Source of the DNA: Actinomycetota bacterium
Lineage (GTDB): Bacteria; Actinomycetota; Actinomycetes; Actinomycetales; Microbacteriaceae
Assembly: GCA_020161315.1 (NCBI GenBank)
Contig: JAIUOH010000034.1
Span: forward strand, 1-32,779
DNA: 32,779 nt
Direction of reading: 5' to 3'
Part shown: piece by piece, positions 1 through 32,779 of the stretch
Numbering within the stretch: position 1 is the stretch's first letter
How the letters are laid out: every line of letters starts with the position of its first letter
Notes under the pieces: generated by a model
What the model saw: the letters and a program-made list of their open reading frames with translations, nothing else
Told to the model about the DNA's origin: nothing
Database searches by the model: none
Made by a program: the position numbers and the translations under genes

Positions 1-1222
1 GCACGGCCTGCTCGGTGAACCACGACTTCAGAATCGGCACGAAGAACTCGGCGAGGGCCGTCTGCGAGGCGTCGCCCGCGTGCGCCCTGTCGTGCGTGTC
101 GCCGACGAGCACCGAGAAGGCACGCATCGCAGAGATGCGGCTCGACATCGAGAGCAGCAGGCGGCGCACGTCGGGGTGGCCCGCGATCGGGGTGCCAGCC
201 GGCAGGCCCAGCACTGCACCCTGCAGCCTGGTGTAGGCGTAGTCGTTCGCCCGCTGGTAAGCGCGCTGGGCGATGCCGAGCCCCTGCACGCCGATGCCGA
301 CGCGAGCCTCGTTCATCATGACGAACATGCCTGCGAGACCCTGGTGCAGCTCGCCCACGAGGTAGCCGGTGGCCTCTTCGAACTGCAGCACGCAGGTCGG
401 GCTCGCGTGAATGCCGAGCTTGTGCTCAAGGCCGACCGTGGTGATCGGGTTGCGAGCGCCGGGCGTGCCGTCGGCGTTCAGCAGGTACTTCGGGGCGACG
501 AAGAGCGAGATGCCGCGGTGCCCCTCGGGCGCGTTCTCGGTGCGGGCGAGCACGAGGTGAATGATGTTGTCTGCGACGTCGTGGTCGCCCCAGGTGATGA
601 AGATCTTCTGACCGCTGATCGCCCAGCTGCCGTCGCCGTTGTCGCGAGCCATGGTGCGCACCGCGCCGAGGTCGCTGCCCGCCTGGGGCTCGGTGAGGTT
701 CATGGTGCCCGTCCACTCGCCGCTCACCATCTTCGGCAGATAGGTGTCGCGCAGCTCCTGCGAACCGTTTGCGTGCAGCGCGCGGATCGCGCCGTGGCTC
801 AAACTCGGGCAGAGCGCGAAGGCGGCATTCGCACCGTTCCAGAACTCGGTGAGTGCCGCGACGACCGATCCCGGCAGGCCGTCACCGCCAGCGTCTTCGG
901 CAACGGCAGCCGAGACCCAGCCCGAGTCAGCAAACGACTTGTAGGCCTCTTTGAACCCGTCGGGGGTGCGCACGCTGCCATCGATGAGTTTTGCACCCTG
1001 CTGATCGCCAACGCGGTCAAGCGGCGCGAAGACCTCAGCGGCAAACTCGCCAGCCGCGGCAATCGCGTCTCCGGCGTCTTCGGCGGTCAGCGCGCCCTCA
1101 CTCGCTCTCGCCACAATGTCTTCACCGAAAGCCTCGCCAAGCAGAAAGGCGTAGTCGTCAACAGGCGGCACGTAGGTGCCAGGATCTGCCGGAGTGTGCG
1201 CGGTCAGTGAATCAATCGCCAT
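1..1222 (-). CDS. Acyl-CoA dehydrogenase, DmdC-like (C-terminus beyond the window edge)
   Basis: FAD-dependent acyl-CoA dehydrogenase, catalysing alpha,beta-oxidation of an acyl-CoA thioester in the cytoplasm. The first 407 residues are visible and the frame is open to base 1; related proteins are about 600 residues. The N-terminus (YVPPVDDYAFLL, residues 17-28) resembles the small N-terminal domain of 3-methylmercaptopropionyl-CoA dehydrogenases. The FAD/substrate-binding signature MNLTEPQAGSDLG lies at 174-186 and KIFITWGDHD at 206-215. The start ATG at 1222 is preceded by GGAG at good spacing. It is divergent from the TetR gene at 1416, which suggests local control by that regulator. The family is clear; the exact substrate (fatty acyl-CoA or a methylthio-acyl-CoA) cannot be told from sequence. 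Confidence 0.9.
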   Translation of the reverse strand, partial: MAIDSLTAHTPADPGTYVPPVDDYAFLLGEAFGEDIVARASEGALTAEDAGDAIAAAGEFAAEVFAPLDRVGDQQGAKLIDGSVRTPDGFKEAYKSFADSGWVSAAVAEDAGGDGLPGSVVAALTEFWNGANAAFALCPSLSHGAIRALHANGSQELRDTYLPKMVSGEWTGTMNLTEPQAGSDLGAVRTMARDNGDGSWAISGQKIFITWGDHDVADNIIHLVLARTENAPEGHRGISLFVAPKYLLNADGTPGARNPITTVGLEHKLGIHASPTCVLQFEEATGYLVGELHQGLAGMFVMMNEARVGIGVQGLGIAQRAYQRANDYAYTRLQGAVLGLPAGTPIAGHPDVRRLLLSMSSRISAMRAFSVLVGDTHDRAHAGDASQTALAEFFVPILKSWFTEQAV

Positions 1223-1390
1223 CGGTGATCTCCATCGTTCTCGTAAGAAGCTTCAGTGGTGGGCGCAAGAGCCCACGTCACGTCTACATGAGAGTATGCC
1301 TGAGACTGAGTGTCGCAGCAAGCTTTTCAATTGTTTTTTAGTTCATACTTACCAAGCTAACAGAAATAACAACCGCCTTGACACCGAGTC

Positions 1391-1403
1391 TCACGAATTG
1401 TGA
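1391..1403. promoter_or_regulatory. Operator-like palindrome in the acyl-CoA dehydrogenase/TetR divergent region
   Basis: TCAC-N5-GTGA, with two further central bases also pairing, lies directly before a possible -10 TAGCTT (1404-1409), which ends 6 nt before the TetR ATG at 1416. A TTGACA hexamer is at 1378-1383. A dyad placed between -35 and -10 fits autoregulation by a TetR dimer. The rest of 1223-1415 is AT-richer than its surroundings and holds no gene. Confidence 0.4.
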
Positions 1404-1415
1404 TAGCTTCACCCC

Positions 1416-2111
1416 ATGAGCACGAGCACTCCCCTCGATGGCCCGATGGCGTCGGCCCCGCAGGCCGCTGCCGTGCGCCACCTGGCCGAGCACGGCTACG
1501 AGCAGACCACCGCAACCGCGCTCGCCGATGCGATCGGCATCAGCCGCAGCACCTTCTTTCGGCGTTTCGGCAGCAAAGAAGACGTGGTGTTTTCAGATCA
1601 CGACGTCGCGCTCTCTCGGCTCGGCCAGTTTCTCGCAGAGTCTGAGCGTTCGGCCCACGACTCAATCGCAATTGGCACGCTCGAAGTGACACACCAGCTC
1701 ACCCGCGACCCAGACGCCGCCCGCCTCCGCTCAGAACTCTTGCGCAGCACACCGTCGCTTCGCGAGCGCGAGCTCGTCATCACCCACCGCTATGAGCGCG
1801 TGTTTGCCGAATACCTCGGCCGCGTTGCGGCGCCCGGCACCCCCGATTGGGCACCGATCGCTCTCGCGGCAGCCGTGGTGGCTGTGCACAACGCCGCATT
1901 GCGTCGATGGCTGAGGCAGAGCGATTCACGCGTGTTTGGCGCGCTCGAGCGCGAACTCACCGAGCTGATGCGTCGCTTCGCTCCCTGGTTTGGCGGTGAG
2001 CTGGGTCAGACCTCTAGCGGCGCCGAAACCCGCGTGCTCGTGGCATCGTTTGACGCAGCCACATCCCCCGCCGAGGTTCTACGACTCATCGCCGCGCAGC
2101 TAGACAGTTAG
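1416..2111 (+). CDS. TetR/AcrR family transcriptional regulator
   Basis: One-domain transcriptional repressor of the TetR type, 231 residues. The helix-turn-helix lies at about residues 31-51 (TTATALADAIGISRSTFFRRF), preceded by the usual EHGYEQ helix end. The C-terminal ligand domain is not diagnostic. There is no Shine-Dalgarno sequence before ATG 1416, but a TAGCTT -10-like hexamer ends 6 nt upstream, so the mRNA is probably leaderless; ATG at 1446 (residue 11) is an alternative start that keeps the whole DNA-binding domain. It is divergent from the acyl-CoA dehydrogenase gene and probably represses it and itself, with an acyl-CoA or fatty acid as a likely but unproven effector. It is not a close paralogue of the two TetR genes downstream. 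Confidence 0.9.
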   Translation: MSTSTPLDGPMASAPQAAAVRHLAEHGYEQTTATALADAIGISRSTFFRRFGSKEDVVFSDHDVALSRLGQFLAESERSAHDSIAIGTLEVTHQLTRDPDAARLRSELLRSTPSLRERELVITHRYERVFAEYLGRVAAPGTPDWAPIALAAAVVAVHNAALRRWLRQSDSRVFGALERELTELMRRFAPWFGGELGQTSSGAETRVLVASFDAATSPAEVLRLIAAQLDS

Positions 2112-2145
2112 CTCGTATGCGGGGAAGCCGATCGGAGTTCAGGAG

Positions 2146-2787
2146 TTATAGCTTTCCACCTGTGATGAGCGAAAGCACCTGTAATCCGGCACCATCAACC
2201 TCTTCAAAGGTGACGCTGCCCTCAGCAACGCTGCGGCGGCGCGCAACGAACATTGCCGCAAACCAAGAGGCAAAGATTGCGGTCGCTCTCGCCTGCGGCT
2301 CGAACGACCCCTTCGGATAGATTCCCCTGTTCTGTATGTCGACAGAGAGGACTTCCATTTCGCGCATCCATCGCTGCAGAATGTGACCCGAAATATCAGG
2401 AGATCCTGACTCAAGGTGCTCGGCAATGGGGTGCACATGTGCGGCTTCGTTCTCGACGTTGTCGACCCATCCCGCATCGTTCATGGCCTGCAATGCTTCA
2501 CGCACCGTATCGACAACCGACTCGTCGACTGGCCGGAGCCGAATTTGTTCAGAAAAGGCATCAATCCAGCTGTCGAAGTAAGCGAGCATGATCGCGGCCT
2601 TCGTTGGAAAGTGCATGTAGATCGTGCGCACTGCCACATCTGCGAGTTCGGCTATCTGCTCGATCGATGTCTCGGCGTACCCGTGTTCACCGAACAGCTG
2701 CTCTGCCGCGGCGAGTATCTTCGCCCGCGTCGCGGCTTTGCGCCGCTGCTGGCGGCCAGAAGAGGGGGGGTCGTCGCGCACTGGCAT
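2146..2787 (-). CDS. TetR/AcrR family transcriptional regulator, paralogue 1
   Basis: TetR-type repressor of 213 residues. The DNA-binding domain is at about residues 18-70, with TSIEQIAELADVAVRTIYMHF at 40-60 as the helix-turn-helix. It is a clear paralogue of the TetR gene at 4378-5082: the two share AELADVAVRTxYxHFPxKAAI and the C-terminal EPQARATA block, and align along their full length. It lies downstream of the aerolysin-like lipoprotein gene on the same strand, separated by 85 bp that contain a large inverted repeat. The hexamer TACTCT at 2794-2799 ends 6 nt before the ATG, while GGAGG is only 1 nt from it, so a leaderless transcript is more likely than Shine-Dalgarno initiation. The effector is unknown. 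Confidence 0.9.
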   Translation of the reverse strand: MPVRDDPPSSGRQQRRKAATRAKILAAAEQLFGEHGYAETSIEQIAELADVAVRTIYMHFPTKAAIMLAYFDSWIDAFSEQIRLRPVDESVVDTVREALQAMNDAGWVDNVENEAAHVHPIAEHLESGSPDISGHILQRWMREMEVLSVDIQNRGIYPKGSFEPQARATAIFASWFAAMFVARRRSVAEGSVTFEEVDGAGLQVLSLITGGKL

Positions 2788-2800
2788 GCCTCCAGAGTAC

Positions 2801-2857
2801 GCTACTCACAGTGCGAATTGCAGAAATGCCATGTCTGCAATTCTTGCCGCGAGTAGC
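2801..2857. promoter_or_regulatory. Nested inverted repeat upstream of TetR paralogue 1
   Basis: Two symmetric pairs of arms share one centre. The inner arms are GAATTGCAGA (2815-2824) and TCTGCAATTC (2834-2843), perfect over 10 bp with a 9-nt gap. The outer arms are GCTACTC (2801-2807) and GAGTAGC (2851-2857), perfect over 7 bp, each set off by 7 unpaired bases. It sits over the expected -35 region of the TetR gene, so a tandem operator is the first reading; it also follows the lipoprotein stop codon by 16 bp and could act as a terminator, although there is no T-tract. Confidence 0.55.
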
Positions 2858-2872
2858 GCACTCCCCCGCTCA

Positions 2873-4285
2873 TCAGTGCTTTTCGATACTGATCGGCTCA
2901 TCGACGAACGGATCCGGTAGATCGACCGGACGCCCGTTCTTACAGGTAATCGGGTACGACACCGAAGCCCACGCAACAGGCTCGATGACCCGACCACCGC
3001 CTTGAGGAATCTTGTACTTCTTCGCAAGCGGCAGCTCAAAGGTTGTGTTCTTCACGACATAGATCGCGTCTGCTTTGGAGACCTCGAAGTCGCCCTGAAT
3101 ATAAATCTTTCCCTGTTGGGTAAAGAAGTAGTGCACGGTGCCGTACGCAACCGGCGCCACAAGCTTCTGCTTGAAGTCATAAGACTCGGTCCACTCGTGT
3201 TCATAGTGCACGCTCGCCTCGATCTTGAGCACCTCGGGAATCACCTCCCACTTCACCCCGGCTTCGCCGCCAATCTTGTTGGTCCAGTCAAAGGCCTGGC
3301 CTTTCGACCACTCGTGATGGTCGGGCTCATGCGGATTGTTGCAGTTGAACGCCGGGCCGCTGAGAATCTCGCGCTCTGACCAGTCGTCGAGTGCAGCCCA
3401 AGAGTGTGCCGTGTTGTACGTGCAATTGGGCTGCCCATCACCGCAGTTCGCGAGAAGCAACTGGCGAGCTTCTGCGGCGTCGGTGACTTCAATCTTGCTC
3501 TTCTCTTTCAGCGCAATGCGGGGCTTGGGATTGTTGCCATGGCCATACCCCTCTTTGTCGCCCGCGTTCTGCCAGCTCTTCTCGCACGTGTACCTCGAAG
3601 CCTGCACCGGCTTGCCAGTCGTGGCGTTCAAAATTTCACAGCTCAAGACATTGTCGCCCGTGAACGGCACTTTCGAAGTGATGTGCAGCACCTCGTTCGT
3701 CTTGCCGATCTGATAGCGCACATCAACCTCTGCGTCCACGCTCGGCAACACGACGCTCATGCACCAGTGCTGCTCACCACCCGCAGCGAGCGTGAACGGG
3801 GGGCGATCTAGGTCGTTGCATCCCTTATAGTTCTTGGTCTGGCTCCATGCGGTGCGCTTCAGAGGGGCGACCGTGCTGATATCCATGGCAATACGAGGGT
3901 CACCGGGAAGAAGCTTGACGTTTGTCTTCAGCCCCTTCACGCGCTCGTTATCTTCGGGAGTAACTTCAGGAACCGCCGGGTCGCTGTCATCGGTAACAAC
4001 GGGGAGTTTAATCTCAGCCTGTGCTTCCTGTGCCTCTTTGACGTCGTCTTCGAGTTCGTCGGGAATCTGACCCGAACCGTCGCCGCCGCCCTCTTCTTTC
4101 GCAGAGATGAGATCTCCGTCGACAATCGGACGAGCCTCTCCGCCGACGCTCTTGTTGGTCAGTGCCGCGGTGTCGCCGGTGCAGGCCGCTACACCGAATG
4201 CAACCACCGCGGCAATGGCAATCACGCCAAACCAGCGCCCTGCTTGGCGGCCCGACTTGCGGGTCGCTTCGATGCTTTTCAACAT
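2873..4285 (-). CDS. Cysteine-rich lipoprotein with an aerolysin/ETX-MTX2-like C-terminal region
   Basis: Predicted surface lipoprotein of 470 residues. A basic N-region and hydrophobic segment (about 18-34) end in the lipobox VAAC, with Cys35 as the lipidated residue. Residues about 55-118 form an acidic, Pro- and Gly-rich tether. The rest contains eight further cysteines, enough for four disulfides. Residues about 338-430 alternate polar and hydrophobic residues, with HYEHEWTESYDF, then a VAPVAYGTVHYFF strand and GDFEV; this resembles the strand, pore-hairpin and GDF pattern of aerolysin/ETX-MTX2-type proteins that I recall in other actinobacteria. That assignment is by pattern only. GGAG precedes the ATG at good spacing. 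The gene lies between two paralogous TetR genes and has a perfect 19-bp palindrome upstream. Function unknown; a pore-forming, ligand-binding or wall-anchored role is possible. Confidence 0.75.
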   Translation of the reverse strand: MLKSIEATRKSGRQAGRWFGVIAIAAVVAFGVAACTGDTAALTNKSVGGEARPIVDGDLISAKEEGGGDGSGQIPDELEDDVKEAQEAQAEIKLPVVTDDSDPAVPEVTPEDNERVKGLKTNVKLLPGDPRIAMDISTVAPLKRTAWSQTKNYKGCNDLDRPPFTLAAGGEQHWCMSVVLPSVDAEVDVRYQIGKTNEVLHITSKVPFTGDNVLSCEILNATTGKPVQASRYTCEKSWQNAGDKEGYGHGNNPKPRIALKEKSKIEVTDAAEARQLLLANCGDGQPNCTYNTAHSWAALDDWSEREILSGPAFNCNNPHEPDHHEWSKGQAFDWTNKIGGEAGVKWEVIPEVLKIEASVHYEHEWTESYDFKQKLVAPVAYGTVHYFFTQQGKIYIQGDFEVSKADAIYVVKNTTFELPLAKKYKIPQGGGRVIEPVAWASVSYPITCKNGRPVDLPDPFVDEPISIEKH

Positions 4286-4326
4286 GTGTGCTCCTTCGAA
4301 TGCCTAATTAGGGTAAGCGATACGAG

Positions 4327-4345
4327 TATTGCACTTCATGCAATA
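4327..4345. promoter_or_regulatory. Perfect palindrome upstream of the lipoprotein gene
   Basis: TATTGCA-N5-TGCAATA is a perfect dyad centred about 51 bp upstream of the lipoprotein ATG (4285), in an AT-rich 92-bp gap. Size and position fit a TetR operator overlapping the promoter. The half-site core ATTGCA also occurs in the inner arms of the repeat at 2801-2857, which suggests a shared regulator. Confidence 0.55.
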
Positions 4346-4377
4346 ACAACACAAGTGATTTTTTTCGACGTTGCGAG

Positions 4378-5082
4378 CTACAGTCGTCCGCGCGTGAGCC
4401 TAAACACAAACTCACCAATAAGACCGTTTGCTGTGGCGCCCCGAGGCAACGGCTCACCGTCAAGCGAAAGTCGCGCGGTGAACATTGGCGCCATACATGC
4501 GGCAAAAACCGCGGTGGCACGAGCCTGCGGCTCGAGCGAGCCAGCAGAGTAGTGGCCCCGATCAAACGCGTCCGTCACCAGGCGCGCTTGCGCCTCTGAC
4601 CAGGAATGCATCATGTAGCCCGCCACCTCCGGCGGACCCGCGATGAGCCCGAGCGCCGAAGGCGGAGACCCCGCAATGTTGTCATACGAACGGTCAACCC
4701 AACCGTCAGACTTCATCCGAGCGAGCGCCTCGGTCAACGCCTCAGCGATTGGCAGCTCCACCGGCTGCGCGAGCAGGCCCTCAATGAGCGCATCTAGCCA
4801 TCGATCGAAGTAATCAAGCAGAATGGCCGCCTTTGAAGGGAAGTGCGTGTACACAGTTCGCACCGCGACATCGGCGAGCTCCGAGATATCTTCGACCGAG
4901 GTTTCCAGGTACCCTCTCTCGGCAAAAAGTTGGTTCGCTGCGTCAACAATTTGAGCACGGGTGCGGGCTTTGCGGCGATCATGACGCGTCTGCACGCGCG
5001 ATTGAGGCTGCGACAGGCCAAGTTCTGGGGTCGAGCGTTTTTGCATAGCCGCCGTCTTTCTGCTTGCTGACATGGTGATCAT
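4378..5082 (-). CDS. TetR/AcrR family transcriptional regulator, paralogue 2
   Basis: TetR-type repressor of 234 residues when started at ATG 5082; ATG 5073 and TTG 5091 are in the same frame and no start has a good Shine-Dalgarno sequence. The helix-turn-helix is TSVEDISELADVAVRTVYTHF at about residues 61-81. It is a full-length paralogue of the TetR at 2146-2787 and has an N-terminal extension of about 20 residues relative to it. It lies upstream of the lipoprotein gene on the same strand and is divergent from the serine hydrolase gene at 5200, so it could control either. The nearly identical recognition helices of the two paralogues (DVAVRTIYMHF and DVAVRTVYTHF) suggest overlapping DNA targets. 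Confidence 0.9.
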   Translation of the reverse strand: MITMSASRKTAAMQKRSTPELGLSQPQSRVQTRHDRRKARTRAQIVDAANQLFAERGYLETSVEDISELADVAVRTVYTHFPSKAAILLDYFDRWLDALIEGLLAQPVELPIAEALTEALARMKSDGWVDRSYDNIAGSPPSALGLIAGPPEVAGYMMHSWSEAQARLVTDAFDRGHYSAGSLEPQARATAVFAACMAPMFTARLSLDGEPLPRGATANGLIGEFVFRLTRGRL

Positions 5083-5106
5083 CACGCCCAACTACATGCC
5101 GGGCAT
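5075..5106. promoter_or_regulatory. Two short palindromes between TetR paralogue 2 and the serine hydrolase
   Basis: GTGAT-C-ATCAC (5075-5085) overlaps the TetR start region and ATGCC-G-GGCAT (5096-5106) lies just outside it. A TATACT hexamer at 5116-5121 could be a -10 for the plus-strand gene at 5200. Short palindromes like these can arise by chance, so the operator call is tentative. Confidence 0.3.
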
Positions 5107-5199
5107 AAGTGCATCTATACTAAATTTCCTTTACACTACGCCTAACCGGAACACACTTGCCAACGGGGCGGGTGAGTCTGAGTTCTCAGGAGTGCAGCG

Positions 5200-6858
5200 A
5201 TGCCAACATCTACGCAAGCAGCCCGCTCAGCACGTGGCGCACATGGTCACTCATTGAGATCGCGCACGACCGCAGTTGGGGCGGTGGCGATCCTCGCACT
5301 ACTCATGAGCAGTTGCACGAGCACCGCACCGGCCGAGCCCCCGACAATCTCTGTGCAGCAGGGTGACACCCCCAGCCAAGACGTCATCACGCTCCCCGAA
5401 AACTTTGACGCCCTTCTCGATCGGGCAATCGAGCAACTGCCGACCCTCGCAAGCGACGCACTCGAGCAAAGCGGGGTGCCCGGAATGTCTGTTGCGGTAG
5501 TGCACGGGGGCAAGACGATCTTTGCGCAGGGCTTCGGCGTGCGCGAGGTCGGCACTGAAGACCAGATCACCCCCGACACCGTGTTTCAGGTGGCCTCTGT
5601 CTCAAAATCGCTCTCGGCAACCGGCGTTGCCGCGGCCATTGCAGAGAGCGATGGCCAGCTGAGTTGGCAGACGCCCATTCACGACCTGCTGCCCCAGTTT
5701 CAGTTCAAAGACCCTACCGTCACCGAGCTCGCGACGGTTGGCGATGCATTCAGCCACCGCACGGGGCTGTTTACCGGGGCCGGCGATGATCTCGAAGACC
5801 TGGGATTTAACCGAGCCACAATCTTTGAGAAGCTTCGGCTTCAGCCGCTCGACCCATTTCGATCGAGCTACCACTATTCGAACTTCGGTCTCACGATCGG
5901 TGCCGAAGCTGTCGCTGCTTCGCGAGGCGAGGCGTGGGACGAACTGATGGACGAGCTCGTCTTCAAACCCCTCGACATGTCATCAACATCGGCACGGCAC
6001 GACGACTTTCTTGCGCACGATGATCGCGCACTGCTGCACGCGCTCGAAAACGGTAAGTTTGTGGCAAAGTACGACCGCAACCCCGACCCGCAGGCACCCG
6101 CTGGCGGCGTCTCGTCTACCGCGAATGACCTCGCAAAATGGATGCTCATGGTGCTGGCAGAAGGCGAGTCAAACGGAACGCAACTCGTCGACTCAGCCGC
6201 ACTCGCAGAGGCAATGACTCCGCAGATCGTATCGTCGAAGGGCCCCACGATCACGGCTCGCCCAGGGCACTACGGGTTCGGGTTTAACGCCTCACCGCAA
6301 GTAAGCGGGCGCATGGCAATCTCACACTCGGGAGCGTTTGCACTCGGGGCAGGTACGAACTACCAGTTGATTCCAGAGCTGGATCTCGGCATCGTAGTGC
6401 TCACCAATGGTGCACCTGTTGGGGTCGCTGAGGCTGTCGCGACAGAGTTCACCGATCTGGTGCAGTACGGAAAGATCACCCGCGATTGGGTCACCGATGC
6501 CGCTGGTTTCTTTGCCCCATACACGGCTCCGAGCGGAGATCTCGTGGACGCAACAAAACCGACAGATGCGGTAGCCGCACCGCCCAGCGATCAGCTGGTG
6601 GGCAAGTATCACAGCGACTATTTCGGCGTATTGCTCATCGAGGAGCACAACGGTGCGCTCGAGGCGAGGCTTGGCCCGACTGGCAACGTTACGCTCGCAC
6701 TCGAGGAGTGGAACGGCTCGACTTTTGCGTACGCTCCCCTGAGCGAGAGCGCTCCGGCAGGTTCGCTGGCAAGCGCAGTGTTTTCAGACGACGGCAGCAC
6801 CGTGACGCTCACTTCATTCGACGCGCAGGGCCTTGGCACCTTCACAAAGGTTGCCTGA
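5200..6858 (+). CDS. Lipoprotein serine hydrolase, class C beta-lactamase/EstB fold
   Basis: Secreted serine hydrolase of 552 residues. A hydrophobic segment (25-38) ends in the lipobox MSSC with Cys39. The beta-lactamase-like domain spans about 68-420: catalytic SVSK (Ser133-Lys136), YSN (Tyr226-Asn228) and HSG (376-378, in the position of KTG). The HSG version and overall look fit esterases or D-amino-acid peptidases of the family better than a true beta-lactamase. Residues about 460-552 form a separate beta-rich C-terminal domain of the DUF3471 kind. AGGAG lies 7 nt before ATG 5200. The gene is divergent from TetR paralogue 2. The natural substrate (peptidoglycan peptide, ester or beta-lactam) cannot be chosen from sequence. 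Confidence 0.9.
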   Translation: MPTSTQAARSARGAHGHSLRSRTTAVGAVAILALLMSSCTSTAPAEPPTISVQQGDTPSQDVITLPENFDALLDRAIEQLPTLASDALEQSGVPGMSVAVVHGGKTIFAQGFGVREVGTEDQITPDTVFQVASVSKSLSATGVAAAIAESDGQLSWQTPIHDLLPQFQFKDPTVTELATVGDAFSHRTGLFTGAGDDLEDLGFNRATIFEKLRLQPLDPFRSSYHYSNFGLTIGAEAVAASRGEAWDELMDELVFKPLDMSSTSARHDDFLAHDDRALLHALENGKFVAKYDRNPDPQAPAGGVSSTANDLAKWMLMVLAEGESNGTQLVDSAALAEAMTPQIVSSKGPTITARPGHYGFGFNASPQVSGRMAISHSGAFALGAGTNYQLIPELDLGIVVLTNGAPVGVAEAVATEFTDLVQYGKITRDWVTDAAGFFAPYTAPSGDLVDATKPTDAVAAPPSDQLVGKYHSDYFGVLLIEEHNGALEARLGPTGNVTLALEEWNGSTFAYAPLSESAPAGSLASAVFSDDGSTVTLTSFDAQGLGTFTKVA

Positions 6859-6882
6859 GGCACGAGGCAGACGGTCTCCGGG

Positions 6883-8706
6883 CTAACCAAGCAGTTCTGA
6901 GAGCTCCAGCCAGCGCTCCTCAAACGAGGTGATCTCGTCTTCGAGCGCAGTAATTTTGACCATCTCGGCGTTCAGAAGTGTGTAGTCGCTCTGGTCAAGC
7001 GTCGCGAGCCCGTCGCGCGCTTTTGCCACGTCTGCCTGCATGCGCTCCATCTTGCGCTCGACCGCCGAGAGTTCTTTCTCAGCGGCACGCAGTTCGGCAC
7101 CCGAGAGGGCTGGGGCTGCGGGCATCCCGACAGGCTCGACGACCGAAGCCACGGCGCCGGTCAAGCCTGTCGACGCCTGAGCAGCCCGCAGCTTCAGGTA
7201 CTCATCGATGCCACCCGGCAGGTGCCGGAGCCTACCCGCGCCGCTGGGCCCGGGCAAGATAGCGAACTGCTGGTCGGTGACACGCTCCAAGAAGTAGCGG
7301 TCGTGCGACACCACGATCAGCGTGCCGGGCCACGAGTCGAGCAGGTCTTCGATAGCCGCGAGCATGTCGGTGTCGAGGTCGTTGGTCGGCTCGTCAAGAA
7401 TCAGCACGTTCGGCTGGTCAAGCAAGATGAGCAGCAACTGCAGCCTGCGCTTCTGCCCGCCCGAGAGGTCTTTCACCGGGGTTGAGAGCTGCGCGCTCGA
7501 GAAGCCCATACGTTCGAGCATCTGCCCGGGGGTCAGGTCTTGCGCCTTCGAACCGCTGCCCACGGTGAAGCTCGTGCGCAGGCGCCCGATCACCACACGC
7601 ACCGGGTCGCTCATGTGCTCCTCGAGCTCGTCGAGACGCTGGGTGAGCGTCGCAACCTTCACGGTCTTGCCGCGCTTCACACGCCCCGAGGTCGGCTCGA
7701 TCGTGCCTGCGATGAGCCCCAGCAGCGTAGACTTGCCGGCACCGTTGACGCCCAGAATGCCGGTTCGCTCGCCGGGCGCGAGCAACCAATCGACGTCTTC
7801 GATCACCGTGCGGTCGCCGTACGAGACACCGGCCTCGACCAGGTTCACGACCTCTTTGCCGAGGCGAGACACCGCGAGCGACTTCAGCTCGGTCGCGTTG
7901 CGAATCTCGGGCACGTCTTCGATGAGCGCGTTCGCGGCATCGATGCGAAACTTCGGCTTTGAGGTGCGAGCCGGAGCCCCACGGCGCAGCCAGGCCAGCT
8001 CTTTACGAGCGAGGTTCTGCCGCTTCTGTTCGATGGTCGCCGCCTGGCGATCCCGCTCGACGCGCTGCAAGATGTAGGCCGCATAGCCGCCCTCGAACGG
8101 CTCAACGATGCGGTCGTGCACCTCCCACGTCGCGTTCGCGACCTCGTCGAGAAACCAGCGGTCGTGCGTCACCGCGAGCATCGCACCCTGGTTCGCGGGC
8201 CAGCGGCGCTTCAGGTGATCGGCGAGCCACGCGATGGCCTCTACATCAAGATGGTTTGTGGGCTCATCAAGGGCGAGGATCTCCCACTCCCCCACAAGCA
8301 AACGCGCGAGGGCGACACGACGGCGCTGGCCGCCGCTCAACGCTTCGACCGAGCCCTCCCAGTCGAGGTCAGCGACGAGGCCAGCGATGACTTCGCGTGT
8401 GCGGGCGTCGCCTGCCCACTCGTGCTCAGGCATGTCGCCGACAATGGCGTGGCCGACGGTCTCGCCCTCGTCGAAGCGATCTTCTTGATCGAGCACACCG
8501 ATGCGAGTGCCGCTGCGCACTGTCACCTGGCCACCGTCGGGGTCGCGCCTGCCCGCGAGCATCATCAGCAGGCTCGATTTGCCGTCGCCGTTGCGGCCGA
8601 CGATGCCGATGCGGTCGCCCTCGGCGACGCCAAGCGTCACCGAATCGAACACGACCTTGGTGGGTACTTCGAGGTGCAGGGCTTCGGCCCCGAGCAGATG
8701 CGCCAT
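6883..8706 (-). CDS. ABC-F family ATPase, Uup-like
   Basis: Soluble tandem ATPase of the ABC-F family, which acts on ribosomes rather than in transport. 607 residues. First cassette: Walker A GRNGDGKS (37-44), signature LSGGQ (123-127), Walker B ILALDEPTNHLD (143-154). Linker of about 206-280 with the basic helical P-site tRNA-interaction region. Second cassette: GVNGAGKS (319-326), LSGGQ (414-418), VLILDEPTNDLD (435-446). A C-terminal coiled coil (about 535-605) is the feature that favours Uup over EttA. Residues 512-526, between cassette 2 and the coiled coil, are encoded by an inverted pair of short repeats (7129-7171). It is convergent with the serine hydrolase, with 24 bp between the stops. 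TAGACT lies 9 nt before the ATG. Confidence 0.93.
   Translation of the reverse strand: MAHLLGAEALHLEVPTKVVFDSVTLGVAEGDRIGIVGRNGDGKSSLLMMLAGRRDPDGGQVTVRSGTRIGVLDQEDRFDEGETVGHAIVGDMPEHEWAGDARTREVIAGLVADLDWEGSVEALSGGQRRRVALARLLVGEWEILALDEPTNHLDVEAIAWLADHLKRRWPANQGAMLAVTHDRWFLDEVANATWEVHDRIVEPFEGGYAAYILQRVERDRQAATIEQKRQNLARKELAWLRRGAPARTSKPKFRIDAANALIEDVPEIRNATELKSLAVSRLGKEVVNLVEAGVSYGDRTVIEDVDWLLAPGERTGILGVNGAGKSTLLGLIAGTIEPTSGRVKRGKTVKVATLTQRLDELEEHMSDPVRVVIGRLRTSFTVGSGSKAQDLTPGQMLERMGFSSAQLSTPVKDLSGGQKRRLQLLLILLDQPNVLILDEPTNDLDTDMLAAIEDLLDSWPGTLIVVSHDRYFLERVTDQQFAILPGPSGAGRLRHLPGGIDEYLKLRAAQASTGLTGAVASVVEPVGMPAAPALSGAELRAAEKELSAVERKMERMQADVAKARDGLATLDQSDYTLLNAEMVKITALEDEITSFEERWLELSELLG
7129..7171. 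repeat. Inverted pair of short dispersed repeats inside the ABC-F gene
   Basis: GACAGGCTCGAC (7129-7140) is repeated in inverted orientation as GTCAAGCCTGTC (7160-7171), with one mismatch and a 19-nt gap. The core matches the GACAGGCTC-type repeats near 20953 and 30999. It codes for the flexible linker before the coiled coil, where an insertion would be tolerated. Confidence 0.5.
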
Positions 8707-8713
8707 AACCTCT

Positions 8714-9625
8714 CTAGTCTAGGCGCTGAGCCGCACTCTCCACTCCGGTGGACGGTAGAGAAAGCAGCGCCGCATCGCTACGCCTGCCCCACCGCACCGC
8801 GAGCAAGAACGCCGTCACGGTCACCGCGTAGAGCACGAGCAGCAAGAGTAGCTTCAAAATCGTGAAGATCGAGAAGCTCGGCGCATCCCACGCAGCGTGC
8901 AGCAGCACCGGCAGCAGCATCGTGGGTGCGATCACCCACCATCGACCCGGCAGGCCCCGTTGCCACCGCGAGAGGCAATAGGCGAGACCCGCGCCAGCGA
9001 CGGTGGTCCACAGCGCGTGCAGGCCAAAGCCGACAAACAGGCGGCTCAAGCCGACCGAGACGGTGCCCAAAAAGTCATCGCCTCGCAGCGCATAGAACAG
9101 GTTCTCGGTGACCTCGAACCCGGCACCCACAATGAAGCCATAGACCACGCCGTCCATCACGGTGATGCGGTCACGCATCGCGAGCGTCAGCACCAGCAGC
9201 ACACCCAGTATGCGCACCAGGTCTTCGTTGACTGGCGCAGACAGCGATGCGGCAAGTGAGTTCAACCCGAGCTGCCCGTACACAGTAAAGGCGGCGTCGT
9301 TTGCGCTGCCCGCAATCAGAATCGCCACGAGCGCGCCCCACAGAAACGCGGCGAGGCGCAGCGACCCCGGCTGCCGCTTCTTGAGCTTGGGCATCGCTCG
9401 CACGATCAACCAGAGCAGCGTCACCTGCACCGCGAGCAGCACCACGGCAGACAGCAGCGCCTGCACGTTCTTGCTGCCGACCGTGATCTGCACTACAAGC
9501 ATCGGCACCGCCGCGGCAAGCAGCGCCACAAACAACCAGAACACCGGCTGACGAGGCTGCCACACGACTGGGCGCGCGGCCTGTGCGGGCTGCACCCGTG
9601 TCATTTCTGTTTCGCTCACGCTCAT
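8714..9625 (-). CDS. PrsW-type intramembrane metalloprotease
   Basis: Polytopic membrane protein of 303 residues with about eight hydrophobic segments. It carries the PrsW signature set: PVNEDLVR (131-138), GFEVTEN (169-175), His203 in LHALWTTVAG, and HAAWDA (243-248). In this family these Glu, His and Asp residues bind the metal and cut substrates within the membrane; Bacillus PrsW cuts an anti-sigma factor. The first motif is NED...R rather than the usual EE...K, a conservative change at both positions. It starts 4 bp inside the end of the upstream gene (ATGA overlap), so the two are translationally coupled, and that membrane protein is a candidate partner. The substrate is unknown. Confidence 0.85.
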   Translation of the reverse strand: MSVSETEMTRVQPAQAARPVVWQPRQPVFWLFVALLAAAVPMLVVQITVGSKNVQALLSAVVLLAVQVTLLWLIVRAMPKLKKRQPGSLRLAAFLWGALVAILIAGSANDAAFTVYGQLGLNSLAASLSAPVNEDLVRILGVLLVLTLAMRDRITVMDGVVYGFIVGAGFEVTENLFYALRGDDFLGTVSVGLSRLFVGFGLHALWTTVAGAGLAYCLSRWQRGLPGRWWVIAPTMLLPVLLHAAWDAPSFSIFTILKLLLLLVLYAVTVTAFLLAVRWGRRSDAALLSLPSTGVESAAQRLD

Positions 9626-10263
9626 GGCTGCACCTCCGTGCTCGCAACGATTGCCGCAATGTCTGGCAACAGTGGGTCGGCGTCGGCACCCACACGGCTC
9701 GCGTCCATTGATACCTCAAACAGCATGCAGGTCGAGTTACGCAGGGTCTCACAGACCGCGATCAGCTGGGTCACCCCGGCGCCCGCCTCGAGGTCGTACT
9801 CGAGCATGTTTACCTCGAGCAGTGGCGCGGCCTCGAGCGACCGCAGCGGCACGAGCGCGGCGCCGACCGGCGCGGACTCTTGCAGCAGCTGCTTCGAGCT
9901 TTCAACGCCTGCATGCATTGAGGCGGTGACGACCACGCCGTGATCCAACGTCGAAAATGTTCGTTCGTCGGCCGCCTCATCAAACTCGCCCTCGTCTGGG
10001 TCAAATTGCCAGCCCTGAGGGGCAATGAAGCCACCGATCACCTCGCGGTCATCGATTGAAGTTTGCAGCATCGCCCGCTCGTAGACACCAACCACGTTCT
10101 TAGGATGAGAGGGCAAGATCGCCCCCGCAGCGATCGGCACGACCAGCATCAGCAAGGTCGCGACGAGGATCACCCAAAACGCCGCCCAGCGGGGTCGCTT
10201 GAGGGTAGCACTCGCGGGGGCAGCGGTGCCCCGTTCGGAGAGGTGCACATCTGTTTCAGTCAT
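9622..10263 (-). CDS. Hypothetical single-span membrane protein, coupled to PrsW
   Basis: Protein of 213 residues with a short cytoplasmic N-terminus (1-26), one strong transmembrane helix (about 27-50) and a roughly 160-residue outside domain rich in acidic residues. I do not recognise the outside domain. Two cysteines near the C-terminus (in AVCETLRNSTCM) could form a disulfide. The stop codon overlaps the PrsW start by 4 bp. The layout, an N-terminal anchor followed by an extracytoplasmic domain in an operon with an intramembrane protease, would fit a substrate or regulator of PrsW, but that is inference. The hexamer TAACAT at 10270-10275 ends 6 nt before the ATG, pointing to a leaderless mRNA. 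Confidence 0.75.
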   Translation of the reverse strand: MTETDVHLSERGTAAPASATLKRPRWAAFWVILVATLLMLVVPIAAGAILPSHPKNVVGVYERAMLQTSIDDREVIGGFIAPQGWQFDPDEGEFDEAADERTFSTLDHGVVVTASMHAGVESSKQLLQESAPVGAALVPLRSLEAAPLLEVNMLEYDLEAGAGVTQLIAVCETLRNSTCMLFEVSMDASRVGADADPLLPDIAAIVASTEVQP

Positions 10264-10269
10264 GCTCCG

Positions 10270-10275
10270 ATGTTA
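10270..10275 (-). promoter_or_regulatory. Leaderless-type -10 for the membrane protein/PrsW operon
   Basis: TAACAT ends 6 nt before the ATG at 10263, as in the other TAnnnT-N6-start sites of this window. GGAG is only 1 nt from the ATG, too close for normal use. Confidence 0.4.
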
Positions 10276-10308
10276 GAGCCAAGCGCACATTGCGGGTGCG
10301 ACTATTTC

Positions 10309-10339
10309 TGCAGCCAGCACAAACTGCATGCTGGCTGCA
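10309..10339 (-). terminator. Stem-loop after the micropeptide gene
   Basis: Perfect 11-bp arms TGCAGCCAGCA (10309-10319) and TGCTGGCTGCA (10329-10339) with a 9-nt loop. It starts 28 nt after the micropeptide stop codon and lies between two minus-strand units. There is no T-tract, which is common for actinobacterial stem-loop terminators. Confidence 0.6.
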
Positions 10340-10367
10340 CGAAATGAACGCCGAAGCGGTTGCCTGC

Positions 10368-10508
10368 TTATGCGCAGCAGCTGCCGCCACAGCAGCTTGC
10401 GCCTGACTCGGCGTCGCCAAGCAGGTTCAGAATTTCGGCGGTCTCTGCAGATGCGGCTGCAGCGATACCGGCCTCGTTGTTCAGCTGGGGTGCGGTGGTC
10501 TCGCTCAT
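10368..10508 (-). CDS. 46-residue peptide with C-terminal CCGGSCC cluster
   Basis: Small gene missed by length cut-offs. The start ATG at 10508 has GGAG 6 nt upstream (caaccc between), a clean Shine-Dalgarno site, and the frame ends in TAA at 10368. The peptide is acidic and Ala-rich, with a likely amphipathic helix (about 15-31, ending LNLLGD), then a Gly/Ser-rich tail holding all four cysteines in SCCGGSCCA (38-46). There is no signal peptide. It starts 48 bp after the DsbA/FrnE stop on the same strand and is followed by a hairpin, so it is probably the last gene of a two-gene unit. Vicinal cysteine pairs suggest metal or metalloid binding, a thiol substrate of the DsbA partner, or a RiPP-like precursor; no modifying enzyme is adjacent. 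Function unknown. Confidence 0.8.
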   Translation of the reverse strand: MSETTAPQLNNEAGIAAAASAETAEILNLLGDAESGASCCGGSCCA

Positions 10509-10555
10509 GGGTTGCTCCTCGTTGGTGATAATTTTTGTAAGTTGAAAGGCGCTGG

Positions 10556-11233
10556 CTACTCGGGCTCTTCGCCGCTGATGCTGAATGAGAGCACTTGCTC
10601 GAGCACGTTCGCGAAGACATCGGCCGACTGAGCGCCCGAAACCGCGTACTTCTCTTCGAACAGGAAGTACGGCACGCCAGTCACGCCGAGCATACGCGCC
10701 CGCGTAATGTCGCGCTCAACCGCGTCTTCAAACTCTTCATCGTCAAACGCGTCGCGCACCTCGTCTGCGTCGAGGCCCACCTCTTCACCGAGCTCGGCCA
10801 GGGTCGTGGCGTCTGAGACCAGTCGCCCCTCACTGAAGTAGGCGCGGAACAGGCGATCCTGCATCTCTGCCTGCAAACCCTGCGACTTCGCGAGGTGCAA
10901 TACCCGGTGCGCACGACTCGTATTTGCGTGCTGCAGCTTTGCAAAGTCAAACTCGATGCCCTCGAGCGCCGCCATCTGCGTCATCTGCTCGAGCATGTCT
11001 TCGACGCGCTCACGCGGCATGCCCTTGTGCTTGGTCAAGAAATCGATCTCACTGCCCGAATAGTTGTCGGGAGTGTCTGGCGCGAGCTCGTAGCTGTGGC
11101 TCTCGACCTCAATCTCGATCTCAGGGTGCGTACGAGTGAACTCGGCAACACCCGCCTCAAATCGGCGCTTTCCGATGTAGCACCACGGGCAGGCGATGTC
11201 GCTCCAAATATCAACGCGAAGTGTGTCAGTCAT
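10556..11233 (-). CDS. DsbA family oxidoreductase, FrnE-like
   Basis: Thioredoxin-fold protein of 225 residues with the active site CPWC at 15-18 (SDIACPWCYIGKRRF), the helical insertion typical of DsbA/HCCA relatives, and cis-Pro in VTGVPYF near residue 188. There is no signal peptide, so it is cytoplasmic, as in the FrnE group. In Deinococcus, FrnE is a thiol-disulfide isomerase linked to oxidative and cadmium tolerance. The next gene downstream encodes a peptide with two CC pairs, which is a plausible thiol partner. TACGCT lies 9 nt before the ATG and there is no strong Shine-Dalgarno sequence. Confidence 0.93.
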   Translation of the reverse strand: MTDTLRVDIWSDIACPWCYIGKRRFEAGVAEFTRTHPEIEIEVESHSYELAPDTPDNYSGSEIDFLTKHKGMPRERVEDMLEQMTQMAALEGIEFDFAKLQHANTSRAHRVLHLAKSQGLQAEMQDRLFRAYFSEGRLVSDATTLAELGEEVGLDADEVRDAFDDEEFEDAVERDITRARMLGVTGVPYFLFEEKYAVSGAQSADVFANVLEQVLSFSISGEEPE

Positions 11234-11302
11234 GATGGCTACAGCGTAACGCGCCCGCCTGTTATTCCCGTGGGCGCAAAGCTATGCCAAGGTTAGACAG
11301 AG

Positions 11303-13174
11303 ATGCAAAATATCGGGGGTACCGTGGTGACGCAACACACACGCTGGCAACAAGTAGTTCGTGTGCTCGTCGCCATCGCACTGCTCGCCTTGGGGCTCGT
11401 GCTGTTGCTCGGTGGGCTGACCGTGCAGCAGACCACGCTCGTAACCGGCATCGGCGTCGCAGTCGCGGGCGTCGCGTTGACGATGCAAAGCCTCAGCCGC
11501 GTTGCTGGCGACGAGGTTCAGGGCGAGGATCGCGCAGGCGCGCTACCCATCGCGGTTTCGCGCACGCAGACCTGGATCGTGCGTTTCGCCGGCCTTGCGC
11601 TCATCGTGGCTGGATCGTTCATGGCACTCTGGCCAAACGCTGGTGCCCCCTGGCTGGCCTCACTTGTCGCAGTGGCGCTCATCTTGCACGGCGCGGTCTC
11701 AGCGGTCGCTGCGGTGCGGGGTGATGCCGACCACCGCGTAGCGGGCGTACTGATCGCGCTTGCAGGCATCGCCCTCGGAGTGCTCGCCTTCTCATGGCCA
11801 GTGCTGACCCTGGTGCTCTTTCGGCTTGCCGTCGCAGCCTGGCTGCTCTTCAACGGTGTGCAATTGCTGCTCGAGCTTTGGCGAAGCAAGAAGCACACCA
11901 AGCAGCGCACGAACGAGGCTAAGAAATCAGCATCTAATCCGGCGCTCGCGCGCTGGTCTCGCACAATCGCGGCAGGCCTCGCACTCGTGCTCGCCGTCGG
12001 CGCCACGATCGGTAGCGCACAGCTACTCGGGGGCACTCCCCTGCCCACGCCCGATGCGTTCTACACCGTACCCGAAGACGTGCCCTCGCAGCCTGGTCAA
12101 CTCATCCGCACCGAGCCCCTCACCATCGGCGTTCCCGCGGGTGCCGTCGCCTGGAAGATGCTCTACACGACCACTCGCCCCGATGGCAGCGCCGCAATCT
12201 CGAGCGGCACGATCCTCGCCCCCTCTGCTCACGACGGGTCTACGCTACCGCTGCTTACCGTCTCACACGGCACTACCGGCGTGGTCGATGGCTGTGCACC
12301 CTCGCTCGGCGCGACGCCATTCGCCGACGGCGCGGGCACGGCAATGCAAGAGATGGTGACCAAGCACGGCTGGGTGGCGGTCACCTCTGACTACACCGGC
12401 ATGGGCACCTCGGGTGTGGCCGAGTACCTCGTGGGCGCGGCCGAGGCGCGCAATGTGCTCGACGCATCGCTCGCTGCGCGCCAGTTTGAAGCGCTCTCGC
12501 TCTCGAGCGACACCGTCGTGTGGGGCCACTCGCAGGGCGGGCAGGGAGCACTCTGGACGGCACAGCTTGCCGAGAAGTATGCTCCCGAACTCACCGTGCT
12601 CGGTGTCGGCGCATTCGCTCCGGCAGCGGATCTGTTCGGCCTCGCAAACGCCGACAAGAACACCGCCCCCGGCAAGACCGTCTCGTCATACATCGCCTAC
12701 ACCTGGAACGAGACGTTCCCTGAACTTGAGCTTTCAAAACACCTCACTCCCGGTTCGAGCGGGCCGGTGCAGCGAATCTCACAGCTCTGCTTCAACGGCA
12801 GCGACGCGCTCTCGGCGATTCTGCTCGGCACGCAGGTGCCGAGTCAGGTGTTCCCCGAGAGCATGCTCAGTGGCGACCTCGGCAAGCTGCTAAAGCAGCA
12901 GACCCCCACTGGACCCTTCGCTGGGCCGGTGCTGATTGCGCAGGGGCTGGCCGATCCTCTGGTGCTCCCAAAACTGCAAGACCATTGGGTGAGCGACCGC
13001 TGCGACGCGGGCATTGCGATTGACTACCGCAAGTTTGAAGGGCTCAGCCACGTCAGCCTTGTCGCCGCTGACTCGCCGCTCACCCCGCAACTCGTGGAGT
13101 GGACGCTCGATCGTTGGAACGGTGACCCTGCCCCCGAGAAGTGCGTTTCGAAGACGTACCCGAAGACGAAATAG
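11303..13174 (+). CDS. HdeD/DUF308-like membrane domain fused to a secretory lipase
   Basis: Two-part protein of 623 residues. Residues about 18-195 form six hydrophobic helices in three hairpins, as in HdeD/DUF308 proteins, followed by a basic loop (195-215) and one more helix (about 221-243). Residues about 250-610 are an alpha/beta hydrolase of the secretory lipase (LIP) family: nucleophile elbow GHSQG with Ser410, Asp551 in GLADP and His583 in LSHVS as the likely triad, and an HGTTG oxyanion loop near 322. The topology would place the lipase outside. A stronger start is GTG 11327, since GGGGG lies 7 nt before it; ATG 11303 has only a distant AGG. It is convergent with rsmA (11 bp between stops). 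The substrate is unknown. Confidence 0.88.
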   Translation: MQNIGGTVVTQHTRWQQVVRVLVAIALLALGLVLLLGGLTVQQTTLVTGIGVAVAGVALTMQSLSRVAGDEVQGEDRAGALPIAVSRTQTWIVRFAGLALIVAGSFMALWPNAGAPWLASLVAVALILHGAVSAVAAVRGDADHRVAGVLIALAGIALGVLAFSWPVLTLVLFRLAVAAWLLFNGVQLLLELWRSKKHTKQRTNEAKKSASNPALARWSRTIAAGLALVLAVGATIGSAQLLGGTPLPTPDAFYTVPEDVPSQPGQLIRTEPLTIGVPAGAVAWKMLYTTTRPDGSAAISSGTILAPSAHDGSTLPLLTVSHGTTGVVDGCAPSLGATPFADGAGTAMQEMVTKHGWVAVTSDYTGMGTSGVAEYLVGAAEARNVLDASLAARQFEALSLSSDTVVWGHSQGGQGALWTAQLAEKYAPELTVLGVGAFAPAADLFGLANADKNTAPGKTVSSYIAYTWNETFPELELSKHLTPGSSGPVQRISQLCFNGSDALSAILLGTQVPSQVFPESMLSGDLGKLLKQQTPTGPFAGPVLIAQGLADPLVLPKLQDHWVSDRCDAGIAIDYRKFEGLSHVSLVAADSPLTPQLVEWTLDRWNGDPAPEKCVSKTYPKTK

Positions 13175-13185
13175 TGACGAAGTAG

Positions 13186-14205
13186 CTACTGCGGCATTAC
13201 CGCGCGCGCGATGGCAAGAAACTGTCCGATATCAAGTTGTTCGGCGCGCAGCGTGGCGTCTACCCCGGCCTGTGCGATCGCCGCACTTGCGGCATCGGCG
13301 CTCGTGGGGATGCCGAGCACGCCCTGCAGCGACTGGCGCAGCATCTTGCGACGCCCAGCGAACGCCGCGTTGACAAGCTCGAACGTGGCGCGGCGTTCAG
13401 CTTCAGTGCCCATGCGCTCTTCTGCGCGTTCAAACGCGACCAGGTTCGAGTCGACCCCGGGCACCGGCCAAAAGATGCGTCGGCTCACCACGCCCGCAAC
13501 GTGCCATTTGCCGTACCAGGCAGCCTTCGCGCTCGGCGCACCGTATTCCTTCGAGCCCGGCTTCGCAGCGATCCGGTTGCCAACCTCGGCTTGCACCATG
13601 ACGAGCCCCGAACGAAGCCCTGGCAGCAACTCGAGCAGGTGCATGAGAATGGGCACGGACACGTTGTAGGGCAGGTTTGCCACGAGACGCTCAGGAGCGA
13701 GAAATGTGTCTGGATCGGTGAGTTGGCCAAGCGTGACGTCGAGCGCGTCGGAGCGCACCACTCGCAAGCGGCCTTCCTTGGCAGCATCGGGCTGCATCGC
13801 GGCGACCGTGCTCGGCAGCTCGGCCGCGAGCCGGTGGTCAATCTCGATTGCCGTGACGCTCGCGCGGGCCTCGGTGAGGCCGAGCGTCAACGAGCCAAGC
13901 CCCGGGCCAACCTCGACGACGCGGTCGCCCGCCTCGACGCCCGCGAGGCGCACGATCTTGCGCACCGTGTTCGGGTCGATCACGAAGTTCTGGCCGAGCT
14001 TCTTCGTCGGGGTGACGTCGAGGCGCTCTGCAAGCTCGCGTACCTCGTTCGGACCAAGCAGCTTAGGACGAAGCATCGCTTCGTGCGCGGAATCTTCAGA
14101 GTGGAACACACTGTGTTCCACCTGATTCCGCGCCGAGGCCACTGCCTCGGGATGTCCCTCGGCCGCCTCGGCCGAGGTTACAGGCTGGGTCGTTTCGTCA
14201 CTCAC
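13186..14205 (-). CDS. rsmA: 16S rRNA (adenine(1518)-N(6)/adenine(1519)-N(6))-dimethyltransferase
   Basis: KsgA/RsmA, which dimethylates two adenines in helix 45 of 16S rRNA with S-adenosylmethionine. KKLGQNFVID begins the core, VVEVGPGLGSLT is the SAM-binding loop, the acidic IEID follows, and NLPYNVS is the NLPY catalytic motif. I chose GTG 14205 (340 residues) because GGAAG precedes it and it overlaps the tatD stop by 8 bp. Typical members start near MLRPKLLGPNEVREL, which would be ATG 14076; that start has no visible Shine-Dalgarno sequence. The choice decides whether there is a 43-residue acidic N-terminal extension. It is the last gene of metG-tatD-rsmA. Confidence 0.93.
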   Translation of the reverse strand: MSDETTQPVTSAEAAEGHPEAVASARNQVEHSVFHSEDSAHEAMLRPKLLGPNEVRELAERLDVTPTKKLGQNFVIDPNTVRKIVRLAGVEAGDRVVEVGPGLGSLTLGLTEARASVTAIEIDHRLAAELPSTVAAMQPDAAKEGRLRVVRSDALDVTLGQLTDPDTFLAPERLVANLPYNVSVPILMHLLELLPGLRSGLVMVQAEVGNRIAAKPGSKEYGAPSAKAAWYGKWHVAGVVSRRIFWPVPGVDSNLVAFERAEERMGTEAERRATFELVNAAFAGRRKMLRQSLQGVLGIPTSADAASAAIAQAGVDATLRAEQLDIGQFLAIARAVMPQ

Positions 14206-15100
14206 CGTCTTCCACCGCCCAACTGCCATACACCTTTTCGGTGTTCGCCGCGAGGCGCGCGCACAGTTCGTCGAGGGGCTCGCCAAGCACCTCGGCCATG
14301 CGACGCACGGTGTGCGGCATGAGATAGGGCGCGTTCGGCCGGCCCCGGTAGGGCTCGGGCGTCAAGAACGGGGCGTCTGTCTCGATGAGCACGAGCTCGG
14401 GCTTCGCAACGGCGAGCGCGTCGCGCAGCCCCTGCGCGTTCTTGAACGTCGAGGTACCAGAGAACGACATGTACCAGCCATGGTCGTTGCAGATCTTCGC
14501 GAGCTCGGCGTCACCCGAGAAGCAGTGAAACACGGTGCGTTCGGGTGCACCGATGCGTGTGAGCGTCGAGACGACTGCGTCGTGCGCGTCGCGGTCGTGA
14601 ATCTGCAGCGCCAGACCGTTGCCCTTCGCGATGTCGATGTGTGCCTCGAACGACTCGATCTGGGCGTCACGCCCGTCTTCGCCGGTACGGAAGAAATCGA
14701 GGCCGGTCTCACCGACCGCGCGCACGCGGGGCTGAGAGGCCAGCCGCGAAATCTCAGAGAGGTGCGCGCTCAACAGACCTTGAGCGAATAGCTTCGGGGC
14801 TTCGTTCGGGTGTAGCGCCACCGCCGCGAGTACACGGGGGTCGCTGGCCGCCATCTCGGCGCTCCAGCGGCTCGTCTCGAGGTCGGTGCCCACCTGCACG
14901 ACGCCAGCGATGCCGACGCGCTCGGCACGATCGAGCGAATCGCGTGGGTCGAGCACCTCGAGGCCGTCTTCGAACTCAAGGTGCGTGTGGTTGTCGTAGA
15001 TCGCAACGGGCAGCGGTTCTGGTAGCGGCGGGCGCGTCAGATCGCGCTCCCCTGTGGCGCGCTTGCGCAGCCCTCCCTCGGGAGCCTGCTCGGCAGACAT
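14198..15100 (-). CDS. TatD family metal-dependent hydrolase
   Basis: TIM-barrel hydrolase of the TatD DNase group, 300 residues. The metal ligands are visible as DNHTHLEF (His37 and His39), the Glu in VGETGLDFF, HDRDAHD, HCFSGD and ETDAPFL. Relatives act as 3'-5' exonucleases or deoxyribonucleases, with a role in DNA repair or quality control. The ATG follows the metG stop directly (TAGATG), so translation is coupled, and its own end overlaps rsmA. The N-terminal 30 residues precede the usual start of the barrel. Confidence 0.93.
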   Translation of the reverse strand: MSAEQAPEGGLRKRATGERDLTRPPLPEPLPVAIYDNHTHLEFEDGLEVLDPRDSLDRAERVGIAGVVQVGTDLETSRWSAEMAASDPRVLAAVALHPNEAPKLFAQGLLSAHLSEISRLASQPRVRAVGETGLDFFRTGEDGRDAQIESFEAHIDIAKGNGLALQIHDRDAHDAVVSTLTRIGAPERTVFHCFSGDAELAKICNDHGWYMSFSGTSTFKNAQGLRDALAVAKPELVLIETDAPFLTPEPYRGRPNAPYLMPHTVRRMAEVLGEPLDELCARLAANTEKVYGSWAVEDGE

Positions 15101-16717
15101 CTACTTGCTCTCGTCAGTCTCGATACGCGGGAACAGCACGGCGAGCGGCTGCTGCGGCGTACCGGCGGGCAGACGGTTCCAGTTGCCAGCTGCGCGCAGC
15201 GGCTGGTCGGCAAGCGCGCCGAGCGCCTCTTCGGCGCCAAGCGCCACCCACAGCTTCTGGGTTGCGAGCGGGATCACCGGGTGCAGCAGCTCTGCGAGCG
15301 CGCGCAGGCCCTCGGTCGCGGTTGCAAGCACCGTCGCGAGGCGCTCGCGCTGATCCTCGTTCTTCGCAAGCGCCCAGGGCTCCTGGCTTGTGATGTAGCC
15401 ATTGAGTGCGTCAACGAGCTTCCAGATCTCAGCGATGGCCTCGTGCACGGCGAACGACTCGATGTGCGCATCTGCGGCAGCGGTCACCGAGTCTGCGAGT
15501 TCGCGAATTGCGCGATCCTCGTCGCTCTCAACACCTGCTTCAGGCTGCACGCTACCGAAGTACTTCGCGTTCATCGCGAGCACGCGGCTTGCGAGGTTGC
15601 CGAAGCCGTTCGCGAGCTCGGCCTGGTAACGCGCAGCAAGGTCTTCCCAGCTGAACGAACCGTCTTGGCCAAAGCTGATGGCGCGCATGAAGTAGTAGCG
15701 GAACGCGTCGCTGCCAAAGGTGTCGGTGATCTCGTTTGGCGCGATGCCGGTGAGCTTCGACTTCGACATCTTCTCACCGCCGACAAGCAGCCAGCCGTGT
15801 GCGTAGACGTGGTCGGGCACTGCGACGCCGGCCGCCATCAGCATTGCGGGCCAGATCACGGCGTGAAAGCGCAGAATGTCTTTACCCACGATGTGGGTTG
15901 CAGGCCAGCGACGCGCAAACTGCTCGTTGTCAGAGCCGTAACCGATCGCGGTGGCGTAGTTGAGCAGCGCGTCAAACCAGACATAGGTGACGTGTGAGCT
16001 GTCCCACGGAATTGGAATGCCCCAGTCAAACGAGGTGCGCGAGATCGACAGGTCTTCAAGGCCCTGCTGCACGAATGCGATGACCTCGTTGCGCGCGCTC
16101 GCGGGCTGCACGAAGTCGGGGCGCGCTTCGTAGAGTGCGAGCAGGCGGTCTTGAAACGCGCTCATCTTGAAGAAGTAGTTCTTCTCTTGCAGTAGCTCGA
16201 GCGGCTTCGAGTGGATCGCGCAGACCTTCTCACCCTCGAAGGCGCCTGTGCCGTCAACGATCTCGCTCTTTGGTTTGAACTCCTCGCAGCCCACGCAGTA
16301 GAGGGCCTCGAACTCGCCGGCATAGATGTGGCCGTCGTCGTAGAGTTTCTGCAAGAACTTCGCGACGCCCTCTTCGTGGCGCGCGTCAGTCGTGCGAATG
16401 AAGTCGTCGTTTGAGATATTGATCGTGTCGATCAGAGGGCGCCAAGCGCTCTCTACGAGGCGGTCAGCCCACTCCTTCGGAGTGACACCGTTTGCGGTCG
16501 CGGTGCGCAGAATCTTCTGGCCGTGCTCATCGGTGCCGGTGAGAAACCATGTGTCGTCGCCCGACTGGCGATGCCAGCGCGCAAGCACATCGGTCGCGAC
16601 CTCGGTGTACGCGTGCCCAATGTGCGGGGCATCGTTCACGTAGAAGATCGGGGTGGTGATGAAGAACGACTTGTTGTCGTTCGCTGCGTTCTCGTCGCGC
16701 GTCAGGCTCTCGGGCAT
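15101..16717 (-). CDS. metG: Methionyl-tRNA synthetase
   Basis: Charges tRNA-Met with methionine. The class I signatures are PHIGH in the N-terminal Rossmann fold and KMSKS (GGEKMSKSKL). CVGCEEF lies in the connective-peptide zinc knuckle region. The anticodon-binding domain ends without the C-terminal tRNA-binding domain found in longer MetRS. I chose ATG 16717 (538 residues), since TAGAAT (16725-16730) lies 7 nt upstream and fits a leaderless start; ATG 16726 would place the start inside that hexamer. It is the first gene of metG-tatD-rsmA, a common bacterial gene order. Confidence 0.96.
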   Translation of the reverse strand: MPESLTRDENAANDNKSFFITTPIFYVNDAPHIGHAYTEVATDVLARWHRQSGDDTWFLTGTDEHGQKILRTATANGVTPKEWADRLVESAWRPLIDTINISNDDFIRTTDARHEEGVAKFLQKLYDDGHIYAGEFEALYCVGCEEFKPKSEIVDGTGAFEGEKVCAIHSKPLELLQEKNYFFKMSAFQDRLLALYEARPDFVQPASARNEVIAFVQQGLEDLSISRTSFDWGIPIPWDSSHVTYVWFDALLNYATAIGYGSDNEQFARRWPATHIVGKDILRFHAVIWPAMLMAAGVAVPDHVYAHGWLLVGGEKMSKSKLTGIAPNEITDTFGSDAFRYYFMRAISFGQDGSFSWEDLAARYQAELANGFGNLASRVLAMNAKYFGSVQPEAGVESDEDRAIRELADSVTAAADAHIESFAVHEAIAEIWKLVDALNGYITSQEPWALAKNEDQRERLATVLATATEGLRALAELLHPVIPLATQKLWVALGAEEALGALADQPLRAAGNWNRLPAGTPQQPLAVLFPRIETDESK

Positions 16718-16724
16718 GATCTCC

Positions 16725-16730
16725 ATTCTA
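16725..16730 (-). promoter_or_regulatory. metG: Leaderless-type -10 for metG
   Basis: TAGAAT with 7 nt (ggagatc) to ATG 16717. The GGAG in the spacer is 3 nt from the ATG and may also help initiation. Confidence 0.4.
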
Positions 16731-16778
16731 TTCGAACGGTTCGCGCCCTCGGGCCCCTGTTACGGCAGTGCGTGCTCG

Positions 16779-17261
16779 CTACTCAGCGACGAGGATCGTG
16801 GGCTCGTGCTTTACCGGAAAGTTGACCGAGTTCGCGATAAAGCAGACTTCGTAGGCCTTCGCGTGCGCGGCCATGGCGGCCTCGACCATCGACTCGTCAG
16901 CAACCGTCACGACGGGATGCAGGGTCACCTCGGTGAAGCGCCCGCCGAGCCCCTCTTGCACCATCGTGCCGGTCGCACTGTCGGTGTAGGCCGTGACCAC
17001 TACCCCCGCCTGCACCGCCATGTGCAGGTACGACAGCATGTGGCACTGCGACAGTGACGTCACGAGCAGGTCTTCTGGGTTCCACCGTTCGACGTCGCCG
17101 TGAAAGGTACGGTCGGCAGAGGCCGCGATCTCGTGCGCTTTGCCCTCGCCGCGCACGACCAGCTGTCTACCGTACTCGCGATATCCGCTCGTCCCCGTGC
17201 CCCGATTGCCGAGCCACTCGATCTCGACCCTGTACTCGTGCACTCCTGAAGCTGCGCTCAT
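16779..17261 (-). CDS. OsmC family protein
   Basis: OsmC/Ohr-fold protein of 160 residues. These are thiol peroxidases that reduce organic hydroperoxides, or relatives of unknown role. The two conserved redox cysteines are visible in SLSQCHMLSYLH and AYEVCFIANSV. The NPEDLLVTSLSQCH stretch is typical of the group. I chose ATG 17261 over TTG 17267 because TAGGGT (17268-17273) ends 6 nt upstream. It is divergent from the YdeI-like gene at 17317, and is monocistronic or precedes metG's opposite neighbour without coupling. Confidence 0.9.
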   Translation of the reverse strand: MSAASGVHEYRVEIEWLGNRGTGTSGYREYGRQLVVRGEGKAHEIAASADRTFHGDVERWNPEDLLVTSLSQCHMLSYLHMAVQAGVVVTAYTDSATGTMVQEGLGGRFTEVTLHPVVTVADESMVEAAMAAHAKAYEVCFIANSVNFPVKHEPTILVAE

Positions 17262-17267
17262 ACCCAA

Positions 17268-17273
17268 ACCCTA
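17268..17273 (-). promoter_or_regulatory. Leaderless-type -10 for the OsmC gene
   Basis: TAGGGT-N6-ATG. It faces the divergent TACGAT-N6-ATG of the next gene; both signals fit in the 55-bp gap. Confidence 0.4.
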
Positions 17274-17304
17274 CATTGCGCGCCGCCGTGCCGACCCCCA
17301 GCAA

Positions 17305-17310
17305 TACGAT
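17305..17310 (+). promoter_or_regulatory. Leaderless-type -10 for the YdeI-like gene
   Basis: TACGAT-N6-ATG 17317. There is no convincing -35 at standard spacing. Confidence 0.4.
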
Positions 17311-17316
17311 GGAATT

Positions 17317-17883
17317 ATGGCAACCGAACCGCACCCTCAGCTCATCGTCGCAGACGTCACCGCCTGGCGCGCCTGGCTCGATACCAACGAGCACCTGTCT
17401 GACGGCGTCTGGCTCGTGCTCGCAAAGAAGGGCACGACCGAGCCGACGTCGCTGAGCTACCAGCAGTCGCTCGACGAAGCGTTATGCAGCGGGTGGATCG
17501 ACGGCCAAAAGAAGAGCCTCGACGCAGCCACATTCATGCAGCGCTACACCCCCAGGCGCAAGCGATCGATGTGGTCGCTGCGCAACACCGGCATCGTCGA
17601 AGAGCTCATTGCTCAGGGCCGCATGCGAGAACGCGGCATGGCAGAAATCGAGCTCGCCAAAGCAGACGGGCGTTGGGAACGGGCCTACGCGGGATCAGCC
17701 ACAATCGAGGTGCCCCCGGCGCTTGAGACGGCACTCGCCGTATCCCCCGCTGCTGCGGCCGCATTCGAAGCGCTCAGCCGTGCCGAGCGATTCTCGGCAC
17801 TGCACCCGCTCACCTCGGCCGCCAACGAGACCGTGCTTACACAGCGGCTGGCGAAGCTCCTCACAAAACTCGAAGCTCAGTAG
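17317..17883 (+). CDS. YdeI/OmpD-associated family protein
   Basis: Protein of 188 residues matching the YdeI/OmpD-associated group. Its N-terminal half has the family pattern VWLVLAKKG...LSYQQSLDEALCSGWIDGQKKSLD, then RYTPRRKRSMWSLRN (about 66-86), and the C-terminal segment is helical (ALSRAERFSAL...RLAKLL). Some relatives are annotated as bacteriocin-protection proteins, but the biochemical role is not known. The frame is open further upstream to 17140, but that stretch overlaps OsmC; the start at 17317 fits the -10 hexamer and the family's length. Confidence 0.88.
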   Translation: MATEPHPQLIVADVTAWRAWLDTNEHLSDGVWLVLAKKGTTEPTSLSYQQSLDEALCSGWIDGQKKSLDAATFMQRYTPRRKRSMWSLRNTGIVEELIAQGRMRERGMAEIELAKADGRWERAYAGSATIEVPPALETALAVSPAAAAAFEALSRAERFSALHPLTSAANETVLTQRLAKLLTKLEAQ

Positions 17884-17907
17884 CGGCACACGCAGCCCGG
17901 CACGCCG

Positions 17908-17913
17908 TAGGCT
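17908..17913 (+). promoter_or_regulatory. Leaderless-type -10 for the aminotransferase gene
   Basis: TAGGCT-N6-ATG 17920. The six spacer bases are GGGGGT, so a G-rich stretch touches the start codon but is too close for a Shine-Dalgarno role. Confidence 0.4.
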
Positions 17914-17919
17914 GGGGGT

Positions 17920-19281
17920 ATGAGTATTGATACCCACACCGCAGTGTCAGAAAGCACCGAAGCAGAGATCGTGCAGGAGCCCCGCCTACTCACCGAGATT
18001 CCGGGCCCTCGCAGTCGCGAGCTGCACGCCCGGCGACAGGCCGTGATTCCGCCGGGTGTGCACAGCGTACTTCCCGTCTATGTCGAACGCGCACACGGTT
18101 CGATCCTCGTCGATGTCGACGGCAACCAGATCGTCGACGTCTGCGGTGGCATTGGCGTGACCACCATCGGGCACACCGACCAGGCGGTTGTGGCGGCCGC
18201 TCAGGCACAGCTTGAGAAGGTCACGCACACGCTGTTCACGATGACCCCGTACGAACCCTACGTCGAGGTCGCCGAGCACCTCGCAAAGCATTTTCCAGGC
18301 GAAGGGCCTGCGAAGACCCTGCTGATGAACTCGGGCGCTGAGGCGGTCGAGAACGGCGTGAAGATCGCCCGCAAGCACACCGGCCGCCCGGGTGTCGCCG
18401 TGCTCGAGCACGCCTACCACGGCCGCACCATGCTCACCAGCAGCATGAACTTCAAAGGCGCACCCTACGCACAGGGCTACGGCCCCCGCGCAGGCGACAT
18501 CTACAAGGCACCCAACTCGTACCCGCTGCGCGACGGTCTCACCGGCGCCGAGGCTGCCGCTCGCACGATTGCGTACCTCGAGAAGACAGCTGGCGCAGAA
18601 GATCTCGCCTGCCTAGTGGTCGAGCCAGTGCAGGGTGAGGGCGGCTTCATCGTGCCAGCGGAGGGCTACCTGCCCGCGCTCGCCGAGTGGTGCAAGGCAA
18701 ACGGCATCGTCTTCATCTCTGATGAGGTGCAGGCTGGCATCGCCCGCACCGGCACAATGTTCGCGATCGAGCAGTTTGGCGTGAAGCCAGACATCGTGCT
18801 CACCGCGAAGGGCATCGCGGGTGGCCTGCCGCTCGCGGGCATTACCGGCCGCGCCGAGATCATGGACAAGTCGCAGCCCGGCGGCCTCGGTGGCACCTTC
18901 GGCGGCAACCCAGTCTCGTGCGCCGCGGCTGTTGCCGTGTTCGAGCAGATCGAGCGTGACGATCTGCTCTCACGCGCGAAGCACATCGAGAGCGTCTTCT
19001 TGCCAGCGTTGCAGGAGCTCGCGGCGAAGCACCCGAGCATCGCCGAGGTGCGCGGCATGGGCGCAATGCTGGCGATCGAGTTCACCAAGCCAGGCACGCT
19101 CGAGCACGATGCTGCACTCGCGCAGCGCGTGATCGACCGCGCGGCGCAGCAGGGCGTGCTGATGCTCAGCACCGGCATCTACGGCAACGCGATTCGTTTC
19201 TTGCCCTCGCTGCAGTTCACCGACGAGCTCATTGCGCTCGTGGTGCGCGTGCTCGACGAGGCAATCAGCGCCGAAGCATAG
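17920..19281 (+). CDS. gabT: 4-aminobutyrate aminotransferase (class III, PLP-dependent)
   Basis: Class III aminotransferase of 453 residues, which moves the amino group of 4-aminobutyrate to 2-oxoglutarate to give succinate semialdehyde. The PLP lysine is Lys297 in LTAKGIAGGLPLAG, Asp268 in ISDEVQAG contacts the pyridine nitrogen, NSGAEAVENGVKIAR (137-151) binds phosphate, and GGTFGGNPVSCAAA follows. The N-terminus (PGPRSRELHARRQAVIPPGV) matches actinobacterial GabT. No succinate-semialdehyde dehydrogenase gene is beside it, so a related omega-amino acid substrate remains possible. Confidence 0.9.
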   Translation: MSIDTHTAVSESTEAEIVQEPRLLTEIPGPRSRELHARRQAVIPPGVHSVLPVYVERAHGSILVDVDGNQIVDVCGGIGVTTIGHTDQAVVAAAQAQLEKVTHTLFTMTPYEPYVEVAEHLAKHFPGEGPAKTLLMNSGAEAVENGVKIARKHTGRPGVAVLEHAYHGRTMLTSSMNFKGAPYAQGYGPRAGDIYKAPNSYPLRDGLTGAEAAARTIAYLEKTAGAEDLACLVVEPVQGEGGFIVPAEGYLPALAEWCKANGIVFISDEVQAGIARTGTMFAIEQFGVKPDIVLTAKGIAGGLPLAGITGRAEIMDKSQPGGLGGTFGGNPVSCAAAVAVFEQIERDDLLSRAKHIESVFLPALQELAAKHPSIAEVRGMGAMLAIEFTKPGTLEHDAALAQRVIDRAAQQGVLMLSTGIYGNAIRFLPSLQFTDELIALVVRVLDEAISAEA

Positions 19282-19302
19282 TCAGACCCGCCGCCTGGGC
19301 AG

Positions 19303-19324
19303 GACACCAAGAACGAGGGGTGTC
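19303..19324. terminator. Possible shared terminator between gabT and the PP2C gene
   Basis: GACACC (19303-19308) and GGTGTC (19319-19324) form a 6-bp stem with a 10-nt loop in the 50-bp gap between two convergent genes. It is short and has no T-tract. Confidence 0.35.
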
Positions 19325-19331
19325 GACGCGA

Positions 19332-20150
19332 CTACAGAGTCGGCACCTCACTCGTTTCATGCGAGTCGCCGACGGCGTGCACATCGATCACGAGCACCGT
19401 GACGTTGTCGCGGCCAAGGTTGCCAAGAGCCGCAGCCACGAGGTTTTCTGCCGCATCGCGTGCAGTCTTTGACTCGCTCAGGTAGTGCTTAATGCCGGCG
19501 TCGGTCAGTTCTTTGGTGAGGCCATCTGAGCACACGAGCAGACGCTGCCCAGGAATCAGCGCGAGGCGGCTGTAATCCGCTACCGGATCCTCCCCCAGCC
19601 CGACCGCCCGGGTGATGACGTTCGCGTGCGGGTGAATCTCGGCCTCTTCGGGCGTAATCTGCCCGGTATCGATGAGATGCTGCACCACAGAGTGATCGAC
19701 GGTGAGCTGGCTGAGCGCGCCCTTGAACAGTTGGTACACGCGAGAGTCGCCGATATTGAATACGGTCCAGCTCGGCTCGTCAATATCGCTGCCGAGGATC
19801 AACCCGGTCACCGTGGTGCCGGTGCCGAGTTCGGTCTCACCAACGTTGAGCTCGATGTCCTCGATCGCATCGTCAAGGGCCGCTTCAAAGTCGGCCTGGC
19901 TGACGGTGCCACGACCACCAAGCTCAGACAGGCGGCGCACAACCGCCTCTGACGCGATCTCACCGGCCGCGTGGCCACCCATGCCGTCTGCCACGGCAAA
20001 GATGGGTGGCGTTGCCGCGTAGCTGTCCTGGTTCACCTCTCGGCGAAGCCCCACATCGGTGACCCCGTGCCACGAAAGCTCAATCTCAAGCCCTGATGTT
20101 GCACAGGTTCGGATGCGCCGCCGAACTGCATTCTCTCCACGCACGGTCAC
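19332..20150 (-). CDS. PP2C family serine/threonine protein phosphatase
   Basis: Metal-dependent phosphatase of 272 residues, the counterpart of Ser/Thr protein kinases. Motifs in order: RREVNQDSY, VADGMGGHAAGE (metal-binding Asp and Gly), GTGTTVTGLIL, NIGDSRVYQ, LVCSDGLTKEL and GRDNVTVLVID. It has no transmembrane segment or receptor domain, so it is a free cytoplasmic enzyme. It starts at GTG 20150 with AGGAGG 6 nt upstream. It lies 24 bp after yaaA on the same strand, probably as one transcription unit. No kinase gene is nearby. Confidence 0.93.
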   Translation of the reverse strand: MTVRGENAVRRRIRTCATSGLEIELSWHGVTDVGLRREVNQDSYAATPPIFAVADGMGGHAAGEIASEAVVRRLSELGGRGTVSQADFEAALDDAIEDIELNVGETELGTGTTVTGLILGSDIDEPSWTVFNIGDSRVYQLFKGALSQLTVDHSVVQHLIDTGQITPEEAEIHPHANVITRAVGLGEDPVADYSRLALIPGQRLLVCSDGLTKELTDAGIKHYLSESKTARDAAENLVAAALGNLGRDNVTVLVIDVHAVGDSHETSEVPTL

Positions 20151-20174
20151 GGCGCCCCTCCTAGATACACGTAA

Positions 20175-20933
20175 TTAGCCTAGCTCAGTCACGAGAACGA
20201 GCTCTGCGGTTTCAGGGTCGCCCTCGACTTCGAGCCCCTCGGCCGTCGCCCAGTCGACAAACTCGGTGGGCGTAGATACTTCTGCGCCCGAAATGGCAAG
20301 CCTGCGCACGAGGTCGCCCTTGGCTGCCTTGTTGAAGTGGTTCAGCGCCCGCACCGCCCCATCGGGCCCGCGCTGCACGACGTTGAGCCACGATCCCACG
20401 CCCGCGGGAAGCGGCGCAAGAGCCACGTAATCTTTCGAGCGCAAATCGAGCACCCAGCCAAGCTCGGCCCAGGTGATCGCATCGTGCGCGTCAGACCAGG
20501 CACGCTTCAGCGTGGTGCTGAGCGCCGGCAATCGCGACGAGCCAGAGAGGCGATACGCCGGAATCAGGTCGTCGGCACGGATCAGCCCAAACAGCGCCGA
20601 CTGCACCGACACGTGTGCCGCGAGCCAGGCTCGTGCACCCTCATCGAGCGTGGCGGCATCGAGCGCGTCGTATAGCACACCCGTGTAGCGCTCGATCGCT
20701 GGCATCGCGCCACTCGTATCGAGTTCGAGGTTGTGCAACCGCTCGTCTTGGTTCTTCACGCCAAGCTTCAGCGGCTTCGCCGCAGCCTCAGCGTCGCCGC
20801 TCAGGGTAACGAGCGCGTCACGCACGCGGATCCTCGTTGCGTGAAGCGCGCCCCCGTGGGCGAGCGACTCGGCAGAAAAAACGCTACCGCCCCCGGAGCG
20901 CTTAGTCTCCGAGGGCGGTAACAGAATATGCAT
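20175..20933 (-). CDS. yaaA: Peroxide stress protein YaaA
   Basis: YaaA/DUF328 protein of 252 residues. In E. coli it lowers intracellular free iron and so limits hydroxyl radical damage during peroxide stress. The family N-terminus MHILLPPSETKRSGGG begins at ATG 20933; the frame stays open 30 bases further, but that extension does not belong to the family. TGVLYDALDAATL and the FxLRSKDY...-like stretch (VLDLRSKDYVALAPLP) are conserved. It is followed closely by the PP2C gene and lies downstream of the ATP synthase terminator. Confidence 0.9.
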   Translation of the reverse strand: MHILLPPSETKRSGGGSVFSAESLAHGGALHATRIRVRDALVTLSGDAEAAAKPLKLGVKNQDERLHNLELDTSGAMPAIERYTGVLYDALDAATLDEGARAWLAAHVSVQSALFGLIRADDLIPAYRLSGSSRLPALSTTLKRAWSDAHDAITWAELGWVLDLRSKDYVALAPLPAGVGSWLNVVQRGPDGAVRALNHFNKAAKGDLVRRLAISGAEVSTPTEFVDWATAEGLEVEGDPETAELVLVTELG

Positions 20934-20946
20934 AATGCGAGTGGCT

Positions 20947-20984
20947 GCGGCAGCCCCCTTCAACAGGCTCAGGGGGCGGGCCGC
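20947..20984 (-). terminator. ATP synthase operon terminator, carrying a dispersed repeat
   Basis: GCCCCCT (20953-20959) pairs perfectly with AGGGGGC (20971-20977), and flanking GCGGC (20947-20951) pairs with GCCGC (20980-20984) across a small bulge. It begins 9 bp after the atpC stop. The 11-nt loop tcaacaggctc with its CCCTT and AGGG flanks is the same unit found inside prmC at 30999-31021. Confidence 0.65.
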
Positions 20985-20992
20985 ATGAGCTA

Positions 20993-21256
20993 CTAGGCCT
21001 GAACCAGGGCAGCCTTACCCGCGACAATGGTGACGGTGTCGTGGTCGACCGAAAGGAAGCCGTCTTCTGCGTCAACCTTGATCTTCTCACCGCCGGCGGT
21101 GGTCACGCGAACCTCACCGCTGGCCAGCAGTGCCAGCAGCGGCTCGTGACCGCCGAGAATACCGATCTCGCCCTCGGTGGTCTTCGCGATGACCTGGCTG
21201 GCTTCGCCGCTCCAGATCTCGGAATGCGCCGAGACGACGCTGACATTCAACGCCAT
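20993..21256 (-). CDS. atpC: ATP synthase subunit epsilon, short form
   Basis: F1 central-stalk subunit of 87 residues. Only the N-terminal ten-strand beta-sandwich is present (VSVVSAHSEIWSGEASQVIAK...GEIGILGGHEPLLA...GFLSV). Usual epsilon subunits have about 130-140 residues with a C-terminal helical hairpin that inhibits ATP hydrolysis; that part is missing here. It starts 3 bp after the atpD stop. The stop codon is followed directly by the terminator, so this is a natural end and not a frameshift remnant as far as the sequence shows. Confidence 0.95.
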   Translation of the reverse strand: MALNVSVVSAHSEIWSGEASQVIAKTTEGEIGILGGHEPLLALLASGEVRVTTAGGEKIKVDAEDGFLSVDHDTVTIVAGKAALVQA

Positions 21257-21259
21257 GGC

Positions 21260-23622
<2,363 letters not shown>

Positions 23623-23670
23623 GTCTCTCCTGTATCGGTTGAGCTAGCTGGTCGATGAAGTACGAGGATC

Positions 23671-23692
23671 GGGGAGCCCATACGGGCTCCCC
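23671..23692 (-). other. Perfect hairpin between atpA and atpG
   Basis: GGGGAGCCC (23671-23679), 4-nt loop, GGGCTCCCC (23684-23692). The stem is 9 bp, GC-rich and begins 8 nt after the atpA stop. There is no T-tract. It could be a processing, stability or partial termination site inside the operon. Confidence 0.6.
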
Positions 23693-23699
23693 TGCCTCA

Positions 23700-25325
23700 T
23701 TACTTCTTGACTACCAGCTGCTCCTGCTGAATCTCGGCCTCGTCGAGAGCAGTGAACTGCTCGGCAAGCGACTGACCCGAAGAGGTGCGGAACACCAGCT
23801 TGAAGTCGGCGATGCTCTTCTCGAGGGTCGCGACGGTCTCGTCGTCAAGCACGTTGGTCTCACGCAGGGTGGTGAGGGCCTCAGTGTTGTTGGCGAGGTA
23901 GTCGAGGTACTCGCGCTCGAAGCGAAGGATGTCTTCGACGGGCACGTCATCGAGGTAACCGTTGGTGCCGGCCCAGATCGAGACGGTCTGATCTTCAACC
24001 GCGTACGGGGTGTACTGCGGCTGCTTGAGCAGCTCGGTGAGGCGTGCGCCACGCTCAAGCTGCTTGCGGCTTGCCGCGTCAAGGTCAGAAGCGAACATCG
24101 CAAATGCCTCGAGCGAGCGGTACTGAGCGAGCTCGAGCTTCAAGGTACCCGAGACCTTCTTGATCGACTTCACCTGAGCGTCGCCACCCACGCGAGACAC
24201 CGAGATGCCCACGTCAACAGCGGGGCGCTGGTTTGCGTTGAAGAGGTCTGACTGCAAGAAGATCTGGCCGTCGGTGATCGAGATCACGTTGGTCGGAATG
24301 TATGCAGAAACGTCGTTTGCCTTGGTCTCGATGATCGGCAGACCGGTCATCGAACCTGCGCCGAGCTCGTCGCTCAGCTTTGCGCAACGCTCGAGCAGAC
24401 GCGAGTGCAAGTAGAAGACGTCGCCGGGGTATGCCTCGCGCCCCGGTGGGCGACGGAGAAGAAGCGAAACGGCACGGTATGCCTCAGCCTGCTTCGAGAG
24501 ATCATCAAAAATGATGAGTACGTGCTTGCTGTTGTACATCCAGTGCTGGCCGATAGCCGAGCCGGTGTACGGAGCGAGGTACTTGAAGCCTGCGGGGTCA
24601 GATGCGGGCGAAGCCACGATGGTGGTGTACTCCATCGCACCAGCCTCTTCGAGGGCGCCCTTCACCGAAGCGATGGTCGAGCCCTTCTGGCCGATAGCGA
24701 CGTAGATGCAACGCACCTGCTTGTTGATGTCGCCCGACTCCCAGTTGGCCTTCTGATTGATGATGGTGTCGATCGCAATTGCGGTCTTACCGGTCTGGCG
24801 GTCACCAATGATCAGCTGACGCTGGCCACGGCCAACGGGAATCATCGCGTCGATCGCCTTGATGCCGGTCTGCATCGGCTCGTGCACCGACTTACGCTGC
24901 ATAACGCCGGGCGCCTGCAGCTCGAGGGCGCGACGGCCCTCGATGCCGGTGATCTCGCCGAGACCGTCGATCGGGTTGCCGAGCGGGTCGACCACGCGGC
25001 CGAGGTAGCCCTCGCCCACGGGAACCGAAAGCACCTCGCCGGTGCGGGTGACCTGCTGGCCCTCGGCGATGTCGGTGAATTCACCGAGCACGACGACGCC
25101 AATCTCGTTCTCTTCGAGGTTCTGAGCGAGGCCCAGGGTGCCGTCAGCGAAGCGAACGAGCTCGTTCGCCATCACGCCGGGCAGGCCTGCGACGTGCGCA
25201 ATGCCGTCGGCGGCGTCAACGACGGTGCCGACCTCGGTCTTCTCGGCCTTCTTGGGCTCGTATGAGGCCGCGAAGTCTTTCAGCGCATCGCGAATCTCGT
25301 CGGGGCTGATGCTGAGTTCTGCCAT
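23700..25325 (-). CDS. atpA: ATP synthase subunit alpha
   Basis: Regulatory nucleotide-binding subunit of F1, 541 residues. The P-loop is GDRQTGKT (174-181), with [26 protein letters not shown] and the SITDGQIFL segment after it. The C-terminus is extended by about 25 residues past the helical domain compared with E. coli, as in other actinobacterial alpha subunits. It lies between atpH and atpG. Confidence 0.98.
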
Positions 25326-25376
25326 TTCGTTCTCTCTTGTTCTCGTCCGGGGCGCTGGGCCTCGGGCCTAAAGTCG

Positions 25377-26153
25377 CTAGCCTGCGAGCTGCAGGCGAAG
25401 GTCGTCGAGACGCGCACGGACGCTGCCGTCGATCACGTCGTCACCGATTTGGATGCGAACGCCGCCGACCAGCGAAGGGTCAACGACAGTGGTCACGCGC
25501 ACCGGTCGCCCGGCGTTCTTCTCGAGCAGGCCCGAGATGCGGCTCAGCTGCAGTTCGTTCAGCGGAGCAGCAGCGGTAACGGTTGCAAGTGCGCTGCCGC
25601 CCTGATCTGCTACCACGCCAGCCGCTGCGCGGAGCGAGGTGCTGATGCGCCGGCCGCGAGGGTTTGCGACCAGGTGCTTCACAACACCGACAGCCGCAGC
25701 CGAAAGCTTGCCCGTGAAGAGGCGCTCTACCAGCTGAACCTTTGCGGCGGTGTCACCGAGCTTGCTGCCAAGCACGAGCTCAAGCTCGTGGTTGCTGTCG
25801 ATAGTAGCCGCGGCCGCAAGCAGCTCGTCGGCGAGAACTGGCTCGGCAACGGCCTCGGCGCGCAGGCCGAGTTCTTCGATGCCTGCTACCAGCTCGCCTG
25901 AGTTCGACCATGCCTGAGCTACAGCAGCGCTGAGCACGGCACGTGCCCCCGCTGAGATGCCACCAAAAAGGCGATCTACCAGCTGGGCCTTGGCCGCACC
26001 CGCGGTCGCGCTATCGGCGAGAGCAGCAAGCAGTGCCTGCGAGCCGTCGATCTGCGCTGAGGCAGCGAGCAGCTCGGCGCCTGCGCTCTTGTCGAGCGAG
26101 CCACCGAGAGCTTCTTTCGCTACCGCCAGCGCTTCGCGTGACGCACTGCCCAT
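25377..26153 (-). CDS. atpH: ATP synthase subunit delta, with internal duplication
   Basis: Peripheral-stalk subunit that joins F1 to the b subunits. It has 258 residues, against about 180 in most bacteria. The extra length is a tandem repeat: residues 26-63 and 109-146 align without gaps with 19 of 38 identical, both containing ELLAA...ID...AAK.QLV.RLF. The usual C-terminal beta domain follows (about 190-258, ending GSVRARLDDLRLQL). Mycobacteria have a related extended delta, there fused to a b subunit; here b is a separate gene. Start ATG overlaps the atpF stop by one base (TAATG). Confidence 0.95.
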   Translation of the reverse strand: MGSASREALAVAKEALGGSLDKSAGAELLAASAQIDGSQALLAALADSATAGAAKAQLVDRLFGGISAGARAVLSAAVAQAWSNSGELVAGIEELGLRAEAVAEPVLADELLAAAATIDSNHELELVLGSKLGDTAAKVQLVERLFTGKLSAAAVGVVKHLVANPRGRRISTSLRAAAGVVADQGGSALATVTAAAPLNELQLSRISGLLEKNAGRPVRVTTVVDPSLVGGVRIQIGDDVIDGSVRARLDDLRLQLAG

Positions 26154-26707
26154 TACTTCGCTGCCTTCTCTGATGCCTCGAGGTCAGCGAGGAAGCGATC
26201 GACCATGGCCGATGCCTTCGCGTCGTCAGAAAGCTGTTCGCCAACCACGCCCGAAGCGAGGTCGATCGCGAGCGAGCCGACCTCCTTGCGCAGGGTTACG
26301 ACAGCACTCTGGCGCTCTGCCTCGATCTGAGCCTGAGCGGTCTGAGCGATGCGGCTTGCCTCGACGGTTGCGTCGTCTTTTGCCTTCGCAACAATCTTGG
26401 TAGCGTCGGCGCGAGCAGCATCGCGGATCTCGCCAGCCTCTGCGCGAGCGCCAGCGAGCTGAGCGGTGTACTCCTGCAGGGCGGCCTCGGCCTTAGCCTG
26501 AGCCTCATCGGCCTTAGCGATGTTGCCCTCGATTGCAGCAGCACGCTCGTCGAGCATCTTGTGCATCTTCGGCAGGAAGACCAGCCAGAACGCAACCAGA
26601 ATGATCGCAAACGGAACCAGCGACCAGATGATGTCGTAGACCGCTGGAAGCAGCGGGCTTGGGGCGGCCGCGCCTTCAGCAGCAGCGAGGATCACTGCGT
26701 TATTCAT
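26153..26707 (-). CDS. atpF: ATP synthase subunit b
   Basis: Peripheral-stalk subunit of 184 residues. It has one membrane helix (about 25-48, IIWSLVPFAIILVAFWLVFLP) followed by a long charged Ala-rich coiled coil to the C-terminus, which dimerises and binds delta. MHKMLDERAAAIEGNIAKADEA just after the membrane helix is the family hallmark. It is translationally coupled to atpH. Confidence 0.97.
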   Translation of the reverse strand: MNNAVILAAAEGAAAPSPLLPAVYDIIWSLVPFAIILVAFWLVFLPKMHKMLDERAAAIEGNIAKADEAQAKAEAALQEYTAQLAGARAEAGEIRDAARADATKIVAKAKDDATVEASRIAQTAQAQIEAERQSAVVTLRKEVGSLAIDLASGVVGEQLSDDAKASAMVDRFLADLEASEKAAK

Positions 26708-26742
26708 CGAGCCTCCCTTTCGAGACTAGGAAGGATGATGGA

Positions 26743-27018
<276 letters not shown>

Positions 27019-27843
27019 TTAGTGCTCTTCAGCCAGCGCGAGCTGGATGTAGACAGCGGTGAGAAGAGTAAAGACGTAAGCCTGCAGTACGGCGACGAGA
27101 ATCTCGAAGATCGAGAACGCAATGCCGAAGGCGAGGGTGCCAAGGCCGAAAAGCTTCATGAAGCCGGGAGCCGAGAGCAGGAAGAAGTGCGTCGCACTGA
27201 AGAGCAGCACGAGCAGCAGGTGGCCGACGAGCAGGTTCATCAGGAGTCGCAGCGTCAGGGTGACCGGGCGAATGATGAAGGTCGAGATGAGCTCGATCGG
27301 GGTCACAATGACGTAGAGCGGCTTCGGAACGCCCGACGGGAAGAGCGAGTTCTTAAAGAAGTTCTTCGGGCTCTTCTTAATGCCGGCGTAGATGAAGGTG
27401 AAGTACGAGATCACTGCAAGCGTCAGCGGGAAGCCGATGACGGCCGAGACGCCGATGTTGAAGCCTGGAATGATGCCGGTGATGTTGAACGCAAGAATCG
27501 TGAAGAACATCGCGGTCAGCAGCGGCAAGAAGCGCTTGCCGTCTACCTTGCCAAGCAGGTCTTCAGCGATGTTGACGCGCACGAAATCGAGCGCCATCTC
27601 GGTGAGTGACTGGCCGCGCGTAGGAACAACGCGCATCTTGCGAGTGCCGAGCCAGAACAGTGTGAGAAGAAGCACAGTCATGATCACGCGAATGATCATG
27701 ATGCGGTTCATCTCGAAGGGAGTTCCGACGAACAGCACGCCCTCGGGGAAGAACTCCCACATGCTAGGTGCGTGGAACTCGCCACCCTCCGCAGCGATAA
27801 ATGCCGGGCTCATGAGTTGAACGGTGTTGGAAAGCAGCGCCAT
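27019..27843 (-). CDS. atpB: ATP synthase subunit a
   Basis: Membrane stator subunit forming the proton half-channels, 274 residues with about six helices. The essential arginine is Arg199 in TLTLRLLMNLLVGH. The segment TEMALDFVRVNIAEDLLG (81-98) and the late TAVYIQLALAEEH C-terminus are typical. It is the first of the eight structural genes; a 177-bp gap separates it from the atpI-like gene and probably holds a promoter. Confidence 0.97.
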   Translation of the reverse strand: MALLSNTVQLMSPAFIAAEGGEFHAPSMWEFFPEGVLFVGTPFEMNRIMIIRVIMTVLLLTLFWLGTRKMRVVPTRGQSLTEMALDFVRVNIAEDLLGKVDGKRFLPLLTAMFFTILAFNITGIIPGFNIGVSAVIGFPLTLAVISYFTFIYAGIKKSPKNFFKNSLFPSGVPKPLYVIVTPIELISTFIIRPVTLTLRLLMNLLVGHLLLVLLFSATHFFLLSAPGFMKLFGLGTLAFGIAFSIFEILVAVLQAYVFTLLTAVYIQLALAEEH

Positions 27844-28020
27844 TCTCCTGATTCGGGGTGTAAGTCGAGCTCACACGGCGACGAATGAAAATTATGTCCC
27901 TTTTGCACACGGCAGCATGAAGCACCGGCACGGACGATTCAATATTAGCAGGGAGTTCGCTTCAGGGGAAACTGAGTTTCTGCCCCAAAGCGCACTCTCA
28001 CACGAAATGACTAAGAGGCC
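27844..28020 (-). promoter_or_regulatory. Likely main promoter region of the atp operon
   Basis: This AT-richer 177-bp gap holds two -10-like hexamers on the minus strand, CATAAT (27896-27891) and TAATAT (27947-27942). Neither has a good -35 at 17 nt. No gene is visible. It is the longest gap within the run from prmC to atpC, which makes a separate promoter for the structural genes likely. Confidence 0.4.
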
Positions 28021-28509
28021 TTACGCGCCCACATAAGGCACGCGCGCCTTCACGACCACGAGCGTGTCGATCACGAGCGACACAATAATGCCCGCGACGA
28101 GACCAAAGAAGAGAATCTTTGGGTCTAGCCAGCTCTGATCACGCAACAAAAGAACAGCGACGATAAAGACCACCAGCTTCAAGAGCCAACCACCAGCCAC
28201 AATGCCGAAGAAGATTGCGACAAAGTTCGGGTTCTGAATAAAGCGCTGGTTTGCAAACAGGATGCTGCCAATAGTGACGCACGACAGCGCACCCGCGATA
28301 AGCACGCCCAGCGCTCCACCGATCGCTCCGGGAGCCTGAGACACGAGGTATCCGATCACGCCGAACAGCACCATAAGGCCAACCGTGGCAAAGATCTCGA
28401 GCTTCAGCCCTCGCAGCAGCACAGGCTGCGAGGTTGGCATGCTGACAGGGCCATCCTCATTCGGCTGCACCGCGTCGTTTTGCCCCGCGGGCGCAGTCTC
28501 GTCAGTCAC
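28021..28509 (-). CDS. AtpI-like membrane protein
   Basis: Small membrane protein of 162 residues. An acidic N-terminal tail (1-40) is followed by four hydrophobic helices in two hairpins. Position between wecA and atpB matches Rv1303 of M. tuberculosis and the AtpI position in other bacteria, where AtpI helps c-ring assembly or magnesium supply. Sequence similarity to AtpI is weak, so position carries most of the call. I chose GTG 28509: AGGA precedes it at 7 nt and it overlaps the wecA stop by 8 bp. Confidence 0.75.
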   Translation of the reverse strand: MTDETAPAGQNDAVQPNEDGPVSMPTSQPVLLRGLKLEIFATVGLMVLFGVIGYLVSQAPGAIGGALGVLIAGALSCVTIGSILFANQRFIQNPNFVAIFFGIVAGGWLLKLVVFIVAVLLLRDQSWLDPKILFFGLVAGIIVSLVIDTLVVVKARVPYVGA

Positions 28510-29677
28510 TCGTGATCCTCTCTTCTGCGGGCGAAGCCTTCGACGCCCCCGACAACCGTAGCAACCCCCGCTGAGCAAGCCAATCTCGCACGCGAATGAG
28601 CGGTGTGAGCGTCACTACGAGACAGACCACACCACCTGCGCACACGACAACCGCAGGCCAAAAGAAGCTCTGCGTCACGAAGACAAGCAGGCAGGCCAGC
28701 GACACCATGATCGTCCAGAGATAGAAGATCATCACGGCCTGCAACGGCGAATGCCCCATATCGAGCAGGCGGTGGTGCAGGTGCAGCCGGTCAGCCTCAA
28801 ACGGGCTCTTGCCTGCGAGCAGCCTGCGAAACACGGCGAGTGTGAAGTCAGCGAGCGGCACGGCAAGCACCGCGATAGGCAGAATGATCGGAATATAGCT
28901 CGCGAGCACCAGCTTCTGGTCGAGCTGAGCCGGGTTTAGCTGACCCGTCACCGACACGGTCGAAGTCGCCATAAGCAACCCGATCAGGAGCGCACCGGTG
29001 TCGCCCATGAACATGCGCGCGCGGTGCCAGTTGAACGGCAAGAACCCCACGCAGATTCCCACGATCGTTGCTGCGATAAGGGCGGCGAGCGTAATCGACG
29101 AGTCGGAGCCGGTCTGCGCGGTGAGCAGCTGCGTGTAGATGAAGAAGGCTGCGTTCGCGATGATCGAAACTCCTGCGACCAAGCCATCGAGACCGTCTAC
29201 GAAGTTCACCGCGTTCATCACGAGCGTCATGAGAAACACGGTCAGCACAAAATTTACGATCGGCGAGCCGACGATGAGCGTGTCACCAAACGGTAGCGAG
29301 ACTATCTGGATGCCGTTCCAGGCGAGCAGGCCGGCCGCCACGAGCTGTGCGCCAAGCTTCACCATCCAGTCAAGATCGAGCAGGTCGTCGAGCACTCCGA
29401 CAACCGCGATGAGTGCGCACGCGGCGGCCAGCACCCACAGCCTGCTCCTGTCACCGAACACTCCGTCAAACGATGGTTGGGTGCTCGCATAAAACAACGC
29501 GGCGAGGATCCCGACAAACATTGCGATGCCGCCCAATCGCGGAGTGGGCTGTTTGTGCACGTCTCGCTCTCGCACCTCCGGTGCGAGCTGAAAGCGTCTG
29601 CTCAGGCGCAGTACACCCGCCGAGCAGATCGCTGTGACCAGGGCTGCAACCCCGGCCACCAGCAAAAAGGGAAGCAC
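28502..29677 (-). CDS. wecA: WecA/MraY-type polyprenyl-phosphate sugar-1-phosphate transferase
   Basis: Membrane enzyme that moves an N-acetylhexosamine-1-phosphate from its UDP form to decaprenyl phosphate, the first step of a wall polymer or linker. 391 residues with about eleven helices. Conserved loops: DDLLDLDW (magnesium), NAVNFVDGLDGL (catalytic Asp), HHRLLDMGHS near the substrate pocket. The mycobacterial gene in this position (Rv1302) makes the GlcNAc-phosphate linker of arabinogalactan. Start is GTG 29677, with AGAGG before it, 2 bp after the tsaC stop. Confidence 0.9.
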   Translation of the reverse strand: MLPFLLVAGVAALVTAICSAGVLRLSRRFQLAPEVRERDVHKQPTPRLGGIAMFVGILAALFYASTQPSFDGVFGDRSRLWVLAAACALIAVVGVLDDLLDLDWMVKLGAQLVAAGLLAWNGIQIVSLPFGDTLIVGSPIVNFVLTVFLMTLVMNAVNFVDGLDGLVAGVSIIANAAFFIYTQLLTAQTGSDSSITLAALIAATIVGICVGFLPFNWHRARMFMGDTGALLIGLLMATSTVSVTGQLNPAQLDQKLVLASYIPIILPIAVLAVPLADFTLAVFRRLLAGKSPFEADRLHLHHRLLDMGHSPLQAVMIFYLWTIMVSLACLLVFVTQSFFWPAVVVCAGGVVCLVVTLTPLIRVRDWLAQRGLLRLSGASKASPAEERITSD

Positions 29678-29679
29678 GT

Positions 29680-30417
29680 TTAGACCTCTGGTTCGGTCTC
29701 GGCAAGCTCGACCGGCGCCTCGGCAGACTCGGTCATCGAGCTTGTCGAGATGCCCGAGATAACCTCGACTCCAGGCAGCAGCTGGCTCAGCGCCTCGCGA
29801 CTCACTCCCCCGTCCCGAAGCACGCGAAGAACGCCGCCCTCGTTTGTCAGGGCCGTCGCATCAACGATGGTCGAGGCCGTCCCGTCGCTGTCTGCCTCAC
29901 CCGCGTCAAGATACACCGCAACCGAATCGCCGAGCATACGCTGAGCATCGGCAATGTTTTGCGCCGCGGGCTCGCCGGTCTTGTTCGCGCTCGAGACCGC
30001 AAGCGGGCCTGTCTCACGAAGCAGTTCGATGGTGAGCGGTTGATTTGGAATTCGAAGCGCCACGGTGCCACCGGTCTCACCCAGATCCCAGCTCAGGCTC
30101 GGGTTCGCTTCAATCACGATCGTAAGTGCCCCGGGCCAGAACGCCTCAGCCATCGCTTTCACGGGTTCGGTCACGTGCGCCGCTAGCGCACCAAGTGTTG
30201 CGGTGTCAGCGATGAGCACAGGTGGGGGCGATTGCCTGCCACGCCCCTTCGCTTCAAGCAGGCGATCAACTGCCTCCGGGGTGAACGCATCGGCCGCAAC
30301 ACCGTAAACAGTGTCAGTCGGCAGAACCGCAAGCTCACCGCGACCAAGGGCTTGCCTGGCCGCGCGCGCTGCCGAGAGAAGCTGTGTACTGTCGCTGCAA
30401 TCGAAGACTTCGGCCAT
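29680..30417 (-). CDS. tsaC: L-threonylcarbamoyladenylate synthase (Sua5/YrdC)
   Basis: Makes threonylcarbamoyl-AMP from threonine, bicarbonate and ATP for the t6A37 modification of ANN-decoding tRNAs. 245 residues. LAVLPTDTVYGVAADA (29-44), the KGRGRQSPPPVLI segment, FWPGALTIV and SSANKTGEPA are the YrdC-domain hallmarks. The C-terminal tail of about 25 residues (STSSMTESAEAP to the end) lies beyond the domain, is low-complexity and is partly encoded by a short ATCGAGCTTGTCGAGAT palindromic repeat at 29734-29750. It sits between prmC (48-bp gap) and wecA (2-bp gap). Confidence 0.92.
   Translation of the reverse strand: MAEVFDCSDSTQLLSAARAARQALGRGELAVLPTDTVYGVAADAFTPEAVDRLLEAKGRGRQSPPPVLIADTATLGALAAHVTEPVKAMAEAFWPGALTIVIEANPSLSWDLGETGGTVALRIPNQPLTIELLRETGPLAVSSANKTGEPAAQNIADAQRMLGDSVAVYLDAGEADSDGTASTIVDATALTNEGGVLRVLRDGGVSREALSQLLPGVEVISGISTSSMTESAEAPVELAETEPEV
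29734..29750. repeat. Short palindromic repeat in the tail of tsaC
   Basis: ATCGAGCTTGTCGAGAT; its complement contains CGACAAGCTCGA, a variant of the CGACAGGCTC core seen at 7129, 20953 and 30999. It codes for residues 223-228, outside the folded domain. Confidence 0.35.
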
Positions 30418-30465
30418 AGCCTACGATCTTACTCCCCGGGGCTGCGCAGCAACTGCGTGCGCGCG

Positions 30466-31371
30466 TCAGCGCACCGCGGTGGTGGCCCTGTCTCGCAGGG
30501 TCAGATCTTGATGGGTGGCAGCTAGGCGCCAGCCATCTGCCTCGAGCAGCGCGCGAATTGCTGCGCCCTGTTGCTCGGCATGCTCGAGCACGAGCGAGCC
30601 GCCCGGGGCAACCAGGTCGAGCCCAACTCTGCTGATCACTCGAATCAGGTCGAGGCCGTCTTCGCCGCCGTAGAGCGCGAGTTCTGGGTCGTGATCGCGC
30701 ACCTCGGGGTCGCGAGGCACCATTCCCGAAGGCACATACGGCGGGTTTGAGATCAGCACGTTCACCCTGCCGAGCAACGGAGCAAGCAGGTGCCTGGCGT
30801 CAGCAACGTCTCCAAGCAACAGTTCAACCCTGCCGCCTCCGAGCCGGTCGACGTTTCGGTTCGCCCACGCGTGTGCCTCGATGCTCTTTTCGATCGCCCA
30901 CACCCGCGCAGACGAGACCTCGTGTGCGAGCGCGAGGGCGATCGCACCGCTGCCGGTGCAGAGGTCGACCGCGATCGGGTGCAGCAGGTCGACTTCGTGC
31001 CCTTCGATAGGCTCAGGGGGCGAAACGGCGAGCAGCGCATCGATTGCGAACTGTGCGACAGTCTCGGTCTCTGGCCTCGGCACGAACACCCCCGGCCCAA
31101 CCTCGAGCTCGATGCCACGAAACGCGGCCCGACCGGTCAAGTGCTGCAGCGGCACGCGGCTCGCACGCTCAGACGCTAGCCGCATCACCTTCTGGTGATC
31201 CTCGGCCGAAATCTCAGAACCCATCGCCGCGAGTGCCTGCACGCGCCCACGTGATTCGCCGAGCACGTGACCGAGCAGCAACTGCGAGTCGGCGGCCGAC
31301 TCAATGCCCGCCGCTTCGAGCAGTGTCTGAATTTCTGCCAGCACACTGGACACGGCTACTCGTTCACTCAC
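30466..31371 (-). CDS. prmC: Peptide chain release factor N(5)-glutamine methyltransferase
   Basis: PrmC/HemK, which methylates the GGQ glutamine of release factors RF1 and RF2. 301 residues. An N-terminal helical domain (1-80) is followed by FVPRPETE (96-103), the SAM-binding VDLCTGSGAIAL (135-146) and the catalytic NPPY (209-212). The usual neighbour prfA is not beside it; cysK lies divergently instead. The start is GTG 31371, with TAGTGT ending 6 nt upstream, so the transcript is probably leaderless. Residues 117-125 are encoded by a copy of a dispersed repeat. Confidence 0.95.
   Translation of the reverse strand: MSERVAVSSVLAEIQTLLEAAGIESAADSQLLLGHVLGESRGRVQALAAMGSEISAEDHQKVMRLASERASRVPLQHLTGRAAFRGIELEVGPGVFVPRPETETVAQFAIDALLAVSPPEPIEGHEVDLLHPIAVDLCTGSGAIALALAHEVSSARVWAIEKSIEAHAWANRNVDRLGGGRVELLLGDVADARHLLAPLLGRVNVLISNPPYVPSGMVPRDPEVRDHDPELALYGGEDGLDLIRVISRVGLDLVAPGGSLVLEHAEQQGAAIRALLEADGWRLAATHQDLTLRDRATTAVR
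30999..31021. repeat. Dispersed repeat copy inside prmC
   Basis: A 23-bp unit with CCCTT and AGGGGGC ends around the core cgataggctc. It matches the loop and stem of the atp terminator (20953-20977) with few differences. It encodes SPPEPIEGH, a loop just before the SAM-binding motif. Confidence 0.5.
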
Positions 31372-31377
31372 TCACCC

Positions 31378-31383
31378 ACACTA
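31378..31383 (-). promoter_or_regulatory. prmC: Leaderless-type -10 for prmC
   Basis: TAGTGT-N6-GTG 31371. It would be the head promoter of the prmC-tsaC-wecA run. Confidence 0.4.
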
Positions 31384-31452
31384 TCGCGCCCACGCCGAGC
31401 GCTCGTGTGGTGCGCCCACAGCGAAATGTCACGTCACAATACATAAGTTACG

Positions 31453-31482
31453 GTGAAACCTTGAATAACACTGCGATATAGT
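31453..31482 (+). promoter_or_regulatory. cysK: Likely promoter of cysK
   Basis: GTGAAA (31453-31458) and TATAGT (31477-31482) are separated by 18 nt, with an expected start near 31489 and a leader of about 50 nt. The tandem GTCACGTCAC just upstream (31429-31438) may be a regulator site. AAAGGGG lies a little far (about 12 nt) from the cysK ATG. Confidence 0.5.
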
Positions 31483-31540
31483 TTCTGCGTAGCCCGCACC
31501 GGGCAAACTTCTGATTTTCACGAAAGGGGCGCCGCCCGCC

Positions 31541-32473
31541 ATGGCACGCACGTTCAGCAACATCACCGAGGCTTTCGGCAACACTCCCCTGGTTCGACTG
31601 AACCGCGTCGCAGGCTCAAACGCCGAGGTCTACGCAAAGCTTGAGTTCTACAACCCGGCTGGCTCGGTGAAAGACCGCATCGGCATCGCAATTATCGACG
31701 CTGCTGAGCAGTCGGGGCAGTTGCAGCCCGGCGGCACCATCGTCGAGGGCACGAGCGGCAACACCGGCATCGCCCTCGCCTTCGTCGGCGCCGCCCGAGG
31801 CTACAAAGTGATTCTCACCATGCCCGAGACCATGAGCATCGAGCGCCGCAAGCTACTGAAGGCCTACGGTGCCGAGATCGTACTCACCGAGGGCCCCCTC
31901 GGCATGAAGGGCGCAGTCGCCAAGGCAGAAGAGATCGTGGCGAACACCCCCGGCGCGATCCTCGCCAACCAGTTCGGCAACGCCGCAAACCCCGCGATTC
32001 ACCGTGCCACCACAGGCCCCGAGATCTGGAACGACACCGACGGCAAGGTCGACATTCTCGTTTCGGGCATTGGCACTGGCGGCACCATCACGGGTGCGGG
32101 CGGCTACCTGAAGTCACAGAACCCAGACATCAAGGTAGTTGCGGTCGAGCCCATCGACTCCCCCATTCTCAGCGGCGGACAGGCCGGCCCGCACAAGATT
32201 CAGGGCTTGGGTGCAAACTTCGTGCCCGATGTGCTCGACCGCGAGGTCTACGACGAGGTCATCGATGTGACGCTCGCTGAATCGATCGAAAAGGCACGCG
32301 CACTCGGCACCAGCGAGGGCATTCTCGCTGGCATCTCGGGCGGCGCCGCTGTTTCAGCAGCGGCTCAGGTAGCCGAACGCCCCGAAAACGCGGGCAAAAA
32401 GATCGTCGTCGTCATTCCCGACTTCGGTGAGCGCTACTTCTCGACCGTGCTCTTCGAAGATCTCGAGGTCTAA
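31541..32473 (+). CDS. cysK: Cysteine synthase A (O-acetylserine sulfhydrylase)
   Basis: PLP enzyme joining O-acetylserine and sulfide to cysteine. 310 residues. Lys44 in [11 protein letters not shown] binds [15 protein letters not shown] holds the substrate-binding asparagine loop, and [10 protein letters not shown] binds the PLP phosphate. Length and motifs fit CysK rather than cystathionine beta-synthase. The cysE gene follows on the same strand after a hairpin, so cysteine synthesis from serine is encoded here as a pair. Confidence 0.96.
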
Positions 32474-32505
32474 GGAATAGATCGCGCCGCTTCGCGGTTG
32501 CCAGT

Positions 32506-32534
32506 TTCGGGTCGGGCTCTCAGCCCGGCCCGAA
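32506..32534 (+). terminator. Strong hairpin between cysK and cysE
   Basis: A 13-bp stem with one G-T wobble (32506-32518 with 32522-32534), a 3-nt loop and TTTCC after it. It could be a partial terminator or attenuator that lowers cysE expression, or a full terminator if cysE has its own promoter. Confidence 0.6.
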
Positions 32535-32582
32535 TTTCCGTCTCACCTCACCTCGCCCTTTGAACACACAGGAGTCGCTGGA

Positions 32583-32779
32583 TTGGCAATCTTCAGCCGC
32601 ATTGCAGAAGACATCGCTTCGGCGCGGGATCACGACCCAGCTGCGCGCGGCAGCGCCGAGGTGTTCTTCATCTATTCGGGGCTGCACGCGGTCTGGTGGC
32701 ACCGGCTCTCACACCGGCTCTGGGCCCGCGGCTTGAGGTTTCTGCCCCGCGCGATCTCACAGACGCTGCGGTTTTTCAC
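32583..32779 (+). CDS. cysE: Serine O-acetyltransferase, N-terminal part (runs off the window)
   Basis: First 65 residues of a short-type serine acetyltransferase, which makes O-acetylserine from serine and acetyl-CoA for CysK. The stretch EDIASARDHDPAARGS...YSGLHAVWWHRLSHRLW is the typical N-terminus (EVxxYxGLHAxxxHRxxH pattern). The start is TTG 32583, with GGAG 8 nt upstream; no ATG or GTG lies near. The left-handed helix repeats lie beyond the window end. Confidence 0.9.
   Translation, partial: MAIFSRIAEDIASARDHDPAARGSAEVFFIYSGLHAVWWHRLSHRLWARGLRFLPRAISQTLRFF

Follow-up and report, generated by a model that had tools for sequence, protein, structure and literature searches.

A cysteine-tailed micropeptide encoded behind frnE in Microbacteriaceae as a probable detached redox tail

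FrnE and its C-terminal tails

Swinging cysteine tails are a known device of redox enzymes: ribonucleotide reductase R1 (CX4C), mercuric reductase (CC) and mammalian thioredoxin reductase each use a mobile C-terminal dithiol for recharging or feeding an active site, often that of the other subunit. The likeness to the present case is one of working principle, and their tails are fused to the enzyme, unlike the detached FrnE tail proposed here. The closest described system is of the same enzyme family as the protein under study, namely FrnE of Deinococcus radiodurans (DR_0659, PDB 5cnw, 5co3 and 5xwh) and SCO1869 of S. coelicolor (PDB 3gl5). According to a review of Deinococcus thiol reductases (PMC8945050), through which the primary paper on the tail (Bihani 2018) is cited, the C-terminal CXXXXC motif of the Deinococcus enzyme acts between molecules, reaching the active site of another molecule in crystals (Cys244–Cys22), and has been proposed to regenerate the enzyme; mutation or loss of the tail cysteines lowers the TrxR-coupled reduction of DTNB, and insulin reduction with DTT does not need them. 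For homologs without CXXXXC, the same source suggests a different regeneration mechanism, with none named in its section 2.4 (PMC8945050).

Given this tail and the tail-less homologs, the ends of FrnE were read across the class. Among the 59 complete frames obtained elsewhere in the class, from 60 hand-picked loci, 18 end in CX4C, 6 carry other Cys tails and 35 have none. The fused set excludes the locus L276, owing to the position of its Cys in the preceding helix; it is nonetheless counted among the 25 fused-tail ("cis") loci of the HMM tally described below and is marked "none" on the tree, as is L258, which runs off its contig and is absent from that tally. The actinobacterial fused tails consist of a hydrophobic anchor, a flexible linker and a terminal CX4C. 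For one FrnE with a fused tail (A4, first row L254), AlphaFold gives a mean pLDDT of 94.7 but values of 63, 79 and 64 in the last three blocks, and the model therefore says little on docking.

The frnE gene and the micropeptide of the window

The window, that is, the whole stretch of 32,779 nucleotides that was analyzed, contains on its minus strand an frnE-like gene (positions 10556..11233) for a DsbA-family thiol oxidoreductase of 225 residues. This identity, put forward in the first-pass annotation from the sequence letters, is borne out by matches to Pfam DSBA (1e-43) and, by phmmer, to the two nearest solved relatives, D. radiodurans FrnE (2.8e-51, spanning residues 10–219 of 260) and SCO1869 (5e-41), which also take the top ranks in Foldseek. 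The translated active site CPWC (residues 15–18; codons at 11180..11191, minus strand) has both cysteines and the proline invariant across 60 FrnE rows, so that the protein has the fold and CP(W/F)C motif of the FrnE subfamily of DsbA. The same-chain C-terminal CXXXXC present in many, not all, members is absent from the window enzyme, which ends SISGEEPE and, because its match to the Deinococcus chain ends at residue 219 of 260, is without the C-terminal extension.

The small frame that had been described behind the CPWC gene is present on the same strand (10368..10508), with a Shine–Dalgarno-like GAGGAG (10515..10520, minus strand) upstream of its ATG and with similar sites in relatives; the adjacency is as claimed, but the spacing given as 48 bp is measured as 47 bases after the frnE stop codon. 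Its translation of 46 residues, which we propose to be a detached FrnE redox tail in a CCGGSCC variant, ends ASCCGGSCCA and has all four cysteines within the last eight residues, as had been stated. The CCGGSCC tail (residues 39–45; 10374..10394, minus strand) can be read as two overlapping CX4C pairs, C39–C44 and C40–C45, and is preceded by a hydrophobic anchor, ILNLLG (residues 26–31; 10416..10433, minus strand). In a 23-row alignment C39, C40, G41, G42, C44 and C45 are invariant, as is N28 of the anchor, and I26, L29, L30 and G31 are nearly so; an exception outside this alignment, L038, ends CCGGSCH, with His in place of the last Cys. The perfect 11-bp hairpin that had been said to close the gene (10309..10339, minus strand) is a possible transcript end, and the 73-base stretch holding it is predicted to fold at −29.2 kcal/mol (z −2.95), but the lack of a U-tract makes it an atypical terminator at most. 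In some Leucobacter relatives a hairpin can be seen by eye at the same place, accompanied by a T-run in L044 and L050 but not in L051.

The peptide is matched at E <= 0.1 in 53 of the 54 genomes of the genus Leucobacter, where the start, the ribosome site and the core AESxEILNLLGDxExGGSCCGGSCC recur, and in 38 of 39 distinct Leucobacter-type loci it is preceded, at a distance of 13–165 bases, by frnE on the same strand (the exception being L045; in L080 no peptide was called under the locus-scan rule). One Leucobacter genome (L057) has an interrupted frnE frame ahead of the peptide, through sequencing error or real loss. Across the equally spaced cores, 27 of the 32, the peptide has a pN/pS of 0.33; both AGC and TCC serve as codons for the serine that separates the two cysteine pairs. 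Judged by its conservation, its linkage to frnE and these substitution patterns, the 46-codon frame is a real gene under coding constraint; both the conserved peptide behind frnE-like genes and the coding selection on which the first-pass annotation had staked its proposal are found. No match for the window peptide was obtained in Pfam or NCBIfam (E <= 10) or in the PDB, nor in Pfam and NCBIfam for any of six such peptides (that of the window and five relatives).

The usual order among at least eight named Leucobacter loci, with variations, is metG, tatD-like, ksgA-like, ispE-like, frnE and peptide, with an ABC-F gene further on; the names of the neighbors, given in part by similarity to the window, are provisional. 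Unlike this order, no ispE was seen near frnE of the window, and a lipase-like gene on the other strand lies between frnE and the ksgA-like gene, the frnE and peptide genes still being adjacent. Peptides of the CCGG type also follow frnE in the genera g47, g63, g78 and g19; in one g78 genome the context differs, with an isoprenyl-transferase-like gene before and a dus-like gene after the peptide.

Separate tail frames behind tail-less FrnE

In the sampled family, which we take to be Microbacteriaceae from the known placement of Leucobacter, none of 98 frnE loci encodes a fused Cys tail. A detached tail follows frnE in 76 of them (67 found by HMM and 9 as the CCGG form), and 22 have no linked tail; 60 of the family loci were picked by hand and, since the loci were largely chosen for spread, the fractions apply to the sample. 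Unlinked tails are undercounted, because the tail labels depend on frames near frnE. The first-pass annotation had proposed to look for a conserved CCxxxCC tail across Microbacteriaceae; the CCGG form is present in 9 of 98 loci, and the form found in 67 of 98 is plain, with two cysteines only (by eye), e.g., MSGLVPLGDPDAVVCEGDVCEIPAAE (L149) and PFTLIGDPAAEACGPDGCAIP (L122). These plain tails have the layout of the fused ones, i.e., hydrophobic anchor, linker and CX4C at or near the C-terminus, as is seen when PFTLIGDPAAEACGPDGCAIP is placed beside the fused tail PLRLIDQGQQAQACGPDGCAV (L254); two detached tails even contain the CGPDGCA of a fused tail. We propose as a detached tail a small same-strand frame just downstream of a tail-less frnE, built of anchor, linker and CX4C, and the window peptide shows both the position and the build (ILNLLG; C39–C44 and C40–C45). 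The idea that the loss of the fused tail was offset only by CCGG peptides, the tail being regained in five genera, was abandoned in view of the family-wide plain CX4C frames.

The iterated HMM found 74 loci, comprising the 67 of the family and 7 of 69 outside it; 37 of these 69 have neither the fused nor the detached form. The matches score 15.8–52.5 bits, whereas the controls, reverse strands and shuffled DNA, reach no more than 6.8; this final HMM had been rebuilt from its own matches. The first HMM, from 32 pattern-found frames, gave 76 matches above a control maximum of 7.8, and the pattern alone was found in 40 of 98 forward windows and in 1 of 98 reverse-strand windows. One of the 74 loci, L189, has CX5C, not CX4C. 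Several detached tails (L145, L159, L164, L165, L167, L171, L176 and L177) continue after CX4C in a similar extension, e.g., ...HHEQAVVNRRLDEDLV.

A start codon (ATG, GTG or TTG) at −4, overlapping the frnE stop codon by 4 bases, is present in 66 of the 74 HMM loci and also in the CCGG loci L104, L107, L108 and L172; such an ATGA, GTGA or TTGA overlap is typical of translational coupling, as far as the sequence arrangement indicates. Since the tail, overlapping by 4 bases, is read in the −1 frame, a −1 ribosomal frameshift could in principle join it to FrnE and yield an ordinary fused enzyme at the overlapping loci, a reading made very improbable by the start codons at the overlap in those 66 loci, by the gaps of +1 to +9 after frnE in L109, L156, L176 and L217, and by four Leucobacter loci in which the peptide starts 28, 47, 49 and 78 bases past the stop codon, in differing frames and with its own ribosome site.

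The window anchor ILNLLG corresponds to the LTLLG-, LQLLG- and LRLID-type anchors of detached and fused tails, and the LNLLG of the CCGG peptides in particular can be set against the LTLLG and LQLLG of the plain tails. Of the 24 fused tails 14, and of the 17 CCGG tails 15, contain an anchor pattern that was composed after the sequences had been viewed; the shuffle means are 4% and 21%, respectively. When the fused tails were compared by hhalign with 17 CCGG peptides, hand-picked for spread, the score was reached by at most 1 of 100 column-permuted controls in 11 of 12 settings and by 11 of 100 in the remaining one (24 rows, untrimmed, localpair). All 24 Cys tails entered this run; earlier runs with 19 of the 24, from which 5 were omitted and in which the starts were hand-trimmed, gave a score that none of 60 shuffled and none of 300 column-permuted controls reached. 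When the stray L276 was kept, making 25 rows, the score was reached by 122 of 300 controls, and 8 of 300 did so when these 25 rows were compared with the eight frnE-linked non-Leucobacter peptides. Against the plain-tail HMM the window peptide scores −0.4 bits, and when each sequence is set against 50 shuffles of itself, all 50 are beaten in 9 of 39 cases for the Leucobacter peptides, in 1 of 14 for the other CCGG peptides and in 10 of 24 for the fused tails. With the 32-row HMM, the 95% level of the decoys is exceeded by 3 of the 17 CCGG peptides and by 9 of the 24 fused tails. Because the match to the plain-tail HMM is weak, the homology of the CCGG form rests mainly on position, phylogeny and layout. 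This layout also bears on whether FrnE might use the peptide as a substrate or as a small, free redox carrier and not as a resolving tail, as a separate acidic protein linked to frnE could be, FrnE acting on disulfides generally. We regard this as quite unlikely, as the arrangement of anchor, linker and CX4C resembles the enzyme's own fused tails, and no locus with both tails was seen in a light check of clustered-Cys frames behind 48 class loci.

In the FrnE tree (102 of 111 rows, the 9 divergent FrnE of family f10, L284–L292, being left out), all 30 detached and 11 CCGG rows fall on one side, of 49 rows, of a 100/99 branch, and, with the root drawn at the midpoint, L226 and L228, both fused-tail rows, lie next to this side. 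The CCGG form is nested in the detached-tail group with four changes, all forced by well-supported branches, which would most simply be four gains, a count on the tree that allows losses. One of them concerns L111 (GGCCGGGSCSL), sister to L106 (100/93) and next to L109 (EGICSGDSCAF), both with a detached CX4C; from this placement, the change in L111 would be accounted for by a single cysteine added before the canonical pair. The frnE genes with a detached tail in families f38, f45 and f27 (L217–L221, L223 and L225) are placed on the tree within those of Microbacteriaceae, a position suggesting that the pair has passed from one family to another. One g63 genome (G129) has two frnE-like genes (L107 and L188) with about 0.7 kb between them; because a tail peptide follows only one of them, one peptide might serve two enzymes.

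The nesting of the CCGG form is relevant to the possibility that the CCGGSCC peptide buffers or chaperones soft metals or metalloids and has only the operon in common with frnE, FrnE countering the same stress (cadmium, oxidants). Metal-related CC tails are known in SlyD and ArsM, and the metal-binding tail of SlyD is likewise CCGG-rich; unlike SlyD, there is no metal domain here, and most same-place family frames carry two cysteines. In favor of a metal role are the four clustered cysteines, the His that replaces the last of them in L038, similar CC tails away from frnE, and a protein of G538 (L206, frame ending at 1581) with the look of a heavy-metal-associated domain, presumed to be a metal carrier, ending GGCCGGGCCR. 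The D. radiodurans frnE is, moreover, upregulated by cadmium, as stated in PMC8945050. However, 67 of 98 family loci have the plain form with two cysteines (by eye), among which the CCGG form is nested, and no metal-resistance gene was recognized by eye in eight neighborhoods of 8–12 kb; we therefore hold this explanation to be unlikely. Inspection by eye of 8–12 kb neighborhoods in eight relatives likewise revealed no recognizable modifying enzyme or exporter such as a RiPP precursor would call for, a role suggested in the first-pass annotation and prompted by the leader-like helical part and the Cys-rich end. With plain CX4C relatives making up 67 of the 76 detached family frames, a precursor role is barely conceivable and finds no support here. 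FrnE is not known as a RiPP enzyme.

Proposed role of the micropeptide and CCGG peptides away from frnE

We consider it probable that FrnE is split here and that the micropeptide is its C-terminal redox tail, produced as a protein in its own right, in most loci by coupled translation, and acting in trans. This reading draws on conservation, coding constraint, linkage to frnE, absence of fused tails, shared layout and phylogenetic nesting, each established by sequence comparison, and it narrows the thiol partner of FrnE that had been suggested at the outset to a detached equivalent of the enzyme's C-terminal CX4C tail. In the predicted cycle, FrnE would reduce or isomerize disulfides, leaving oxidized CPWC behind. 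In fused FrnE, the flexible, anchor-bearing extension would then bring the CX4C dithiol to CPWC and take over the disulfide, with regeneration of the enzyme. In the Microbacteriaceae FrnE lineage, the tail may have become a small gene of its own, usually with an ATGA or GTGA overlap that would allow termination–reinitiation, and coupled translation would make the peptide together with FrnE. In Leucobacter, the tail gene would have moved downstream of the stop codon with its own ribosome site, the CX4C changing to CCGGSCC. The detached peptide presumably docks on FrnE via the hydrophobic anchor and performs the same disulfide exchange in trans, after which the oxidized tail may be reduced by the thioredoxin or mycothiol systems. 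Compared with the fused FrnE tail, therefore, the proposed tail differs in being a separate gene product, its CX4C being doubled to CCGGSCC in Leucobacter.

A more far-reaching version is that split FrnE is family-wide and that the CCGG ends of four lineages, with four or three cysteines, bind soft metals or form alternative disulfides, so that the tail would be diffusible, gated by metal or oxidant and perhaps shared with other partners; we regard this version as possible, on the improbable side. Returning to the peptide as a detached FrnE tail, a separate, co-translated tail would be a concrete candidate answer, for a whole actinobacterial family, to how tail-less FrnE is regenerated. If true, it would be a clear example in nature of a catalytic swinging arm transferred to a micro-gene of its own while related lineages still have the fused form, and micropeptides without a Pfam or NCBIfam match would gain a function. 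No report of a separate FrnE tail was found in literature searched by title, in which few subscription papers were covered, and searches for CCGGSCC and for a disulfide oxidoreductase combined with a microprotein and translational coupling found nothing. The enzyme and its fused tail are already known; the proposed tail would be the same module, split off into its own gene.

CCGG peptides without an adjacent frnE were found in the genera g51, g85 and g94. The 17 genomes with such unlinked peptides gave 16 FrnE-like matches, all tail-less and without a linked tail, nine of them divergent (24–33% identity). The unlinked peptides would fit a diffusible tail and could also mean another role. Wide HMM searches gave matches in 24 of 297 genomes in the order and 6 of 296 in the class, with CC-type peptides in one further family (f10, g94); the other new matches of these searches had no CC-type end or were weak. 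Four own-genome matches to TGCTGCGGCGGC have ends that are not of the CCGG-tail type. In f10 (g94; L197–L211), a conserved peptide of about 35 residues, MAEKxNIDLID...GGCCGGSCGCGN, lies near a PepO-like metallopeptidase gene, not frnE, in the loci examined. The FrnE of g85 (L158, L216 and L277–L281) is without a fused or linked tail, and five g85 genomes encode elsewhere a peptide of the form KNL(L/I)V...SCCGGGCC (L192–L195 and L203). In two g51 loci (L087 and L089), a CCGGSCC peptide stands right after an ispE-like gene, with no frnE between; since an ispE-like gene precedes frnE in most of the at least eight named Leucobacter loci, frnE may have been lost from here while the peptide remained.
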